A stretch of 64,000 nucleotides of DNA. It comes from Candidatus Aenigmatarchaeota archaeon. Lineage in GTDB: Archaea; Aenigmatarchaeota; Aenigmatarchaeia; CG10238-14; SCSR01. Position 1 is the stretch's first letter, and every line of letters starts with the position of its first letter. Positions 1-64,000 of this stretch are shown here, in pieces. A program made the position numbers and the translations under genes. The DNA lies in NCBI GenBank assembly GCA_016181005.1, contig JACPAE010000004.1, positions 1-64,000 on the forward strand. The letters are read 5' to 3'. The notes under the pieces were generated by a model. That model was not told the origin of the DNA and did no database searches. It worked only from the letters and a program-made list of their open reading frames with translations.

Positions 1-51
1 GGTGACCGATTTTTCCGGCAGTAAGGATTTTACCTTTTCTAGAATTTCCAT
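1..51 (-). CDS. Start of aCPSF1-like beta-CASP ribonuclease (partial)
   Basis: Only the first 17 codons are in the window (reading MEILEKVKSLLPEKSVT) and the gene runs off the left edge. The short amphipathic N-terminal helix resembles the beginning of the KH-domain region of archaeal aCPSF1, a 3'-end-processing and transcription-terminating ribonuclease. In many archaea that gene directly follows psmB, which is the arrangement here (28 nt after the psmB stop). The call rests on position plus a very short sequence, so it is tentative. Confidence 0.4.
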   Translation of the reverse strand, partial: MEILEKVKSLLPEKSVT

Positions 52-78
52 TTAAGACACACTTAAAAAAAGTAACTA

Positions 79-614
79 TCACTTGGCAATCTTGTCGATT
101 GGATTCCTTACAATCTTTACGCCTTCTTTTGTTATTGTCGCGATGTCGATCGACTTTCCACCCGAACCGATGTCACGCTCAATCGCCGATTTAATTGACC
201 TCATTGCAAGCTTGCCCCCTTCCTCCACTGTCAATCCTTCCTTGTAGCTGTCCTCAAGCACTCCCAATGCCATAGGAGAGCCTGAGCCTGTCGAGAAGAA
301 TTTCTTCTCCTCCTCTGCAGATCCTATCGCGTCCAAATCAAATATGTGCGGTCCTGTAGCATCATAGCCAGCTATCATCAGCTGAACAAAATAAGGATAG
401 AACTTGCTGTTCTGCAGGATGTTCGAAAGCAATGTCGCGGCACCCCCGACCGAAAGCTTTCTCTGGTTCTCTATTTCAAACAGCTTTTCAAGTAACCCAT
501 CGTTGACTTGCTCTCTGCAGCAAGAATCACCCCGTCCTTGCACACCATTCCGACTGTTGTTGTCCCAGTCTTCTTTACCTGCAAAGTTTTTTCCAAATCT
601 TCTCTCAAAGACAT
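79..614 (-). pseudogene. psmB: Proteasome beta subunit, internally deleted and frameshifted
   Basis: The 5' part (from the ATG at 614) encodes a short propeptide ending in G, then the catalytic Thr (TGTTTVGMVCKDGV) and the Glu17-equivalent (ILAAESKSTMGYL). The reading frame then jumps at about 490: the remaining protein (EKLFEIENQRKLSVGGAATL, then LSNILQ to the C-terminus NPIDKIAK) is normal beta-subunit sequence but in another frame. Compared with known archaeal beta subunits about 35 residues are missing at the junction, including the segment with catalytic Lys33 and the conserved TIAGSVGDAQ-type motif. As written it cannot make an active subunit. Either the gene is broken (a second psmB would be expected elsewhere) or the assembly dropped roughly 110 nt. 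A TATA-like TTTTTAAA lies near 651-659. The aCPSF1-like gene follows, a common archaeal neighbour. Confidence 0.85.
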
Positions 615-650
615 CACGAGAATCAGATAATTTCTATTGACCGGCTAGGT

Positions 651-995
651 TTAAAAAGATTTTGATTTTAATTGTCTTTGGCGATAAGGAATTAGGGCAG
701 TAATTAACTCATAAGGTGCTACTACTTTCACATTCCTTGGATCGGTCCGTCTAATTTCCCATGCGTAATTTTGCATTCTTCGTAATTCATCACCAGATAA
801 CTGCAAACTTGCTGATGCTACAGTCCTGAGAATAGCGATTAATTCTGGAGTAAGTCCAGTTCTACCAGGGTACATCTGATCCAAACCATTTCGTATATCA
901 CCAAATAATGTTGGATCAGCATCCGCCATATCTCCAGCATACTGATTAATTAAATCATAACATGTTAGAAATGTTAGATATTGCGGACTTGTCAT
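651..995 (-). CDS. Hypothetical protein (114 aa)
   Basis: I do not recognise this protein. It has no signal peptide or membrane segment, looks mostly helical, and ends in a basic tail (RQRQLKSKSF). It lies alone between proS and psmB, with a TATA-like AT-rich stretch upstream of its start near 1000-1025. Its A+T-rich composition resembles the other orphan genes of the window (for example 2508-2870 and 45569-46417). It is a real coding candidate because the frame is long and fills the gap between two genes on the same strand. Confidence 0.55.
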   Translation of the reverse strand: MTSPQYLTFLTCYDLINQYAGDMADADPTLFGDIRNGLDQMYPGRTGLTPELIAILRTVASASLQLSGDELRRMQNYAWEIRRTDPRNVKVVAPYELITALIPYRQRQLKSKSF

Positions 996-1048
996 ATCTA
1001 ATAATTAGATGGAATAGATATTTAAGTTTTCATGTGATGAAAATGTTC

Positions 1049-2482
1049 TTAGTAAGACTTGGCAAAGTTTACAATGACCTCAGCCTTCTCACCGCAATAT
1101 ACGCATTTACCCATAGGCTTCTGCTTCAATGGCATGTTGGTAATCTTCGCACCTGTCAGTTCCTTTATCTTGTCCTCACACTTTCTTTTTGTGCACCATC
1201 CAGCCTGAACAAATCCTCCTTTCTTACCAATAATGCTCTTCAATTCTGCAAAGTCGTTAGCTGTGCGAGTGTTGGCTTCCAAAAAGTCAGAAGCCTTCTT
1301 AAGCATGCTTTTCTGCATGTCTTCCAACTCCTTCAAAACCTCCTTCTCAAGCTTCTTTATCGGTACTGCTCGCTTCTTTAAATCGTCTCTTCTGACAAGA
1401 ACAACTTTCTTACCTTTAATGTCCCTCGGGCCTATCTCAATCCTTATCGGCACACCCTTCAATTCCCACTCGTTGAACTTCCAGCCAGGCGTATAGTAAT
1501 CACGATCGTCAAGCATTATTCTCACATCTTTCAAAGAGTCCTTAATCTTCTTCGCGACCTTGAGCACGGAAGCCTTTGTCTTGTCGTCGAATATAGGAAC
1601 AATTACAACTTGTGTAGGCGCAACTTTCGGCGGAAGCACCAAACCCTTGTCGTCGCCATGCACAGCAACCATCACACCTATCTCCCTTGTCGTTATCGCC
1701 CAAGTGTTCTGCCACGCATACTGCTTCTTCCCGTTCTTGTCCAAGAAGCTTATGTCAAAAGCCTTTGCGAAATTCTGACCATCATAGTGGAAGTCCGGGC
1801 CTTGTATTGCTTTTCCGTCAGGTAAAAGGTGCTCTATGCTATAGCTTTCAATTGCTCCTGCAAACTTTTCCTTCTCGGTCTTCTTCCCTACAATTCCTGG
1901 AAGCGCCAGAAACTCTTGAGTTATTCTCTGGTAAATATCCAAAATTTCTTTCTTCTCCTTTTCCGCCTCCTCTCTAGTCGCAAACGCAGTATGCCCCTCG
2001 TTCCACAAAAACTCCCTTGTCCTCAAAAACGGCACGGGGTGCTTAAATTCCCATCTGAGCACTGAATTCCACTGGTTGAGTCTGACCGGCAAGTCCCTCC
2101 AGGATCTTATCCACTTGGAATAGCTGTCGTACATAATTGTCTCTGATGTCGGCCTTATTGCAAGCCGTTCATCTAATTTAGTGTCGCCTGTCTGGGTTAC
2201 CCAAGCAACTTCTGGCGTGAATCCTTCAACATGTTCGGCCTCCTTTTTCAGCAGCCTTTCAGGTATCAATAAAGGAAAGTAGACATTCTTCACACCGATT
2301 TTTTTAAACTCCTCATCAGCAACTTTTTGTATAATCTCCCATATGCCGTATGAAAGAGGCCTGTAGACAAGGCAGCCTGATACCGCGCTATAGTCGGCTA
2401 GCCCTGATTTAAGAATAACCTGAACATACCACTCGTCGAAATTTTCAGATTTCTTGATGGCGATTCCTTCCTGTTTGGACAT
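1049..2482 (-). CDS. proS: Prolyl-tRNA synthetase, archaeal/eukaryal type
   Basis: Class II synthetase that charges tRNA-Pro in the cytoplasm. The 477-aa length and the order catalytic core, anticodon-binding domain, C-terminal zinc domain are those of the archaeal/eukaryal ProRS type without the bacterial editing insert. Visible landmarks are VYRPLSYGIWEII near residue 40, the motif 2 region AIRPTSETIMYDSY then RWEFKHPVPFLRTREFLW, and TTREIGVMVAVHGDDKGL before the anticodon domain. The C-terminus carries four cysteines (CTKRKCED and CVYCGEK) expected to bind zinc, and ends in a tyrosine as is usual for this group. The start MSKQEGIAIKKSENF is at the expected place. Confidence 0.96.
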   Translation of the reverse strand: MSKQEGIAIKKSENFDEWYVQVILKSGLADYSAVSGCLVYRPLSYGIWEIIQKVADEEFKKIGVKNVYFPLLIPERLLKKEAEHVEGFTPEVAWVTQTGDTKLDERLAIRPTSETIMYDSYSKWIRSWRDLPVRLNQWNSVLRWEFKHPVPFLRTREFLWNEGHTAFATREEAEKEKKEILDIYQRITQEFLALPGIVGKKTEKEKFAGAIESYSIEHLLPDGKAIQGPDFHYDGQNFAKAFDISFLDKNGKKQYAWQNTWAITTREIGVMVAVHGDDKGLVLPPKVAPTQVVIVPIFDDKTKASVLKVAKKIKDSLKDVRIMLDDRDYYTPGWKFNEWELKGVPIRIEIGPRDIKGKKVVLVRRDDLKKRAVPIKKLEKEVLKELEDMQKSMLKKASDFLEANTRTANDFAELKSIIGKKGGFVQAGWCTKRKCEDKIKELTGAKITNMPLKQKPMGKCVYCGEKAEVIVNFAKSY

Positions 2483-2507
2483 AATAATATTATGTCAAGA
2501 ATTAGAA

Positions 2508-2870
2508 TTATAAAAGGGGTAATTGAAGTTCAGAAAAAGACGATTGTCGTCCATTGTGATTCTCCTGCATATGCTGATTATAACCATTCTCTAATACGCT
2601 CTTTCTACTGCCCAACTCACCGTAATTAAATAACATGAGTGGAACAGAAGGAATTCTATAGCCATTTGGTTCAACTCTACTGACAGTCATAGATGGAGGA
2701 GACTGATAAACAGTTCCTCTCAAACAACCTTCTAAAATTACATATGGAACAAAATCGCATTCTCGAGGATCTGCAATGATACAGGAAACCGCTTCGTCGC
2801 CTGTAGGTGTGTACACTTTTATAAGATCAGATATACTCAACTCACCTAGGGGTGTGTACAAGCTTATCAA
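2508..2870 (-). CDS. Hypothetical protein (120 aa)
   Basis: I do not recognise a family. The protein is soluble, beta-rich at the N-terminus, and has Gln/Asn/Ser-rich C-terminal residues (HMQENHNGRQSSFSELQLPLL). It is read away from mre11-rad50 and its start is only about 20 nt from the centre of the palindromic TATA element at 2882-2901, so it may be transcribed leaderless from the same promoter region. It stops 25 nt before the proS start on the same strand, so proS could be cotranscribed with it. Confidence 0.55.
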   Translation of the reverse strand: MISLYTPLGELSISDLIKVYTPTGDEAVSCIIADPRECDFVPYVILEGCLRGTVYQSPPSMTVSRVEPNGYRIPSVPLMLFNYGELGSRKSVLENGYNQHMQENHNGRQSSFSELQLPLL

Positions 2871-2881
2871 TTATAATTGAG

Positions 2882-2901
2882 AAAGCTTTATATAAAGCTT
2901 T
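2882..2901. promoter_or_regulatory. Perfect 20-bp palindrome holding a TATA box, divergent promoter
   Basis: The sequence AAAGCTTTATATAAAGCTTT equals its own reverse complement and contains a consensus archaeal TATA box (TTTATATAAA). It lies between the divergent starts of the orphan gene at 2870 (minus strand) and mre11 at 2942 (plus strand). A symmetric TATA element can direct TBP in either orientation. The distance suits a leaderless minus-strand transcript, and a plus-strand transcript with a leader of roughly 25 nt. Confidence 0.5.
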
Positions 2902-2941
2902 TATCCTCACAGTTTAATAATTTGGCAACCAGTTTAGTAGT

Positions 2942-4189
2942 ATGAAAATAGCGGTTCTCTCAGACCTTCACTTCGGCTACGCCTACAACTCAGAGCTTGA
3001 GAACGACTGCTTCGACAACGCGGAAGAGGCGATGGAAAAGGCGCTCGATTCAGATCTGATAATTCTTGCGGGCGACATTTTCGATATACGGGCACCAAAG
3101 ACGCAGACATGGGGCAATGCACTGAGAATCCTATCAAAGCCTGTAATGAAAGACAATCCTGGGATAAAGCTCGTGCAGGCAGACAAGCAGATGAAGGAAA
3201 TCTCCAAGAGAATACTAAACCACATACCGGTCGTCGCCATCACAGGTAACCACGAAAGGTTGGCGAAGGGCGAGATAAACACAGTCGAGTCATTGGAGAA
3301 TGCAGGTTTGGCAATCCAGCTGCACCTGAACACGATAGTTTTTGAAAAGGACGGGAAGAAAGTTGCGATTCACGGCATGTCCTCGGTTCCGGAAAGATAC
3401 GCAAAGGACGTGCTCGACAAGTGGAACCCGCAGCCACTGCCAGATTGCGTCAACATCCTTCTCATGCACCAGAGCATCGATCCCTACATTTACTCTCCGA
3501 TAGAACCTCCGACAATAAGCCTGTCCAACCTGCCAAAAGGCTTTGACGTGATAGTTAACGGCCATCTTCACGGCCACAACATGGAAAAAATAGACGGCAC
3601 AATGCTTGTGATGCCTGGCAGTACAGTGATAACACAACTGGAGAAGAATGAAGCACAAGTCGGAAAAGCCATAACAAAAATAACAATAGAAGACAAAGTG
3701 TCATGCGAGTTCATTCCGCTTGAAACTAACAGGAAATTCTATTACGAGGAGCTGCTGATAGGAAAGGGAGTCACAGTTACGGAACAGTTGGAGAGGAAAA
3801 TAAACCAGGTACTTTTCTCGGCCGACCACAAGAAAAGGCCTTTGATAAGGCTGAAGGTTACGGGAAATGAGATTAATGTCCTTGACCAGGACTTGCGGGA
3901 GATGGAAAGGAAATATTCGGACAAGGCAATATTGATTTTTGCAAAGCAGTTCGAGACGCAGGAGCTATCGGAGAAGATGGAACTGCTCAGGAACATGAGG
4001 GAGCAGAAGATGTCCGTCGAAGACCTCGGACTTTCCTTGCTGAAGAAAAACATGGAAGAGATGGGCGGGGACAATGAGTTTGACTACGAAACAACATTCA
4101 GTCTGCTCAGCAATGGGCAGGTCGACAGCGCATTCAACATACTCCTTGGCCAGCAGACAACACTGAACCAAATCAAGGCGAGGCTATGA
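2942..4189 (+). CDS. mre11: DNA repair exonuclease Mre11
   Basis: Manganese-dependent nuclease of the Mre11-Rad50 complex, which tethers and resects DNA double-strand breaks. The metal-binding phosphoesterase motifs are all present in order: SDLHFG (D8, H10), AGDIFD (about 44-48), GNHE (about 102), LLMHQS (about 178) and GHLHGH (about 207). The C-terminal half (after about 250) is the capping and Rad50-binding region. At 415 aa it has a normal archaeal length. The stop codon overlaps the rad50 start (ATGA), indicating translational coupling. The usual partners herA and nurA are not next to it; herA lies 9 kb away on the other strand. Confidence 0.96.
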   Translation: MKIAVLSDLHFGYAYNSELENDCFDNAEEAMEKALDSDLIILAGDIFDIRAPKTQTWGNALRILSKPVMKDNPGIKLVQADKQMKEISKRILNHIPVVAITGNHERLAKGEINTVESLENAGLAIQLHLNTIVFEKDGKKVAIHGMSSVPERYAKDVLDKWNPQPLPDCVNILLMHQSIDPYIYSPIEPPTISLSNLPKGFDVIVNGHLHGHNMEKIDGTMLVMPGSTVITQLEKNEAQVGKAITKITIEDKVSCEFIPLETNRKFYYEELLIGKGVTVTEQLERKINQVLFSADHKKRPLIRLKVTGNEINVLDQDLREMERKYSDKAILIFAKQFETQELSEKMELLRNMREQKMSVEDLGLSLLKKNMEEMGGDNEFDYETTFSLLSNGQVDSAFNILLGQQTTLNQIKARL

Positions 4190-6552
4190 TCACAGGAGCA
4201 AAGCTGAAGAACTGGCGCTCGCACCTCAGCTCAGAGCTGGCATTCACTAAGGGCACGAACGCTCTTCTCGGACACATGGGCAGCGGCAAGACAACCATCC
4301 TTGATGCAATATGCTTCGCACTTTTCGGAACATTCCCAAACCTCCAGTCAAGGAAGATGAAGCTAGACGACCTTTTGATGAACAAACCGTCTGCAAAGGA
4401 CATGGCTGAAGTCGAGGTTTCCTTCGAAGTAGGCGACAAGAAATATTCTGTAAAGAGGATGGTCGAAAAAAGGAAGGGCACCACTTATTCAGAAATCAGG
4501 GAGAACGGCAAGCTCTTGGAGGCGCCGAGTACACAGCGAGTGAACGAGCTAATCGAGAATATTTTGAAAGTGGACTATGAGCTTTTCAGCAAGGCCATTT
4601 ATTCAGAGCAGAATGCGCTGGATTACTTTCTTACGATCCCGAAGGGGCAGAGGATGAAGAAGATTGACGAGCTGCTGATGATAGACAGGTTCGAAATGGC
4701 ACGGTCAAGTTCCGTATCCCTTGTGAACAAAATCGCGGAAAGAAAGTTTGCTCGTCAGAGTTCAATTGACAGAATCAACATGGCGGAGCTGGAAAGTACA
4801 GTCAAGAACTTGAAGCTCTCTTTGGACGGTCTGCTGTCAGACAAGGACAAATTTGCCAATGAACTCGGTGAGATACAAAGCCAAAAAAACGTGATAGACA
4901 AAGAGGTTTCGTCTCTGCAGAAGATGAGAGAGAATTACGAGATGTTGAAGCGGGAAGAAAGCGGAATTTCAAGCACAATATCCGAGATTTCATTGCGCAT
5001 AGAGAAATTGGAGAAGACAATGTCTTCTGTGGACAAAGGCTCAATAACCAAGAACTTGTCCGCACTATCGAAATTTTTGGAAAAGGCAACAGACATGCTG
5101 GATGAGAAAAGGGTGGAGGAGCAGAAGATGCTTCAGCAATTCTCCAAGATGGGCGCCGATGCAGAGTTTTACAGGAAGGAAGTGAAAAGACTAAACGACG
5201 AAATTGTTAAATCGTCCAAGATGCTGAAGGAAACGGAAGATTTGAAGAAAGAGGTTGGCAAGCGCCCGGAAAAGGAGACGGACAAGAAAAAGCGTTTGAT
5301 TGGAGACTATGTGGGCAAGCTTGAATCCGTGAGGATAAGGATAAACGACCTTAAGGACGTCATCGAGCAGCTAAACTCGATAAAGGCCAAGTGCCCGATT
5401 TGCGAATCCAAGCTGACAGAAGAAAAGAAAATAGTTCTGGTGAAGCAGAAGCAGAGGCAGATTGACGACTTGAAGGAAGAGTTCCGCGAGGCTCTTAGGC
5501 AGAAGGAGATAAGCGAGAAGGACTTGCAGAGGCTTGAGCAGCAGATTGACAGGTTGGACGAGCTGTTGGTTGCGGTGAAGGATCATGACAAGATGAAGCG
5601 CGAGCTTGATAGCCAGCAGTCGGTGCTGAAAGTTCTGCTGGAGAACACGCAGAAGCAGGAGAATGTTTTGAAGGAAACAACAAAATCTCTGCAGGAGTTG
5701 CAGAAAAAGGTATCGGAGGCTCAGACCGAGAAGCAGAGACTTGGACTCATGTCGCACTATCTCATGGAATACGAAACAAGCAAAGGCCGCATTAACGGTA
5801 TGATGCGGCAAAGAGACACCCTAGTCTCGCATCTTCAAGAGGTCGAATCGGTTTTCTCCGACAAGGATTTGCAGAACATGGAGAATAACTTCAGAATTCT
5901 CATAGGCAAGGAAAAAGAGCTGATGGCAAAGAAGGATGCTCTGGATAATTTGATTGATGAAAGGCAGGGAAGGCTGGTAGAACTTGAACGTCTTTTGTCG
6001 AATGCTAAGAAGGAGAAGGACGAGATAAGGAAGTTGGATGATGTAATAATTCAGCTTAAAATTTTTGAGAAGGCCCTATCCCTTACTCAGATTCAGCTGA
6101 GGCAGGAGTTCATAACAGCGGTCAATTATTCGATGAACGAGATTTGGAAAACACTCTATCCTTATAGGGACTTTCCTGATATACGTTTGAATGTCGATGA
6201 GGGAGATTATGTTCTGCAGTTGCAGACTCTTGGCAACGAGTGGGTAAATGCCGACGGAATTGTTTCAGGAGGCGAAAGGTCTTTGGCCGCGCTTGCATTA
6301 AGGATATCCTTCTCGCTTGTGCTTGCACCGCAATTAAGGTGGTTGTTTTTGGACGAGCCTACTGCGAACTTGGATTCGGAGGCTATCAGAGTTTTGTCTG
6401 ACACTCTCAGGGAAAGGATTGGCGAGTTTGTCGACCAGACGTTCCTAATCACTCACACTCCTGACTTGGAGGGGGCTGTAACAGGTTTTGCATACAAGCT
6501 TGAAAGGAACAAGTCAACAGACGCTTATACAGAAATCAGTCAACTAAATTGA
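4186..6552 (+). CDS. rad50: DNA repair ATPase Rad50
   Basis: SMC-like ATPase partner of Mre11. The N-terminal lobe has Walker A at residues 29-37 (GHMGSGKTT), followed by a Q-loop region. Two long coiled coils flank the zinc hook CPIC at residues 403-406 (KCPICESKL), which dimerises two Rad50 molecules. The C-terminal lobe has the signature VSGGERSLAALALR, Walker B WLFLDEPTANLD and the H-loop LITHTPDL. At 788 aa it is slightly shorter than many archaeal Rad50 proteins (about 850-900), implying shorter coiled-coil arms. It overlaps mre11 by 4 nt. Confidence 0.97.
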   Translation: MITGAKLKNWRSHLSSELAFTKGTNALLGHMGSGKTTILDAICFALFGTFPNLQSRKMKLDDLLMNKPSAKDMAEVEVSFEVGDKKYSVKRMVEKRKGTTYSEIRENGKLLEAPSTQRVNELIENILKVDYELFSKAIYSEQNALDYFLTIPKGQRMKKIDELLMIDRFEMARSSSVSLVNKIAERKFARQSSIDRINMAELESTVKNLKLSLDGLLSDKDKFANELGEIQSQKNVIDKEVSSLQKMRENYEMLKREESGISSTISEISLRIEKLEKTMSSVDKGSITKNLSALSKFLEKATDMLDEKRVEEQKMLQQFSKMGADAEFYRKEVKRLNDEIVKSSKMLKETEDLKKEVGKRPEKETDKKKRLIGDYVGKLESVRIRINDLKDVIEQLNSIKAKCPICESKLTEEKKIVLVKQKQRQIDDLKEEFREALRQKEISEKDLQRLEQQIDRLDELLVAVKDHDKMKRELDSQQSVLKVLLENTQKQENVLKETTKSLQELQKKVSEAQTEKQRLGLMSHYLMEYETSKGRINGMMRQRDTLVSHLQEVESVFSDKDLQNMENNFRILIGKEKELMAKKDALDNLIDERQGRLVELERLLSNAKKEKDEIRKLDDVIIQLKIFEKALSLTQIQLRQEFITAVNYSMNEIWKTLYPYRDFPDIRLNVDEGDYVLQLQTLGNEWVNADGIVSGGERSLAALALRISFSLVLAPQLRWLFLDEPTANLDSEAIRVLSDTLRERIGEFVDQTFLITHTPDLEGAVTGFAYKLERNKSTDAYTEISQLN

Positions 6553-6586
6553 TGGATTTTATTACACACCAAAATAAGTTTAATAT

Positions 6587-6985
6587 ATGAAATCTCAGGT
6601 AGCATTAGAATACCTATTTGTTATTGGACTAGTCACCATGATAATTTTGCCAATTTTCTATTTCTCTACAACTAATTCTTTGGATTCTGTCAGAGTTTCT
6701 CAGGCACAAGACACCGTAGATGCTTTAGCAAAGGCGTCCGACTACGTTTATTCATTGGGGGTAGGTTCTTCAGAAAAAATATCAATAATCATTCCCGACG
6801 GCGTTCTTGAAAGTTCTGTCCAAAACAAAACAATTCTACTTCGACTGCAACTTTCTTCTGGAGTCTCCGACATGAAGGCTGTAACTAAAGCAAATGTCAC
6901 GGGAAGCGTACCAAATGCTACTGGGACTTATAATGTGATTGTAAACATGACAGGCAGCTATGTAGAAATTCGAGGGAGCGGCTAA
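6587..6985 (+). CDS. Pilin-like protein with class III signal peptide
   Basis: First gene of the pilus locus. The N-terminus MKSQVALEYLFVIG matches the archaeal class III (type IV pilin-like) signal with a Q-x-x-x-E motif just before a hydrophobic helix (about 8-27), so a prepilin peptidase should cut before the helix. The rest is a small secreted beta-rich head with several N-glycosylation sequons (NKT, NVT, NAT, NMT). AT-rich ATAAGTTTAATAT immediately precedes the ATG. The stop codon overlaps the start of the next gene by one base. Confidence 0.8.
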   Translation: MKSQVALEYLFVIGLVTMIILPIFYFSTTNSLDSVRVSQAQDTVDALAKASDYVYSLGVGSSEKISIIIPDGVLESSVQNKTILLRLQLSSGVSDMKAVTKANVTGSVPNATGTYNVIVNMTGSYVEIRGSG

Positions 6986-7395
6986 TGAAAGGTCAAGTAG
7001 GTCTTGAAGCAATCTTTATTATCAGCTTCTTAACTATATTTCTTATTTTTTCACTCGTTTTTAATTTGTCAAAGGGCTCTGAGGTTGATTTTACAAAGAC
7101 GTATTTGGGAGTTCAGAAAGTTTGTTATGAAATAAAAAGTAATTTTAATCACGTATCATCTAACGGTTTTGGCAGCGCCGTTAAATTTACTATACCAAAT
7201 AAAATTGAGTCGAAAGAGTATAATTTAATCGTCGATTCTGATAACAAAATACTAACTTTCGATTGGGAAAACAGCTCTTATTCTTGCACATTTTTCTCAA
7301 TTGTAACTAACGGTTCATATAGCAAATTCAATCTCACTAAGGGTGACAAAATCTTCAAAAATATTTTTGGGGTTGTTGTAATTGCAAATGCATAA
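6985..7395 (+). CDS. Pilin-like protein
   Basis: Second pilin-like gene. MKGQVGLEAIFIIS carries the same KGQ-x-x-x-E processing motif ahead of a hydrophobic helix (about residues 8-28), followed by a small extracellular domain with cysteines near residues 47 and 93. It is likely a minor pilin assembled with its neighbours. It overlaps the previous gene by 1 nt and the next by 8 nt, so these genes form one transcript with coupled translation. Confidence 0.75.
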   Translation: MKGQVGLEAIFIISFLTIFLIFSLVFNLSKGSEVDFTKTYLGVQKVCYEIKSNFNHVSSNGFGSAVKFTIPNKIESKEYNLIVDSDNKILTFDWENSSYSCTFFSIVTNGSYSKFNLTKGDKIFKNIFGVVVIANA

Positions 7396-7885
7396 AGGCC
7401 AGATTATATCAATGGAATTTTCGCTTGTATTCATCGTTTTGATCATCCTTTTCATTTTCGGCATTTCTTTGTGGAATCTAAGCAGTTCGAGGCTCAGCGA
7501 GCATTTGATCAAAAACGAACTGTTTATTGGCACTGTCGATATATCAGATCAGCTTTTGCGGTCACAAGGGAATCCTACAGATTGGGAGTCGAATGTAACA
7601 AAACTGGTATCATTGGGGATTGTCTCAACAGCAAACAAATTGGATGTCAAAAAAGTCACCGCTCTACAAAATGTCAGTTACAATAGAACGAAAGATTCTT
7701 TAGGCATCAAAACCCATGAAATCTACATTAAAATTACCGATTTGTCAGGAAATATCGTTCAGCTGAATGGGACAAATTCTGAAGTGGGATTGAAACCTAT
7801 TGCAGGTTCCAACACCATAAATTTTCAGCGAACTGCACTGCTTGATGGCGGCTTGGTTTATGTCAATGTGGTTGTATGGAAATGA
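7388..7885 (+). CDS. Pilin-like protein
   Basis: Third pilin-like gene. I place the start at the ATG giving MHKGQIISMEFSL, because it puts the KGQ-x-x-x-E motif at the usual distance from the N-terminus; a TTG two codons upstream is the alternative. A hydrophobic helix at about 11-32 is followed by a secreted domain with sequons (NVT, NVS, NGT). There are no cysteines. It overlaps its neighbours on both sides. Confidence 0.72.
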   Translation: MHKGQIISMEFSLVFIVLIILFIFGISLWNLSSSRLSEHLIKNELFIGTVDISDQLLRSQGNPTDWESNVTKLVSLGIVSTANKLDVKKVTALQNVSYNRTKDSLGIKTHEIYIKITDLSGNIVQLNGTNSEVGLKPIAGSNTINFQRTALLDGGLVYVNVVVWK

Positions 7886-8319
7886 GAAAAGGTTTTGCAT
7901 TCAGTATCGACGCTTTGCTTGCGGTTGTAGTGGCAATAATTCTGATAGCGGGAATTTTTACTAATATATCGCGAGACAAAAACAAAGTTGAGAACGCTTA
8001 TTTGCAAAAAGTTGCTAATGATATTTTAGTCACTTTAAATAAAAATAAAACTCTTGATACTTTGAATAAAACCTTAATCGAAAATATTTTGAACGAAGTT
8101 ACTCCTGCCGCCATAGATTATACACTTAACATAACTGTTTACGAATGCCAAGACCAAGACTGCAGAAGTTTTGTAACGGTTGATGGAAATAGCATCTACA
8201 TATCCAGCTCTACGTTGGCTGGAAGCGATTCTGTTACTGCCAAAAGGGTGTTTCTAACTTTCCAAGACAGCCGCATAAAATATTTCAACACAGCTGAGCT
8301 GAAGGTATGGTCGACATGA
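7876..8319 (+). CDS. Pilin-like membrane-anchored protein
   Basis: Fourth pilin-like gene. The N-terminus (MEMRKGFAFSIDALLAVVVA, or MRKGF from the ATG at 7882) has a short basic head and a hydrophobic helix as in minor pilins, but Glu is replaced by Asp in the processing motif and Gln is missing. The extracellular part has an N-glycosylation-rich region and a C-x4-C pair (YECQDQDCRS). It overlaps the next gene by 13 nt. Confidence 0.65.
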   Translation: MEMRKGFAFSIDALLAVVVAIILIAGIFTNISRDKNKVENAYLQKVANDILVTLNKNKTLDTLNKTLIENILNEVTPAAIDYTLNITVYECQDQDCRSFVTVDGNSIYISSSTLAGSDSVTAKRVFLTFQDSRIKYFNTAELKVWST

Positions 8320-9227
8320 AAGCCTTCTCGTCTACGTTATCGGTTCTGTTGTTCTTCATAGTAATTTTCTCTTTAAGTTCTGTACTTTCGTCAAAAGCTA
8401 TAGATAGCCTTGATATAGTGATTAGAAACTCGATTTTAGATAAGGTATACCACGCATATATTTCAATCGAGTATGGCGTAGAAAGAATTCTGGAAGAGGA
8501 ATCAAGCTATGGCGGAGTGAAAATAAACATTCAGGAAGGCAGTGCCTTTAATTACGTAATCCTAAACGAAACCATTCCCACCGAAGATAGCAGCGGCTTC
8601 AAAATAGATATGGACCGATTCAAAAATTTCACACAGTCCAAGCTGAACGAAACAACATTAGCTATTGACTTGAATTTTACCGAGTTAGAAAAGTGTTTGC
8701 CTTTAACCATTTCGCCATATAACATTTCCTATACCCATCCGGATAGGCCTGCAGGCGGCGCCAAATGTTTGCCAAATCAACAAGAAGAGATACAAATAAT
8801 CCCGAATGGCAGCTGGATTTATATCAACGGCTATACAATTGTGATGAAAGTCAATTCCAGCATAGGTGAAGCAGGCGGCTCAAGAAATTCCGCCAACTGC
8901 AGAAAAGACGCAACGTTAATCTGGAACATAACCATTATAGGCAATAACACCGTATACAATGAAGTGGATAAAATTAAGCCTACTGAAAACTGCGTTTTTA
9001 ATATAAAAGACCTGTTAGATAACAAAATTCTAGATATACGAAATGACGCGACTAGTGTGCTAAGTGTTCTTGTCCAACCCGGCTTTAAAGTGGACTCTTC
9101 CATAGCATTGAATCTAACAGACATTCCTGGCAAAATATGGATAGGCCTCCCACCCCAAGCAATAAAGGTAAAGGAAACCTTATATCAAATTGAGAAAAAC
9201 GATACAATCTATATATATGGAGAATAG
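8307..9227 (+). CDS. Large pilin-like / secreted glycoprotein of pilus locus
   Basis: 306 aa with one N-terminal hydrophobic helix (about residues 8-28) and a large extracellular domain containing about a dozen Asn-x-Ser/Thr sequons and four or more cysteines (for example EKCLPL, AKCLPN, ANCRKD, ENCVF). There is no clear QxxxE motif, so it may be a non-cleaved adhesin or tip component and not a shaft pilin. An ATG three codons in (MKAFSS) is an alternative start. It ends 3 nt before the CBS gene. Confidence 0.62.
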   Translation: MVDMKAFSSTLSVLLFFIVIFSLSSVLSSKAIDSLDIVIRNSILDKVYHAYISIEYGVERILEEESSYGGVKINIQEGSAFNYVILNETIPTEDSSGFKIDMDRFKNFTQSKLNETTLAIDLNFTELEKCLPLTISPYNISYTHPDRPAGGAKCLPNQQEEIQIIPNGSWIYINGYTIVMKVNSSIGEAGGSRNSANCRKDATLIWNITIIGNNTVYNEVDKIKPTENCVFNIKDLLDNKILDIRNDATSVLSVLVQPGFKVDSSIALNLTDIPGKIWIGLPPQAIKVKETLYQIEKNDTIYIYGE

Positions 9228-9230
9228 GAA

Positions 9231-10871
9231 ATGGCTACAATATTCGAATACATTATAGACTTCCTTTTAGGAAGGCTAGACAAACGCAGAAGGCGGAGGC
9301 GTGCAATCAAGAAAATCAAAAAAGTTCATGTTAGTGCCACAAGAAAAGCAAAAAGGTTGAAAATTAAAAAAAGGCGGCATAAAAGAAAAATTCGATTTAG
9401 AGGACATAGAAAAGTGGCTAAGAGGCCGACTGAAATTATTAAAAAGCTGGAGAAGGTGCCTAAACTTCAAAGGAAGGCAGGCGTCCGACCTAAGGGAGTA
9501 ACTGTAGTAAAACCAAAGAGGAAAATACGTAGACCAAAACGAATAAATGTGAAAGAACTGGCGGCAGCATTTAATCTTTCAACAGCAACACTTCAGGAAA
9601 TTTACAACAAAGTGAAAGAGATTGAGGCTAATGCTTCCAAAGGATCTGCTACAGATAATGTAGAAGATTTGAAAAAATCAGTGCAAGATTTGGAAGAGAA
9701 GGCAGCAACTAGCGGCGCAACTGTAGTACCTGAGATTTTAGATTTGATTAATTATACGAAACAAAAAATCCAAGACTTGGAAGCTGGTGCAGCAATCCCT
9801 GCACCTACAGACTCGATAACAGAAGCAAAGAATCAGATAGAAGAGCTGGAACGCGAGAAAAAGCATTTACAGCAGTCACAAAAAGTAATTGAAGAGAAGT
9901 ATTATCGAAGAGAACTTGACGAGGTTTCGTTTAAAAAAATCATGGACGATTATGAGTCTAGATTAGTTGAGATTGGTGTCAAGTTAAAAACCTGGAAGCA
10001 GGAATTGGCAAAATTGGAAGAAGAAGCAAAGATGCCAGAAGAAAAAGGAAAACTGCCCAAAATTCTAAAGCCTGTAATGTTAAAGGGTAAAAAGAAAGAA
10101 CGATCTAAAGCCTTAGGAATTAAACTACCTAAATTCAAGCCTTCTGCAATCCCTGCACCTCTGCCTGAAAAGATAGACCTCAAGAAAATCTGGGAAGCAA
10201 AAATTCCTAAAGAAGTCATTAAAGAAGTTATTTGTGCCGATTTGATGACGAAAGGTGTCTACACAGTGCGGCCCAATGATACCTTGAATTATGTTATTCG
10301 AGTGTTCGCCGACAAAAAAATCAGTGGGACACCTGTCATGAATGGAAATAATTTGGTTGGTGTAATAGCAGAGTCTGATATACTGAAGTTCATAGGAAGT
10401 AAAGAGTTGCTGTCGCGTGGTAGTTCAAGGCTGAAGACGTTAAGTGAGATGAAAGTCGAAGATGTAATGCATAAAAACCCTGTTTTTGTTTACGAGTATA
10501 CAAAATTGTCAGAGGCCACCGACTTGATTAATGAACATGATATAACTCGATTGCCTGTCTTAAATGAAAAACGGCATTTGGTAGGAATTTTGACAAAAAG
10601 CGATATCATGCGTGGCGTTTCCAAAGAGCTTCTATTCAAAATACTTGAAAAACGTGAGCTTGAAAGAATACTTAAGGTTGAGACTGACATCGATGAAATT
10701 TTGAAGATTGTGGAAAGAAAAGGTTCTATCGGAGTCTCTGAGATTAAAAAAAGGTTAATATTACCCGAAGATAAAATAGAAGAATGGGGGAAAGTTCTGG
10801 AAAAGCATAACCTACTTGAGATGTTTTATCCACCACTCGGAAAGCCAGAATTCAGGAAGAAGATAAAATGA
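9231..10871 (+). CDS. CBS-domain protein with basic N-terminus and SHOCT-like segment, in pilus operon
   Basis: 546-aa soluble protein. The first 100 residues are extremely basic (KRRRRRRAIKKIKKVHVS and similar). A coiled-coil region (about 105-290) includes a SHOCT-like helix pair (EKYYRRELDEVSFKKIMDDY, about 223-242). Two CBS domains follow (about 338-395 and 410-465: ADLMTKGVYTVRPNDTLNYV and VEDVMHKNPVFVYEYTKLSE). A small C-terminal winged-helix-like segment ends the protein. CBS pairs generally bind adenine nucleotides, so it may sense energy state for the ATPase that follows; its stop overlaps that gene by 4 nt. This domain combination in a pilus operon is unfamiliar to me, and the function is inferred from context only. 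Confidence 0.75.
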   Translation: MATIFEYIIDFLLGRLDKRRRRRRAIKKIKKVHVSATRKAKRLKIKKRRHKRKIRFRGHRKVAKRPTEIIKKLEKVPKLQRKAGVRPKGVTVVKPKRKIRRPKRINVKELAAAFNLSTATLQEIYNKVKEIEANASKGSATDNVEDLKKSVQDLEEKAATSGATVVPEILDLINYTKQKIQDLEAGAAIPAPTDSITEAKNQIEELEREKKHLQQSQKVIEEKYYRRELDEVSFKKIMDDYESRLVEIGVKLKTWKQELAKLEEEAKMPEEKGKLPKILKPVMLKGKKKERSKALGIKLPKFKPSAIPAPLPEKIDLKKIWEAKIPKEVIKEVICADLMTKGVYTVRPNDTLNYVIRVFADKKISGTPVMNGNNLVGVIAESDILKFIGSKELLSRGSSRLKTLSEMKVEDVMHKNPVFVYEYTKLSEATDLINEHDITRLPVLNEKRHLVGILTKSDIMRGVSKELLFKILEKRELERILKVETDIDEILKIVERKGSIGVSEIKKRLILPEDKIEEWGKVLEKHNLLEMFYPPLGKPEFRKKIK

Positions 10872-12400
10872 AAGACAGCACTATTTTAGCCCATTATTAT
10901 GTGGATGCACACAAAGTCAAGGGAGAGGTGAGCATCGAAAGGACGTCTAAAGAATTTGTTCCCTTGTATGTTCTCAAGGTTCCAGAGGTTCAACCTGCTA
11001 CGTTAGCATTGATGGATCAGATAAGAGAGAAAATTTTAAGCGAAGTCGCAATAAAAACAACAGAATTGCTGGAGCCTAAAGCTTTCGAAGACTTGAAAAT
11101 AAAATTTTTCGACCGCTCCTACGACCTATTGAGAAGAGAATTATCAAATGAGCGCGAAGAAATCTGGGAATTTTTGGCCGGCACGTTAGTTCATGAAATG
11201 CTAGGCTTGGGAAAAATAGAACTTTTGTTGGCCGACGGTGATTTGGAAGACATAGTTGTAAACAATGCGGAAGAACCGTTGTGGGTTTACCATAAAAAGT
11301 ACGGCTGGCTCAAAACAAACGTCTCCATTCAGTCAGAAGCTCAAATACAAAACTATTCCGCAATGATCGGGCGAAGATCAGGGAGGCAGATTACAACTCT
11401 TAATCCCTTGATGGATGCACACATGACAACAGGAGACAGGGTTAATGCAACACTTTTTCCTATCAGCACATTTGGCAACACAATTAGCATAAGAAAGTTC
11501 AGGAGGAAACCATGGGTTATCACAGATGTTCTGGAAAACAAGACCGTAACTTTGGATATTGCAGCTTTGTTGTGGTTGGCGATTCAATACGAAACTAATA
11601 TCATTTTTTCTGGTGGAACAGCAACCGGCAAGACTTCTTTCCTAAATGTCTTAATGCCTTTCATTCCACCTAATCAAAGAATTATAAGTATAGAAGACAC
11701 GCGAGAAATACAGTTGCCGAAATTTCTACATTGGGTCCCGTTGACAACAAGAGAGGTAAATCCAGAAGGCAAGGGTGGTGTTTCAATGCTAGATCTTCTT
11801 GTGAACAGCTTGAGGATGAGGCCGGACAGGATAATCGTAGGCGAGATAAGAAGAGGAGAGCAGGCAGAAGTTTTGTTCGAAGCAATGCATACAGGCCACA
11901 GTGTCTATGCAACACTGCACGCAGACACGGCAGAACAAACTTACAGAAGGTTGGTAAACCCACCAATTGATGTTCCCGAATCTTTAATGGAAGCACTTCA
12001 TCTGATCGCAGTCTCTTTTAGAGACAGGAGGAAAGGATTAAGAAGAATCTTCCAGCTTGCAGAGATTGTACCAGCTTTCAAAGGCGAGGAATTCAAGCCA
12101 TTTATCAACGTTCTTTACAGATGGAATCCTGTTAAAGACAATATGTTGAAAGTGAAGCAAAGCATTAGAATTCTGGACGAGTTGAAATTGCATACAGGCA
12201 TGACTGATCACGAATTCAAGCGTGATTTGCGTGAAAAGACAGATATCTTGAAATGGATGTTAAACAAAAACATCAGGACTGTTGACGGTATAGGCAAAGT
12301 TGTCGTTGAATACTATTTTGACCCCGATAGAGTTCTTAAAGTTGTTAAGAAGAATGAAAATCCAAGTGTCCTAGTTCCGCCATCCTTGCTCAAGGTGTAG
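10868..12400 (+). CDS. Type II/IV secretion (pilus assembly) ATPase, GspE/TadA family
   Basis: Cytoplasmic hexameric ATPase that powers assembly of type IV pilus-like filaments. Walker A is FSGGTATGKTSF at about residues 247-258. Also present are the Asp box (ISIEDTREIQLP), Walker B (RIIVGEIRRGEQAEVLFEAM, about 320) and the His box (ATLHADT, about 348). The N-terminal about 200 residues match the archaeal N2-domain region (VHEMLGLGKIELLLADGDLE). It sits directly before two TadC-like membrane proteins, the standard ATPase-platform arrangement. Confidence 0.92.
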   Translation: MKDSTILAHYYVDAHKVKGEVSIERTSKEFVPLYVLKVPEVQPATLALMDQIREKILSEVAIKTTELLEPKAFEDLKIKFFDRSYDLLRRELSNEREEIWEFLAGTLVHEMLGLGKIELLLADGDLEDIVVNNAEEPLWVYHKKYGWLKTNVSIQSEAQIQNYSAMIGRRSGRQITTLNPLMDAHMTTGDRVNATLFPISTFGNTISIRKFRRKPWVITDVLENKTVTLDIAALLWLAIQYETNIIFSGGTATGKTSFLNVLMPFIPPNQRIISIEDTREIQLPKFLHWVPLTTREVNPEGKGGVSMLDLLVNSLRMRPDRIIVGEIRRGEQAEVLFEAMHTGHSVYATLHADTAEQTYRRLVNPPIDVPESLMEALHLIAVSFRDRRKGLRRIFQLAEIVPAFKGEEFKPFINVLYRWNPVKDNMLKVKQSIRILDELKLHTGMTDHEFKRDLREKTDILKWMLNKNIRTVDGIGKVVVEYYFDPDRVLKVVKKNENPSVLVPPSLLKV

Positions 12401-12403
12401 TTA

Positions 12404-13306
12404 ATGCCGTTTACTCGAGTGCCGATAGTACCCTTTCCTTTAAACAAAGCATTGACCTATGCGAGGAATTTTGGTATGATTGGTCTAGGAAGCAGACTTT
12501 CAAACTTCTTCCCACAACTATCACTTTATCTTTACCAATCAGAATCTTATCTGGACAAGGATGAATACACAACTATAGCCCTCTTAACTGGAATTTTCTG
12601 GTTATTATTATTTTTTTCATTCGGCATATTACTTTCATTTGTTGCACAAGTCCCAAGTAATTTTCTTTTCATAGTCTCGTCATCATCAATAGCTCTAGGA
12701 TTATTATCTTTCTTTTATGTAATCTTTTACCCTAAAGTGCTTGTCACCAGAAAAGTTAGGGAATTGGAAAAGAATTTACTGTTTGCATTGCGGCATTTGC
12801 TGATTCAAACAAAGTCAGGCATACCTCTTTTTGATGCCATAGCATCAGTTGCCAAGTCGAATTACGGCTTGGTGTCGCATGAATTCAACGAAGTTGTTAG
12901 AAAAATAAGCACCGGCACTAGTGACGTTGATTCATTGGAAGAACTGTCTTTAAAGAGTCCTTCCTTATATTTCAGAAGAGCTCTCTGGCAGATATCAAAT
13001 ACCATTAGGGCGGGTGCAGACATTTCCACTACGCTAGAGAACATTGTTGTAAATCTAGCAAACGAACAGAGAATTCTTGTAAGAAAATACGGCTCCCAGC
13101 TTAATCCATTAGCTTTCATTTACATGATGTTCGGCGTTATCATACCGAGTTTGGGCATAGCCCTCCTGATAACCCTTTCTTCATTTACAGGGCTACCGAT
13201 AAAGCAATTTTACTTTTGGATTATTCTTGCACTTTTGATTTTATTCAAATTCAACTTTTTGGGCATTGTGAAAAGCAGAAGACCGTCGGTGGAAGTTTAT
13301 GTATAG
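12404..13306 (+). CDS. TadC/FlaJ-like pilus platform membrane protein 1
   Basis: Type II secretion system F-family inner-membrane platform protein. It has two hydrophobic segments near residues 60-110, a cytoplasmic helical F domain (RELEKNLLFALRHLLIQTKS to RAGADISTTLENIV, about 125-215) and two more membrane segments at the C-terminus (about 235-285). It overlaps the second platform gene by 8 nt. Together the two proteins probably form the rotor base on which the ATPase at 10868-12400 acts. Confidence 0.85.
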   Translation: MPFTRVPIVPFPLNKALTYARNFGMIGLGSRLSNFFPQLSLYLYQSESYLDKDEYTTIALLTGIFWLLLFFSFGILLSFVAQVPSNFLFIVSSSSIALGLLSFFYVIFYPKVLVTRKVRELEKNLLFALRHLLIQTKSGIPLFDAIASVAKSNYGLVSHEFNEVVRKISTGTSDVDSLEELSLKSPSLYFRRALWQISNTIRAGADISTTLENIVVNLANEQRILVRKYGSQLNPLAFIYMMFGVIIPSLGIALLITLSSFTGLPIKQFYFWIILALLILFKFNFLGIVKSRRPSVEVYV

Positions 13307-14282
13307 ATTCCTTTATGCAATAAGTCCAGTAAGGTACAGAAAATGGGTTGAAAAGCATATCGACTACTGCGATTTCACCGTCTCTCCAATCCGATTAATA
13401 GGATTCCTTATACTGTTCGGTATAGTAGCAAGCTTTGCAGTTAGTTTTCTTTTGTTTTCGTTAAAGCTGTTAACATTCCAGGCCTTTCTTTTGGCATGGG
13501 CTATTGGTTTTGCTGGGTTTGAAGTTCTAGGACATTTAATGCTGATTTTTATTGCAGACAGCAGATCTAATTTCGTCGAACAAATCTTGCCCGATGCCCT
13601 TCAAATAATTTCGTCTAATATGCGTTCTGGTCTGACACCGGATAAAGCAATTCTAACATCTGCGCGTCCGGAGTTCGGGCCTTTGGAAAAGGAATTGAGA
13701 AAAGCGGCAGAAGAGGCTTTGTCAGGAAAATCTTTCGAGGAGGCGCTTAGTGGCATATCGACTAAGATTAAATCAAAAATTTTGGACAAAACAGTCAGCC
13801 TAATTATAGAAGGACTGATTAAAGGGGGCAGCATAACTTCTTTGCTGGATAGCGTTGCAGATGACATAAGGCAGGCGAGAATATTGCGTGACGAGATAAG
13901 ATCTTATGTAATGATGTACGGAATTTTCATTTTCTTTGCAGTTGGCATAGGCGCGCCTCTGCTTTACTCTGTATCGACCTACCTAGTTCAAACAATGGCA
14001 AAACTTGGGGGGGCTGTCGATTTGCAAACGTTGGTAACCAATAGTGCAATACCGCTTTTAAGGTTCAAGCCAGCCGAGATATCTACAGACTTTCTAAGAA
14101 TGTATTCGTATATCTCCATCTTCATCACAGCTCTTTTCGGAAGCATGCTCATAGGCCTTATACAGGATGGTTCGGAGAAAAATGGGCTGAAGCTCTTCCC
14201 GGTACTTCTTGGTATAGGGTTAGCAGTTTTCATCCTCTCGCAGATAGCATTAAAAGCTATTTTCGGCACGATAATAGCATAG
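13299..14282 (+). CDS. TadC/FlaJ-like pilus platform membrane protein 2
   Basis: Second F-domain platform protein, 327 aa, with paired membrane helices at about 32-90, a cytoplasmic F domain (FVEQILPDALQIISSNMRSG then LTPDKAILTSARPEF, about 90-200) and C-terminal helices (about 205-235, 270-325). Two adjacent platform genes after one ATPase is typical of archaeal Tad/Epd-like pili. The gene ends 2 nt before the convergent KaiC-like gene. Confidence 0.85.
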   Translation: MYRFLYAISPVRYRKWVEKHIDYCDFTVSPIRLIGFLILFGIVASFAVSFLLFSLKLLTFQAFLLAWAIGFAGFEVLGHLMLIFIADSRSNFVEQILPDALQIISSNMRSGLTPDKAILTSARPEFGPLEKELRKAAEEALSGKSFEEALSGISTKIKSKILDKTVSLIIEGLIKGGSITSLLDSVADDIRQARILRDEIRSYVMMYGIFIFFAVGIGAPLLYSVSTYLVQTMAKLGGAVDLQTLVTNSAIPLLRFKPAEISTDFLRMYSYISIFITALFGSMLIGLIQDGSEKNGLKLFPVLLGIGLAVFILSQIALKAIFGTIIA

Positions 14283-14283
14283 A

Positions 14284-14988
14284 CTAGAGCTTTGTCACTT
14301 CTATACCATTTTTAGTTATCTTGTAAGGATGGATGAAATGAGAGTGCTCGCTCCGTCTCATCTTCGTAACCGTCATAATTCTTCTAAACTCGTCCCTCAC
14401 ATACATTGTATCCAGCTTTATAACCATGTCGCCTACAAAATCTATAAACTCACTCCTCTCGCCTTTCTCCGGTATTTCTGCTGTCAAAAGGGAAGTTACG
14501 CCACGGTCCTTGAAGCCGTCGAACAACGCCACCAGCTCACTTCTTATTTGGAACTTGTCTTCAAACATCATGTCTATTATAGAAACAGAGTCTATCACAA
14601 GTCGTTTGGCCTTTGTACTGTCTATCATTTCAATCACCTTTTTCGACAGCTCTGGCATGGACATTGTCAGAACCTTCTTCTTCTCTAGAGGATGGAAAAC
14701 CCTCTTTATTCTCAGTGGCCAGAAGGTTAGCATCTTTTTCTTTTCCAACTCTTCCAAATCCCATCCGAGTGTATCCTTTACGTCATATTTTATGTCTTCT
14801 GCCCTTTGCTCCAAAGTTATGTAGACTCCTGGCTCTTTGTATTTGGCGGCTCCTGTGTAGAGGAATTGACTGCAAAATAGAGTTTTACCTGTACCGGGAT
14901 GGCCTCCTATTATAGTAACGGATGACGGCACTAGGCCGCCTTCTACCATATCGTCAAAACCCTTGATTCCAGTTGGAACCCTTTCCAT
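14284..14988 (-). CDS. KaiC/FlaH-like RecA-superfamily ATPase
   Basis: 234-aa single-domain RecA-fold ATPase. It starts with the family hallmark RVPTGIKGFDDMVEGGLVPS, then Walker A GGHPGTGKT (about 28-36), and has Walker B-like RLVIDSVSIIDMMF (about 130). FlaH, the archaellum regulator ATPase, belongs to this family, so a role with the neighbouring pilus machinery is possible. It is transcribed in the opposite direction and KaiC-like paralogues are common in archaea, so the link is only contextual. Confidence 0.85.
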   Translation of the reverse strand: MERVPTGIKGFDDMVEGGLVPSSVTIIGGHPGTGKTLFCSQFLYTGAAKYKEPGVYITLEQRAEDIKYDVKDTLGWDLEELEKKKMLTFWPLRIKRVFHPLEKKKVLTMSMPELSKKVIEMIDSTKAKRLVIDSVSIIDMMFEDKFQIRSELVALFDGFKDRGVTSLLTAEIPEKGERSEFIDFVGDMVIKLDTMYVRDEFRRIMTVTKMRRSEHSHFIHPYKITKNGIEVTKL

Positions 14989-15034
14989 TAATTAAAGTTG
15001 AATTTTCTTTTTATTAAGGTTTAATTCTGCATAA

Positions 15035-15046
15035 GGTTTAAAAGGG
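15035..15046 (+). promoter_or_regulatory. TATA-like box for the major pilin gene
   Basis: GGTTTAAAAGGG lies about 35 nt upstream of the ATG at 15076, a spacing that fits an archaeal TATA box with a very short leader. The divergent KaiC-like gene starts at 14988, so this intergenic region likely holds both promoters. Confidence 0.45.
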
Positions 15047-15075
15047 AGTAAACACAATTAATCTTAACGAATTAT

Positions 15076-15534
15076 ATGAGGAAAGGACAAACTGCTTTAG
15101 AATATCTAATGACATACGGTTGGGCTATTCTTATAGTAATTATCGTTATAGGAGCACTTTATGCTCTAGGTTTGACAAAGACGTGCAGGTGGACTGGAAC
15201 TCAGGTAACCGGCTTTACAGGCGGAGGCTTTCAGGCAGCTACGCCCAAAGTTGATGCAAGCGATGCAAGTCTAGTTTTCGATTTAAATAGGATAGGAGCT
15301 TCAACCGTCACGTACAACAACTCAACAGCCACAATTAGTGGCTCATCGCAGTCAGGTACACTGACAGGAGGCTCTGCAACAATAGCAAACGGCGACACAA
15401 GAGTGCTGACATTCAGCGGGTTTACAGGGCTGGTTTCAGGTGACTGCTATGCAATCGACGTTTCAATATCATACACAGAAGATGGAAGAGTTTTTACCTC
15501 TGCCGGAAGAATTAGCGGAGCAATAGAAGCTTAA
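15076..15534 (+). CDS. Probable major pilin with class III signal peptide
   Basis: 152 aa. MRKGQTALEYLMTYGWAILIVIIVIGALYAL has a textbook processing motif (KGQTALEY) and a long hydrophobic helix. The head is small, Gly/Ser/Thr-rich and beta-rich with two cysteines (KTCRWTG and GDCYAI) that may form a disulphide. It has its own promoter and is monocistronic, unlike the minor pilin-like genes in the operon, which suggests separate and higher expression. Among the pilin-like genes here it looks most like a shaft subunit. Confidence 0.82.
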   Translation: MRKGQTALEYLMTYGWAILIVIIVIGALYALGLTKTCRWTGTQVTGFTGGGFQAATPKVDASDASLVFDLNRIGASTVTYNNSTATISGSSQSGTLTGGSATIANGDTRVLTFSGFTGLVSGDCYAIDVSISYTEDGRVFTSAGRISGAIEA

Positions 15535-15535
15535 A

Positions 15536-17038
15536 TTACATAAAAGTTTCCAAGTCCTTGTCGCTGATTTTCGCATTATTAAAATTCTTAATGTCGTCTT
15601 CTAACCTGACAGATTTCTCCACAGACTTGCTCTGTCTTTCCCTCACGTTTATCAGGATAGGATAGTTGACAGCCTCCCCGACTATGTAAACCTCTCCCAC
15701 TTTCAAGCCCGGTATGGAGTCGAGTATGCCGCCGGTGACACCTTCCGAGCTTTCCTTTATGTGGTCAATATCATAAGGGTTGGTTACGCGCATAATCATA
15801 TGAGTGTTGCATTGGGACAGCGCTGTTGTTGAAAGTCCTGCCGGCCTTTGAGTAATCAGAGCCAAGCAGGCGTTGAACTTCCTGCCTTCCCTTGCAATCT
15901 GCTCTATTATGCCTCTGGACAGCGCATGCTCATAATCTTCCCCCTCCGGCGCAAATTGGTGGGCCTCTTCGACAAAAAGGACAAACGGCGATATCTTTTT
16001 TCCCCTTCTCGCGTCGAACAATTCCCTAGCAAAGTACGACACGATTATCTGCTTCCTCTTCTTGTCTACTATGTCCGACAGGTCAAGTATGCTGAGATTG
16101 CCTTGGAATGCAAGATCCTTTATGGTTGGATAGTCTCTGTTACTGAACAGTCCTGTCTGGTTCAGCTCGTGCATCCAGGAAAGCATCGCTGATTTTGTTG
16201 CGTCCTTGATGCTGCTGTCCTGCACCGCGGTGATCAAGTCTTCCATGTCGTATGCCGGCTTTGCTGCCTTCAGATTTTTCATCACAGGCGCTATTTCCCT
16301 TCTCTGTACAGGCGACATCTTCGGCATCAGCGCGGACATCTCGTAAGGAGATAGGCTATGCGTTGCGATTGAGATATCCTTGCCGTCATAGATTTTAGTG
16401 GACTTCCTGTATCCCTCGTCCTTTTCAAAGCCGCCGTATTCCCCATGCGGATCTATAAGAATTATTGAAGGCCTTGAGTTTCTATCTTTGTTGAGCAACT
16501 CTTCAATCAAGACAGATACAGTATAGCTTTTACCGGCACCTGATATTGCAAGAATTGCCAAGTGCTTCTGGAACAATCGTGTGAGATTCAACTTTGCGTC
16601 AACATTGTGAAATTCTATCCTGCCAATTGAAAGGCCATTGACCTCATCCAAACCGAGAAAATTATTGAGTATCTTTTCGTCCACTGCGTAAACTTTGCTG
16701 CTGGGGGAAATCGGGAATGTTACCCTTTTTTGCCTATTGCTTGAAAGAACACCTAATGGATGAGCCTGCGCAACAAGATATTCCCACCTGTCAACTGGAA
16801 ACTGCTCTATCAAAGGCCTGCCGGATTTTTCAAACTCGCTTACGGACTCTGGACGTGTATAATAGCGGTTTGTTTTTATTATTTCTTCAACCCTAGCAAC
16901 TAAAAGGCCGTCATGGGAATCTATCTGGACAAACTGCCCTTTCCTTACAGGGACGCCTTTGTTGTCGTTTATGACGAACCAGAATTCTTGGCTGCTCGGG
17001 CCTGTCTCGGTTGAAACCACAGTTCCTATTTCCTGCAT
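15536..17038 (-). CDS. herA: HerA-type DNA helicase/translocase
   Basis: Bipolar DNA translocase of the FtsK-HerA superfamily that works with NurA and Mre11-Rad50 in end resection. The N-terminal HAS-barrel (MQEIGTVVSTETGPSSQEFW, about 1-110) is followed by Walker A LAISGAGKSYT (about 168) with the downstream LIDPHGEYGGF. Walker B FVLFVEEAHQFAPEG (about 352) and the arginine region IAREGRKFNACLALITQRP (about 388) complete it. At 500 aa its length is normal. It converges on the pilin gene with 1 nt between stops and is divergent from the phosphoesterase at 17071. No nurA is visible. Confidence 0.92.
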   Translation of the reverse strand: MQEIGTVVSTETGPSSQEFWFVINDNKGVPVRKGQFVQIDSHDGLLVARVEEIIKTNRYYTRPESVSEFEKSGRPLIEQFPVDRWEYLVAQAHPLGVLSSNRQKRVTFPISPSSKVYAVDEKILNNFLGLDEVNGLSIGRIEFHNVDAKLNLTRLFQKHLAILAISGAGKSYTVSVLIEELLNKDRNSRPSIILIDPHGEYGGFEKDEGYRKSTKIYDGKDISIATHSLSPYEMSALMPKMSPVQRREIAPVMKNLKAAKPAYDMEDLITAVQDSSIKDATKSAMLSWMHELNQTGLFSNRDYPTIKDLAFQGNLSILDLSDIVDKKRKQIIVSYFARELFDARRGKKISPFVLFVEEAHQFAPEGEDYEHALSRGIIEQIAREGRKFNACLALITQRPAGLSTTALSQCNTHMIMRVTNPYDIDHIKESSEGVTGGILDSIPGLKVGEVYIVGEAVNYPILINVRERQSKSVEKSVRLEDDIKNFNNAKISDKDLETFM

Positions 17039-17070
17039 AGTTTTTAACTTGATTGTTAAAAGATAAAAGT

Positions 17071-17844
17071 ATGCAAGTAAAGTTTTTGACCGACTATCCT
17101 GCCGCGTTCATCTCGGAAGAGAAGATGCTTGTAATTTCCGACATCCACATAGGCGTGGAATCCGAGCTTGGAAAGCTGGGGGTGAGGATCCACAAGCAGA
17201 TAGAAAAATTCACGTCAGTGCTCGACAAGCTGATAGAAGAGACCAAGGCTGATACTTTGGTAATTCTCGGTGACGTGAAGCATAAAGTCCCCGGAGCATC
17301 AATGCAGGAGCTGAGGGACATACCGAAATTCCTCAACCACCTTTCAACCAAGGCAAAGATAATAATCTGCAAAGGAAACCACGATGACTTTCTGGAAAAA
17401 TTAATTCCGGCAAATGTAAAGCTTTACGGCAGTAAAGGATTCAGGAAAGGCAAATACGGCTTCTTCCACGGTCATGCCTGGCCGTCAAAGGCTCTGCTAA
17501 AATGCGATTACATTTTCATGGGACACTTGCAACCTGCAGTCGAATTCAGAGACAAACTCGGATACAGGTCTCGTCAGCAGGTGTGGCTCAAAGGTAAAAT
17601 GGACGAAAAAGTCATGAAAAAGAAATACAAAACCAATAAGACAGGAAAACTTGACGTAATAGTCGTACCATCATTCAATCCAATGCTTGGAAGCCTTAAT
17701 GTCATGGCCAAAAAAAATCTCTCAGGACCGTTGTTAGCAAACAATGCAGTAAATCTGGAAGAAATGAAAGCATACCTTTTAGATGGAACTAGTTTAGGCA
17801 TGTTAAAGAACATAAGAAAAAAGTTTCGGATGTATAATATTTAA
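17071..17844 (+). CDS. Archaeal SbcD-related metallophosphoesterase
   Basis: 257 aa from the ATG at 17071 (MQVKFLTDYPAAF), chosen over the TTG at 17053 because it fits the family start. Calcineurin-like motifs are SDIHIG (about 27), LGDVKH (about 69), GNHDD (about 109), GHAW (about 139) and GHLQP (about 158). It resembles the archaeal SbcD-related phosphoesterase family of unknown substrate. Its divergent pairing with herA suggests nucleic-acid metabolism, but that is inference. Confidence 0.8.
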   Translation: MQVKFLTDYPAAFISEEKMLVISDIHIGVESELGKLGVRIHKQIEKFTSVLDKLIEETKADTLVILGDVKHKVPGASMQELRDIPKFLNHLSTKAKIIICKGNHDDFLEKLIPANVKLYGSKGFRKGKYGFFHGHAWPSKALLKCDYIFMGHLQPAVEFRDKLGYRSRQQVWLKGKMDEKVMKKKYKTNKTGKLDVIVVPSFNPMLGSLNVMAKKNLSGPLLANNAVNLEEMKAYLLDGTSLGMLKNIRKKFRMYNI

Positions 17845-17868
17845 GTACCTCAATAGTAATTAGTTGTT

Positions 17869-18753
17869 ATGAAAAAGTTCCTTATAGGATTGCTAAGCTT
17901 TTTGTTATTGGTCTCACCGGCATTAGCACTAAATATTTCTGTCTCTGTAGACAAAAATAAAGTCTTTATGGGAGATGAGATAACTTTGACAGGAAAAATA
18001 ACATTCGATAATGGTACCTCCTCGGCATTCGATTATCGTGCCGCAGTCGTCGCACCAAAAAGAATAGTGGTTTGCGATTCTAACAAAACAAAAACTGCTT
18101 CAGACGGCACCTTTTCACTAAAATGCAAATTACCCACTGCTCAGGAAGCCGCTAGTCTTGGCATTCCAGCTTCAGACAGCCGTGCAGTTATACCTTATGT
18201 AGCTGGTGTCGCTGTTAAAGATCCTGCGACAAATGCAACTGTCAAGAAGCATGCGCGGGCAATATTAGCAGTCAATCAAGACAAGTTTTCCACCGAACTA
18301 AATGGCGTATCCAAAAGTTTGGACGAATTCATGACGCATGCTCAAAATTTTGTGCCTGAATGCGATCAAGTAGCAGAGAAAGCCGCAAGATACAATGTAA
18401 CTGACGTTGAGACACAATGCTTGGAAATACAACAAAAAGTCAAAGATTTGATAACCGATGCGGCATCTTTGTCCGAGCAAGCACAGCAGTTGGAGAGTAA
18501 TATAAGCTCGTCTGGTATAGAAAGCTTTAGAGAGGCGTTGAAAACATTGCGCGACGATCTGAAAGATTTGAGAAATGAGATAAAGGATATTAAAGAAACA
18601 ATTAAATCGATCAAATGGGAAGCAAGGAAAGAAGTTAGGAAATCACAGGAAGAACTTAGAAATGAGATTGAAGAAAAAAGAACTGAAATAAAACAACAGA
18701 GAATGGAAATAAGGGACTTGAGAAATAGAACAAGAGGTGTTCAAAGTGAATAA
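17869..18753 (+). CDS. Secreted protein with beta domain and C-terminal coiled coil
   Basis: 294 aa. A clear signal peptide (MKKFLIGLLSFLLLVSPALA) is followed by an Ig-like or CARDB-like beta domain (NISVSVDKNKVFMGDEITLT, to about 140). From about residue 155 on, the protein is a long highly charged coiled coil (LKTLRDDLKDLRNEIKDIKE and onward) with no terminal membrane segment. I do not recognise a specific family. The next gene, a lipoprotein, overlaps by 17 nt, so the two probably act together at the cell surface. TATTTAAG lies 25-30 nt upstream of the ATG. Confidence 0.7.
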   Translation: MKKFLIGLLSFLLLVSPALALNISVSVDKNKVFMGDEITLTGKITFDNGTSSAFDYRAAVVAPKRIVVCDSNKTKTASDGTFSLKCKLPTAQEAASLGIPASDSRAVIPYVAGVAVKDPATNATVKKHARAILAVNQDKFSTELNGVSKSLDEFMTHAQNFVPECDQVAEKAARYNVTDVETQCLEIQQKVKDLITDAASLSEQAQQLESNISSSGIESFREALKTLRDDLKDLRNEIKDIKETIKSIKWEARKEVRKSQEELRNEIEEKRTEIKQQRMEIRDLRNRTRGVQSE

Positions 18754-18943
18754 GATTTTAATGGTAGGAGTGCTTTCACTGATAACAATGATATTTCTAG
18801 CAGGCTGTACAACTCAGCCAACAGCACCAACTGTCACTAGTGAAAATGTAGAATCATCTTCTGCTGCAACCGAGACAGCGTCAAGCGATTTCGTCAATCA
18901 ATCTACACCTACCGCCGATCAAACAGTGCCTGACTTAGCTTAA
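18737..18943 (+). CDS. Small lipoprotein
   Basis: 68 aa. A lipoprotein signal (ILMVGVLSLITMIFLAGC) with lipobox LAGC, cysteine at about residue 24, is followed by a Thr/Ser-rich low-complexity tail typical of a surface linker. It overlaps the preceding secreted coiled-coil gene by 17 nt and the convergent aIF5B gene by 9 nt at its 3' end. The lipobox suggests membrane anchoring outside the cell; no further function can be read. Confidence 0.6.
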   Translation: MFKVNKILMVGVLSLITMIFLAGCTTQPTAPTVTSENVESSSAATETASSDFVNQSTPTADQTVPDLA

Positions 18944-20656
18944 TTCATCCAACAATTCTTTCTCACTTTCAGTTAATTTACTGTAAATTTCCTTGAGAAT
19001 TCTGAGATCATTGTCAGTTAGAGATGACAGTAATTTATCGCCTTCATTGATATGCCTGCCAACTGTTACATTTTCCATGCTTATCGCAACCCTATCACTT
19101 TTTTTCGCTTCGGAGACAGTCTTTCCCTCAGACTGTATTTCCTTAACTCTACCAATAACTTTACCATCAACACGTTTTAGTTGAATACCTGATTTCAGAA
19201 AACCTCTTAATACCTCAACTCCAAAAACTGCGGGATTGGAAACCCTAAAGGTAGCTCCCTTCAAAACCAGAACTTCGGCAGGCCTGCTGACAGAAGCAAG
19301 CTTATCCTCAAAATCTCTCTCCTTTTTATGCGATACCCATTCTTTGTAGTTCTCCACCAGTCTGTAAATGATATCGCTCTCAAAGACAATAACTCCCAAG
19401 TCCTTTGCCATTGATTTGATGTCCTCAGGCGTCTGCATGTCAAAAGACAAAATAACTCTCCCTGCTTCATCCTGCGACGTTTGTGCCTCAACTATATCTT
19501 CCTTTGTGAGTTTTCCGACGTCGGCTTTTCTTATTGGAATTCCTTCCCCACCAAGCAATTTTATCATTGCTTCCAAACCTCCAAGAGTGTTTGCTTTGAT
19601 TACAACACCCGACACATCCCTGTCGAAACTTACGCTTTCAACTTCCTGCTGCACCTGCATCTTTGCATCTTCCACATCATCTTCAGATTTAACTGCTATT
19701 ATGGGCGACCCTGCGATTACGTTCTCCAGGTTCGGCGCAGATATCCTCACGCCAATTGCAGCCTCTACACTATCTATCTGCTCGAATTGCCTCTCAACAC
19801 TCAGTTCCTGCAACTCCCTTGGCTTCAGCAGCGCTTTTACCTTGGTAACCACCGGAATTTTGCCGCCTATAACAATAAAATCACCCTTTTGCACAGACCC
19901 GTCGTAAAGAATAACATCTATGGTAGCTCCAAGCCCCCTAACTTCCTTGACTTCCAGCACAGTTCCCTTGCCGACTTGCGACAGCTCCAATTTCTCCTTC
20001 AGAAACCTCTGAGTCAGTCCTGAGAGCATCAGTAATATTTCAGGCAGGCCTTCGCCAGTCTGGCCGGAGACAGGAACTATGGCAACAGTTTTTGTATAAT
20101 CGCTCACCCTGTCAAACCTGTCAGCTTCAAAGCCTCTCTCGGCCAACTGCGACACCAGACTGTAAATTTTATTGTCCAACTCATCCTTGACGTCATCCCT
20201 CTGCTTGCCGAAGGAGTCTAGAAAGCTGGCGTTCCTGTTCTGGAACCAGCCTCTTATCTTATCGATTTTTGTCGCTGCTATGATGAACGGCGTCTTGTAT
20301 TCTTTCAGTATGTTCAGAGACTCATCTGTTTGCTCCTTGAACCCCTCGTTTATGTCGATGACAAGAATTGCAATGTCGGCTATCGCACCGCCGCGTTTTC
20401 TTAAAGTTATGAAACTTGAATGGCCTGGCGAATCAATTACTAGCAGCCCCTGTATAGTAAGAGCGATATTGAATTTTTCCAAAAGATCGCCGCAGATTTT
20501 CTTGACAATCTCAACAGGCACATTAGTAGCGCCTATGGATTGCGTTATCAGTCCGGCTTCCTGATTGGCAACTGTAGTGCCTCTTATAGCATCCAGAAGA
20601 GTAGTTTTTCCATGGTCTATATGCCCCAAAACTGCAACTATAGGTTGTCTCAACAT
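18935..20656 (-). CDS. infB: Translation initiation factor aIF5B
   Basis: Ribosome-dependent GTPase for subunit joining. I use the ATG at 20656 (MLRQPIVAVLGHIDHGKTTL) because it matches the conserved family start and has AGGTG about 8 nt upstream; an ATG nine codons earlier is the alternative. G1 is GHIDHGKTT, G3 is DSPGHSSF and G4 is AATKID. Domains II to IV follow, ending with a charged helix (LTESEKELLDELS). The length of 573 aa is normal for archaea, and no intein interrupts the P-loop. Confidence 0.96.
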   Translation of the reverse strand: MLRQPIVAVLGHIDHGKTTLLDAIRGTTVANQEAGLITQSIGATNVPVEIVKKICGDLLEKFNIALTIQGLLVIDSPGHSSFITLRKRGGAIADIAILVIDINEGFKEQTDESLNILKEYKTPFIIAATKIDKIRGWFQNRNASFLDSFGKQRDDVKDELDNKIYSLVSQLAERGFEADRFDRVSDYTKTVAIVPVSGQTGEGLPEILLMLSGLTQRFLKEKLELSQVGKGTVLEVKEVRGLGATIDVILYDGSVQKGDFIVIGGKIPVVTKVKALLKPRELQELSVERQFEQIDSVEAAIGVRISAPNLENVIAGSPIIAVKSEDDVEDAKMQVQQEVESVSFDRDVSGVVIKANTLGGLEAMIKLLGGEGIPIRKADVGKLTKEDIVEAQTSQDEAGRVILSFDMQTPEDIKSMAKDLGVIVFESDIIYRLVENYKEWVSHKKERDFEDKLASVSRPAEVLVLKGATFRVSNPAVFGVEVLRGFLKSGIQLKRVDGKVIGRVKEIQSEGKTVSEAKKSDRVAISMENVTVGRHINEGDKLLSSLTDNDLRILKEIYSKLTESEKELLDELS

Positions 20657-20771
20657 TTGTAACACCTGCCATTTTATAACCATTCGACTTTAATTTATTC
20701 GGAAAGACATTCTTTTAAACCCACAAGCTACCTACAAATACTTTCCAGCACAATCATTATTCAGTGATGTT

Positions 20772-21215
20772 ATGGCTTTGGCCATGCAGGAAATAACGCC
20801 ATTAGGCTTGTGCATATCCACTCAGGATCTGATAGACGGCAGGAGGTTCCAGCAGAACTTCTGCGACAACCTGCTTCTGCGCGACCGGGACAGGGAATTG
20901 CATGCGAAGCTGATGCCGATAAAGCGCGACCTGAACTCGAAGGTACAGAACAGGTATCTGGACGGCCACAAGATTGCAATCGTGAGCAACATAGACAAAA
21001 TAATAGCTGTTGTATCTTCAAGGTACGCAGAGATCGATTTGAATCTGGTGGACTCGATAGTGTTCAACGGCAAGCTTCTCATACACAAGGTGCTGAACTC
21101 AGAGTCGTTCGACAAGATTGCGGAACTGGAGCCTGTCTTCAAGTCAAAAATAACACTGCCTGTGTACGATTTGTTTGTGAGAAACTCTGAGAAGAGGAAT
21201 TTGTTCAAAAAATAA
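20772..21215 (+). CDS. Hypothetical protein (147 aa)
   Basis: I do not recognise this protein. It is soluble and charged, with no signal or membrane helix; it looks alpha/beta (KIAIVSNIDKIIAVVSSRYA in the middle). The ATG at 20784 (MQEITPLGLC) is an equally good start. It is divergent from aIF5B, and the 53-aa coiled-coil gene starts 10 nt after its stop, so they are probably cotranscribed with the Nudix gene. Confidence 0.6.
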   Translation: MALAMQEITPLGLCISTQDLIDGRRFQQNFCDNLLLRDRDRELHAKLMPIKRDLNSKVQNRYLDGHKIAIVSNIDKIIAVVSSRYAEIDLNLVDSIVFNGKLLIHKVLNSESFDKIAELEPVFKSKITLPVYDLFVRNSEKRNLFKK

Positions 21216-21225
21216 CTGGGATTAA

Positions 21226-21387
21226 ATGCCTAGCGAGCTGGAAAGGGAGATTGAAAAGCTTAGGGACAGGAAAGTACTGATTGTGAATAAAATGAACAGG
21301 GCTACTTCGGACGAGAGGGAAGAATATGAGGAAGAATTGAAGGCCATACAAAGGCAGATAGATGTCCTGGAAAGGATGAAGAAATAA
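21226..21387 (+). CDS. Small coiled-coil protein (53 aa)
   Basis: A short frame reading MPSELEREIEKLRDRKVLIV and ending VLERMKK. It is almost entirely a charged helix that could form a coiled coil. It fits tightly between the hypothetical gene at 20772 and the Nudix gene, with 1 nt before the latter, which supports it being a real operon member. No function can be assigned. Confidence 0.5.
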   Translation: MPSELEREIEKLRDRKVLIVNKMNRATSDEREEYEEELKAIQRQIDVLERMKK

Positions 21388-21388
21388 T

Positions 21389-21805
21389 ATGGGACAAAAA
21401 CCTGTCGTATCAGTAGATTTAATTGTCATTAAAGACGGTAAAATTCTTCTCGGAAAAGTATCTGAGAAATGGTCTGAAAACGGGAAATATCAATGGGGTC
21501 TTCCCGGAAGAGAAATTGATTTTGGAGATAGTTTTGAACAGACGGTGAAAAAGAACTTGAAAGAAGAGCTTGGCATGGAATTGGAAAATTTCCAAGTTGT
21601 ATGCACAAACAACAATTTTGGATTTGGAAATCATTACGTTGCTATCGGGATTCTGGTTGAAGGAAAGGGAGAACCAAAATTGATGAAGCCTGAAGATTGG
21701 AAAGAATGGAAATGGTTTGATAAAAACAAAATTCCAGATAAATTATTTCCTTCCGGTGAACTTACAATAAAATGTTTTTTGGAAAACAAGTCCACAATCC
21801 AGTAA
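21389..21805 (+). CDS. Nudix hydrolase family protein
   Basis: 138 aa with a Nudix fold: the strand QWGLPGREIDFGDSFEQTV leads into NLKEELGMEL. The Nudix box (consensus Gx5Ex7REUxEExGU) is imperfect: EExG is kept, but the RE pair is KN and the first Glu is Asp. The protein may therefore hydrolyse slowly, use another metal arrangement, or only bind nucleotides. It follows the 53-aa gene by 1 nt. Confidence 0.8.
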   Translation: MGQKPVVSVDLIVIKDGKILLGKVSEKWSENGKYQWGLPGREIDFGDSFEQTVKKNLKEELGMELENFQVVCTNNNFGFGNHYVAIGILVEGKGEPKLMKPEDWKEWKWFDKNKIPDKLFPSGELTIKCFLENKSTIQ

Positions 21806-21810
21806 TATTT

Positions 21811-21927
21811 CTAGTATTTCCTTCCCACAACCCACCTGAAGAAGATGAATATGAACACAATAACCACTAAAGCTGCAGCGCCTATAAACCACAGCAGCGG
21901 ATTTGTAAGATTGAAAAAATCCACCAT
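21811..21927 (-). CDS. Single-span membrane microprotein (38 aa)
   Basis: Reads MVDFFNLTNPLLWFIGAAAL and ends FFRWVVGRKY, a single transmembrane helix with a positively charged C-terminus. It starts 2 nt after the stop of the 783-aa surface protein on the same strand, which argues for co-expression and a possible accessory role. Short hydrophobic frames arise by chance, so confidence is moderate. Confidence 0.45.
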   Translation of the reverse strand: MVDFFNLTNPLLWFIGAAALVVIVFIFIFFRWVVGRKY

Positions 21928-21929
21928 AA

Positions 21930-24281
21930 TTAACCGCTCGGTTGCACTTTAGGCTCCCTCTTGAATAACTTGGAAACCAGTTCTTTTATCCTTCCAAATA
22001 TCCCTTTCTTTGGAAAGGCTTCCTTTGCTTTACCCGACCAAGTGTATTCTCCAGTCTCGGGCTTGTACCCCTGCTTTGGAGGCAGGAACAAATATACAAC
22101 AAAGCCGCCTATGGCAATTACAGCAATCCCTACGCCTACAAAAATCCAAATGTTGGAAAAGCCTGTGGTGCCGCCGACTTGAGGCAGGGCTTTCAAAAGT
22201 TCCCTGGTTTCAGTAATCAGCGAGTCTATTGTCTCAAAATTCTGGTAGGCTTCAAAATATTTGCCCGAGTTCGCCTGGTTCTCAGCCTCTTGCAGTTTTG
22301 ACTTGAGCTCTTCCAATTTGGCTTCGGCGTCAAGCACGTTCATCCCGGCAACCTTGTCTTTGCTGATTTCCGACTCTAGCTTCGAAACTTCCAGGGCGAA
22401 CAATGCAAGCTTGTCCTTCAATTCAATTTTTGTTTCGTTCGACGGCATTATCCTTAGAGTTAAAGTTTGGTAAATGGTCCAGTTCTGACTGCTCGCGCTC
22501 AAGTTACCTATGTATTCCTTCAAATTCAAGTTACTAATGTTGAACGTTAAGACAAAATCAGCAGTTTGACCTACAAGTATATCCTTAGTGACAGGAACAA
22601 ACTCAAACAAACTCCCATCTATATCGGACAGCTTCACCGATACGTTCTGCCCGACATTGCCGATGTTCTTTATTTTTATGGTGACAGCTTTTGTCGTATT
22701 TTGCACCACTTCTACTGACGCCGGCGCCTCGACAAACATAATGTTCGCTGTGGGTGTTGACCGTATGTAAAGGATGTTTTTTTGGGAAGATGCAGTGTAA
22801 TTTTGGTTCACTGTATTGTTGCAGAAGTACTCATATATGGTTCCGGCGGCAAAAGTCTGTATGTCAGGATTGTTCACTGCTGTGCCATTTCTATACAGCT
22901 TGGGCGTAAGGATATGTACGTCCGATTTGCAAGTTACATTGGTTTGAATTGGCGAATCCAAAGTCCACTGCGGTGTTGCGTTAAGGCTCAGAGTAGGTGC
23001 AGCTTCGTTTATTGTGAAAGATCCCCTGGTGGCATTGAACGTGTGGTTGGAATAAGTTGCAAAGAGCGTCCAAACAGAGGCGCCTGCAGGAAAGCTGTTG
23101 TTGTAATGGTAGACTGTAGCAGAGTTGTTTGTCAGGGAATAGTTTGTTGCAGTTCCTGACCAACCTCCCTGGAGGGTGATGCTTGCAAATGCCGGATTGT
23201 TGTCAAAAGTAAATACAATCGAACTGCTGCCGTTGGAAAACGTGACAGGCGCCGTTGTAGATGTGCTAAATCTCGGCACAGTCGCAGCATAGTAAATAGA
23301 GGAGTTTGATGTATAATTAGTGTTGCCGCTTGCCGTTACAGAATAGTTGTGCAGGCCGATAGTCGTTATCACATCATCCGATCTCACGTAGGGATTTGAA
23401 GCGCCGGATGTTATTGATGTGCCGTCCCTTGACACAGCTATTGTGCAGCCTGGCTGAGAACAGGTGGCGTTCACGGTTATATTGACTGCTGTGTTGTTGA
23501 TAGAGGTTATGTTGCCATTAAGAGTGCCATTCAGGAAAATACGCATCTCACTTACGGCCTTGTTCAGGTTGTAGGTAAATTGTGGCGTGGAGTTGAAGGT
23601 GTTGTTGGTGTCATTCGCATAAATCCTCCATACATAATTTCCCGCAGCTATGTCGCTGGCATTAAGATAGTAGGTGCTGCTGGAGCTGTTCATAGACTCG
23701 TTGTGCGGGGTAGAACTGCCTGTAAAGTTGTGCTCTATCAAGACCTTGGAGACGGCCACGTTGTCTGTCCACGTGGCGTTTATCCAGTACAGCTGCCCTT
23801 GCACATAAGTTGAATTTGTGCTTGGGGAGGTGGTGTTGCTTGCATATTGCGGAGCCAGTATGTCGAAAAGATTGACGCTTATGTTGGTTGAATTGAAGAC
23901 ACCGTTTGCATCGACGACGGATACGTTAAAGCCGTAATTTACCGGATTCGCGGGTGTAGTTGAATAAAACCAAAAATATTGGGTTTCACCGTTCCCGACT
24001 ATGCCCACGGAAGACGTATTGCCCCAGGAGGGACTCGAAGACAATGCAGAATATCCTGTTGTGGTTGTCCCGGAAGAGCTGAATACAAAACCGGACGGAA
24101 GTGTTATGTTCGCCTGCGTTATGTTCACGCTTCCGATATTCTGGATTGTAAAGTTCAAAAGCTCTGTCTGGCCTGCATTCACGCTAGTGGGACTGGAAGA
24201 CGCAGTGAATGCCACCGCGCTCGCAATATGCGAAATGGCAAAAAAGGACAGCATGAAGACCAAACTAATCCAAATTCTCAT
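21930..24281 (-). CDS. Large membrane-anchored surface glycoprotein with CARDB/Ig-like repeats
   Basis: 783 aa. A signal peptide (MRIWISLVFMLSFFAISHIASA) is followed by several beta-sandwich domains of the COG1361/CARDB kind (VAFTASSSPTSVNAGQTELL and NVMFVEAPASVEVV-like regions). Dozens of Asn-x-Ser/Thr sequons indicate heavy glycosylation. A coiled-coil stalk (about 620-700) leads to one transmembrane helix (NIWIFVGVGIAVIAIGGFVV, about 717-740) and a basic cytoplasmic tail. It is an extracellular protein of S-layer or adhesin type; no specific ligand can be named. The 38-aa membrane gene follows immediately. Confidence 0.8.
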   Translation of the reverse strand: MRIWISLVFMLSFFAISHIASAVAFTASSSPTSVNAGQTELLNFTIQNIGSVNITQANITLPSGFVFSSSGTTTTGYSALSSSPSWGNTSSVGIVGNGETQYFWFYSTTPANPVNYGFNVSVVDANGVFNSTNISVNLFDILAPQYASNTTSPSTNSTYVQGQLYWINATWTDNVAVSKVLIEHNFTGSSTPHNESMNSSSSTYYLNASDIAAGNYVWRIYANDTNNTFNSTPQFTYNLNKAVSEMRIFLNGTLNGNITSINNTAVNITVNATCSQPGCTIAVSRDGTSITSGASNPYVRSDDVITTIGLHNYSVTASGNTNYTSNSSIYYAATVPRFSTSTTAPVTFSNGSSSIVFTFDNNPAFASITLQGGWSGTATNYSLTNNSATVYHYNNSFPAGASVWTLFATYSNHTFNATRGSFTINEAAPTLSLNATPQWTLDSPIQTNVTCKSDVHILTPKLYRNGTAVNNPDIQTFAAGTIYEYFCNNTVNQNYTASSQKNILYIRSTPTANIMFVEAPASVEVVQNTTKAVTIKIKNIGNVGQNVSVKLSDIDGSLFEFVPVTKDILVGQTADFVLTFNISNLNLKEYIGNLSASSQNWTIYQTLTLRIMPSNETKIELKDKLALFALEVSKLESEISKDKVAGMNVLDAEAKLEELKSKLQEAENQANSGKYFEAYQNFETIDSLITETRELLKALPQVGGTTGFSNIWIFVGVGIAVIAIGGFVVYLFLPPKQGYKPETGEYTWSGKAKEAFPKKGIFGRIKELVSKLFKREPKVQPSG

Positions 24282-24403
24282 TGAATCCTTAAAGTTTATT
24301 TAAACTTTCTAAAAGATATTGCTTCTATAGCTTCAAATTCGATGAAGACAGATGGGCGGCATGACAAAAGATGATTGGTTTGCCGAGTCCTGAGAAGAAG
24401 AGA

Positions 24404-24874
24404 CTAGACTATCTTGTAGGTGTCGCTGGCGTCACCGGCATTGATCAACACGCTCTCGGCCTCGCCTTTCCAATCAAGCTCGAGGACAACGACACTGCCC
24501 GACTTTAGAGTTAAATCGCCATTCAGTATCACTACAGGCCTGCCGTCGACATAGGCGGTGAAATTGGACAAGTCAGACTGCCCGCTGTTGAGCACAGCCA
24601 CCAGGAGGTTTCCATTGGAAGATGTGGATGTTCCAAGCACGTCTATGCTATACTGAAAGTCCTTTATCGCGGCTATGATTTGCCCGGTTTTCGGTATGAA
24701 TCTGCCAAGTACAGGCACGTTGCCAACTTCCGGGAAGGAGCCCAGTATCAGATAGCTGGAGATGAATATCAAAAGGACCAGCAAAGCACCCAGGGCTATG
24801 TTGCCAAGTACCTTGAACAGGACATAAAACACCACGCCCAATATCGCCAGGCCGAAAATAAACTCTATTCCCAT
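24404..24874 (-). CDS. Membrane protein with two N-terminal helices and extracellular beta domain
   Basis: 156 aa. Two hydrophobic helices (about 3-22 and 26-48) are followed by a soluble beta domain (LLVAVLNSGQSDLSNFTAYV then NGDLTLKSGSVVVLELDW). That domain resembles the archaeal pilin/flagellin-like head in which a C-terminal strand set packs on a helix. I cannot name a family. It lies upstream of the surface glycoprotein on the same strand, separated by a 122-nt gap with no gene. Confidence 0.6.
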   Translation of the reverse strand: MGIEFIFGLAILGVVFYVLFKVLGNIALGALLVLLIFISSYLILGSFPEVGNVPVLGRFIPKTGQIIAAIKDFQYSIDVLGTSTSSNGNLLVAVLNSGQSDLSNFTAYVDGRPVVILNGDLTLKSGSVVVLELDWKGEAESVLINAGDASDTYKIV

Positions 24875-24909
24875 AAAGGTATTTTATATCGAAACTTTAA
24901 ATCAGTGTC

Positions 24910-25545
24910 ATGGCAAGGAGGCTTAAGCCTTGGGACACCATGGTCAAATCGTTTGAGATAAGCATGAACAATCCGGAGCTTTTCTGGTTCCTGGTGCTGC
25001 TCATGTCCGGTCTTATACTTTTCCTTGTAGGCGTGCTTCTACTGTTCTTCAGCGTGGCTTCCCTGCACGTGCTTTCGCTTTTTATCGGGGCGGTTATAAT
25101 GCTTGCCTCTTTAGTGCTGTTGATGGGAGGCATCGGCGGCACCATTCTTTATGCCGAGAGGCTGGTCAAAAGGAAAAAGGCGAGCGTATGGACTATCATG
25201 AAGAAGGGGATAACGGAGAGTCCGCGACTGTCGTTAGCGTACGTCCTTGAGCAAGGTTTCATAATGTTAGGTCTGCTCCTACTCATAATCCCAGGGCTGA
25301 TAGTTGCCGTCAGGCTTTCGCTGGTTACGCCTGCGTGCATACTGGAAAAGAAAGGACTGGGTATAAAGAGAAGCTGGAGGGCGACGAAGGGGAACTCTTG
25401 GCAGATAGCACTGCTCTTGCTTGTGTGGGGGTTGATTTTCATGCTGTTTGCAATAATACCGTTTTTCATTGTCGCGAGCTTCCTTCTTTTGCCGGTTTAC
25501 TTGGTTAACCTCACGCTTGTTTACTTGCAGTTGAAGAAGAAATAG
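24910..25545 (+). CDS. Multi-span membrane protein (211 aa)
   Basis: Five or six predicted membrane helices (about 26-50, 55-78, 115-135, 160-182, 185-205) around a short cytoplasmic segment (ERLVKRKKASVWTIMKKGIT). It resembles the widespread membrane domain found in DUF975-like and glycerophosphodiesterase-associated proteins. No active-site residues are evident. It is divergent from the 156-aa membrane gene and ends 1 nt before the 3' end of the tRNA-Arg(CCU) gene on the other strand. Confidence 0.7.
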   Translation: MARRLKPWDTMVKSFEISMNNPELFWFLVLLMSGLILFLVGVLLLFFSVASLHVLSLFIGAVIMLASLVLLMGGIGGTILYAERLVKRKKASVWTIMKKGITESPRLSLAYVLEQGFIMLGLLLLIIPGLIVAVRLSLVTPACILEKKGLGIKRSWRATKGNSWQIALLLLVWGLIFMLFAIIPFFIVASFLLLPVYLVNLTLVYLQLKKK

Positions 25546-25648
25546 TGCCCCGGAAGGGATTTGAACCCTCAACCTTCTCCTCAATCCTATTCATTAGGAC
25601 GGAGTTGAGCTGTTACCATTTGCTCTATCCAAGTTGAGCTACCGAGGC
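25546..25648 (-). tRNA. tRNA-Arg(CCU) with two micro-introns
   Basis: The acceptor stem (GCCTCGG with CCGGGGC), D arm (GCTC/GAGC), T arm (GAGGG TTCAAAT CCCTT) and AGGTT variable loop are clear; the discriminator is A and no CCA is encoded. The 103 nt exceed a mature tRNA by 28 nt. Intron 1 (25605-25619, 15 nt, position 27/28) sits between bulges AAA and AAC around a perfect GAGC/GCTC helix. Intron 2 (25582-25594, 13 nt, canonical 37/38) sits between bulges TAA and TGA around GTCC/GGAT. Cutting after the second base of each bulge gives a 75-nt tRNA with anticodon stem CTCC/GGAG and loop GTCCTAA, hence anticodon CCU for AGG codons. The 27-43 pair is mismatched, as in the other tRNA-Arg of this window. 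Confidence 0.82.
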
Positions 25649-25704
25649 TCAAACTTATACTTTAAAATTGGTTTTAAATAATTAACGTCGGAAAAAAAGC
25701 CCTT

Positions 25705-26679
25705 TTGCTTGAAGAGCACGAGAAGGTAGGATTGCCCTGCAAGTGTACCGGTTTAGTTAGCTGGAGAACGCCAGAGACTGTAAAATTGCCGAAAGAGCTA
25801 ATTGTTAACAAATTAGACAAGGGAAAATTCTTCTCTCCAGATGAATCATGGTTTGAATTAAAGTCGAAGAAAGAAGTTTACGTGCTTGACAGGCCAGGAC
25901 TTGACAAATTTTTATTTGATGAAGCAAAGAAAGAGGGTGCTGAAGTAAAGACTGAAAGATTTGAAAACTTCACGCGAAGCAATGTCCATATCAAAGTTAA
26001 AACAAGCAAAGGAGTTTACGAAACAAAATTATTGATAGGTGCGGACGGCGCCAATTCCCTTGTCGCCCAAACTGCCGGCTTGGAGATACCGAAGAATATC
26101 TATGTGGGTATGCAGACAACTGCTATTGGCGATTTTGAGCAGTGTGCAGAACTGTGGTTTGGTAAGAATATTGCGCCAAACTTTTTCGCTTGGGTAGTGC
26201 CAGAGAATGAAAATGTTGCTAGGATAGGTTTAGCAGCATCGTCTACCCCCAAAGTTTACTATGAAAAATTTTTGAAAAGCAGGCTTGGCCATAATGGATT
26301 AAAGCCGGATGTGGCTGGAGTTATCAGATTTGGTGTGATGAAAGATACTGTTGCGGACAATGTAATGCTGGTTGGTGATGCAGCATGCCAGATAAAGGCA
26401 TTTAGCGGCGGTGGAATTACTTATGGATTGATTGGTGCACAAGTTTGTGCTGATGCTGTGGAGAAATCCTTTGAAGAAAATAAATTTGACTATGAGTTCC
26501 TGAAGAATGTTTATGACAAAGAGTGGAAGAAAAAGCTGGTGCCAGGAATCAACAAAGGAATGTTGTTCAGAAACATTCACAAGTTGCCGGAATTCCAGCA
26601 AAATCTGGTGTTCAGGATGGTTAAAATGTTCGGCTATAAGGTTTTGACTACGTTTGATTTTGATTTGTTGTCAGGTTGA
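25705..26679 (+). pseudogene. Geranylgeranyl reductase family flavoprotein, 5'-truncated
   Basis: FAD-dependent reductase of the kind that saturates the isoprenoid chains of archaeal lipids. The sequence begins abruptly inside the FAD-binding domain (GKKALLLEEHEKVGLPCKCT), whereas family members have about 25-30 earlier residues with the GxGxxG dinucleotide motif. The conserved CxCTG, the middle motif DGANSLVAQTAGL and the second FAD motif VMLVGDAACQIKAFSGGGI are present. Upstream in frame there is a stop at 25675 and no ATG; a TTG at 25705 is the only start. The missing 5' end abuts the tRNA-Arg gene, so rearrangement at the tRNA, or an assembly break, may have removed it. Without the Rossmann motif it should not bind FAD normally. 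Confidence 0.75.
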
Positions 26680-28014
26680 CTACAAGAAAACTTTGATTTT
26701 CCTCTTCCCGACAATCGCCCTGAAAACTTCCTTTCCAATGTCCGAATCCTTGGCAACTTTAATGTTTCCATTCTTTCCTATAGTCGCGGAAAAAATGAAT
26801 TTGTCTTCAATAAACAGGCTTGCAGCCTTGCCGATGAACCTCCTGTCAAAAACAAATTCCACGCTGTTGCCCTTTTCATAAGTCTCGAAAAGAATCTCGT
26901 TCCCAAGTGCGGCGGTCTTGGGTTCGATGTCTATCTTTATCCCCAGCTTGTCTTCCAATGCATTAACAGTAGAACCCTCCTTCCCGATTATCCTCGGCAC
27001 AACGCTATTGTCAACCTTCACAACAACTTTGTTTTCTGATACAAGCTCAACTATTGCACGCGGATCAAACTTCCTTATGTCCTGCATTATCCTCTCTGCC
27101 GCAAGCTTCTTCACTGGAGAAATTCCCGCGGCAGTCTCCTTCACAGGTACGATGACCTTCTCCTCGCCGAACGTGTAAATCTCGTATTCCAGCTTCTCTG
27201 TCTCAAAGTCCCTTATCTCGACCAAAGGCCTTGCAAGATCAGCTTCCATCATTCCGCTGGGAACTTTCACCGTCAAATCCAGGTCGTATATCTTCTTCAC
27301 CTGCCCATCCTTCACGAAAATGACAGTGTCTACCACGTGCGGGATAACTCCCAGCTCCACTCTTCCAATGAATCTCTGGATTGCGTCAATAGCCTGGCTT
27401 GCATGCACAACACCCACCATTCCGACTCCAGCCAACCTCAAGTCCGAGAATATTTCGAAATCTTTCGTCTTCCTTACTTCGTCGAATGCGGAATAGTCTG
27501 GCCGGACAAGGAGCAGAATGTCCGCAGTCTTTTCAAAGTCCCCTTCAAGAGGCCCGTACTGCGTGACCTCGTCAGGAACCTGCAAGTCGCGCGGCGATTC
27601 CAGCGTCTTCACTATCTTTCCTTGCTTCTGATAAAACTCTACAAGGCTTGCGCACAATGTCGACTTGCCAGAGCCAGGCGGGCCTGCGATTACAACCCCC
27701 TCAGCCTTTTTCCTCAACCTGTCCATTAACTTGTCAGAAAGCTTGTAATCTTCCAGCGTAAGCTTTACCACAGGCCTTACAATCGTGACCTCCATCCCGT
27801 CAGAAAACGGTGGTCGCGTTATTGAAATCCTGAACCTGCCAAACTGTATAACCGTTGCACCCGAACGCACAATTTCAAACGAGCCTTCGTCGCTGACTCT
27901 TGTCGCTTCGGATATCTCTCTGATAATTTCCTCTAGCTGAACCCTTGTCATTTTTTCTCCACTCAACTTCATCAGCTCGAAATTTCCGGGCTTGCCCCTT
28001 TTTGCCATGGGCAC
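26680..28014 (-). CDS. ATPase-KH part of PIN/PilT-like ATPase (split gene, C-terminal part)
   Basis: This is the ATPase and KH portion of an archaeal family that normally has PIN, PilT-like ATPase and KH domains in one chain of about 600 aa. Walker A is VIAGPPGSGKSTL (about 110), Walker B-like LLLVRPDYSAFDEVRK (about 165), VVHASQAIDAIQRFIG (about 203) and the KH motif VVPRIIGKEGSTVNALED (about 350). Its frame overlaps the PIN gene by 43 nt in a different phase. The conserved linker usually reading like MSVHLKEG before PMAKRGKPG is missing, so a short deletion (about 20 nt) probably broke one gene into two. An internal ATG (MPMAKRG) could still start this half. Confidence 0.82.
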   Translation of the reverse strand: MPMAKRGKPGNFELMKLSGEKMTRVQLEEIIREISEATRVSDEGSFEIVRSGATVIQFGRFRISITRPPFSDGMEVTIVRPVVKLTLEDYKLSDKLMDRLRKKAEGVVIAGPPGSGKSTLCASLVEFYQKQGKIVKTLESPRDLQVPDEVTQYGPLEGDFEKTADILLLVRPDYSAFDEVRKTKDFEIFSDLRLAGVGMVGVVHASQAIDAIQRFIGRVELGVIPHVVDTVIFVKDGQVKKIYDLDLTVKVPSGMMEADLARPLVEIRDFETEKLEYEIYTFGEEKVIVPVKETAAGISPVKKLAAERIMQDIRKFDPRAIVELVSENKVVVKVDNSVVPRIIGKEGSTVNALEDKLGIKIDIEPKTAALGNEILFETYEKGNSVEFVFDRRFIGKAASLFIEDKFIFSATIGKNGNIKVAKDSDIGKEVFRAIVGKRKIKVFL

Positions 28015-28478
28015 GATATCGTGTCGGTCGTGAAGAACTGTTCAAATTTCAGCCCCTCGGACTTTATCTCAGCGGGTATGTGCTTTACCTTTGCGCCTTC
28101 GGCCTCGCCGACAAGCGCCTGCACGTAATCAGCCGTATAAAGAACGCCACCCTCAGCCTTTGCTACGTCTCTGATAAGGGCGTCCATCCTTCCGGATTTG
28201 GCCAGCTTGATATCCTCAATCGACGGCCTTTCACCGGTGAATCTTAGCTTGATGTCCTTCTTGTCGCACAAACTGCGCAACCTTTTAAGTTCACCCAGAC
28301 CTACGAATCCGGGTTCTCTTCCTTTTGAAGCCTGGGCCTGGAGCTCGTCCAGCACCGCGTACGGGACAATTATTTCTGCGTTATCCAGCTCCCCGCTTTC
28401 AATCATCTCGGAAATCTTCGCATCGACAATTATCGATGTGTCCAAAATGATACGTTCTTTTTCATTCATGTAAATCAC
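27972..28478 (-). CDS. PIN domain part of PIN/PilT-like ATPase (split gene, N-terminal part)
   Basis: 168 aa. The PIN nuclease fold shows acidic residues ILDTSIIVDAKI (D near 13), VPYAVLDELQAQA, GRMDALIRDVAKAE and LYTADYVQALVG, so the catalytic acidic cluster looks intact. It continues until FFTTDT in normal family sequence and then runs into an out-of-frame tail (ISCPWQKGASPEISS). The domain itself is complete and might function as a separate chain alongside the ATPase-KH part. Its start overlaps the hisS stop by 4 nt, indicating cotranscription after hisS. Confidence 0.82.
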   Translation of the reverse strand: MIYMNEKERIILDTSIIVDAKISEMIESGELDNAEIIVPYAVLDELQAQASKGREPGFVGLGELKRLRSLCDKKDIKLRFTGERPSIEDIKLAKSGRMDALIRDVAKAEGGVLYTADYVQALVGEAEGAKVKHIPAEIKSEGLKFEQFFTTDTISCPWQKGASPEISS

Positions 28479-29713
28479 TCCTTTAATAATGAAATAATAT
28501 TCTTCAGAGGCAATTCCCTCTGTTTACCAGTTTTCATCTCCTTTAACTTAAACTTTTTCTTTTTCAACTCCTTTTTTCCCACAATGAGGACATAAGGAAT
28601 CTTTGCATTACTTGCATATTCCATTTGTTTCCCAAAGCTTCTTCCCATCAAATCCATTTGGGTTTTTACACCATTCTTTCTCAGCTCCGCAGATATCTTT
28701 ATGGCGTCAGCAATCAGTAAAACGTCAACATTGGCGACAAAAATGCTTGTAGTTGAATTTTCATTTTTGAATAAATTATTTTCCTTCATAACTTCCATTA
28801 CCCTGTCAATTCCCAATGATATTCCGGTTGCAGGCAAATCCTGCGCACCAATTGCCTTAATCAGATTGTCGTATCTGCCCCCTCCGCCACAAGAAACTTT
28901 GGCGCCTAACATCACTTCAAACACGATAGAAGTGTAATATTCCAATCCACGCACAAGCGAAATATCGAACTGCAATCTTTTTTCAATGCCGAATTTCTTT
29001 GCTAGACGAAAAAGTTCCTCTAATTCTTCCTTACCTTTGTTATCCATTATTTTGTTCAAATCATTCTGTTTCAGAATTTTCAAAACAGCATTCGGTTTAA
29101 TCCCCTTTTTCTTAAGTTCAGCCTCAACTCCATCAAAGCCAATTTTGTCCAGCTTGTCAATGCTTCTAAATACTTCGATTATCTTCTCTTTGTTTACAAC
29201 ACCTTCAAGCAAATCCTGCAGCAATTTCCTGCTGTTGACTCTTATTTTGTATACTTTGAATCCTAGTTTGTTTAAAATCTCGCAAACTGCAGCCAAACAT
29301 TCGACATCCGACAGCAGTGATTTGCTACCAACAACATCAATGTCAGCCTGCCAAAATTCCCGCCACCTCATTGCCTGGGGATTATCATATCTCCATACTT
29401 TGTCGATTGCATAGCGCTTGAAAGGTTTCGGCAACGAATTAGATGAAACAACTCTGGTCATCGGCATTGTCAAATCAAATCTCAGCCCCAGCTCACGGTC
29501 AGACTTGTCCTTGAAATAATAAATCTCATCTTTAACAGCTTCACCTAATCCACCCTTGGCAGAAAGCAATTCAAAACTTTCGAACGCAGGTGTAACCAGT
29601 GGCTCAAAGCCGTACTTCTCAAAAACTTCCCTACAGATTTGTACTATCTTCTGTAATTTCGTTGCGTCTTCAGGTAACAAATCTCTTGTACCCTTTGGAG
29701 GTTGCAGTTTCAT
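28475..29713 (-). CDS. hisS: Histidyl-tRNA synthetase
   Basis: Class II synthetase. The start MKLQPPKGTRDLLPEDATKL is typical. Motif 2 lies around LRFDLTMPMTRVVSSN then YAIDKVWRYDNPQAMRWREF. The histidine-binding signature is LVRGLEYYTSIVFEVML (about 260) and motif 3 is GISLGIDRVMEVM (about 300). The C-terminal anticodon-binding domain (IFVANVDVLLIADAIKISAE) completes 412 aa. It is the first gene of a minus-strand group with the PIN and ATPase-KH genes. Confidence 0.96.
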   Translation of the reverse strand: MKLQPPKGTRDLLPEDATKLQKIVQICREVFEKYGFEPLVTPAFESFELLSAKGGLGEAVKDEIYYFKDKSDRELGLRFDLTMPMTRVVSSNSLPKPFKRYAIDKVWRYDNPQAMRWREFWQADIDVVGSKSLLSDVECLAAVCEILNKLGFKVYKIRVNSRKLLQDLLEGVVNKEKIIEVFRSIDKLDKIGFDGVEAELKKKGIKPNAVLKILKQNDLNKIMDNKGKEELEELFRLAKKFGIEKRLQFDISLVRGLEYYTSIVFEVMLGAKVSCGGGGRYDNLIKAIGAQDLPATGISLGIDRVMEVMKENNLFKNENSTTSIFVANVDVLLIADAIKISAELRKNGVKTQMDLMGRSFGKQMEYASNAKIPYVLIVGKKELKKKKFKLKEMKTGKQRELPLKNIISLLKE

Positions 29714-29838
29714 ACTAAATATCTTGCTTTTGTCGTTAGAAAAAGGGCTGGATAGAATTAATTCACTCTTTGATGTGAAGTATACCGCCCTTCACTTTTA
29801 TCACAAAATCACATTAATTTTCGAGTTTAAAAAGGCCA

Positions 29839-30441
29839 CTATTTTCTCCCGTTTGCAACGCATGCTAGCCATTCCCTAACGTCAGAGCCGTAAACCATAG
29901 CTCTCAAATCTGGAAGCAATTCTGAGAGTGGCGTCCCGTAACTATCATCACTGCCAAAATAGCCGTCGTCAGAAGGATTCATGGCATTGTACTCATCGTT
30001 CAGCATTTTTATTCTCGGCAGATGGCGCCTGCTGCTGACATGTGCAATTCTTGTGCCCAAATTTCTGGATGCAACTGTCTGATAACCCACTTCAATATTT
30101 TCCCTAGTCGAACTTGATATCGTGCTAGGTATTATTATTCTTTCCTTTTGTACACCCTGCATTATCAACTCGTTAACGGCAGCAATAATTTCACGATATC
30201 CTCCTAAAGGAATGAAATGATCTACTATATCTTGTTTGTGCAAATAAGCTGCATCAGTAGCTCTGATCTTTGTTACGTCGTCTCCAGCACCATAGACAAA
30301 GGCCACATCAAAATGCCCCGAAGTGTTGTATGATTTGATTGTCGGACAGTCCCCCAATTTCAATGCATAAACAGAACCTAATGCAAGAACGGCAGATCCG
30401 AATATCCCTAATAAGGAATAAGCCAGCCTTCTGAAATCCAT
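29839..30441 (-). CDS. Membrane-anchored DUF218 (YdcF/ElyC-like) protein
   Basis: 200 aa with one N-terminal transmembrane helix (LAYSLLGIFGSAVLALGSVY). The alpha/beta domain has DUF218 features: FDVAFVYGAGDDVTKIRATD, then VNELIMQGVQKERIIIPSTI, and SSSTRENIEVG in the position of the conserved S/T-x-N-T-x-E-N motif. Members of this superfamily are associated with envelope metabolism in bacteria; the substrate in archaea is unknown. Sequence similarity is moderate, so the family call is likely but not certain. Confidence 0.6.
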   Translation of the reverse strand: MDFRRLAYSLLGIFGSAVLALGSVYALKLGDCPTIKSYNTSGHFDVAFVYGAGDDVTKIRATDAAYLHKQDIVDHFIPLGGYREIIAAVNELIMQGVQKERIIIPSTISSSTRENIEVGYQTVASRNLGTRIAHVSSRRHLPRIKMLNDEYNAMNPSDDGYFGSDDSYGTPLSELLPDLRAMVYGSDVREWLACVANGRK

Positions 30442-30465
30442 AATCTTAAAACAACTTCAAATTAT

Positions 30466-30597
30466 TTAACTTAATTCGGCTTTCGCCCCGAACTTTGTAC
30501 ACCTGTCGCAAACTTCTATGAGCGCACCTTCGATCTTTGCAGGACTCAATTTCGGATAATCTTTTCCACAGCATGTGCATTCTGACGTAGTCATCAT
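30466..30597 (-). CDS. Zinc-ribbon microprotein resembling the N-terminus of aMBF1
   Basis: 43 aa reading MMTTSECTCCGKDYPKLSPA and ending CDRCTKFGAKAELS. The CxxC and CxxC pairs with the phrase IEVCDRCTKFG closely resemble the zinc ribbon that opens the archaeal multiprotein bridging factor aMBF1, but the helix-turn-helix domain that should follow is absent: a stop comes right after the ribbon. It may be a stand-alone zinc ribbon, or the remnant of an mbf1 gene. A TATA-like TTTATAAATT lies 28 nt upstream of its start, consistent with a leaderless transcript. Confidence 0.55.
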   Translation of the reverse strand: MMTTSECTCCGKDYPKLSPAKIEGALIEVCDRCTKFGAKAELS

Positions 30598-30623
30598 CTC
30601 TAGCTTCAGGTTCTTTACTCAAT

Positions 30624-30634
30624 CTTTATAAATT
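30624..30634. promoter_or_regulatory. TATA-like element between zinc-ribbon gene and ileS
   Basis: CTTTATAAATT is close to symmetric and lies about 28 nt from the minus-strand start at 30597, the distance expected for a leaderless archaeal promoter. A second TATAAA (30641-30646) lies about 100 nt before the ileS start and may serve that gene with a long leader. Confidence 0.4.
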
Positions 30635-30747
30635 TTACCTTATAAACTAATGCTATGAGTGGTTTACGGATTGCCTGCTAGTTCTAAGCTTTTGTTTACT
30701 GTACATCCTGCATTAAACTGCATCATTAAAGAGCATAGCAATTCAAA

Positions 30748-33700
30748 ATGATATTTATGGTCAAAGAAGTGAAGGGGCAATACAATCAGAAGGAGCTGGA
30801 ACATAGAATAAGGGAATACTGGGAGTCTCACAAAGTTGTGCAAGCTTTAACGAAGTTCGATCCTACGAAAAAGAAGTTCTATCTTCTCGACGGCCCTCCT
30901 TATGTAAACAATGTTGCCCACGTCGGCCACATAAAGACGACGACAATAAAAGACATCTGGTCCAAGTTCAAGCTAATGCAGGGATACTCATCATGGTTCC
31001 AACCCGGCTTCGACACCCACGGCTTGCCTATTGAGAATATAGTTGAGAAATCGCTGGGAATAAAATCTAAGAAAGACATCGAAAAAATTGGTGCGGAGAA
31101 GTTCATTCAGGCATGCAAGGAGCATGCAAGCGGAAATGAGAAAGTCTGGCTGGAGCTTTACAAGAAATTGGGGGCATGGAGAGGATACGTTCCACCTTAC
31201 ATAACTTTTGAAAATTATTACATCGAGTCAGGATGGTGGACAGTCAAGCAGTTGGCAGAAAAGGGCATGCTTGTAGAAGGAGAGAAATCAACATTCTGGT
31301 GCTCGCATTGCGGGACAGCCTTGGCCGGCTACGAAGTTTCCGACAGCTATGCCGATGTGAAAGACCCTTACATTTATGTCAAATTCCCTGTGAAAGGAAG
31401 GGACAAAGAATTCCTGCTTGCATTCACTACAACTCCGTGGACTTTGGTTGACAATGTCGCTTTAGCAGTCCATCCGCAGGAATATTACGTCCGTGTAAAG
31501 GTTGGTAGTGAGATTTACATTCTTGCCGAAAAGAGGGTGGAAGCTATTTTGAAAGATTTGCTGAAAAAGGAGAAATACGAAGTTCTGGAAAAGTTCTTCG
31601 GCAAGGAATTGGACGGTATAAAGTACCTGCCGGTTTTGTCCGTGCCGGCACAAGAAAAGTTGGATAAAGACTCTCATGCACAGCATGTTGTAATGTCAAT
31701 TCCAGTTCTTAAATCAAAATCCTACAAGCACGGTGTGATTGAGAGAGCGGACGAGATGAAGGAATCATTTTTCGATTTCGTCAACGCAGAGGAAGGCACT
31801 GGAATAGTTCATGTTGCGCCGGGGCACGGCCCCGAGGACCATTACATGGGCGAGCATTATCGACTGCCGACACCGTCTTTCGTTGACGACGAGGGCAAGT
31901 TCACAAGCGAGGCGGGAGAATTCAACGGCCTGTTCGTGAAGCAGGCGGACAAGGCGATTGTTGAAAGACTGGAAAAGCGAAGCTTTCTACTGCACTTTGG
32001 ATGGATAACGCACTCGTACCCATTATGCTGGAGATGCAAGACCCCGTTGATTTACAGGCTGACAAAGCAGTGGTTCTTTACGGTCGATTTGATAAAAGAG
32101 CTGATGGTGAAGGAAAACAAGAAAGTCAATTGGTTGCCGAAATTTGGCAAGGAAAGATTTCACAACTGGCTTGACGATGCGGTGGACTGGTGCGTGTCGC
32201 GGCAGAGATATTGGGGAATTCCGTTGCCAATTTGGATCTGCGAGTCGTGCGACAGAAAGGAAATTATAGGAGGGCTTGGGGAACTGAAGGAAAGGGCCGC
32301 CAACGAACTGCCGCACAATATAGACCTGCACAAGCATGTAGTGGACAAAATAGAGCTCACATGCATCTGCGGCTCCAGGATGAAAAGGGTGCCGGACGTC
32401 CTTGATGTTTGGTTTGATTCAGGCATAGCGCCATGGGCTTCGCTAGGATATCCCTACAAGAACAAGGAGCTTTTCGAAAGCCTGTGGCCAGCGGACATGA
32501 TATGCGAGAGCCAGGACCAAATCAGGGGATGGTTCTATAGCCTGATGTTCTCGGGTGTGGCTACTTTTGATATGGCACCATACAAGTCAGTCTCATTGAT
32601 GGGATGGGTTCTTGACGAGAAAGGAGAGAAGATGAGCAAGTCCCTTGGAAATGTCATTTGGGCTGAGGAGGCGCTTGCGCAACTAGGTTCCGACATAACG
32701 CGTCTTTACTTCTGCTGGGAGGTCGCCCCGTGGGAGGTGCAGAACTTCAGCTACAAGACTGCAGACGAGATAAGAAAAGCGCTGAACATTCTTTGGAACT
32801 CCTACACATTTTTCACCACATATTCGACGGAAAACCTCAAGCCTACATTTAGGAATCTAAAAATCGAGGACAAGTGGATATTGTCAAAGCTAAACTCCCT
32901 GATAAAGGAAGTTACGGAGAACTATGAGAATTTTGAATTCCATCTTGCCGGCAGGAGCATAGTCAACTTCGTCGTGAACGACCTGAGCAGGTTTTACATC
33001 AAGCTTATACGGGATAGGGTGTGGGTTACCGAGTCCGGCAGCGACAAGAATGTCGCACTATCAGTTTTGCGCGAATGCCTGATGACTGTGTCAAAACTCC
33101 TGGCGCCCATAACTCCGTTTATTTCAGAAGAGATCTTCCTTAATCTGGACGGCAGTAAAAAGTCAGTGTTCATGTCAGAGTGGCCGGAAGAAGACAAGCT
33201 TTACGTGGACAAGCATCTGGAGAGGCACATGGAGATTGCCAAGGAAATAATCGAGGCGGCGCTGGCAGCAAGGCAGATAGGAAATCTCAAGCTTAGGCAA
33301 CCTGTGTCGGAAATCTTTGTTAAGGCTGAGAAGGATCATGTCATCGAAGCGGTGGAAAAGTTAGCAAGCGTGATAATGTTCATGTGCAACAGCAAGTCGA
33401 TAAGCACCATGGTGGACAGTCCAATTGGAAACTTTGCCGACTTTCAGTTCAAGCACGGCAAGGTTTTTGTGAACAAGGAAATATCTCAAAATCTGCTCGA
33501 AGAAACTCTTGTCAGGGAAGTGGTGAGGAAAATCCAGTCAATGAGGAAGGAAAACAAGTTCCAGGTAAAAGAGAGCATCCTGCTAACCTTGGACTCGGAC
33601 GAAGATAGTAAAGATGTGTTGAAGAACTACTCACAGCAGATAGCAAAAGAAGTCGGTGCGTACGAGATAATTTTAGGCAAGGTCGAAGGCGCATACAAAG

Positions 33701-33756
33701 ACAAACTGGAATTTAGTGGAAAGAAGATTAGCCTGGGATTCGACAGAATCAAATAA
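30748..33756 (+). CDS. ileS: Isoleucyl-tRNA synthetase
   Basis: Class I synthetase of 1002 aa. The HIGH-like motif is HVGH in YVNNVAHVGHIKTTTIKDIW (about 55), the editing domain contains TTTPWTLVDNVALAVHP (about 230), and the signature is KMSKSLGN (about 630). A DVWFDSG segment (about 553) and a C-terminal anticodon-binding domain follow. The start may be the ATG at 30748 or at 30757 (MVKEVKGQ). It carries about 100 nt of leader after the nearest TATA element. Its 3' end overlaps the convergent DUF112 gene by 8 nt. Confidence 0.97.
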   Translation: MIFMVKEVKGQYNQKELEHRIREYWESHKVVQALTKFDPTKKKFYLLDGPPYVNNVAHVGHIKTTTIKDIWSKFKLMQGYSSWFQPGFDTHGLPIENIVEKSLGIKSKKDIEKIGAEKFIQACKEHASGNEKVWLELYKKLGAWRGYVPPYITFENYYIESGWWTVKQLAEKGMLVEGEKSTFWCSHCGTALAGYEVSDSYADVKDPYIYVKFPVKGRDKEFLLAFTTTPWTLVDNVALAVHPQEYYVRVKVGSEIYILAEKRVEAILKDLLKKEKYEVLEKFFGKELDGIKYLPVLSVPAQEKLDKDSHAQHVVMSIPVLKSKSYKHGVIERADEMKESFFDFVNAEEGTGIVHVAPGHGPEDHYMGEHYRLPTPSFVDDEGKFTSEAGEFNGLFVKQADKAIVERLEKRSFLLHFGWITHSYPLCWRCKTPLIYRLTKQWFFTVDLIKELMVKENKKVNWLPKFGKERFHNWLDDAVDWCVSRQRYWGIPLPIWICESCDRKEIIGGLGELKERAANELPHNIDLHKHVVDKIELTCICGSRMKRVPDVLDVWFDSGIAPWASLGYPYKNKELFESLWPADMICESQDQIRGWFYSLMFSGVATFDMAPYKSVSLMGWVLDEKGEKMSKSLGNVIWAEEALAQLGSDITRLYFCWEVAPWEVQNFSYKTADEIRKALNILWNSYTFFTTYSTENLKPTFRNLKIEDKWILSKLNSLIKEVTENYENFEFHLAGRSIVNFVVNDLSRFYIKLIRDRVWVTESGSDKNVALSVLRECLMTVSKLLAPITPFISEEIFLNLDGSKKSVFMSEWPEEDKLYVDKHLERHMEIAKEIIEAALAARQIGNLKLRQPVSEIFVKAEKDHVIEAVEKLASVIMFMCNSKSISTMVDSPIGNFADFQFKHGKVFVNKEISQNLLEETLVREVVRKIQSMRKENKFQVKESILLTLDSDEDSKDVLKNYSQQIAKEVGAYEIILGKVEGAYKDKLEFSGKKISLGFDRIK

Positions 33757-34963
33757 GCCCAAAGAACCAGAGAACAACAGGCAAAATGAGAACCCCCATC
33801 AGCAGGCTTCTTTTAACTTTTGTCAGCGGTGCGATTAATCCTATTGCTGTTGAGACGGCAAGGATTAGGATTCCATAAAGCCCGGCAAAGATGATAGTTA
33901 GGACAATGAGCGTTGCAATTACTGCGATTGAAAGTTTGTCGTAAGGAAGCCTCTCAATCAAGAACAGACATCTCTTGCTTAGGAACAGGGTTACAATCGC
34001 ACCCATACCTGCCGACAAAAGCGCGACGCCAGTCAACAGGAGTAGCTCGTTAAAGCCGAAGCTTTCCACCAACTTCTCGACAGCGGCCGCCGCACCTGAC
34101 CTTGTCTTGCCTATGGTGTACAGTGCCGCAAGTGCAAATAAAGCATTTGCAGTGTTTATTCCTCCTAATGAAACTAGATACTCCTTATCATCTCTCTTCC
34201 TTGTAATTATTTGCACCAGCGTGCCGGCTTGAGCCGAGCCCATGCCTGGAAGTATTCCCACAATGAGCCCGGAGAAAAATCCTTTTATCGAACCAATTAT
34301 GGCAACTGATTTCTCCACCACGCCAAAATTCTTGATTTGGGCAACAAGCCTAGTCTTGTCATTCAGGCTGATTAGCAGCGTGCTTATTCCAAATAATCCG
34401 CTGAACAGCGGAAAGAACACGTAATCTGGTTGCACAAGATAACTATTCAACACTACAATCCCTAATATCCCGGACAGAACAAAAACAACTAATCCCCAGA
34501 ATTTCTGAACGCCTTTTTCTGTCGCAATCATGACTGTCACGACAGCAAGAAGAATGAAGTGGATGTAATTCTTTATTATGCCATACGCATACGGCAGCAC
34601 TTTCACAAGAACTGGCAGTGTCAAAACAAACAAAAGAACAACTCCAATCCCCCCAACAACACTGAGATAAACCGCCTCCAAGCCCTTTCCCTCCAACAAC
34701 AACCTGTGGCCTGGCAGCACTCCCAATGCTGTATCATCTTCAGGCGCTCCAAGGAAGACCGAAGGTATGAAATTCACAATCGTGTTGACAACAACCATGG
34801 AAATTATGAATGCGATAATTGCATGCAATGGATATGCAGAAAGGAAAGGCAGAGCGCCAAGCATCAGAACTATTATTGTGTTCGGGTGAATCCCCGGCAA
34901 CAGCCCAGCGACAACTCCTGCAACGACTCCCAAGGCGATAAAAACAAGTATTTCAAAGAACAT
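33749..34963 (-). CDS. DUF112/TctA-like membrane permease
   Basis: 404 aa with about ten to twelve membrane helices. The glycine-rich start LGVVAGVVAGLLPGIHPNTIIV and a second internal repeat GLIVGILPGMGSAQAGTLVQ are the inverted-repeat signatures of the archaeal DUF112 family, related to the TctA subunit of tripartite tricarboxylate transporters. No TctB or TctC partner is nearby, so the substrate is unknown. The gene follows the OB-fold gene by 1 nt on the same strand. Confidence 0.82.
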   Translation of the reverse strand: MFFEILVFIALGVVAGVVAGLLPGIHPNTIIVLMLGALPFLSAYPLHAIIAFIISMVVVNTIVNFIPSVFLGAPEDDTALGVLPGHRLLLEGKGLEAVYLSVVGGIGVVLLFVLTLPVLVKVLPYAYGIIKNYIHFILLAVVTVMIATEKGVQKFWGLVVFVLSGILGIVVLNSYLVQPDYVFFPLFSGLFGISTLLISLNDKTRLVAQIKNFGVVEKSVAIIGSIKGFFSGLIVGILPGMGSAQAGTLVQIITRKRDDKEYLVSLGGINTANALFALAALYTIGKTRSGAAAAVEKLVESFGFNELLLLTGVALLSAGMGAIVTLFLSKRCLFLIERLPYDKLSIAVIATLIVLTIIFAGLYGILILAVSTAIGLIAPLTKVKRSLLMGVLILPVVLWFFGLI

Positions 34964-34964
34964 G

Positions 34965-35318
34965 TCACCGTATCTCTTTGGGTATTATTTCCAGCTTGCC
35001 TTCATAGTTGTCTATTTTTCCAAGAAGGCAGGTGTTATCGCCTTTCTTCAATCCATCGACATTGATTTTGCTAGTGTTGAACACGATTGCATCTATCTCG
35101 CCTGTGTGGTCTTCGAGGATCAGAAAAGTGTGGCCAGTCTTGGAAGTCGACAGGGAGCTTATCTTGCCGCAGACCTGGACGTTCTTTCCCACGTCATCGA
35201 AGGTTATCTTTCCTGTGGGCGTCACAACCGGCTGGACATTCTGCGAAGCGATGTAGATAATAAGCAGTCCCACTAGCGATGACGCCAAAGCCAGATAAAG
35301 CAAAACCTTGTTCTCCAT
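34965..35318 (-). CDS. Membrane-anchored OB-fold protein
   Basis: 117 aa with an N-terminal transmembrane helix (VLLYLALASSLVGLLIIYIA) followed by an OB-fold (ITFDDVGKNVQVCGKISSLS then HTFLILEDHTGEIDAIVF). This pattern is seen in exported archaeal OB proteins of unknown role. It is translated just before the DUF112 permease and divergent from alaS. Whether the OB-fold binds nucleic acid outside the cell or another ligand cannot be told from sequence. Confidence 0.7.
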   Translation of the reverse strand: MENKVLLYLALASSLVGLLIIYIASQNVQPVVTPTGKITFDDVGKNVQVCGKISSLSTSKTGHTFLILEDHTGEIDAIVFNTSKINVDGLKKGDNTCLLGKIDNYEGKLEIIPKEIR

Positions 35319-35359
35319 CTCATTTAAAATTGTATTTCTACAATAAAAATTAGTGCATT

Positions 35360-37675
35360 ATGGTAACCAAGAAAGAACTTCTATCTGAATTCCAAAAGTC
35401 TGCCAGCAAGCACTGGAAGTTCCAGCTATTCGAGGACGAGGGGTTTACTAGGAAAGTATGTGCATCTTGCAGGAAGGGATTCTGGAGTTTGACCGACAGG
35501 GATAAATGTCCTGACCCGGGCTGTGGGGAGGAATACGGGTTTCTCGGCAAGCCTCTGACAAAAAAATCCTGGGACTATATAGAAACATGGAAGCTGTTCG
35601 AGAAATTCTTCACCAAGCATGACCACGCTTCGATAAAGCGCTATCCTGTAGTCGCAAGATGGAGGGACGACTTGTTCTTCAACATCGCTTCAATAGTCGA
35701 TTTCCAAAGGTTCGACAACGGCGTGATGAGCTTTGATTATCCTGCAAATCCTCTCATAGTTCCGCAGATGTGCCTGAGGTTCGCGGACATACAGAATGTC
35801 GGGATAACAGGCCGGCACCACACTTGCTTTATGATGCCGGGCCAGCATGCATTCAATCCTCCGAAGGAAGGATACTGGAAGGATGAGTGCATCCAGCTAA
35901 ATTTCGATTTTCTGACAAAGGAAATGGGAATACCGAAAAGGGAATTGGTTTATGTGGAGGACTTGTGGACCATGCCGGATTTTTCTGCACTAGGGCCGTA
36001 CATCGAGACATTCTCCCGCGGCCTGGAGCTTGTCAATTCGGGTTTCATGAATTTCGGCTATGTGAACAATTCTATCAAGGAACTGCCGATGAAAGCCGTG
36101 GACGTCGGATGGGGATTGGAGAGATTAGTCTGGTTTTCAAACGGAACGCCCACGGGATACGAAGCTGTTTTCGGTTCTGTGCTGGACAAGGTGAAGAAGG
36201 CATGCAGCATTGAATATGACAAGGAGCTTTTCTTGAGATACTCAAGAATCGCCGGCTCGTTGAACTTAGACGAGGTTCCGGATATAATGAAGGCGCGCGA
36301 AAATGTAGCCAAAAAGCTTAATGTTCCTGTTGATGTATTGGAAAAAAAGATTGCGCCTTTGGAGGCAATTTATGCCATCTGCGACCATTCCAGGACTTTA
36401 TCATTTGCAATTTCAGATGGTGCGCTTCCGTCGAATGTCGGTGGGGGCTATAATTTGCGCGTAATACTGCGGAGAGCGTTAGGCTTTATAGAAAAATTCA
36501 AGTGGGATTTGAAGCTTGAGGACATTGCAGTCTGGCATGGAGAATATCTGAAAAAACTTTTCCCGGAATTGAAAGAGAACAGCGATAACATTACCAAGAT
36601 ACTGCAGGTTGAGGAAAAGAGGTACAAACAGTCTATCGAGAGGTCGAAGAAGATAATCGAATCTTTCGCGACTAGAAAAATTAAAGAAGAAGACTTGGTC
36701 AAGCTGTACGATTCAGAAGGAATAACTCCCGAGCAGCTTGCAATTGAAGTACCTCCGGACTTTTACCAGAAGGTAACTGAAAGGCACATGGGACATAAAG
36801 TAGAAGAGAAGAAATTCCCATTCGACGTCAGTAAATTATCAGCAACAAAAATTTTGTATTATGACAAGCCGGAGATTTTTGAATTCAAAGCAGGAGTCGT
36901 GAAAACTTTCGACAGTTTTGTCATACTTGATCAAACGGCATTTTATCCGACGTCAGGCGGCCAGATGCACGACACAGGGTATCTGAATGATGCGAGGGTC
37001 GTTGACGTGTTCAAGATAGGTAATGTCATTATACATAAAGTTGAAGGAAAGGTTGGTGCTAAAGTTTCAGCCAAGGTCGACAAGGAAAGAAGGGACAAGT
37101 TGAGAAGGCACCATGATGCCATACACATAATCAACGGAGTTGTCAAGAAAGTCATAGGTTCATGGTGCCACCAGTACGGTGCAGAGAAGGATGTCGACAA
37201 GGCAAGAATCGATATAACCCATTACGAGGCTTTAACGGACAAACAGATGGAAGAAATAGAGGATGCAGCAAATAAAGTTGTTCAGAAGAACTTGAAAATA
37301 ACAAAGATAGTGACAAGCCGTAGCAGTGCAGAAAAGAAGTATGGGTTTGACATTTATGCAGGCGGCTATGTGCCGTCAAAGGACGTGAGAATAGTTACAA
37401 TAAGCGGGCACGACACAGAGGCATGCGGCGGCACCCATGATGATTCTACAGGTGATGCAGGCCCGATACTCATAATTAAAACAAAGCGTATTGCAGACGG
37501 TTTGGTAAGAATAGAAATTAAAGCCGGTGATGTTGCTTTAGGCTATCTCAGAGAAAAAGAGAAATTGTTAAAGGAAGTCGCAGAAAAATTAAAAGTCAAG
37601 GAAGACAATGTCCCGGATGCTGTGGAAAAACTTTTTGAAACTTGGAAGAGGAAAAAGAAGGCGATTAAGAAATGA
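35360..37675 (+). CDS. alaS: Alanyl-tRNA synthetase, archaeal type
   Basis: Class II synthetase of 771 aa. The archaeal N-terminal cysteine-rich insert (VCASCRKGFWSLTDRDKCPD, about 32-51) precedes the catalytic core (VARWRDDLFFNIASIVDFQR). The editing domain has HHDAIHIINGV and CGGTHDDSTGDAG, giving the zinc-binding HxxxH and CxxxH set. The C-Ala dimerisation region that brings most archaeal AlaRS to about 900 aa is almost absent; the protein ends after EKLLKEVAEKLKVKEDNVPD and a basic tail. A 46-aa frame overlapping its stop (ATGA) encodes a second copy of that last segment. Confidence 0.95.
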   Translation: MVTKKELLSEFQKSASKHWKFQLFEDEGFTRKVCASCRKGFWSLTDRDKCPDPGCGEEYGFLGKPLTKKSWDYIETWKLFEKFFTKHDHASIKRYPVVARWRDDLFFNIASIVDFQRFDNGVMSFDYPANPLIVPQMCLRFADIQNVGITGRHHTCFMMPGQHAFNPPKEGYWKDECIQLNFDFLTKEMGIPKRELVYVEDLWTMPDFSALGPYIETFSRGLELVNSGFMNFGYVNNSIKELPMKAVDVGWGLERLVWFSNGTPTGYEAVFGSVLDKVKKACSIEYDKELFLRYSRIAGSLNLDEVPDIMKARENVAKKLNVPVDVLEKKIAPLEAIYAICDHSRTLSFAISDGALPSNVGGGYNLRVILRRALGFIEKFKWDLKLEDIAVWHGEYLKKLFPELKENSDNITKILQVEEKRYKQSIERSKKIIESFATRKIKEEDLVKLYDSEGITPEQLAIEVPPDFYQKVTERHMGHKVEEKKFPFDVSKLSATKILYYDKPEIFEFKAGVVKTFDSFVILDQTAFYPTSGGQMHDTGYLNDARVVDVFKIGNVIIHKVEGKVGAKVSAKVDKERRDKLRRHHDAIHIINGVVKKVIGSWCHQYGAEKDVDKARIDITHYEALTDKQMEEIEDAANKVVQKNLKITKIVTSRSSAEKKYGFDIYAGGYVPSKDVRIVTISGHDTEACGGTHDDSTGDAGPILIIKTKRIADGLVRIEIKAGDVALGYLREKEKLLKEVAEKLKVKEDNVPDAVEKLFETWKRKKKAIKK

Positions 37676-37812
37676 GGAAGAAGGAATGGGAATCACTGAA
37701 GAGAAAGGAAAAGATTCTGAAAAAGGCAGCAGAAATACTTCGCGTTGAAGAGAAGGATTTGCCAAGAGTTATAGACAGGTTTATGAAAGAGGTTGAGGAG
37801 ATGGAGGGTTAG
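37672..37812 (+). CDS. 46-aa helical protein homologous to the AlaRS C-terminal segment
   Basis: Starts at the ATG overlapping the alaS stop (ATGA) and reads MRKKEWESLKRKEKILKKAA to RFMKEVEEMEG. Aligned with the last residues of alaS (LREKEKLLKEVAEKLKVKED versus LKRKEKILKKAAEILRVEEK), about 12 of 30 positions are identical and most others similar, so it looks like a tandem duplicate of that helical segment or a detached continuation of the AlaRS C-terminus. It could form a small accessory chain for AlaRS. Its 3' end overlaps the convergent gene at 37781-38275 by 32 nt. Confidence 0.55.
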   Translation: MRKKEWESLKRKEKILKKAAEILRVEEKDLPRVIDRFMKEVEEMEG

Positions 37813-38275
37813 TTTTACCTTTCTGATATTCGTCAGCCATCTTAACTTCGATTTCCGCAAGTTCCTTAAGCAGTTCCGAGTACGCCGTCTTCAAATCAGC
37901 TTCCGACAGTTCCTGCTGGTAATATCTTTCCTTCAGCTTTGCTATAACTGATTTAATATCCTCCTCACGTCTCTTCAGACCAGCCATTTCTGTGTTCTTC
38001 TCGTAGAACACCCATACCACTCCAATTGAAAGAAAAACTGAGCCCAACGCTACAGTAGCTAGAACAAGTGGAGAAGTCACAAGCTCCACCCACACTCTGA
38101 ACAAGTAAGACAATCCTATCAAGTTCAGTCCGAGCGCTAGAGTGAAAAGGCTGAAAGACACACCCCTACTCTTTGCCAACGTCTTACCGAAATAAAAAAC
38201 AGTATAGGTCGCCACTGTAAGGCCGACAAATGCAATGGTGTTGACCAGATTAGAATAGCTCAGTTCAATTGCCAT
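37781..38275 (-). CDS. Membrane protein with SHOCT-like C-terminal region
   Basis: 164 aa with three hydrophobic helices (about 10-30, 40-60, 66-90) followed by a charged cytoplasmic helical region containing LKERYYQQELSEADLKTAYS, a SHOCT-like helix pair, and a Pro-rich end. The same kind of SHOCT-like segment occurs in the CBS protein of the pilus operon. No enzymatic motif is visible. It lies just downstream of the thioredoxin-like membrane protein on the same strand. Confidence 0.62.
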   Translation of the reverse strand: MAIELSYSNLVNTIAFVGLTVATYTVFYFGKTLAKSRGVSFSLFTLALGLNLIGLSYLFRVWVELVTSPLVLATVALGSVFLSIGVVWVFYEKNTEMAGLKRREEDIKSVIAKLKERYYQQELSEADLKTAYSELLKELAEIEVKMADEYQKGKTNPPSPQPLS

Positions 38276-38294
38276 AAATATACTATGGTTTTAA

Positions 38295-38735
38295 TTATTT
38301 TAGAAGCGCGCACTCAGCAGGCGGCGAGACCATAAGCAGGCACAAGGCAGATGTTATCTGCTGGTCTGTCGGTTCCATTAATTCTTTGCTGCCGTAAAAG
38401 CTTGTCATAGTCAGCCTGGACTGGTTCAAGCTCTCGTCCAGAATCTCCTCCAGGAAAACCTGCTGTTCGTATTGCTTTGCTATAGACTCCAACGTGAACT
38501 TTTGATTAAAGCAGTTTTCGCAGATAGAGCTATACTCAAATGTTATAACCGTCGCACCATTCTGGAGGAAGGCTTCTCTTACGCTACGATCCAGCCTGTA
38601 GTCTATTATGTTGGATTTGGGCAGCTCCACCCTTGGATAAACTGCCTGAAGGACGGCAAAAGCAAACGTGGACAATATCATGACCGCTATAAGGAACAGG
38701 CCGATAAGCGACGATTTGTTAATCCTTTTCAACAT
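38295..38735 (-). CDS. Membrane-anchored protein with thioredoxin-like CxxC
   Basis: 146 aa. A basic N-terminus and one transmembrane helix (LIGLFLIAVMILSTFAFAVL, about 11-30) expose a small domain in which TVITFEYSSICENCFNQKFT contains CENC after a beta strand, as in thioredoxin-fold proteins. The domain is shorter than a standard thioredoxin. It may be an extracytoplasmic redox protein, but no cis-proline region is obvious. Confidence 0.55.
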   Translation of the reverse strand: MLKRINKSSLIGLFLIAVMILSTFAFAVLQAVYPRVELPKSNIIDYRLDRSVREAFLQNGATVITFEYSSICENCFNQKFTLESIAKQYEQQVFLEEILDESLNQSRLTMTSFYGSKELMEPTDQQITSALCLLMVSPPAECALLK

Positions 38736-38779
38736 AGTGACTATTAATTTTTAATTCTACTATTTATTTAAGGTGTGGC

Positions 38780-39574
38780 ATGGTACTGGAAACGCTGGTT
38801 TCAATAAGGGAGGCTGTAAAGCATCCTATATGGATGTTCTTCATAGGCGCTTTCGTCTCTTTGATAAGCTTGTTCATGGCATTCGTTGTTTTTCCCGAGT
38901 CGACAGGACTGTTCACAACAATTTTCATCACGTTTGCGATGACACCCTTCATGGTAAACCTCCTGGCATACGAGGCCTTCGTGACTGAATACGAAGTAAA
39001 AAAACGCATGAAGCAGAGCTTCTTCGACAGGTACAAGGAGACGCTTGCAGTATACGTTGCATTCTTCACGGGAATGATACTCGCACTCTCGATAGTATTT
39101 ATTTTCCTTCCAGAGGCCACAGTCAATAACCTTTTTCAAGACCAAATAACGGAAATCCGCTTGATTCGCGGAAGCTTCCTTTTCCAAAGTACCTTCTTGA
39201 AAATCCTGATGAATAACGTAGGGGTTTTGACTTTGTCTGTGATGTTCGCGTTCATTTTCGGCTCCGGCGCAATATTTATTCTCTCATGGAATGCGTCAGT
39301 CTTGTCCACAGCCATAGGTCTGACAGCAAAATCTCTCGGTGGATTGCACGGGGTGCCAGTGGCTCTGGCGACTTACATGCCGCATGGCGTGTTTGAGATT
39401 GCAGCCTATTTCTTGGGAGGAATCGCAGGCGGGATTCTCTCTGCAGCATTAATGAAAAGAAAAACAGAATTGTTCAACGTCATAATCAAAGACAGCCTCA
39501 GGGTAGTCGCCATCGCTGTCGTTTTGCTTTTCATGGGAGCCTTTATAGAGTCTTTCCTAATAGTTTCCGCTTGA
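38780..39574 (+). CDS. SpoIIM/DUF95-like membrane protein
   Basis: 264 aa with about six membrane helices. The segment RGSFLFQSTFLKILMNNVGV followed by FIFGSGAIFILSWNASVLST and VALATYMPHGVFEIAAYFLG matches the stage II sporulation protein M family (integral membrane, conserved P-H-G-x-x-E near the C-terminal helices). In archaea its role is unknown, probably in membrane remodelling or transport. Its stop is adjacent to the convergent leuS stop. Confidence 0.82.
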   Translation: MVLETLVSIREAVKHPIWMFFIGAFVSLISLFMAFVVFPESTGLFTTIFITFAMTPFMVNLLAYEAFVTEYEVKKRMKQSFFDRYKETLAVYVAFFTGMILALSIVFIFLPEATVNNLFQDQITEIRLIRGSFLFQSTFLKILMNNVGVLTLSVMFAFIFGSGAIFILSWNASVLSTAIGLTAKSLGGLHGVPVALATYMPHGVFEIAAYFLGGIAGGILSAALMKRKTELFNVIIKDSLRVVAIAVVLLFMGAFIESFLIVSA

Positions 39575-42265
39575 TTACTCCAGATATATAGCAGGCTTGC
39601 CGTATTTCGCCTTTGGTGACTTGTTCTGCGGATCGTACTTGTTCTTGTCGGAAGCCTTGTGGACGACCAGCTTTTCAAATCCGAACAAATGCTTAAGGTA
39701 TGTTGCAGATTCTTCAAAGTATTCAACTTCCTTGTCTGTCACGAAGTAGAGGTACGCGTTCTTTTTCTTGCCCGCCAGCTTTAAGATATTGTTAATGTCC
39801 TCATGCGTTTTCTTGAAAATATTTTCGAGCTCCACTACTTTGGCGTCAATCCTACTTTTGTCAAACTCCGGCCACTTGCTCACAGCTATGAAATCCTTGT
39901 TGCCCAGCCTGCTCCAAAGCTCCTCGCTTATGTGCGACGTAAACGGTGCAATCAACTTAAGCGCGGTAGACAGGCATGCTCCCAACACAGTGCGGTTGCA
40001 ATGCTCTATTCCTCCGCACCTGTCAATGTAGTGCCGCATCTCGTTCAACAACTGGAACATGCTGTACTGTGCACCAGACCTGAACTTCATAACCTCGTAG
40101 TTCTCCGTCGCACCTTTGACGCTTTCCTGCATAACCGACGTCATGTAAATGTCCAAAGCGTTTGTTGTTTGCCTTTCCGCTTTTTTGAAATCATCCACAA
40201 CAGCCTCCAGAAATTTCAGCCTTGAAGAAAATGTCTTTAGAGAGTCTTCTCTCCAATCAGCGTCATCCATATTCTCATTGGATGTAGCTATGTTTATTCT
40301 TACCAAATCTGCTCCATGCTGTGCAACCAATTCCTTCAACGGTATAATGTTGCCCTTGGACTTGGCCATCTTTTCTCCGCTTACCGTTACAAAGCCGTTG
40401 ATACCATACGACTTTGGCCAATACTTTGGGTTATCCCATATGGCTACATGGTGGAACAAGGCATATGTCAAGTGGTTCTGCACAAGCTCCTTTGCAGAGT
40501 TTCTCATGTCGACAGGATAGAAATATTCAAATTCTTCCTTCATAGCCTCAATTGTTTTTTCATCAATACCAGAGTTCTTGGCGACTTGTTTCAACTCACC
40601 TTTGCCGAGGAAGACATAGTCGAAAACCTCATCGGTCAAGTTTTCCGCAGAAATCTTGTCCGCGTTTATAATTCCTGCTATTGTGTAGTAAGCCATGTAA
40701 ATAACAGAATCGCTTAGAGTCTCCACGATCCATTCTTTGTCCCATGGGAGCCTCGTGCCTAGGCCGCTTTTCCTTGCACACGCCTTGTCGTCCAGCCAGT
40801 CCACAGTATTGAGGAACTGCATACGCGACCCTTCGGGATAGAATTTCATCTGCGCGATGCATCGCTTTACTTTTTCCTTCCAGTCCTTGTCCGAGAATTT
40901 CAAAAACCACTGGTTCTCCAGAATCTTTACGTGGCACCTGTTTGTACACCTGCAGACTACAATATTGCTAGGATCCCACATTTTGTCGGCGGAATTCCGC
41001 TTTACAAAATCATCAGTGAGAGCATCTTTTATTTCAGAAACTTTCTTCCCAGAAAACTTGCCAGCAATTTCGCGAGTGACGCCCGTATGATACTCCTTTT
41101 TGTAAAGCTGAGAAGTCGCCTCATCAAGTTTATCAGTTTCTGATGCCGACTTGATGCCCATCTTTTCTGATATGTCCACTGCGGGATGTTCGCCAAAACC
41201 ATCAACTTTTATCACCGAGATCGGCTCTATTTTCTTAACGTCTGCAATGCCTATCCCGTATTTCTTCAGCATTAGAGTGTTCTTCTTCAACTCTTCCAGC
41301 GCAACATAGTCATATGGTGCATGTGCCGGCACCGACATCACAACGCCCGTTGCAGTCGCGGCGTCTACAAAATCACCAGGAAGAATAATAATTTCCGCGT
41401 CTGTCAAAGGATTGCGGGCATACTTGCCTATAAGCTCTTTTACCGAAACGCTGCCCGTAATTGTAATATCCCTTAACTGGTCCTTAAATTTCTCAACCGC
41501 TTCTTTACTTATAATCCAAGTCTCTTTGCCGACTTGCGCCTTCACGTATTCAGCATTGGGGTTTATCCAAAGGTTGGTAACGCCGTAAATCGTTTCAGGC
41601 CTCAATGTGGCGCATGGCACTATCCTGTCGCCAATCTGGAACTTTAACAAAATAAACTCAGTCGGACTTTCACCTTCCCCCTCCAGCCTGTCATGGTCTC
41701 CTGTTGGAGACTGGTCATGCGGACACCATATCACAGGATGCGTTCCCTGAATCACATAGCCTTTCTTCCTTAGAGTGTTATACTGCCATTCTATAAACCT
41801 GTTGAAGGCAGGGTCAATCGCAGTCACAAACTTCCTTCTCCAATCGACCGAGAATCCCATGAGCTTGGACGATTCGATTATTTTTTCCATCCAGAACCTT
41901 GCCGCAAACTCCGGCCCCTCCTTCTTGAAATTCTCCAAATCCGTGTCTGTCGCACCGTACATCTTGAGAGTTTCTATCTGGCTTTGGTCGTTCTTTTTCA
42001 GTCTTTCAATCGCTCCTAAAATTGGTTCTCCTGTCGCGTGGAATCCTTCAGCAAGCAGTGTATTAAACCCTTGCATCCGCTTGAACCTTGCATAAGCATC
42101 TATTCTCGTATAGGTAAAGGAATGTCCGATATGAATGTTGCCATTGACATAGGGAATGATTATAGATGTGAAGAATTTCTTTTTCTTTGGATCTATGTTA
42201 GCTTGAAATATTTCAGAGTCCGCCCAAGCGGCTTGCCACTTCTTATCGATTTTCGCAAAATCCAT
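39575..42265 (-). CDS. leuS: Leucyl-tRNA synthetase, archaeal type
   Basis: Class I synthetase of 896 aa. The HIGH motif lies in YVNGNIHIGHSFTYTRIDAY (about 46), followed by the CP1 editing domain in the archaeal/eukaryal position (CATLRPETIYGVTNLWINPN, about 228). The signature is KMAKSKGN (about 632), and an anticodon-binding helical domain and C-terminal extension follow. A CNRTVL segment (GIEHCNRTVLGACLSTALKL) lies in the helical domain. Nothing unusual is seen. Confidence 0.96.
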   Translation of the reverse strand: MDFAKIDKKWQAAWADSEIFQANIDPKKKKFFTSIIIPYVNGNIHIGHSFTYTRIDAYARFKRMQGFNTLLAEGFHATGEPILGAIERLKKNDQSQIETLKMYGATDTDLENFKKEGPEFAARFWMEKIIESSKLMGFSVDWRRKFVTAIDPAFNRFIEWQYNTLRKKGYVIQGTHPVIWCPHDQSPTGDHDRLEGEGESPTEFILLKFQIGDRIVPCATLRPETIYGVTNLWINPNAEYVKAQVGKETWIISKEAVEKFKDQLRDITITGSVSVKELIGKYARNPLTDAEIIILPGDFVDAATATGVVMSVPAHAPYDYVALEELKKNTLMLKKYGIGIADVKKIEPISVIKVDGFGEHPAVDISEKMGIKSASETDKLDEATSQLYKKEYHTGVTREIAGKFSGKKVSEIKDALTDDFVKRNSADKMWDPSNIVVCRCTNRCHVKILENQWFLKFSDKDWKEKVKRCIAQMKFYPEGSRMQFLNTVDWLDDKACARKSGLGTRLPWDKEWIVETLSDSVIYMAYYTIAGIINADKISAENLTDEVFDYVFLGKGELKQVAKNSGIDEKTIEAMKEEFEYFYPVDMRNSAKELVQNHLTYALFHHVAIWDNPKYWPKSYGINGFVTVSGEKMAKSKGNIIPLKELVAQHGADLVRINIATSNENMDDADWREDSLKTFSSRLKFLEAVVDDFKKAERQTTNALDIYMTSVMQESVKGATENYEVMKFRSGAQYSMFQLLNEMRHYIDRCGGIEHCNRTVLGACLSTALKLIAPFTSHISEELWSRLGNKDFIAVSKWPEFDKSRIDAKVVELENIFKKTHEDINNILKLAGKKKNAYLYFVTDKEVEYFEESATYLKHLFGFEKLVVHKASDKNKYDPQNKSPKAKYGKPAIYLE

Positions 42266-42363
42266 AATAACACTACGCTCTATAATGTTTTATCTTCTCC
42301 GGTTATTTGAAAAGACGGCCCCCAAACTATAATTAATTCCCTGCTGTTCGCAATTTATAAATC

Positions 42364-43659
42364 TTACCTGAAGAATTCTTGATGGATTGCCGCTACGGCT
42401 TCTTGGCTATGTTTCGAATCCACCATTATCCCAATAAATTTCGAATTAGGGCTGCTTACATCTGGATCGTATGTCCTGGATATGTTTATGTTTTTCAGGG
42501 AGCGATAGGCACGATTGGCTATGCCTTCCTTCCCACTCATTCCGGATCCAACAACGCCTATGTAGGCTACTTCGTCTTCATACGCAACTTCCAAGTCGCC
42601 CCTCGTTTCAGCATTTCGGACAAAAGCCTTGCCTAATTCCAAGCCCCTTTCAGGCAACCCTATTCCCATTTCTCCAGGCATGCCTCCTAAAAGAAACCAG
42701 TCCACTGAAGAATTTCTGTAGAGTTCATTGACCAATCCCCTCCAATCGCCTTTTATACCATATCTTGCGACAGGCCTGGCTGCGATAAACCTTACCGTCT
42801 GCTCTCTTGCGGCGGGATTAATTCTTGTTTTTCTAGAGTTCATCATCTTATCTGTTATAAAAACTTGAGCTTGGGGATGTTCCCCGAAGAATCTTCCAAG
42901 CGGTTCTATTGATCTGTAGGTTCTCAGTCTGGCACCGAAAAATCCGGCCGCCCAAGCCTCGTCCAGGTCAATCTCATTTACTAGTCGGGAATTACCAATT
43001 GGCGCTGTAGTAAGGGCGTCTTCAGCAACGACCCATACGGAGTTAGCACCAAACATATAAGCATATACAAATGCTGCAGTGTCGCCTCCACCTCTACCAA
43101 GTGTTCTAACAGCACCGCTTTTAGATGCGCCCACATATCCAGGTAGAACTAAAGCACCATTCTTTGATTTGAAATAATTATCTGCATCCACATGGTTCAT
43201 ATCGACACTTAGGGATCCTCGATCTTCGGTGACTCTTAAAGGAAAGTCTTTGTCAGTCACGTCAACAAGCGTAGAGTCTATACCGCTCTGATTCAGATAA
43301 ACAGATATTAAATATGCCGCTAAGCGATCTCCAGCCGAGAGCTGGAGCTCATTAATGATATTGCTTTTGGTTTGTAGATACGCGTCAAGATATAGATCAA
43401 AATCTCTGCAGAAAGCATCAAACCTCTTGGTCAATTCCGGACTGCTGACCTGTTCCACAATACCATCGTAGCAGGCGAAAACTTGCCTAGCATTATTGTC
43501 GCCAAAATAAAGCGCGTTTGCTATTCTGTCTGTAGTATCTTCTAGGGCAGTAGGGACAAGTACGGTAGGTTCATTGAAATCTTTTACCCGTTTCGCGATT
43601 CTATCGAGGTCGTCCAATCCTCTGATAGAGGTCGAGCCATATTTCACTACGTTTACCAT
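42364..43659 (-). CDS. Divergent aspartokinase-like protein with ACT domain
   Basis: 431 aa of amino-acid-kinase fold. The N-terminus VVKYGSTSIRGLDDLDRIAK replaces the usual KFGGTS with KYGSTS, keeping the lysine. TLGRGGGDTAAFVYAYMFGA matches the GRGGSD motif with changes, but the WTDVDG motif of true aspartokinases reads WVVAED. A C-terminal ACT region is seen (YIGVVGSGMSGKEGIANRAY, about 363). No other lysine, threonine or methionine genes are in the window. It may be an aspartokinase for an incomplete pathway or a kinase with altered substrate. Confidence 0.72.
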   Translation of the reverse strand: MVNVVKYGSTSIRGLDDLDRIAKRVKDFNEPTVLVPTALEDTTDRIANALYFGDNNARQVFACYDGIVEQVSSPELTKRFDAFCRDFDLYLDAYLQTKSNIINELQLSAGDRLAAYLISVYLNQSGIDSTLVDVTDKDFPLRVTEDRGSLSVDMNHVDADNYFKSKNGALVLPGYVGASKSGAVRTLGRGGGDTAAFVYAYMFGANSVWVVAEDALTTAPIGNSRLVNEIDLDEAWAAGFFGARLRTYRSIEPLGRFFGEHPQAQVFITDKMMNSRKTRINPAAREQTVRFIAARPVARYGIKGDWRGLVNELYRNSSVDWFLLGGMPGEMGIGLPERGLELGKAFVRNAETRGDLEVAYEDEVAYIGVVGSGMSGKEGIANRAYRSLKNINISRTYDPDVSSPNSKFIGIMVDSKHSQEAVAAIHQEFFR

Positions 43660-43690
43660 TTACCATACTTTACCAAAAATCTATAAAAGG

Positions 43691-44224
43691 TTATTGTTTA
43701 TTCTGATGTGGTGGATTTGTGTTAGTTTGCGACGGTAACTGCGTCTTCATTTCCTTAACCTTCTCCACCTCCGTTATCTTCTGCTGTATGAAAGCAATGG
43801 CACGCTTGATGTCGTCAAGGTCTTTTTGTATGTCCTCAACTTCCTCCACGGCTTCCTGCTCCTCCTGCGCCTCTTCAAGCTCCTTGTAAGTATCTATCAA
43901 CGCCTGCCTGTTCTGCGTTATCATGATGAAAGTTGCAAGGAAGATGGCCTCAAGCGAGACAACCATGGTCAAAAGCCCGAATGGGAACGGGTCAAAGATC
44001 GGCACGTACGGCAGAAGTCCCCCGCGATTCGCAATTATCCAGAGCCCGAACCAGATAATGTGCACATAAACGAAGAACATGCTGCCAGCGAAAGTAGTTA
44101 TTGCCTGAGCCAACTGCCCTTCAAAAGAATGAAGCTTCTTCAATAACTGCTCGGGAGTTATCTCCTTTGGAAAAGAAAATGGGAAAAGTATATCTATAAT
44201 TGCCCTTTTCGCCCTTTTCACCAT
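43691..44224 (-). CDS. DUF1003 membrane protein
   Basis: 177 aa. Two membrane helices flank the diagnostic motif PFGLLTMVVSLEAIFLATFI with FDPFPF just before and MITQNRQ after, as in DUF1003 proteins. A cytoplasmic Glu-rich coiled coil and a polar Asn/Gln/Pro tail follow. The family is common in bacteria and archaea with unknown function. It is read divergently from tRNA-Arg(UCU). Confidence 0.85.
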   Translation of the reverse strand: MVKRAKRAIIDILFPFSFPKEITPEQLLKKLHSFEGQLAQAITTFAGSMFFVYVHIIWFGLWIIANRGGLLPYVPIFDPFPFGLLTMVVSLEAIFLATFIMITQNRQALIDTYKELEEAQEEQEAVEEVEDIQKDLDDIKRAIAFIQQKITEVEKVKEMKTQLPSQTNTNPPHQNKQ

Positions 44225-44261
44225 ATAATCAATTTAAATCTATAAATAATATTTGTCTTAA

Positions 44262-44350
44262 GCCCTTGTAGCTCAGCCTGGATACGAATAGCCAAAAAGA
44301 GCAGCTCCCTTCTAAGGAGAAGGTCGTGGGTTCGAATCCCTCCGAGGGCA
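44262..44350 (+). tRNA. tRNA-Arg(UCU) with 14-nt insertion in the D loop
   Basis: The acceptor stem (GCCCTTG/CGAGGGC), anticodon arm (GCTCC CTTCTAA GGAGA, anticodon UCU for AGA codons) and T arm (GTGGG TTCGAAT CCCTC) are clear; discriminator A, no CCA encoded. Position 27-43 is a G-A mismatch. The D loop holds about 24 nt instead of 10: removing 14 nt (best fit 44284-44297) gives a normal GCTC-loop-GAGC arm. The insertion could be a relaxed BHB intron (three of four central pairs, bulges ATA and AAA), or a hairpin extension (TGGATA CGAA TAGCCA) kept in the mature tRNA. Confidence 0.88.
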
Positions 44351-44385
44351 TCACTTTTAAGCAAACAAAACAAAAGGTAATTAGC

Positions 44386-45144
44386 ATGACACGATTAATC
44401 TCCATAGCTTCGGGTAAAGGCGGCGTGGGGAAGACTACACTTGTCTCCAGCTTGTCATTCGCATTAACGGAATTGGGCAAGGATGTCACTGCTATAGACG
44501 CGAACATAACAACACCACACCTGGGTCTGCATCTAGGTTTCCATTCCGCGCCGAAGAACCTGCACGATTTTCTCAGGGGCAGCGCAAAGATGAAGGAAAT
44601 TATTTATCACCATCCTTTTGGATTCAAGATTATACCTGCCAGTTTGTCTGTGAATGACTTGGTTGGTGTAAATGGCGATAAGCTTCAAAGTCTGACGATG
44701 AATCTGATTGGGAGCACCGACTTTATTCTGCTGGATTCAGCACCGTCGTTGGGAAGGGAAGCTACATTGTCATTAAACTCATCCGATGAATTGCTTCTTT
44801 TAACTAATCCGAATCTACCCGCGGTTTTGGATATTCTCAAAGTTGCAAAAGTCGCTGAGAAGATGAACAAGATAATTCTTGGCATTGTCGTTAACAGGGT
44901 TACAGGAAAGAATAACGAGCTGTCTATTAAGGAAATAGAGGACATTGTAAAGTATCCTGTGATAGCAAAGATTCCCGAGGACGAGAATGTGCAAAAGTCT
45001 TTGGCGGCTAGAACTTCAGTAATAGATTACAGTCCTAACTCTCGTGCGGCTGTAGAGGTTAGAAGATTGGCGCATTATCTAGTCGGGAAGGATTTTGATT
45101 ACACGCAAAGTTTGTGGGACAAAGTTTTCAACTGGTTTAGATAA
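44386..45144 (+). CDS. minD: MinD/ParA-type P-loop ATPase
   Basis: 252 aa from the ATG at 44386, with AAGGT about 10 nt upstream; earlier in-frame codons fall inside the tRNA gene. The deviant Walker A ISIASGKGGVGKTTL (about 5-19) has the signature lysine of the MinD/ParA/Mrp class. AIDANITTPHLGLHLG (switch I region) and FILLDSAPSLGREATLSLNS (Walker B and switch II) follow. A C-terminal amphipathic segment (LWDKVFNWFR) may bind membrane as in MinD. It starts 36 nt after tRNA-Arg(UCU). Confidence 0.9.
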   Translation: MTRLISIASGKGGVGKTTLVSSLSFALTELGKDVTAIDANITTPHLGLHLGFHSAPKNLHDFLRGSAKMKEIIYHHPFGFKIIPASLSVNDLVGVNGDKLQSLTMNLIGSTDFILLDSAPSLGREATLSLNSSDELLLLTNPNLPAVLDILKVAKVAEKMNKIILGIVVNRVTGKNNELSIKEIEDIVKYPVIAKIPEDENVQKSLAARTSVIDYSPNSRAAVEVRRLAHYLVGKDFDYTQSLWDKVFNWFR

Positions 45145-45152
45145 TTAAGTTG

Positions 45153-45518
45153 TCACTGCCTTTGATATGTGGAATGTCCAAGACTAGACACTCTTCTTCC
45201 AAATGATCGCCAGAAATATTGAAGCGTGTCAACTAGTCCACCAGAAATCATTCCTAATTCAGCGCCTGCAGCAGTATAGCCAGCAAAAATTGCTGTTGTC
45301 GTTTGAATATCTCCACCTGATGTCTTGGCTAAAATAGCACCAGCTAAACTGCCGATACAGACTCCTGTAACATAGCCATAAGCACTTCCTCTAATCACAT
45401 GCTTGGGGGCGTTTATTAAATATAGGAAGACATTTCTAAATGAATCTGAATACCCAACTCTATCAAGATCATGAGCAGGATTCAATTCCCTTGCAAGTAC
45501 ACTGATAAACCTCATCAA
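45153..45518 (-). CDS. Hypothetical small membrane protein with glycine-rich helices
   Basis: 121 aa. The middle contains two glycine/alanine-rich hydrophobic helices (YGYVTGVCIGSLAGAILAKT and TAIFAGYTAAGAELGMISGG), like glycine-zipper membrane segments, flanked by Arg-rich soluble ends. I do not recognise a family. It is convergent with minD and divergent from the gene at 45569. Confidence 0.5.
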   Translation of the reverse strand: MMRFISVLARELNPAHDLDRVGYSDSFRNVFLYLINAPKHVIRGSAYGYVTGVCIGSLAGAILAKTSGGDIQTTTAIFAGYTAAGAELGMISGGLVDTLQYFWRSFGRRVSSLGHSTYQRQ

Positions 45519-45568
45519 GCAAAATTACATCTTAAAAGGATTTAAGCTTTTCTGCTATACTCATTAAT

Positions 45569-46417
45569 ATGACACAAAATGCTATAGAACAGTTTTTATG
45601 GGAAGAACTTGGATATAGAAAAATAAAGGAATTGATGGAAGGGAGAAAAGACAGAAGAGTTGGAATACGCGATTTTCTAGAAGGTACATTGTTTGCCACT
45701 TTCAAACCTTTTACATGGTCTGGAATTAATCAGGTAAGGGTTACAATGCCGGCAGTACCACGAATTCATACTATCGACGAGTTTAAACTTTCTGGCGGCT
45801 ATCCTATAGGATTTCAACAAGATTTATTGGGCACGGTGTTAAACTATCCATTTTTCACTCAAAGCATGGGGTTCCTCCACCAACGACCCCACCAACGACG
45901 TAACGAAATGGTAGAATATTTACAGAATCTGGGCAGAAGATTGTTCCCAAATGCAGAAGTATCTTTCAGGAAATCTCGTGGTATCCTGACTACCGGCATA
46001 ATTCTTGATGAAGACTTTTACTTCAGTTTAGTATTCCCTTCTCACACCACAGCGTTTGATACGTATTTCAAAGTGAATCCAGATATGGTGACCGACATAA
46101 ATAGAATTGTATCTAGATATCATTTCCTTAGTAATAGAAAAAGGACAGATTACGGGCCTAGCCAAATATATACTCAGATACCTGAATTAGATTTGGTTAG
46201 CATGATTGGCACAAAACCTGATGATGAGTTATTGGCTACAGTTTCGAGTGTTGAAAATTTAAGATATTCTCCAGAATCATCTTATAGAACAGGCCAAGTA
46301 ATTAACCACAATAGATGGGGCCCAGGCATTATACAAGAGACACACGAAAACCATTTTACTGTGTATTTTCCTGCATTGGGAGTAACCAAGAATCTAATAC
46401 ATAATTACAAAAGCTAA
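45569..46417 (+). CDS. Hypothetical protein with C-terminal Tudor/SH3-like strand set
   Basis: 282 aa, soluble. The N-terminal 230 residues are unfamiliar. The last about 45 residues (TGQVINHNRWGPGIIQETHE then FTVYFPALGVTKNL) resemble the small beta-barrel found at the C-terminus of UvrD/PcrA helicases and CarD-like proteins, in which HxxxGxGxV is followed by F-x-G. It may bind protein or nucleic acid through that module. It is A+T-rich and surrounded by unrelated genes, which fits a lineage-specific gene. Confidence 0.55.
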   Translation: MTQNAIEQFLWEELGYRKIKELMEGRKDRRVGIRDFLEGTLFATFKPFTWSGINQVRVTMPAVPRIHTIDEFKLSGGYPIGFQQDLLGTVLNYPFFTQSMGFLHQRPHQRRNEMVEYLQNLGRRLFPNAEVSFRKSRGILTTGIILDEDFYFSLVFPSHTTAFDTYFKVNPDMVTDINRIVSRYHFLSNRKRTDYGPSQIYTQIPELDLVSMIGTKPDDELLATVSSVENLRYSPESSYRTGQVINHNRWGPGIIQETHENHFTVYFPALGVTKNLIHNYKS

Positions 46418-46442
46418 TTTTCGAATTTAATATTTAGGATAA

Positions 46443-48068
46443 TTATAAGCTAATCTCGAATGCAGCACAAGGCATTTCCAAACCCCAGTTTTCCAAAACT
46501 TGCGGATGCAATTCGCCAAAATGGCCTATGACTTTATTTTCCACCAAAATGTTAGCCTGCCTGCCCAGGATAAATGCCGTGCTTGATGCCTCTTCCAGCT
46601 TGTAGTCCACGCTCATCTGCTTCATCAAAGTCTCTGCAACAGCTTTTGCATCCGTGTAACTTGCTTTAGAATGCGACATGATAAATGCAACTTTTCTGAC
46701 AGTTTTCGCCTTTATCTCTTCATTATCATCCGGAACAACAACATCACCGACCTCGAAAACATTCTGGGGATAGTCGACATGCTTGTTGACCGAAAGAACT
46801 TTCATCAAACTCGGCACAATCCAATTTCTCAAGCATACATAATCCTCGGAGACAGGATTTTCCAATTCTATTACATTCTCCCGTTCAACGTTCATTTTCT
46901 CAAACAAATCCCTATGGTTTGTAAGAACCGGCCTTATCAATTCCTGAAAGCCGAATCCTGTCAAAAGATGCCTGTATTTGGCGGAAGTCTTTTCTATGGG
47001 ATGCGACTTGCCCACTGTCGCGATGTTCGGTAGCTCCGGCGTGAAGTTATTGAAGCCGTATCCAATGGCGACATCTTCGATCAAGTCAATCTTGTGCAGA
47101 ATGTCTGTCCTGTAGGAAGGTATGTAAACTCTAAGAGTTCCCTTGCTTTCTGTAACATCATATCCCATCCTTTGCAGAATTGCTACAGCATCTACCTTCT
47201 TCAAGTCCAGCCCGATCCATTTGTTTATTTCCTCCAATGTTATGTCAAGGAAAGTAGGATTTAGATCAGGCGTGATTTCAGGCCGTTCTCCATGAAATAT
47301 TTTCACAGCTTCAATCACGCACCCACGCTCGGCGAAGTTGGTCACAAGTATGTTGAGAGTCTGCAAGACAGACTCCTTATCCAACCCAGTAAGCTCTACA
47401 AACAAAGTCTTCGTTTCTTCCGTTACCCTTGTCCTATCCGAATTTATTATCGGTGGAAAACTGAAGACGCCTTTAGCATCAGTATAAACAGGATATTTCT
47501 TCGCACCTTCAAGTATATGTCCATATTCCTTCCCCTTCGGTATTTTATCAAATACCTCGCTTAGGTTCATTTCCTCATCAGTGTCCAACGGAACTATCTT
47601 CGCATCTGGATTTGCGTCAGTGTAACTTATGGGCTGGATTATTTTGTCAAAATCATGTATACCAATCGCAACTTTCTTCCTCTTCCTTCCTATAGTCTCC
47701 GCAAGAACTTCCTGTATGTTCATCAGACTTTTTATGAAGGCATCAGTCATCGTGACGTTCCTGACAACAGCCGCCGCAATATAAGGCCGAATATCTACTG
47801 TTCCAGCTTTGATTTGGACTTTGGGATTCTCCGCCTTGTGCTTCTTCAAACCAATAATTAATCCAAGATACTGCTTTATTGCCCTTGCAAGCCCTTCAAT
47901 GCCATAAAGGTCAGGCCTGTCAGGCGTAAGCTCGAGCGTGATTTCATCCTCTTTCATCGCCTCGACATTCGGCTTGATTAGATGAATAACTTCTTCCAAC
48001 TGCTCGTCAGAAAGATCCTTTCCGATCAAGTTGAGCAAATCTCTCTTGTCATAAGTTATTGTCGGCAT
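46443..48068 (-). CDS. pheT: Phenylalanyl-tRNA synthetase beta subunit
   Basis: 541 aa starting at the ATG at 48068 (MPTITYDKRDLLNLIGKDLS), whose first base overlaps the last base of the pheS stop (TAATG). This is the compact archaeal/eukaryal type without the bacterial EMAP-like domain. Visible are the B1 region ITLELTPDRPDLYGIEGLAR, the B5-like VDAVAILQRMGYDV and the catalytic-like core (TSAKYRHLLTGFGFQELIRP to the C-terminus). The subunit forms an (alpha-beta)2 tetramer with PheS. Confidence 0.95.
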   Translation of the reverse strand: MPTITYDKRDLLNLIGKDLSDEQLEEVIHLIKPNVEAMKEDEITLELTPDRPDLYGIEGLARAIKQYLGLIIGLKKHKAENPKVQIKAGTVDIRPYIAAAVVRNVTMTDAFIKSLMNIQEVLAETIGRKRKKVAIGIHDFDKIIQPISYTDANPDAKIVPLDTDEEMNLSEVFDKIPKGKEYGHILEGAKKYPVYTDAKGVFSFPPIINSDRTRVTEETKTLFVELTGLDKESVLQTLNILVTNFAERGCVIEAVKIFHGERPEITPDLNPTFLDITLEEINKWIGLDLKKVDAVAILQRMGYDVTESKGTLRVYIPSYRTDILHKIDLIEDVAIGYGFNNFTPELPNIATVGKSHPIEKTSAKYRHLLTGFGFQELIRPVLTNHRDLFEKMNVERENVIELENPVSEDYVCLRNWIVPSLMKVLSVNKHVDYPQNVFEVGDVVVPDDNEEIKAKTVRKVAFIMSHSKASYTDAKAVAETLMKQMSVDYKLEEASSTAFILGRQANILVENKVIGHFGELHPQVLENWGLEMPCAAFEISL

Positions 48069-49333
48069 TACATCACCATTTCCTTTTCCCTCAGCCAGTC
48101 TATCTTGTCGGAGAACAGATAGCGGATATCGTTTATTCCGAGCTTGAGCATCGCTAGTCTTCCGAGGCCAAGTCCCCATGCAAGCACAGGAGCTTCAACG
48201 CCAAGCGGCAAAGTGACTTCCGGCCTGAATATTCCAGAACCGCCGGCCTCAACCCATCCCAAGTCATTAAAGTATACGAACAACTCGGTCGAAAATTCGG
48301 TGAACGGGAAGTAGCTCGGCTTGAACCTAACCTTCTCAGCACCGATAGTCAATGCGAACTCCTTCAAGTATCCAAGCAAATGTCTGAATGTCAATTCTTC
48401 GCCAACCACAATTCCCTCGCATTGGTCGAACTCTATGAAATGTTTTGCATCGATAACATCCGGCCTGAACACGTGATCGATAACGAACATCTTGTGCGGT
48501 AAATTTTCTTTCTTTAGATTTGCCAGCGTTCTTGCTGACACAGCAGTAGTCTGGCTCCTGAGAATCAACCTTCTTGCAAGCTGCGCGTCCCATACCCCCC
48601 AGCCTTTGCTTCCTGTTACCCACCCTTTCTTATGCGTTTCCTCAACACGCTTCCACAAGCTCTCGTCCTTGACAGCGCCTTCTCTAGGCTCCTTGACCAT
48701 GTAAATGTCGTGTATCCCCCGTGCAGGATGGTCGCTGGGCATGAACAATGCGTCCGCGTTCCAAAAGTTCAACTCAACTAATGGGCCTTTCGCCTCCACA
48801 AAACCTAATCCAATTAGCTTTTCCCTGATTTCTTCAATCACTTGCCTGTAAGGATGGAGCTTCCCCGGATAGACTTTTGACACAGGCACATCAACATCAT
48901 ATTTCTTGAACTTGACCTGCTTCCATAATCCAGACTTGAGCAACTGTGGTGTCAGGTTTGTAATTTCCTTGCCAACAAGCTTGTCGGCCTCGCTTGTGAC
49001 AACTTTTCTTATCAGCTTTCGTTGCAGCAGTTTTTCAATTAGTTCTTTGTCAACTTCTTCGCCTTTGTCGATTTTTTCCAGCGCGGCCTGTTCAGGAATT
49101 TCCTTCGGGTAAGTTCCCAATACAAGGTCCTTTCCAAATGACTTGGCCCACTTGTTCTTCAGCGCCCACTGAAGGGCTATGAAAAAGTTGTCCACGCTTT
49201 TCTTGGCGTCGTCGAAGGGCATCGACTTCAACGGCTGTTTCTTTAGGATGTCCAGAAGCTGCTTCTCTGGAAGACCTTTTTTCAGATAGTCACGCCCTTC
49301 CTCTGTCAACTCGTACTTTTTCATAACTATCAT
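48068..49333 (-). CDS. pheS: Phenylalanyl-tRNA synthetase alpha subunit
   Basis: 421 aa class II catalytic subunit. A short N-terminal winged-helix region (MKKYELTEEGRDYLKKGLPE) is smaller than in most archaeal PheS (about 480-500 aa). The motif 2 region contains SQTTAVSARTL then FVIDHVFRPDVIDAKHFIEF, and motif 3 is VLAWGLGLGRLAMLKLGI. ESPELF-like phenylalanine-binding residues occur in PSYFPFTEFSTELFVYFNDL. The start may be the first ATG or the one three codons in (MKKYELT). The stop overlaps pheT by 1 nt. Confidence 0.95.
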   Translation of the reverse strand: MIVMKKYELTEEGRDYLKKGLPEKQLLDILKKQPLKSMPFDDAKKSVDNFFIALQWALKNKWAKSFGKDLVLGTYPKEIPEQAALEKIDKGEEVDKELIEKLLQRKLIRKVVTSEADKLVGKEITNLTPQLLKSGLWKQVKFKKYDVDVPVSKVYPGKLHPYRQVIEEIREKLIGLGFVEAKGPLVELNFWNADALFMPSDHPARGIHDIYMVKEPREGAVKDESLWKRVEETHKKGWVTGSKGWGVWDAQLARRLILRSQTTAVSARTLANLKKENLPHKMFVIDHVFRPDVIDAKHFIEFDQCEGIVVGEELTFRHLLGYLKEFALTIGAEKVRFKPSYFPFTEFSTELFVYFNDLGWVEAGGSGIFRPEVTLPLGVEAPVLAWGLGLGRLAMLKLGINDIRYLFSDKIDWLREKEMVM

Positions 49334-49347
49334 TTGGTTTTCAATTT

Positions 49348-49530
49348 TTAAGTTCCAGCAACCTCGTCATAAACTTTGGCATTCTTGTATGTGGTACAGT
49401 CTCTGTAGGTTTGGTATAACCTTGTCCAATCGTAAGCTTCTCCACACAGCAGTCTTACATCCGGCTCTTTGCCCATCAGTTCGCATATGCCGTTTTTGTA
49501 TTTAGGACAAATCTCTGAACCGTCTTTCAC
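49348..49530 (-). CDS. Small four-cysteine protein (60 aa)
   Basis: Reads MKDGSEICPKYKNGICELMG and continues to LLCGEAYDWTRLYQTYRDC. The spacing C-x7-C, then two more cysteines, fits a small metal-binding or disulphide-rich protein; similar short cysteine proteins are common in archaea with no known role. It is 14 nt upstream of pheS on the same strand. The remaining 126 nt up to trpS hold only a TATA-like TTTATAAG. Confidence 0.55.
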   Translation of the reverse strand: MKDGSEICPKYKNGICELMGKEPDVRLLCGEAYDWTRLYQTYRDCTTYKNAKVYDEVAGT

Positions 49531-49656
49531 CAGTCATCCAGACTCGCCTCGAATTAAATCCACAGAAACAGAACTAGACAAAATAGTCCAATTCAGCAAG
49601 TAAATTGGTACGGCATCACAATCTTACTTTTATTATGCAGTCAAAACTTATAAACT

Positions 49657-50745
49657 TTACTTGATTAAAAATTTCTCAGTCTGACTTTTTGCCTTTGCTC
49701 TTTTCCTCTGATGCCCGGTCAGGAATTTCTTAACCTTCTCTGCAAGATAGTGTTTCACTTCACCAGAAGTCATCTTACCGCTTCTAAACTCGTCAAATAT
49801 TTTTTTAATTCTCTTGTCGTCTTCCTCGAACATGTAGTAAAGGTACTGACATGCGACATCTATGTCAGGATTGCCACCGACTTTCCTATGCTCCTCCAAA
49901 GTCCTGGCTCCTCCAGAGAAGGCTCCCATTATTTTCTTTTCCGCGACTTCCGGTTTGTCGGTAAGATAAATGCATGTCTCTGGCTTGCTCCCAGACATCT
50001 TTCCTCCCTGCAGGCCGGGCATGAATGTGTGGTAAGTTGATGAAGGCTTGACATAGCCAAGCTTGTCCGCTATGTCCCTGACCAAGCGCATGTAGGGATC
50101 CTGGTCAATTCCTATATTCACAACTGTCGGCCTTGTTCCTCCATATTCCTCCAACTGTGGAAGCAGTATATGTGCCGACTGCATTACCGAGTAAAATATC
50201 TGTCCAGGGTTGGTGTCATTGTTAAAGCCGAATATGGCTTTGACTGAGGAGAATGTTGTTTTTGTAGACATCTTGACTGCAAGCTCGTAAACTTTCGCAA
50301 GCTTTGTCGAAAGGAAAATCTTCGTCTTTTTCCTGTCAAACCCAAGCGCAATTATAGTCGGAATCACGTGTTCGTATGCGTTTTTAGTAGCTTCGTCCAC
50401 AGTCTGTGCTTTCTTGAAAACATAAGTCTCGTCATTGGAAATCGGTATGAAAACTTCAGCACCGTTCTTCTGAAAGAACAAAGCTTCCTGCAAAACCATC
50501 AAATTTCCTAAATGTAGAGGACCAGAAGGGTTGAATCCAGTTAGAACTGCAAACGGCTTTTTGCCTTTAATTGCATTGAAGACGGACCCAAAATCACGAT
50601 GACCGAACACAACTCCTCTCCGATAAAGAGTATCAAGATTTTTCATCTGCTTCAAGTAACTGTCAATCTTCTCTATCCCAAACTCCTTCATAGTCTCCTC
50701 ATAGTTCACCTCGCCTTCTACGTTGTCAACAGCTATCTTGGCCAT
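49657..50745 (-). CDS. trpS: Tryptophanyl-tRNA synthetase, archaeal/eukaryal type
   Basis: Class I synthetase, 362 aa. The HIGH-like motif is GFNPSGPLHLGNLMVLQEAL (about 70) and the signature KMSGSKP (about 253). A dimer-interface segment (QSAHILLPQLEEYGGTRPTV then IGIDQDPYMRLVRDIADKLG) is typical of the archaeal/eukaryal group. It ends in a basic tail. It is divergent from rps6e with a 144-nt promoter region. Confidence 0.95.
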   Translation of the reverse strand: MAKIAVDNVEGEVNYEETMKEFGIEKIDSYLKQMKNLDTLYRRGVVFGHRDFGSVFNAIKGKKPFAVLTGFNPSGPLHLGNLMVLQEALFFQKNGAEVFIPISNDETYVFKKAQTVDEATKNAYEHVIPTIIALGFDRKKTKIFLSTKLAKVYELAVKMSTKTTFSSVKAIFGFNNDTNPGQIFYSVMQSAHILLPQLEEYGGTRPTVVNIGIDQDPYMRLVRDIADKLGYVKPSSTYHTFMPGLQGGKMSGSKPETCIYLTDKPEVAEKKIMGAFSGGARTLEEHRKVGGNPDIDVACQYLYYMFEEDDKRIKKIFDEFRSGKMTSGEVKHYLAEKVKKFLTGHQRKRAKAKSQTEKFLIK

Positions 50746-50851
50746 AGAATCACTTTAAGTAATTTAGAAATAGGAGTAAATAAAATCTAGGAATCACTGA
50801 AAGGTAAACCATTGGGACATACCATCTCATAATATTAAGCAAGCCAACAGA

Positions 50852-50867
50852 TTTAAACTTTATATTG
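50852..50867 (+). promoter_or_regulatory. TATA box region of rps6e
   Basis: TTTAAACTTTATATTG lies about 25-35 nt before the ATG at 50890, matching an archaeal TATA box with a short or absent leader, as is common for ribosomal protein genes. Confidence 0.5.
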
Positions 50868-50889
50868 CAATTAAGACCTTAGTGTTTTA

Positions 50890-51306
50890 ATGGCAAACTG
50901 GAGAATCGTCATAAGCGACCCCGAGACAAGGAAATCCTACCAGAAGGAGCTTGAGGAAGACAAGGCTATTGTTCTTGTCGGAAAAAAGCTTGGTGAAGAC
51001 GTTAACGGCGATATTTTTGGATTGTCAGGCTATTCCCTCAAAGTCACGGGCGGTAGCGACAGGGAAGGGTTCCCTATGCATCCAAACCTGCCTGGCCAGG
51101 GAAAGAAGAGAATGTTGTTGACAGGTCCTCCAGGCTACCATCCTAAAATAAAGGGGCAAAGAAAAAGAAAAACAGTCCGAGGAAACACGATATCTCAATT
51201 CATAACTCAGGTCAACGTCAAGGTTGTCAAGAAGGGCGATAAACAGCTAGACGAAATTTTTGGTAAGAAGGAAGCGCCAAGCCCTCCGACAACCGAACAA
51301 AAATAA
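50890..51306 (+). CDS. rps6e: Ribosomal protein S6e
   Basis: Component of the small ribosomal subunit. The hallmark region GLSGYSLKVTGGSDREGFPM followed by LLTGPPGYHPKIKGQRKRKT and VRGNTISQFITQVNVKVVK is complete. At 138 aa it has a normal archaeal length with a polar tail (KKEAPSPPTTEQK). Confidence 0.96.
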   Translation: MANWRIVISDPETRKSYQKELEEDKAIVLVGKKLGEDVNGDIFGLSGYSLKVTGGSDREGFPMHPNLPGQGKKRMLLTGPPGYHPKIKGQRKRKTVRGNTISQFITQVNVKVVKKGDKQLDEIFGKKEAPSPPTTEQK

Positions 51307-51348
51307 CACCATTTACCATTTAAATCCTTTTCTACCGGGTAATTAATT

Positions 51349-52047
51349 ATGTCAACTAATTTACTTGTAGTCAAGTCAATGGCCGATGCTTTGGATGTTT
51401 TGTCAAAGAATGTAGTTCCTTTAGAGAAGTCTGATTTCAATGAATTAGGAGCTTATGTTTATCCCTTGCGTTCACAAGTGCAGCTGGCAGTTGAGCTGGA
51501 ATTAGACGGGAAACCTAAACAAGTTCAATTAACAAGAGAAGATGGAGTAATTATAAATCTCCGTCTCCCAGACGAACTGGAACTGTTTCAAATGCTTGAA
51601 CCCAAGTATGGGCCATTAGAGCATGGCGGCATCGAGAAGCAATTGCAAGCTTGTTATCATCAAGACCAAAGATACAAAGATAATGTTTTAGTTTTAGGAA
51701 GATTCTCGGTCAGGACAGGAGAGATGGGAATAAAAACCGGGGACGGCCACGAATTTTATAGAATTATAGGAAAAGAGCCGCCAAACAGTATATCAGCAGG
51801 CGATTACGGTTATGATTTTGCAAGGCAACAAATGGTGCCTATGCCGAATAGAAGAGGCTATTTCGATCGAATAGGCAAGACGGAAGCGAAAGGCTATTGG
51901 GGTGGAGTAGACTACGAAGACGACGAGGGCAGGTCGGCAGTCAGATGCTACTGGGTCTCTGCCGAGGAGATGCTCTACGTGAATGTGCTTAGGCCGTTGG
52001 AGAGGAGAGACACCGGTGCTGTGGCTGCGTGGAGAAAGGCAGCTTAA
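51349..52047 (+). CDS. Hypothetical protein (232 aa)
   Basis: I do not recognise this soluble acidic protein. It has no signal peptide, membrane segment or known motif; the C-terminal half is rich in Tyr and Gly (GDYGYDFARQQMVPMPNRRG). The gene sits between rps6e and aIF2-gamma, two translation genes often placed together in archaea, so it looks like an insertion into that group. An in-frame AT-rich promoter-like stretch (TTTAAATCAATATTTTAT) follows it, presumably for aIF2-gamma. Confidence 0.55.
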   Translation: MSTNLLVVKSMADALDVLSKNVVPLEKSDFNELGAYVYPLRSQVQLAVELELDGKPKQVQLTREDGVIINLRLPDELELFQMLEPKYGPLEHGGIEKQLQACYHQDQRYKDNVLVLGRFSVRTGEMGIKTGDGHEFYRIIGKEPPNSISAGDYGYDFARQQMVPMPNRRGYFDRIGKTEAKGYWGGVDYEDDEGRSAVRCYWVSAEEMLYVNVLRPLERRDTGAVAAWRKAA

Positions 52048-52145
52048 TTAGGCAACATTAAAAACCTTTAAATCAATATTTTATCCTAGCTTGGGCTGGG
52101 TGATGTAAAGTAACAAAAGAAATAAATCCGAAGCTGATACCTGAA

Positions 52146-53336
52146 GTGAACATAGGTCTTGTCGGCCACGTAAGCCACGGCAAGACAACACTGACAAAAG
52201 CCTTGACAGGCAAGCTGACACTAGCCCATTCCGAGGAATTGAAGCGAGGAATAACAATAAGGCTAGGCTATGCAGACGTTACAATCTACAAGTGCACCAA
52301 ATGCGGAAAGCACTCGACAAATGAAAAATGTATCCACTGTTTTTCTCAAGCAGAGCCAGTGCGGACAGTAAGCTTCATCGACGCTCCCGGCCACGAAACC
52401 CTGATGGCTACAGTGCTGACAGGCGCCAGCCTGATGGACGGCGCGATACTGCTGGTAGCTGCAAACGAGAAATGTCCGCAGCCGCAGACAAGGGAGCACT
52501 TGACGGCATTGGAAGTTGTCGGCATCAAGAACGTGATAATCGTCCAAAGCAAGATTGACATGGTGACTAGAGAGCAAGCGCTTGAAAACTACAACCAGAT
52601 AAAGGAATTTGTCAATGGCACGTCCATGGAAAACGCACCAATAATTCCCATCTCGGCGCAGTACAGCGTCAACCTTGATTACCTTTTCGAGGCGATTGAA
52701 AAAGTGATACCTACACCCCAGAGGGATTTGGAAGCAGATCCTTTGATGTATGTTGCAAGAAGCTTCGACGTGAACAAGCCAGGCTCGTCTCCCAAGGCGT
52801 TGACCGGAGGCATTGTCGGCGGCTCAGTGGTGCAGGGGAAGTTCAAGGTCGGCGATGAGATTGAGATAAAGCCAGGCGTCATGGTCAAGAGTTCCTACAA
52901 GCCCCTGACCACAATAATCACAGGTTTGAAGAAGGGAGGAATGGACTTGCCAGAGGCCGGTGCTGGCGGTTTGCTGGGACTTATGACAGACTTGGACCCA
53001 GCACTGGCAAAATCCGACGGCCTTGTCGGCAATGTCGTAGGATATCCGGGAAAATTATTGCCCCCTGTAATAAATTCGCTGACGTTAGAAATCCATTTGC
53101 TGGAAAGAGTTGTAGGCGCCAAGGAGCTCGCCTCTACAGACCCGATAAAGATGAATGAACCCCTTCTTGTAAACGTGGGCACAAGCAGATCAGTAGGAGC
53201 CGTCACCTCCATCAAAAAGGGCGCAGTTTCATTGAATCTAAAAATCCCCATCTGCGCGACAAAGCAGGATAGGATTGTAATCTCAAGACAGGTTCAAGGA
53301 AGATGGAGGCTGGTCGGCTACGGAAAATTGCTCTAG
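52146..53336 (+). CDS. eif2g: Translation initiation factor aIF2 gamma subunit
   Basis: GTPase core of aIF2, which delivers initiator tRNA. G1 is GLVGHVSHGKTTLT, with Ser where most archaea have Asp; the zinc knuckle is CTKCGKHSTNEKCIHC; G3 is FIDAPGHETLM; domains II and III follow. The start is uncertain. GTG at 52146 gives the shortest protein, with no ribosome-binding site. Coding-like sequence continues upstream in frame (VTKEINPKLIPE) to codon 52110 without a standard start. A GGGTGATG at 52099-52105 would begin that frame only if one T (52106) were absent. A sequencing indel or a non-standard start is possible. Confidence 0.93.
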   Translation: MNIGLVGHVSHGKTTLTKALTGKLTLAHSEELKRGITIRLGYADVTIYKCTKCGKHSTNEKCIHCFSQAEPVRTVSFIDAPGHETLMATVLTGASLMDGAILLVAANEKCPQPQTREHLTALEVVGIKNVIIVQSKIDMVTREQALENYNQIKEFVNGTSMENAPIIPISAQYSVNLDYLFEAIEKVIPTPQRDLEADPLMYVARSFDVNKPGSSPKALTGGIVGGSVVQGKFKVGDEIEIKPGVMVKSSYKPLTTIITGLKKGGMDLPEAGAGGLLGLMTDLDPALAKSDGLVGNVVGYPGKLLPPVINSLTLEIHLLERVVGAKELASTDPIKMNEPLLVNVGTSRSVGAVTSIKKGAVSLNLKIPICATKQDRIVISRQVQGRWRLVGYGKLL

Positions 53337-53782
53337 CCGGTGCAGCTGACAGTTGCTGGAATTGCTCTTCCAGTCGGAGGCACTATCCTGTAGACACAGC
53401 TTCTGGGAGTGCCGGCAGACGTGCAGGAGCCGTCGATAATAGTCGCAGTCCTGCCAGGATCAACGGTCGCCGAATCGCCGCTTAGCGTAGCTGTACCGCC
53501 ACCAGACGTTCTCGTGACGCTCACACTTCCGCATGTTACGGTATTTCCTGGACTCGGAGCGCAGGCTCCGTTAACGAAAGTTAGAGGATTCGTCCCGATG
53601 TTCTTGAAAACAAATCTGGCTTGCGTGCCGCCAGAGCAGAAGGCGTCGACAATGTCAAGCCCCTGCAGCTGCTGCTGGAACGTGCCGGCGATATAAAGAT
53701 AAGCCGTACCCGCCAATGCTATTGTGATCATAAGCATTAGCAGTGTCGCTACAACTGTCGATACACCTTTCATAAATTTCAA
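53333..53782 (-). CDS. Archaeal type IV pilin (tandem copy 1)
   Basis: 149 aa. MKFMKGVSTVVATLLMLMIT has the archaeal pilin N-terminus with a hydrophobic helix (about 8-30). The head is Gly/Ser/Thr-rich with cysteines and ends in CVYRIVPPTGRAIPATVSCT. It is a paralogue of the next gene upstream: the signal helix and the final segment are nearly identical, the head differs. It overlaps the convergent aIF2-gamma stop by 4 nt. The pilus machinery is encoded 40 kb away in this window. Confidence 0.78.
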   Translation of the reverse strand: MKFMKGVSTVVATLLMLMITIALAGTAYLYIAGTFQQQLQGLDIVDAFCSGGTQARFVFKNIGTNPLTFVNGACAPSPGNTVTCGSVSVTRTSGGGTATLSGDSATVDPGRTATIIDGSCTSAGTPRSCVYRIVPPTGRAIPATVSCTG

Positions 53783-53825
53783 CTCATTACATTATTTTAA
53801 TATTTTAATTCACCCGCTTAAAAGC

Positions 53826-54224
53826 TTATGTGCAATAAACTATCGCAGTAATTGCTCTTCCAGTCGGAGGCACTATCCTGTAAATGCAACTTCTTGAGCC
53901 CACGCCCTCGCACTGGTCGTAGACTATAGCATTGGTTCCAGGCTGGAGCGTCTGGGAGCTCCATTTCAAATCAGTGGCCGCCGAAGGCGACGTCTGCGAT
54001 ATAACAACTGAGCTGGCGGTTACAGGCTCGCCCCCGATGTTCTTCAGAGTTATAGTTGAATTGTCCGCCCCCGAACCTTCCCTGAGGCAGAAGGCGTCGA
54101 CAATGTCAATCCCCTGAGCCTGCTGGGTGTATGTGCTGGTTATGAACAAGTAGACAGTGCCGGCCAATGCCAGTGTGATCATAAGCATTAGCAGTGTCGC
54201 TACTATTTCAGAAACACCTTTCAT
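53826..54224 (-). CDS. Archaeal type IV pilin (tandem copy 2)
   Basis: 132 aa. MKGVSEIVATLLMLMITLAL, helix at about 6-27, then a head with GIDIVDAFCLREGSGADNST and the shared C-terminus SCIYRIVPPTGRAITAIVYC. The invariant SC...C spacing suggests a disulphide. A 30-nt stretch coding for the PPTGRAI end is identical at the DNA level in both copies, pointing to recent duplication or gene conversion. Confidence 0.78.
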   Translation of the reverse strand: MKGVSEIVATLLMLMITLALAGTVYLFITSTYTQQAQGIDIVDAFCLREGSGADNSTITLKNIGGEPVTASSVVISQTSPSAATDLKWSSQTLQPGTNAIVYDQCEGVGSRSCIYRIVPPTGRAITAIVYCT

Positions 54225-54264
54225 AGTCCCAAATCATTATTAGAGTTCCGGGTTAAAATAGAGT

Positions 54265-54630
54265 ATGAAGGTAGTGCTGGACACCAACTTCCTAATAGAC
54301 GCAATGCGATTCAAGATAGACCTTGATGAGATCAGGCACATTGCGCCTGAACCATGCCTGCTATTTACGCTAACTTCTGTTGTCAAAGAGCTTGAAAGGA
54401 TTTCCAGAAGGAAAACGCGTCCATCGCTTTACGCAAGAGCCGCGCTTAAAGTCCAGGAAGCGCATGGCATCAGGGTTATAAACTCAAGCATACAAACAGA
54501 CAAGGCGCTGCTGAACCTGTCAAAGAGCTACGCCATAGCCACAAACGACAGGCAACTTCGAAAAGCTATAAAAGCTTTGGGCGGGAAAACTATTTATTTA
54601 AAGTCTAAGAAACATTTAGCTATAGGTTAG
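54265..54630 (+). CDS. PIN-domain protein, FCF1/VapC9-like
   Basis: 121 aa. The PIN-fold acidic residues are visible in KVVLDTNFLIDAMRFKIDLD (D6, D12), SVVKELERISR, QTDKALLNLSKSYAIATNDR (D near 84 and 94). This is the small archaeal PIN family related to the rRNA-processing nuclease Fcf1; no partner antitoxin gene is adjacent, which argues against a toxin role. It is 5 nt upstream of hppA, and a TATTTATTTAAAG element within its 3' end may be the hppA promoter. Confidence 0.75.
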   Translation: MKVVLDTNFLIDAMRFKIDLDEIRHIAPEPCLLFTLTSVVKELERISRRKTRPSLYARAALKVQEAHGIRVINSSIQTDKALLNLSKSYAIATNDRQLRKAIKALGGKTIYLKSKKHLAIG

Positions 54631-54635
54631 ATTAA

Positions 54636-56600
54636 ATGGTCGTGTTGTTAGTTTTTATCGCAGGCATACTGACATTGCTCTATTCTGCATATCTCAGCTT
54701 CAACATAATTTCAAAGCCAGCAGGAAGCAAACAGATGGTAGACATATCAGAGGCTATAAAGAACGGGGCTAACGCCTATCTGTTCAGGCAATACAGGACA
54801 CTAGTTCCAATTGTCGCTATTTTGTCGATACTTTTATTTTTCATTTTCGACTGGATAACAGTTGTTTCATTTCTTTTGGGCGCAATCTTATCTGGACTTG
54901 CAGGTTACATAGGAATGAACATTTCTGTAAGGGCAAACGTGCGAACAGCAGAGGCCGCTAAAACAGGATTAAAAAGCGCTTTGAATATTGCTTTTAGAGG
55001 CGGAGCTGTAACAGGGTTGGTAGTAGCTGGATTGGCTCTGCTAGGCGTAACCGCACTTTTCTATTTCACGCAGAGTGCTGCTTTGACTGTCGGCTTCGGC
55101 TTCGGCGCAAGTCTGATAAGCTTGTTCATGAGAGTCGGTGGTGGGATATACACTAAAGCAGCTGATGTTGGCGCAGATTTGGTCGGTAAAGTAGAGAAAG
55201 GAATTCCAGAAGATGACCCAAGAAATCCTGGTGTTATAGCAGATAATGTCGGTGATAATGTTGGTGATTGTGCAGGAATGGCTGCTGACTTGTTCGAATC
55301 TTATGCAATTACTTTGATTGCAGCGATGCTGTTGGGATTAGCTATAGGAACGAACGCCGTTTTATTTCCTCTTGCTATAGGTGCCGCGGGAATTGTCGCG
55401 TCTGTTATTGGAACGTTTTTTGTCCGTCTCGGGAAAAGTCAAAACATTTGGGGTGCACTATACAAAGGTTTGATAGCAACAACAATTATTTCAGCAATTT
55501 TATTCTATCTGATATCAAACTTTCTATTCCAGAGTTTGAACATATTTTATGCCGCACTAATAGGTCTAGGTGTTACATTAATCATCAGCTACATAACAGA
55601 ATTCTACACGGCAAGGGATAGGAAGTCTGTCAAGGAAGTTGCCGAGGCCGCTAAAACGGGGGCAGGTACAAACGTGATTGCAGGTTTGGCTTTGGGAATG
55701 AGAAGTACATATCCAACAGCACTTTTGATAGCTGCAGCAATTTTTGCATCCTATTACTTCGCAGGTGTGTACGGCATTGCAATAGCAGCTGTGGGCATGT
55801 TGTCAGTAACTGGGATGATAGTAGCAGTAGACTCTTACGGTCCAATAACAGACAATGCAGGTGGCATAGCAGAAATGTCGAAATTACCACCGAAAGTTAG
55901 AAAAGTTACTGATGCACTTGATGCTGTTGGAAATACGACAAAAGCTGTGACTAAGGGATTTGCTATAGGTTCTGCAGCGTTGGCGGCGTTGTCGTTATTC
56001 GTCGTATATGCAGAGGCTGCTCAATTGCAGGCAATAGATGTACTTAAGGTAAATGTTGTCGCAGGACTGTTAATCGGTGGCATGATACCATTTTTATTCT
56101 CTTCACTCTTGATGCGTGCAGTCGGAAAAGCGGCATTCTCTATCGTGGAGGAAGTAAGGCGACAGTTCAGAACAATCAAAGGACTGATGCAAGGAAAAGC
56201 TAAACCCGATTATGCAAAGTGCGTCGACATAACAACTGGTGCAGCACTAAGGGAATTTATCGTCCCTGGAATCATTGCAGTTATTGCACCAATTGCAGTT
56301 GGATTTATTTTAGGAGCTGAAGCTTTAGGAGGGATGTTAGCAGGAAGCATCGTTACAGGGCTGTTGCTAGCGATAACTATGGCGAATATGGGAGCCGCAT
56401 GGGACAATGCTAAGAAATTCATAGAGATAGGAAACTTTGGTGGAAAGGGGAGTTTTGCTCATGCCGCAAGTGTTGTTGGAGATACGGTAGGCGATCCTGC
56501 AAAAGACACCGCAGGACCAAGCTTAAATCCTTTAATTAAAGTTATGAATATGGTAGCCCTTTTATCTGCAGGACTTATAATTACATATTCTTTGTTGTGA
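54636..56600 (+). CDS. hppA: Membrane-bound proton-pumping pyrophosphatase, K+-independent type
   Basis: Integral membrane pump of 654 aa with about 15-16 helices that couples pyrophosphate hydrolysis to ion export. The substrate motif [20 protein letters not shown] followed by [20 protein letters not shown] is complete, as are the later acidic motifs ([10 protein letters not shown] and [18 protein letters not shown]). In the diagnostic region [18 protein letters not shown], Lys occupies the position that is Ala in K+-dependent enzymes, so this should be a K+-independent H+ pump. A proton pump driven by PPi would recover energy from the many synthetase reactions. Confidence 0.95.
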
Positions 56601-56604
56601 TGAT

Positions 56605-57150
56605 ATGTACCGAATACTAACTATAGAAGACACCATTAGGGTTCCGCCTGAAAAATTCAGCCTAAAGTCGAAAGAGGCGGTAAAGCATGCTCTGGCAGAC
56701 AAGTACGAGGGCCTGCTTGACCCGAAGGTGGGCGTAATTCTAAACATTGTCGAAGTTGAAGAAATCGGCGAAGGCAAAATTTTGCCAGAAGATCCCAGCA
56801 TTCATTATCCAGTGAGATTCAAGGGACTGGTCTACAAACCAGAATTGCACGAGTTGGTTTATGGCGAGGTTGTCGACAATACAGAGTTCGGCTCGTTCGT
56901 GCGTGTTGGCCCCCTGGACGGCCTTGTCCACATCTCCCAGCTTATGGACGATTATGTGAGCTTCGACAGCAAGAACTCACTATTCCTAGGCAAGGAGACG
57001 AAGAAAACTTTGAAAGAGGGCGACCTTGTGAGGGGCAGGGTTATCTCCATCTCGTGGGACGAGGGCAACAAGATAGGCCTTACAATGCGGCAGCCTATGC
57101 TGGGGAGCTTGGCCTGGCTGGCAGATGAGAAGAAAAAGAAGAGGAAGTAG
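56605..57150 (+). CDS. rpoE1: RNA polymerase subunit Rpo7 (RpoE1)
   Basis: Archaeal homologue of eukaryotic Rpb7, part of the polymerase stalk. [20 protein letters not shown] opens the N-terminal domain and [20 protein letters not shown] then [15 protein letters not shown] is the S1 domain (about 80-165). A Lys-rich tail ends the 181 aa. The next gene spt4 begins with no gap, the usual archaeal order. Confidence 0.96.
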
Positions 57151-57339
57151 ATGGCCAAAAGATTGCAAGTCTGCAGAAACTGCAAAAGGTTCACGACCGA
57201 AAAGTCTTGTCACACTTGCAAGTCCACCAACCTGTCTACAAGCTGGAAGGGCCTTGTGATTATCACGGACGAAAGCAGCGAGATTGCAAAGACGCTGAAC
57301 ATAACGGAAAAGGGCAAGTACGCTCTTTACGTAGGGTGA
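57151..57339 (+). CDS. spt4: Transcription elongation factor Spt4 (RpoE2)
   Basis: 62-aa zinc protein that pairs with Spt5. CRNCKRFTTEKSCHTC provides the four zinc-binding cysteines, and STSWKGLVIITDESSEIAKT is the conserved dimer region. It lies between rpo7 and rps24e, the standard archaeal arrangement. Confidence 0.95.
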   Translation: MAKRLQVCRNCKRFTTEKSCHTCKSTNLSTSWKGLVIITDESSEIAKTLNITEKGKYALYVG

Positions 57340-57343
57340 TTTT

Positions 57344-57634
57344 ATGGAAATGAATGTTGTAGAAGAGAAGCAAAACCCGTTCTTCAAGAGGAAGGACGTC
57401 AAGCTTGGCTTGAAGCATCTGGGCATGGCCACGCCTTCAAAGGAATCCTTGACAAAAGAGCTGGCTTTGAGATACGGCGTTGATGAATTGCAGGTGCAGA
57501 TTAATTATATCTTCCCGCAAAAAGGCTTGGGAGAATCTTTGATAAGCGCCAAGATTTTGGACGAAAAGCCGGCAGCGCCGGTGCAGGAAGCTAAAGGTGA
57601 AAATGTTGAAGCACAAGAAAACAAGCCAGCATAA
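57344..57634 (+). CDS. rps24e: Ribosomal protein S24e
   Basis: 96 aa. VVEEKQNPFFKRKDVKLGLK and TPSKESLTKELALRYGVDEL are the typical S24e core. The Ala/Glu/Lys-rich tail (KPAAPVQEAKGENVEAQENK) is low complexity, and its last 32 nt also encode the start of S27ae in another frame. Confidence 0.93.
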   Translation: MEMNVVEEKQNPFFKRKDVKLGLKHLGMATPSKESLTKELALRYGVDELQVQINYIFPQKGLGESLISAKILDEKPAAPVQEAKGENVEAQENKPA

Positions 57635-57767
57635 ACACTATTCGGTTAAAGACGGCAAGCTTGAAAGATCGAGAAGGCTTTGTCCCAGGTGCGGCGACAG
57701 CTTCTTGGCGCAGCACAAGAATCGAGTGGTGTGCGGCAAATGCCTGTATTCCGAATTCAAAGCCTAG
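57603..57767 (+). CDS. rps27ae: Ribosomal protein S27ae
   Basis: 54 aa starting at the ATG at 57603, four bases after an AGGTGA ribosome-binding site that lies inside rps24e. The reading is MLKHKKTSQHKHYSVKDGKL then RLCPRCGDSFLAQHKNRVVC and GKCLYSEFKA; CPRC and CGKC bind zinc. The gene overlaps rps24e by 32 nt in a different frame and the convergent aIF6 stop by 4 nt. Confidence 0.93.
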   Translation: MLKHKKTSQHKHYSVKDGKLERSRRLCPRCGDSFLAQHKNRVVCGKCLYSEFKA

Positions 57768-58441
57768 CCCAAGTTCAGAGCGTCGATTATTCTTTGAAGC
57801 TCAGGGGCGGTAGTCTTGTCGCCAACCAGGGCACCGTTGGAGTTTGCAATCATACACGAGCCGACAAACGGCGAACCAAAGTTGGCAGTTCCTATGTCGG
57901 CATTGACCTTGAGCACGTCTTCAACCAATTTAATGTCCTTTTCATTGGAATCCCTGTGCAACAAACAGCCTTTGTTAGTAGCCACACCACAGGAGCCGAC
58001 AATGTCAGTGCCCGCAAGCCTTGTCTTGACTACCTCTGCACCTAGGCAATCTTCAATATTCTTAACATCCTTTGATCTCAATAGTCTGCTTGCCAACGCA
58101 CCCCTATCGTTGCAGAGAACCAAATTCCCGAGTGCAGAAAATTTCGAGTCTATAACCGAAAAATTGATGCCCAAGCCCTTTGCAAAATGCTCGAATATCT
58201 TAATCTCGTTGTCGGTAGCAAGCTTCGGCAAAATAATCCCGTTTGAATTGAGTGCAGAAAACAAGCCGATGAATTCTGTATTGGCCACAAAACATTTCTT
58301 AACCTCTACACTCAAGTAACTCTCAATCCTTTTAACATCTTTTTCGTGGACAGAATTCCCGGCCAGGCAAAACCTGTCGGATGCCTTAAGATACATCCCA
58401 ACGTTTGGGTCACCGTAAAAGTTCAGGTTGGAGATTTGCAT
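57764..58441 (-). CDS. eif6: Translation factor aIF6
   Basis: 225-aa pentein-fold anti-association factor that binds the large ribosomal subunit. Repeated motifs LVLCNDRGALASRLL, GSCGVATNKGCLLHRD and GSCMIANSNGALVGDKTTAP are characteristic. It follows rpl31e by 2 nt on the same strand, the common archaeal L31e-aIF6 pair. Confidence 0.95.
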   Translation of the reverse strand: MQISNLNFYGDPNVGMYLKASDRFCLAGNSVHEKDVKRIESYLSVEVKKCFVANTEFIGLFSALNSNGIILPKLATDNEIKIFEHFAKGLGINFSVIDSKFSALGNLVLCNDRGALASRLLRSKDVKNIEDCLGAEVVKTRLAGTDIVGSCGVATNKGCLLHRDSNEKDIKLVEDVLKVNADIGTANFGSPFVGSCMIANSNGALVGDKTTAPELQRIIDALNLG

Positions 58442-58443
58442 GT

Positions 58444-58671
58444 CTATTCAACAGGCTCCAGCTTTACAATCTTCCCATCCTTCACAATTTTCACTCTGAA
58501 CGCAGCCCGCCCGCCTTTCCACAGCTTTTCGTTCAATTTCTGGCTAACTGCCACGTTGTCAAGCTTCATCTTCCTTTTCAAAAGCCTTACAAGGCCGTCT
58601 TTTCTTCTCCATCTTGGAACTTTCACAAGCTGCTTTCTCAGGTTAACGCTCACGATTCTTTCTTCAGCCAT
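58444..58671 (-). CDS. rpl31e: Ribosomal protein L31e
   Basis: 75 aa. VSVNLRKQLVKVPRWRRKDG, VRLLKRKMKLDNVAVSQKLN and LWKGGRAAFRVKIVKDG match L31e. The L39e gene that normally precedes it is not here; an L39e gene is found instead 0.5 kb away at the end of the exosome operon. Confidence 0.94.
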   Translation of the reverse strand: MAEERIVSVNLRKQLVKVPRWRRKDGLVRLLKRKMKLDNVAVSQKLNEKLWKGGRAAFRVKIVKDGKIVKLEPVE

Positions 58672-58776
58672 GCTTATTCATTCAACTTTGGCATTTTAAT
58701 TTCTTTGGCTGGTGGCAAAGGTTAAAGAAGTGACAGAAGATATTTAAGACACAGCCGCGTATTATATAAAGATAGG

Positions 58777-59196
58777 ATGAAAGCCATTTCGCAAATGATT
58801 GCCGTAATTCTTTTAATAGCCTTCACGATAGGAGTCGGCGGCCTGGTAAACATTTTCGCTACAAGCCTCACGACAACATCGACAGGCATAGCCTCAAACC
58901 AGAGCGAGGCGCTGTCCAAGTGCGCCGGCGCATGGATTAATGTTTACAGCGTCCAAAGCGACAAAGTTCTTTTCTCCAATCCTTCGCAGGAGACGATAAG
59001 AGGTATAAATGTGATTGTCAGCGGGGGAAATATAACTCCTAGTTCCGCAAGTCTTGCTCCAGGCGCCACAAGCTCATTCTCAGGAGCCGGTTGGGCTCTT
59101 GCTGGCAACACCTCAGTAACGGTAAGAGGCCTTTGCCAAACACTTGTAACAGTCGAAGGAAAATGCACGACATCTCAAGAATGTTGGGATGCTTAA
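58777..59196 (+). CDS. Archaeal type IV pilin-like protein
   Basis: 139 aa. MKAISQMIAVILLIAFTIGV is a pilin-type N-terminus with a hydrophobic helix (about 5-28), then a Thr/Ser-rich region and a beta head with cysteines (SKCAGAWINVYSVQSD, GLCQTL, GKCTTSQECWD). It is the sixth clear pilin candidate outside the main operon or at its edge. It overlaps the convergent L39e stop by 4 nt. A TATA-like element (TATTATATAAAG) lies just upstream. Confidence 0.75.
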   Translation: MKAISQMIAVILLIAFTIGVGGLVNIFATSLTTTSTGIASNQSEALSKCAGAWINVYSVQSDKVLFSNPSQETIRGINVIVSGGNITPSSASLAPGATSSFSGAGWALAGNTSVTVRGLCQTLVTVEGKCTTSQECWDA

Positions 59197-59360
59197 ATCT
59201 TAACTCTGGTCCTTCTCCATCTCTTGACCTTGGTTATCTGTATCCTTCTGGTCCTCGCCCTTTTCATGCCGAACTTCCTGATGTCAGCCCATCTCGGGGC
59301 ATTCCTAATCCTCTTGATTCTGGCAAGCTTGATCTTCCTGCCGACAGTTTTAATCCCCAT
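59193..59360 (-). CDS. rpl39e: Ribosomal protein L39e
   Basis: 55-aa very basic protein reading MGIKTVGRKIKLARIKRIRN and ending ITKVKRWRRTRVKI. The APRW segment and the final K-x-x-W-R-R-T-R-x-K match L39e. It begins immediately after the rrp42 stop (1 nt) and would be the last gene of the proteasome-exosome operon. Confidence 0.88.
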   Translation of the reverse strand: MGIKTVGRKIKLARIKRIRNAPRWADIRKFGMKRARTRRIQITKVKRWRRTRVKI

Positions 59361-60119
59361 TTACATCAGCTTCCTCAAGTCTCCAGCTTTCTTTATAGCC
59401 AAATCAACAATAGCTTCCAGGTCATTGAATGCGATGCCGCTGGCGCCTTGCTTCTGTATCGCGCATATCTTGCCGTCTTCCATTACTGCTATGGAAACCT
59501 TCGACTCGACAACGGACTCCTCCTCTATCGCAGGGTCAACAAAAAGATTGTCGCCAACCTTGCAAACAGTAACAGTCACCGGCTTGTGGGCAACAGGCAA
59601 CTTGTCTCCATGCTCGCCGGCCACAACCTTTCCCTCCTCAAGCTTCGGTAGTTTTGCAGTTATGAGAGCGTTGATTGCAGCCAATGCCGCGGCGTCAATG
59701 AGGTTGCCCTGATGGTCGATTATGTGGATATCCACAAAAACCGTCCAGACTTTTTCGCCAGGCACTATAACAAGCTTTTCCGTCTCCAAACTCTTCGACT
59801 CCCTGATGCCCCTGTCTACAATCCTTGCAAGCTCTACAGCATTCTCTCCTGGCGGCCCTGACTCGAATTCCGGAGACGCCATAGGCGTGAATTCAGTGTT
59901 TACAATCAGCACGCCGTTATTGGGGCTGTCTGAAAATGGCGTTCCTACACCTATCTTGACGCCGGCAATTACCTGCGTCTTGCCTATGCGCACGTAAGCA
60001 GAGCCTTCAGCCTTGCTTATGACACCAGTCTTTATCTCAATATCCCTGAACTGGTCGAACTTCCTCTTGTCAACCCTCTTTCCATGCTCTATAAGCTCCA
60101 AAGCATAACGCTCCATCAT
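59361..60119 (-). CDS. rrp42: Exosome complex subunit Rrp42
   Basis: 252-aa RNase PH-fold subunit, inactive itself but pairing with Rrp41 in the hexameric ring. RVDKRKFDQFRDIEIKTGVI and GSAYVRIGKTQVIAGVKIGV open the fold; VELARIVDRGIRESKSLETE follows. It overlaps rrp41 by 4 nt. Confidence 0.95.
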   Translation of the reverse strand: MMERYALELIEHGKRVDKRKFDQFRDIEIKTGVISKAEGSAYVRIGKTQVIAGVKIGVGTPFSDSPNNGVLIVNTEFTPMASPEFESGPPGENAVELARIVDRGIRESKSLETEKLVIVPGEKVWTVFVDIHIIDHQGNLIDAAALAAINALITAKLPKLEEGKVVAGEHGDKLPVAHKPVTVTVCKVGDNLFVDPAIEEESVVESKVSIAVMEDGKICAIQKQGASGIAFNDLEAIVDLAIKKAGDLRKLM

Positions 60120-60838
60120 TCAGCACCCCTGTACTTCTCCATCAGAGTCTGTTTCTGAATCTGGTATATCTTCTTGCACGACTCTCTGGCCAGATTCAAA
60201 AGCATTACCAGCTCTTCCTTTGTCAGGATGCCGTCCATCTGCAGCAGAGTGACAATGTCTTTCTGCGGCATCATCGCAACCCCGACATCTGATTCCGAGT
60301 TGTTGTCTTCCACGCCGTTAAGGTCGACTATCAGAGTGTCGCTAATCTTCCCAACAGAGCATGCGGCAACCAAATCCTTCATCGGTATGCCTGCAGACGC
60401 AAGTGCCATCGAAAGCGCGTTTATTCCAGTGACCCTTGTGCTGCCGTCCGCCTCGACTATTTCTATAAAACTATCAACAGTTGACTTGGGATAATCTTCC
60501 AGGAAGAGCACAGGCTCGAATGCCCGCCTTATGACTTTTGATATCTCAACGCTCCTTCTGTCAGGTCCCGGAGACTTTCTGTCGTCGACGCTGAATGGCG
60601 CCATGTTGTACCTGCATCTCAGGATGCCGGTGTCCGACTCCTGCAGGAATTTCGGAAATAAAGACCTGGGACCGTGCACGCTCGCGTATGCAGTGGTCTT
60701 GCCGAAGCTGACCTTCGCCGAGCCATTGGCACTGGAAATTTCGTCAACGCTCATCTTAATCTCCCTCATATGGTAAGGCTCCCTTCCGTCCAGCCTTCTG
60801 CCATTCACGATAAGCTCTTTGTCAGTCGCCTTGCCCAT
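60116..60838 (-). CDS. rrp41: Exosome complex catalytic subunit Rrp41
   Basis: 240 aa; phosphorolytic 3'-5' exoribonuclease. RRLDGREPYHMREIKMSVDE and CRYNMAPFSVDDRKSPGPDR, with the RRSVEISKVIRRAFEPV segment, are typical. The catalytic aspartate region aligns as EDNNSESDVGVAMMP, keeping the key Asp. The start lies 17 nt inside rrp4. Confidence 0.95.
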   Translation of the reverse strand: MGKATDKELIVNGRRLDGREPYHMREIKMSVDEISSANGSAKVSFGKTTAYASVHGPRSLFPKFLQESDTGILRCRYNMAPFSVDDRKSPGPDRRSVEISKVIRRAFEPVLFLEDYPKSTVDSFIEIVEADGSTRVTGINALSMALASAGIPMKDLVAACSVGKISDTLIVDLNGVEDNNSESDVGVAMMPQKDIVTLLQMDGILTKEELVMLLNLARESCKKIYQIQKQTLMEKYRGAE

Positions 60839-61499
60839 TTACCTCACCCAGCATTTTCTCGATCTTCTCCGTAAGCCCCATTGTGTGGGATTCCTTCTCT
60901 ATAGTAATAATAGCCTCTATAGCCTTGTCTTTGGTATCGCCCCTTATCCATATCACGCCATTCTGGCCGACGATTATGTCGCATTTAGTACTGGCTTTTA
61001 TCATGCTTATCATGCTGCCTTCCTTGCCGATTATCCTCGGCACCCTTGTGGGAGTCACCTTTATGATAATGCCGTTCCTCAGTTTCCTTGATTCGAAATC
61101 CCTCATGGACGCCTGGACAGTCTTCTGCTTCGTTACCCGCGAAAGCCTGCAATAAATTATATCGCCGACATCAAAGAATCTGGTCAGATCAGACCTCTGC
61201 ATGTCTACAAACTCTTCCACGCCTTCCGAAACAGGCAGGAATGCCGTATATGCGGAGTTTATGTCGACAAACCAGCCCGATATCTCCACTGATTCTATTA
61301 CCGCGACAACCCTGTCGCCCATCTTCGGCAGGTAGGTCCCGTACATCGGAATCACGGCCAGCTCATTCTCACTAATCCTCGGTATTCCCAAAAGCTTGGA
61401 GAAGACCTTGCCATCCTCCTCGTAAACGCCGTTGCCCAGCTTCCTTCCCTTCCTTTCGTCCAGCATGTCGCCCGGCAGGACAACTTCCCTAGCCTTCAT
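60822..61499 (-). CDS. rrp4: Exosome RNA-binding cap subunit Rrp4
   Basis: 225 aa with an N-terminal domain (VVLPGDMLDERKGRKLGNGV), an S1 domain (GDRVVAVIESVEISGWFVDI) and a KH domain with GxxG in RVPRIIGKEGSMISMIKAST. It overlaps sdo1 by 4 nt and rrp41 by 17 nt, as in other archaeal operons. Confidence 0.95.
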   Translation of the reverse strand: MKAREVVLPGDMLDERKGRKLGNGVYEEDGKVFSKLLGIPRISENELAVIPMYGTYLPKMGDRVVAVIESVEISGWFVDINSAYTAFLPVSEGVEEFVDMQRSDLTRFFDVGDIIYCRLSRVTKQKTVQASMRDFESRKLRNGIIIKVTPTRVPRIIGKEGSMISMIKASTKCDIIVGQNGVIWIRGDTKDKAIEAIITIEKESHTMGLTEKIEKMLGEVNGQGD

Positions 61500-62203
61500 G
61501 CGTCTTCCCTCTTGAGCACTTTCGATTCAAAATTTCCATGAGTTAGATTTGAAATCTTTTGTATAAATTCGTCCATGACGCCGGCCATAAGCTCCACGCT
61601 GGCCTGCAAAGAGCCGTCGTTGAGCCACTGTTCGCCTACAACCTTCCCAGTTTTTATTATCGGGAACGCCCTCCCTGCAAACTGCGGCGGAACCTTCACC
61701 TGCAGAGTCACGTTCTGGAACTTTAATGGAATATATTTTTTGATTGCCTCGACAATTTTCGCAAGTTGCAATTCTGCCGGTGAAAAGGGATCGACATTCA
61801 CGCCTGCCTGGTGCATGGCATTTAGGATTCTCTGCTCAGGGTGCGGCGTATTGGTCTGCGGATTTACTCCCCTTTTCGATATCAAGCCTGCAACCTGGCT
61901 CCTTTTCTGCTCAACCATCTCCCTTCTCTGCTCTGTCGTAAGCTGTATCTCGCCCTGCTTAAGGATGACTTCCGCTATCTTGTAGGCATCCTTTGTGCCG
62001 AAAACCTTCTGCAGCTCTGACTCTGCAACCGATTCAGTGCTTCTCACGTCCCTGTAAATCACAGGATAAGCCAAAATCTCTTCCATAGGAACAGCCTTTC
62101 CACTCTTCAAATCCATTGCTTTATTCGGATCTACAAGTATTTCAAACTTTTGCCCTTGCGCTGTCAATCTGGATATGACAGCCTTTTCTATGCTTACTGA
62201 CAA
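61496..62203 (-). CDS. sdo1: Ribosome maturation protein Sdo1 (SBDS)
   Basis: Factor for release of aIF6 from the large subunit. The three-domain SBDS layout is seen: AVISRLTAQGQKFEILVDPN, the central TPHPEQRILNAMHQAGVNVD region, and a C-terminal ferredoxin-like domain. I choose the TTG at 62203 (MSVSIEKAVISRL) since it matches the family start and GTGAT lies just upstream; a GTG at 62212 and a TTG at 62224 are alternatives. aIF6 is encoded 3 kb away. The gene follows psmA with a short gap. Confidence 0.93.
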   Translation of the reverse strand: MSVSIEKAVISRLTAQGQKFEILVDPNKAMDLKSGKAVPMEEILAYPVIYRDVRSTESVAESELQKVFGTKDAYKIAEVILKQGEIQLTTEQRREMVEQKRSQVAGLISKRGVNPQTNTPHPEQRILNAMHQAGVNVDPFSPAELQLAKIVEAIKKYIPLKFQNVTLQVKVPPQFAGRAFPIIKTGKVVGEQWLNDGSLQASVELMAGVMDEFIQKISNLTHGNFESKVLKREDA

Positions 62204-62224
62204 CAGAATCACGTATAATTGCAA

Positions 62225-63033
62225 TCATTTCGAAGGCTTTCCGCCATCGCCAAGCTTCATGAATCTGCCGTCCTTCTTTATAACAGCAATGTCGGTCACA
62301 ATGTCCCTTTTCTCCTTGTCCGATTTCTCAGTCTTGTCGATTATTTCCAAAGCCAAATCAGTGGCCTCCTTTTCGCTCATGCCGTCCTTCCATTTTTGGT
62401 TCAGCAACTTGTTGGCCAATGCCGCGCCTCTTCCTATGGCCTGCGCCCTCCACTCGAACAGCGTGCCCGAAGGATCGGTCTCAATCAAGTGAACCCCTGA
62501 CCTGTCCACGCCTCCAAGCAGCATCGACACACCAAAAGGCCTTAAACCGCCATATTGCGTAATCAACTGCATCCTGTTTCCTATCACCTTGCCGATGTTC
62601 CAGACGTCGACAGGCTCGCTATAAGTAAGCTTGTGCATCTGCGCCCTCACCCTTATCATCTGGACCAGAACCCTGGCGTCAGCTATAAAGCCCGAGGCAA
62701 CCGCGCCCATATGGTCGTCTACTTGGAATATCTTTTCTGTCGCGTCCGATACGACCAGCTTTCCCGTAGGCTTGACAGTGGCAAAAACAATGCCATCCTT
62801 GAATGTTATTCCTAGTGCTGTGCTGCCTCTCTTGACGGCCTCTTTTGCGTACTCTAACCAGGCGAAAAAGGAAACCCTTAATTCGCTACCTGGAACAAGC
62901 GGCCATCAGGCGAGAATCTACACCAAATAGCTATTACACTATCTGATTACATAGCCATCGTCCGATCATAACCCATTTGAATAACAGCCAGCAATTAACT
63001 GAACCATTAATATTCCGGCATGATCTCAGGCAT
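62225..63033 (-). CDS. psmA: Proteasome alpha subunit, gene interrupted by three BHB introns
   Basis: Outer-ring subunit of the 20S proteasome. Exon 1 is 63010-63033, exon 2 62949-62976, exon 3 62888-62915, exon 4 62225-62855. Joined, they give 711 nt (236 aa) starting [18 protein letters not shown] and continuing [20 protein letters not shown], a near-perfect match to archaeal PsmA N-termini, including the gate-forming YDR and the [13 protein letters not shown] motif. The chosen ATG has GGTGAT five bases upstream. Without splicing, stops follow immediately: TAA after codon 8, TAA at the exon 2-intron junction, and TAA three codons into intron 3. The rest of the subunit is intact, ending in KDGRFMKLGDGGKPSK. 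It heads the operon with sdo1, rrp4, rrp41, rrp42 and rpl39e. Splicing is inferred from structure and homology and has not been observed. Confidence 0.88.
62856..62887 (-). other. psmA intron C (32 nt, bulge-helix-bulge)
   Basis: Central helix CCAG (62890-62893) with CTGG (62858-62861). Bulges are GTA (62887-62889) and TTA (62855-62857), and the inner helix is GCGAA/TTCGC next to an AAGG/CCTT pairing. Cutting after the second base of each bulge joins CAG GT to A GAG TAC, restoring Gln-Val-Glu-Tyr of the universal FQVEYA motif. The outer helix is weak (two pairs). Confidence 0.85.
62916..62948 (-). other. psmA intron B (33 nt, bulge-helix-bulge)
   Basis: Central helix CTAT (62951-62954) with GTAG (62918-62921, one wobble). 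Bulges are GTA (62948-62950) and ATT (62915-62917). A nine-pair inner helix, ATCAGATAG with CTATTTGGT, closes an 8-nt loop. Cutting after the second base of each bulge joins ATG T to TC TCG, giving Met-Phe-Ser-Pro as in known PsmA proteins. The outer helix has two pairs. Confidence 0.87.
62977..63009 (-). other. psmA intron A (33 nt, bulge-helix-bulge)
   Basis: Central helix GAAT (63012-63015) with ATTC (62979-62982). Bulges are ATT (63009-63011) and AAA (62976-62978). The inner helix is AATGGTT/GGCTGTT (seven pairs, several wobbles) and there is a short outer helix CCG/TGG. Cutting after the second base of each bulge joins GAA TAT to ATG GGT, keeping the frame into Gly-Tyr-Asp-Arg. This intron affects only the variable N-terminal tail, so homology supports it less than introns B and C. 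Confidence 0.78.
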
Positions 63034-63064
63034 CGCATATCACCAATGCACTAAACTTTCTCAT
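63026..63064 (-). CDS. Possible 12-codon leader frame overlapping the psmA start
   Basis: An ATG preceded by GGTGAT encodes MRKFSALVICDA and stops at a TGA that overlaps the psmA start region; the psmA ribosome-binding site (GGTGAT) lies inside it. It could couple translation to psmA or be fortuitous. No homology can be judged at this length. Confidence 0.3.
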   Translation of the reverse strand: MRKFSALVICDA

Positions 63065-63088
63065 TTTTGTTATCACCTTAATTTATTA

Positions 63089-64000
63089 TTAGAATTTAGT
63101 ATTAGGGTTTATATTGTTTTTCAATTTCCAATTAACTGTTTCGATAGGTCCTCTTTTGCTTATCACACTCTTTTCTACTAGACCTTCTTCGACCAGTTTA
63201 TGTACATTCTTCCAGATTACATCACGATTTCGATTAACTATTCTACATAAATCTTTAGTTCTTAATACACTACCCATTTTTAATGCGTCTAATATTCTCA
63301 TTTTTGACTCACCCTTTCCATAAGTTTTATAGCTGTTAATGGTTTGCACCAATTTCCCTTTCTTTTTATTGTCAGTAAAGCCTACGGTTTCTATAAATTT
63401 CATAAGATTGTACCGTCCGTATATATTAAACCCTATTGATGTTGAATCATATGGTTGTTTTCTTTCATAAAGCCCATTTGGAGATATACCTAAGGAAAGT
63501 AGAATTCCTCTTATATCTTCCATAAATTTTTTGTGAGCGTTTAATAGAAAGTTCTTTTTGTTCATACTAAATCCTATTACATAATTTCCTTTGCTATTGA
63601 TGACAGTTCCTTCATCATCGAAAAGTGCCCTGATAAAAGCTGATTTAATGTTAAGAGAACCATTTTTAATCCATTCTGGTATTGTTAGAGCTTGTTTTAC
63701 TTTTTCACCTTTCGGAAAACCGCATAAAACTAGGAATCTAGCTACTGTTTTAGGCGGATATATTTCGTAGAACTCTCGTTCTTTATTAAAATTCCAATTT
63801 GGATAAATTCCAAACAAGCCTTTAACTAGCATTCTAAATTCGTCAGCCAAATCCTTACTTTTGTTGGTATAATATACATTTTCTTCCCCTTGTTTAATAC
63901 AGCCATCACCTAGAACATGTCCTAAAAGTGATGCTATTTTCTCATTAGCCTTAAATGGCATTTCGACATTTATGATATACTGACCTCTATGTAACTTTAG
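63089..64000 (-). CDS. LAGLIDADG homing endonuclease-like protein with C-terminal winged helix (partial)
   Basis: The frame is open to the right edge of the window. Two LAGLIDADG-type helices are seen: IASLLGHVLGDGCIKQGEEN and IKSAFIRALFDDEGTVINSK, each with the acidic residue (GDG, DDEG) that binds metal. The C-terminal about 65 residues (MRILDALKMGSVLRTKDLCR and onward) form a winged-helix-like DNA-binding domain. An ATG at 63961 is possible, but sequence before it (HRGQYIINVEMPF) looks like normal family sequence, so the real start is probably beyond the window. It is A+T-rich, unlike the neighbouring exosome genes, consistent with transfer. Whether it is free-standing, intron-encoded or part of an intein cannot be decided here. 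Confidence 0.8.
   Translation of the reverse strand, partial: LKLHRGQYIINVEMPFKANEKIASLLGHVLGDGCIKQGEENVYYTNKSKDLADEFRMLVKGLFGIYPNWNFNKEREFYEIYPPKTVARFLVLCGFPKGEKVKQALTIPEWIKNGSLNIKSAFIRALFDDEGTVINSKGNYVIGFSMNKKNFLLNAHKKFMEDIRGILLSLGISPNGLYERKQPYDSTSIGFNIYGRYNLMKFIETVGFTDNKKKGKLVQTINSYKTYGKGESKMRILDALKMGSVLRTKDLCRIVNRNRDVIWKNVHKLVEEGLVEKSVISKRGPIETVNWKLKNNINPNTKF

What the first reader, a model, noticed from the sequence alone, without database searches (positions are those of the whole stretch)
79..614. Proteasome beta gene lacks about 35 internal codons including catalytic Lys33
Sequence flanking position about 490 is perfectly normal on both sides but in different frames; the region holding Lys33 and the TIAGSVGDAQ-type motif is gone. 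The essential partner of the intron-bearing psmA is thus non-functional as written.
Basis: seen in the sequence. Interest (0 to 1): 0.6.

Follow-up and report, generated by a model that had tools for sequence, protein, structure and literature searches.

The report
Proteasome gene cut by assembly error
The proteasome beta-subunit gene in this draft archaeal genome really does lack 112 bases as written, but the same genome carries similar clean cuts and exact small duplications in other indispensable genes, so it is almost certainly an error made when short reads were assembled and not biology.

Summary
On the minus strand (window 79-614) an archaeal 20S proteasome beta gene runs normally through residue L25 of the mature chain (TTTVGMVCKDGVILAAESKSTMGYL). 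It resumes, in another frame, at K64 (KLFEIENQRK...). All 26 relatives parsed, including the four of the same genus, have exactly 38 residues there. No second psmB and no copy of the missing piece exists in the 740-kb assembly.

The cause is most likely a local assembly error. The genome is a short-read MAG (Aenigmatarchaeota): its contigs overlap at their ends by exactly 99 bp, and one such end lies inside psmB itself. A genome-wide comparison with a same-genus genome found six further frame-breaking events of the same kind: clean deletions of 110, 86, 22 and 20 nt, and exact tandem duplications of 26 and 23 nt. They hit threonyl-tRNA synthetase and ribosomal protein uS11, which cannot both be dead in a living cell. 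Relatives' MAGs show similar breaks. A real deletion in part of the population is the main rival; raw reads would settle it.

The parts
490..614 (-). psmB 5' part: start codon, short propeptide, TG^TTT (Thr1) through Y24-L25 (MGYL)
486..490 (-). junction GGTTACTTGA|AAAGCTGTTTGAA where 112 nt (residues 26-63, incl. Lys33 and AGxSGDAQ) are missing; exact cut is ambiguous by a few bases
79..486 (-). psmB 3' part: K64 LFEIENQRK ... IDKIAK stop, in a different frame
1..99 (.). 99-bp exact overlap between the start of this contig (C4) and the start of contig C3 (which carries the neighbouring aCPSF1-like gene): a de Bruijn graph break inside the psmB 3' end
27987..28035 (-). second frame-breaking event in the window, in a PIN/ATPase/KH-type gene (26683-28457): net -22 nt

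Best explanation
It is an ordinary archaeal 20S proteasome beta gene (psmB) of a DPANN archaeon (Aenigmatarchaeota), from which 112 nt were lost when short reads were assembled and scaffolded into a MAG. Shown: the gene is syntenic and otherwise normal, the segment is absent from the assembly, and the assembly has six other frame-breaking deletions or exact tandem duplications in conserved genes. Inferred: the assembler joined two contig ends with a wrongly estimated overlap, trimming 112 nt. Where the overlap was under-estimated, the same process leaves exact duplications of 23-26 nt. The living cell presumably has an intact psmB.
For: Contig ends overlap by exactly 99 bp in three pairs that involve all five contigs, and C4 carries 25 Ns, which marks a scaffolded de Bruijn assembly. 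One of these ends falls in psmB itself, about 390 bp from the junction. About 360 genes could be compared with a same-genus genome. In G000, seven of them carry a clean frame-breaking event: psmB -112, Gfo/Idh-like -110, ThrRS -86, PIN-KH ATPase -22, TadA-like ATPase -20, EndoIII +26 and uS11 +23. The two insertions are exact tandem duplications, the only non-triplet ones of period 12-120 nt in the genome. ThrRS and uS11 each occur in G000 only as these broken copies; uS11 is intact in every relative where it was found and ThrRS in same-genus G002, G003 and G004. Other MAGs show the same class of break: G003 has -88, -1 and +2, and ThrRS is broken in G001. [quoted passage not shown]
Against: No reads could be mapped, so the junction was not shown to lack read support. 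The assembler was not identified; k of 99 or 100 was only inferred from the overlap. A de Bruijn path normally needs k-mers that span a junction, so a true variant in part of the population cannot be excluded.
Confidence: 0.88

Rival explanations
1. A real 112-nt deletion present in some cells (a strain variant or pseudogene) was picked by the assembler, while other cells keep an intact psmB.
For: The contig breaks 390 bp away with a 99-bp overlap, so a second graph path may exist near psmB in the sample. Possible microhomology TTGA at the junction.
Against: It would have to be repeated for uS11, ThrRS and four other genes in the same assembly. No direct repeat long enough to drive the deletion is apparent.
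Confidence: 0.09
2. The deletion is fixed and the lineage lives without an active 20S proteasome, or with another protease.
For: No second psmB or HslV-like gene in the assembly. psmA is also unusual at its N-terminus.
Against: All four same-genus relatives have an intact psmB, as do nearly all of the 37 genomes searched. The remaining psmB sequence is still well conserved (81% to G003), with no further stops. Essential uS11 is broken in the same way.
Confidence: 0.02
3. The missing segment is supplied in trans or restored at RNA level (split gene, trans-splicing, recoding).
For: The genus seems to have small interruptions in psmA. A -1 slip on AAAA would rejoin the frames.
Against: The missing segment is nowhere in the assembly; the only hit is the psmA paralogue at 35%. 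A -1 slip would still lack residues 26-63 including Lys33.
Confidence: 0.01

Closest known systems
Archaeal 20S proteasome beta subunit (NCBIfam TIGR03634, Pfam PF00227)
   Same: Both flanks match model positions 1-26 and 65-185 and keep Thr1 and Glu17; conserved neighbours proS and aCPSF1-like gene
   Different: Residues 26-63, including catalytic Lys33, are absent as written and the frame is shifted
Local assembly errors of short-read metagenome assemblies (described in PMC7111523; script ra2.py used in PMC5220378)
   Same: Clean joins that break conserved genes, small exact duplications, 99-bp contig-end overlaps, several per genome
   Different: Read support at the site could not be examined here

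Membership tests
Archaeal 20S proteasome beta subunit | N-terminal nucleophile Thr1 after a short propeptide | tested here: met
   KKTG^TTTVG present
Archaeal 20S proteasome beta subunit | Lys33 and the AGxxGDAQ segment | tested here: not met
   112 nt missing; all 26 parsed relatives have 38 residues there
Archaeal 20S proteasome beta subunit | Single open frame scoring above the family cut-off (224 bits) | tested here: not met
   Halves score 29.8 and 147.2 bits separately
Archaeal 20S proteasome beta subunit | Conserved genomic context | tested here: met
   proS - psmB - aCPSF1-like order as in relatives
Local assembly error | Assembly made from short reads by a k-mer graph, with scaffolding | tested here: met
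   Exact 99-bp end overlaps and 25 Ns
Local assembly error | Same kind of break in unrelated indispensable single-copy genes | tested here: met
   uS11 +23, ThrRS -86 and four others
Local assembly error | No read supports the consensus across the junction | not testable with these tools
   No reads held

The most novel reading that the evidence does not exclude
The organism really carries a 112-nt deletion in its only psmB and lives without a canonical active 20S proteasome, or restores the product by an unknown RNA-level process.
Probability: 0.02. Interest if true: 0.75.

Novelty: not a real feature. Interest (0 to 1): 0.08.

Why it matters
It cautions against reading gene loss, pseudogenes or recoding from single MAG loci. 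In this assembly about 2% of comparable conserved genes (7 of about 360) are frame-broken, and at least two of the seven are genes that cannot be lost. A real loss of the catalytic proteasome subunit in an archaeon would be surprising, but nothing here requires it.

Tried and rejected
Second psmB or HslV in the genome: none. Missing segment encoded elsewhere (split or trans-spliced gene): only the psmA paralogue at 35%, and by DNA only the psmB flanks plus short chance hits. Intact alternative copy on another contig: only the 99-bp overlap with C3. Insertions in uS11 and EndoIII as short bulge-helix-bulge introns: they are exact tandem copies, and the same ad hoc scan gave no clear signal for the psmA insertions used as a yardstick, so it does not discriminate. 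HtpX and two antisense ORFs flagged as 'split' were dropped: HtpX is two adjacent genes, the others are on the non-coding strand. Splits where one genome carries a long insertion (intein- or intron-like) were also left out of the count. No Rfam match in the window.

Full report
Observation. Window 79-614 on the minus strand holds an archaeal proteasome beta gene in two frames. The first part, MSLREDLEKTLQVKKTGTTTVGMVCKDGVILAAESKSTMGYL, matches positions 1-26 of NCBIfam TIGR03634. The second, KLFEIENQRKLSVGGAATLLSNIL...IDKIAK, matches positions 65-185 (Pfam PF00227 likewise). Aligned with the four same-genus orthologues (G001-G004), the gene lacks 112 nt between TTGA and AAAGCTG; a separate protein-to-DNA calculation gives the same -112. 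All 26 relatives that could be parsed have exactly 38 residues between GYL and KLF, so the missing piece is residues 26-63 of the mature chain, with Lys33 and the AGxSGDAQ motif.

Context. The window is the first 64 kb of contig C4 of a 740-kb, five-contig genome. Its nearest named relative is a groundwater Aenigmatarchaeota MAG (L043). The order proS - psmB - aCPSF1-like metallo-beta-lactamase gene is the same in relatives; in this assembly the last gene lies on contig C3, which starts with the same 99 bp as C4. Thus psmB is the true orthologue in its normal place. The genome has no other PF00227 protein except psmA, and the missing segment is found nowhere else.

Cause. I read the whole genome as stretches and most of a same-genus genome, G003. 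Contig ends overlap by exactly 99 bp in three pairs (C1-C5, C2-C4, C4-C3) and C4 contains one run of 25 Ns: this is a scaffolded short-read k-mer assembly, and it broke inside the 3' end of psmB. Then G003 proteins were compared with G000 DNA. 344 genes matched in one piece and 16 were split. After removing antisense ORFs, adjacent genes, and splits explained by long insertions or other length differences (inteins and the like), seven are clean frame-breaking events in conserved genes: psmB -112, a Gfo/Idh-like oxidoreductase -110, threonyl-tRNA synthetase -86, a PIN-KH ATPase -22, a TadA-like ATPase -20, endonuclease III +26 and ribosomal protein uS11 +23. The names of the genes other than psmB were given from their sequences and general knowledge, not from a family search. 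The two insertions are exact tandem copies of the neighbouring sequence; they are the only exact tandem duplications of period 12-120 nt in the genome whose period is not a multiple of three.

uS11 and ThrRS exist in G000 only as broken copies. uS11 is intact in every relative where it was found, and ThrRS is intact in the same-genus G002, G003 and G004. A cell cannot lack both, so at least those two are errors of the assembly, and psmB belongs to the same set. The control in the other direction shows that MAGs of relatives have such breaks too: G003 has -88, -1 and +2, and ThrRS is broken in G001. The literature describes this: local assembly errors that no read supports, suspected to be most frequent with IDBA-UD; unmerged overlaps leaving duplicate sequence; and perfect end overlaps of n or n-1 for the largest k-mer (PMC7111523). 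A script (ra2.py) is in use to correct such local scaffolding errors (PMC5220378).

Mechanism (inferred). When a scaffolder joins two contig ends with an estimated negative gap, an overestimate of the overlap trims real sequence (psmB and the other deletions), and an underestimate leaves a tandem copy (uS11, EndoIII). This step rests on general knowledge of such software and was not shown.

What remains open. Without reads I cannot exclude that some cells in the sample carry the deletion. Even if a ribosome slipped at AAAA and rejoined the frames, the product would lack residues 26-63 and could not be an active beta subunit. A fixed loss of the only proteasome beta gene is very unlikely: its remaining codons are still conserved, its four genus relatives keep it intact, and the assembly shows the same damage elsewhere.

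Verdict.

Noticed in passing
window 62225-63030 (-): psmA N-terminus: conserved pieces MPEIMPEY / MGYDRTMAM / FSPDGRLFQV / EYAKEAVKRG are separated by three stop-containing insertions of 33, 33 and 32 nt, which lie in predicted hairpins (fold z-score only -1.66); the G003 psmA is also interrupted once between MGYDRT and AVFSPDGRL. Possible mini-introns, not copies of flanking sequence.
   Followed up: partly
window 63089-63961 (-): LAGLIDADG_3 homing-endonuclease-like ORF just upstream of psmA, not inside the matched psmA pieces.
   Followed up: partly
window 26683-28457 (-): PIN-KH ATPase gene broken by a net -22 nt at about 28012; probably another assembly error.
   Followed up: yes
L093 (genome C5:172609-172654) and L075 (genome C2:58666-58717): Exact out-of-frame tandem duplications of 23 nt in ribosomal protein uS11 and 26 nt in endonuclease III.
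   Followed up: yes
genome C5:176439-178640 (L093) and C1:173682-174926 (L071): Genes with long insertions relative to G003 (intein- or intron-like): a C5 gene of 733 aa against 364 aa, and a C1 gene of about 115 aa split by about 0.94 kb.
   Followed up: no
window 651-995 (-) and 2508-2870 (-): Two small ORFs flanking proS with no Pfam match; the one between psmB and proS has no counterpart near psmB in relatives.
   Followed up: partly

Follow-up and report, generated by a model that had tools for sequence, protein, structure and literature searches.

Introns in archaeal coding sequences have been known essentially from cbf5 alone (PMC2738675, PMC7714728). The cbf5 pre-mRNA introns of Crenarchaeota are 16-44 bp long and their splicing has been confirmed at the cDNA level in several species (Watanabe 2002; Yokobori 2009, PMC2738675). 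A paper from 2020 lists cbf5 as the only reported case of a bulge-helix-bulge (BHB) intron in an archaeal mRNA, apart from a 5' UTR that is processed in Haloferax (PMC7714728). In the CC-licensed papers of PubMed Central we found no report of BHB mRNA introns in Aenigmatarchaeota, DPANN or Micrarchaeota, nor in rtcB or proteasome genes, which agrees with the statement of the initial annotation of this DNA that a proteasome gene with such an intron had not been described. To cbf5 we would now add psmA, with three very probable introns in one gene, and rtcB, for which introns were modelled in 26 genomes.

The window, i.e., the whole stretch of 64,000 nucleotides that was analyzed, comes from a genome (G000) that has Candidatus Aenigmatarchaeota as its closest relatives with a name. 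It contains the gene for the alpha subunit of the proteasome with the following arrangement:

62225..63033, minus strand: psmA from start to stop, four exons and three putative introns; spliced product of 236 aa, above the cut-off of NF003075
63010..63033, minus strand: exon 1 (MPEIMPEY), 24 nt
62977..63009, minus strand: putative BHB intron 1, 33 nt, at PEY/M; H1 GAAU, bulge AUU; H2 AUUC, bulge AAA; inner helix of 7 bp
62949..62976, minus strand: exon 2, 28 nt
62916..62948, minus strand: putative BHB intron 2, 33 nt, at AM/F; H1 CUAU, bulge GUA; H2 GUAG, bulge AUU; inner helix of 10 bp
62888..62915, minus strand: exon 3, 28 nt
62856..62887, minus strand: putative BHB intron 3, 32 nt, at QV/E; H1 CCAG, bulge GUA; H2 CUGG, bulge UUA; inner helix of 5 bp
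62225..62855, minus strand: exon 4, 631 nt including the stop codon, intact
59361..62224, minus strand: SBDS, rrp4 and two RNase PH-type exosome genes (Pfam), directly downstream of psmA

The three inserts were already proposed as BHB introns in the initial annotation, and its anatomy holds to the base: the lengths of 33, 33 and 32 nt are exact, both internal exons (62976-62949 and 62915-62888) measure 28 nt, and every insert contains the complete motif with 4/4 central pairs and two 3-nt bulges on opposite strands (3-4-3 geometry). Likewise, cutting after the second base of each bulge does restore the frame and the conserved residues. With the slash marking the cut, the 5' and 3' sites are GAAU.AU/U and AUUC.AA/A for intron 1, CUAU.GU/A and GUAG.AU/U for intron 2, and CCAG.GU/A and CUGG.UU/A for intron 3. 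The joined exons comprise 711 nt, i.e., 236 codons plus the stop codon, and are collinear with the intron-free psmA genes of the same genus.

The evidence for BHB introns in psmA is the register, the reading frame and the covariation, and not the raw stability of the folds. The folding-energy z-scores of -1.0 to -1.5 are unremarkable on their own and the outer (exon-exon) helix of each intron has only 2-3 bp. In composition-shuffled inserts, an equally good helix in the exact register is expected with a chance of 2.0e-3, 2.4e-3 and 5e-4 for introns 1 to 3, values that include a factor of 3 for equivalent registers, and even when 39 placements are allowed in a very lenient search, the chance is about 0.02 for each intron. 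Left in the message, each of the three inserts introduces a stop in frame. In intron 1 this stop follows residue 8 immediately, so that splicing would be needed to make the protein.

Taken together, psmA very probably carries three BHB introns that are cut by the tRNA-splicing endonuclease EndA, with the exons joined by RtcB to encode an alpha subunit of 236 residues. Each intron would fold into a bulge-helix-bulge in the pre-mRNA, EndA would cleave both 3-nt bulges after their second base and RtcB would ligate the exons. We infer cleavage and ligation from features that can be read directly from the DNA, namely the anatomy, frame and register described above together with conservation and covariation among relatives, the genes for EndA and RtcB and the intron-bearing tRNA genes. 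A group I or group II ribozyme intron was rejected, as 32-33 nt is much too short for one and an Rfam scan of the window gave no match at the gathering score.

The inserts are short, can form hairpins and start with a stop codon or close to one, so the ribosome could also skip them without any removal of RNA. Such translational bypassing depends on a match between take-off and landing codons. No such match is offered by intron 1, whose borders allow no equivalent sliding; the number of border placements that yield the same psmA mRNA is one, two and four for introns 1 to 3. What the inserts do have in common is a 4-bp/3-nt BHB geometry that covariation shows to be conserved, and we therefore regard bypassing as extremely improbable.

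Splicing of psmA is further supported by the comparison with related genomes, in which the inserts recur at the same or neighboring sites in four relatives and are absent from others. Within the genus (G001 to G004 in addition to G000), the psmA genes of G001, G002 and G004 have no interruption, and G003 has one intron of 31 nt at RT/I. In other genera of the family, G010 and G012 have one intron each at PEY/M and G013 has three, at PEY/M, RT/I and AV/F. This amounts to nine introns of 31-35 nt in five genomes. The PEY/M junction is identical in G000, G012 and G013 and shifted by 2 nt in G010, the AM/F intron of G000 lies near the AV/F intron of G013, and the QV/E intron occurs only in G000 among the psmA genes read. 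In alignments anchored at the junctions, without a phylogenetic model, we counted compensatory changes in seven columns at PEY/M (three genomes), in eight at AM/F versus AV/F and in two at RT/I. At the threshold used, 137 of 155 sampled genomes of the phylum have a psmA match. N-masked G123 and contig-end fragments were set aside, and the remaining genes outside the five intron-bearing genomes form a single open frame that aligns from near the N-terminus, with stops further on in a few of them. Within family f12, where some psmA genes are reported to contain stops, reading through the N-terminal regions of G127 and G048 revealed no intron. An apparent N-terminal interruption in G123 was rejected as an intron because it results from N-masking. 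Mapped onto the psmA tree, the distribution of introns implies five changes, and well-supported branches force at least three of these.

The same comparison bears on the possibility that psmA is a decaying pseudogene or that the inserts are assembly errors, which has to be considered as the genome is a metagenome assembly and the gene for the beta subunit at the other end of the window is damaged:

79-617, minus strand: psmB, frameshifted, with a break near 486

Compared with a psmB from the same genus, 112 nt are missing. This gap may be a deletion, a pseudogene or an assembly collapse; no other psmB was found in G000, and the frameshift raises the question of whether the proteasome of this cell works. 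For psmA, however, one rule excises all three inserts to the base and the remaining exon of 631 nt is intact. The compensatory changes and the introns at shared sites in relatives are a strong argument against both assembly error and pseudogene decay, so we consider this explanation very unlikely. An intact second psmA, which the initial annotation had named as a counterargument to its own reading, was not found in the 740-kb assembly of five contigs (92% complete). The interpretation of the inserts as BHB introns in that annotation has been strengthened by the uninterrupted orthologs within the genus, by the introns in four more psmA genes and by the compensatory changes. Beyond that first reading are the damaged psmB, the introns in rtcB and a further gene next to psmA:

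63089..63961, minus strand: LAGLIDADG homing-endonuclease-like open reading frame (PF14528, E 1.5e-16), directly upstream of psmA; the open frame of 373 aa runs past the end of the window

Wherever psmA carries introns (five of five loci), the next gene upstream is a homologous open reading frame, and the encoded proteins are related to each other with 31-43% identity. By contrast, LAGLIDADG genes adjoin none of 15 intron-free loci for which about 1.5 kb of upstream sequence each was considered, and in G002 of the same genus, with an intron-free psmA, a Pop5/Rpp14 gene is located directly upstream. The association of 5/5 versus 0/15 corresponds to a Fisher p of about 6e-5 (hand arithmetic), uncorrected for phylogeny. 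As the relatives have only 0 to 20 LAGLIDADG_3 matches per genome, adjacency to psmA by chance should be rare. In G008, an upstream match of 106 aa, at the motif level only, lies at a distance of 1.2 kb. The psmA introns of G000 with 32-33 nt hold no LAGLIDADG frame themselves, as this gene lies outside and upstream. A similar arrangement defines collaborative homing, in which a phage group I intron is combined with a free-standing homing endonuclease gene beside the target gene, and here as well a free-standing endonuclease gene adjoins an intron-bearing one. On balance, we slightly favor the view that the psmA introns owe their insertion, or their retention, to the fact that they disrupt the target of the upstream endonuclease, and that the pair would travel together by gene conversion.

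The main competitor is that the psmA introns are plain BHB introns unrelated to their neighbor, gained and kept for regulation, e.g., by tying psmA expression to the splicing capacity of the cell. Through its introns the psmA message acquires stops close to its 5' end, a negative regulatory role has been proposed for the cbf5 intron (PMC2738675), and the rtcB introns of G000 and G004 exist without a LAGLIDADG gene as neighbor. This explanation accounts poorly for the association with the upstream endonuclease and for the scattered presence of introns on the psmA tree, and we assume that it is a real but less probable option than collaborative homing.

The genome encodes the machinery that the splicing of psmA would require. 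The tRNA-splicing endonuclease family has one match in G000:

L070 9014-9580, minus strand: EndA, 188 aa, TIGR00324 above cut-off

According to a comparison based on a PDB alignment, the position of the catalytic Lys156 of M. jannaschii EndA is occupied by Ala in this protein and in eight related EndA sequences, which read IRA followed by T or K, so the activity of the enzyme needs explaining. In G002, the endA match has a LAGLIDADG_3 match on its upstream side at a distance of about 440 nt (G002:C6:108993-109986). Of the 30 tRNA genes read, at least 13 contain introns according to ARAGORN -i, which was used in place of a splicing scan of single tRNA genes that was too noisy and was set aside. 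An intron survey of G000, covering 424 kb read, of which 132 kb could be compared with homologous coding sequence of relatives, showed interruptions in psmA and rtcB only, and cbf5 (TruB_N) is a single open frame with no stops. One candidate from the gene survey in G003 was rejected on reading the sequence.

The second interrupted gene encodes the expected ligase itself and is present in one copy:

G000:C2, L069 8458-9996, minus strand: rtcB with two putative BHB introns, at CMPDGH/SGYG and GFD/INC

BHB introns could be modelled in rtcB of 25 further genomes; together with G000 they are distributed over two phyla, with 18 genomes in the phylum of G000 and 8 of 70 sampled genomes in the phylum of a Woesearchaeota genome. 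No structure was obtained for the cases of G057 and G132 and for the second break of G046. Most of the introns are found at two hot spots in conserved active-site codons. The DGH/S intron is common to eleven genomes of the set compared (G000, G004 and nine others) with compensatory changes, again from junction-anchored alignments. The outer pair of its 4-bp central helix is a G-A mismatch throughout, which classifies this intron as a relaxed BHB. The shortest rtcB introns have 16 nt (L112, G011) and 18 nt (L075, G019), and the 4-bp/3-nt geometry still fits. Other rtcB genes carry long intein-like insertions near the second hot spot (DIN/C), and in rtcB of G002 (L074) an intein-like insertion follows VIMFHC in frame. 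That the rtcB introns serve autoregulation is speculative. It seems about equally balanced whether the wider picture holds, in which a two-part mobile system of a LAGLIDADG gene and tiny shielding BHB introns moves through DPANN proteasome genes, and BHB introns in active-site codons of DPANN rtcB mean that the ligase needs the ligase, possibly as a feedback loop. The rtcB introns make such a loop testable, as the enzyme expected to join BHB exons would depend on BHB splicing of its own message. Furthermore, ordinary gene callers would report intron-bearing psmA and rtcB as broken genes or pseudogenes.

In comparison with known systems, the cbf5 introns are closest: they are also short BHB introns in a coding sequence, split a catalytic codon, are gained and lost between relatives and are cut by EndA (PMC2738675). 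The differences are that psmA and rtcB are affected in another clade, with up to three introns per gene and an adjoining LAGLIDADG gene, and that the cbf5 introns are mostly unconventional whereas those of psmA have the canonical 4-bp/3-nt form and, being in a different gene, do not share the position at the catalytic Asp codon of cbf5. The mRNA site of HVO_1309 in Haloferax is likewise a BHB cut by EndA, but in a 5' UTR instead of a coding sequence (PMC7714728). Homing BHB introns of archaeal rRNA and tRNA genes combine BHB splicing with a LAGLIDADG endonuclease as well; however, their reading frame is located inside the intron, whereas the psmA introns have 31-35 nt and the frame lies outside and upstream. 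Collaborative homing in phages resembles psmA in the free-standing endonuclease gene beside an intron-bearing gene and differs in that the introns described here would be BHB introns spliced by proteins and interrupt a housekeeping gene of an archaeon. In this way, the association with LAGLIDADG genes offers a concrete and testable origin for archaeal mRNA introns, a point that the work on cbf5 had left open.
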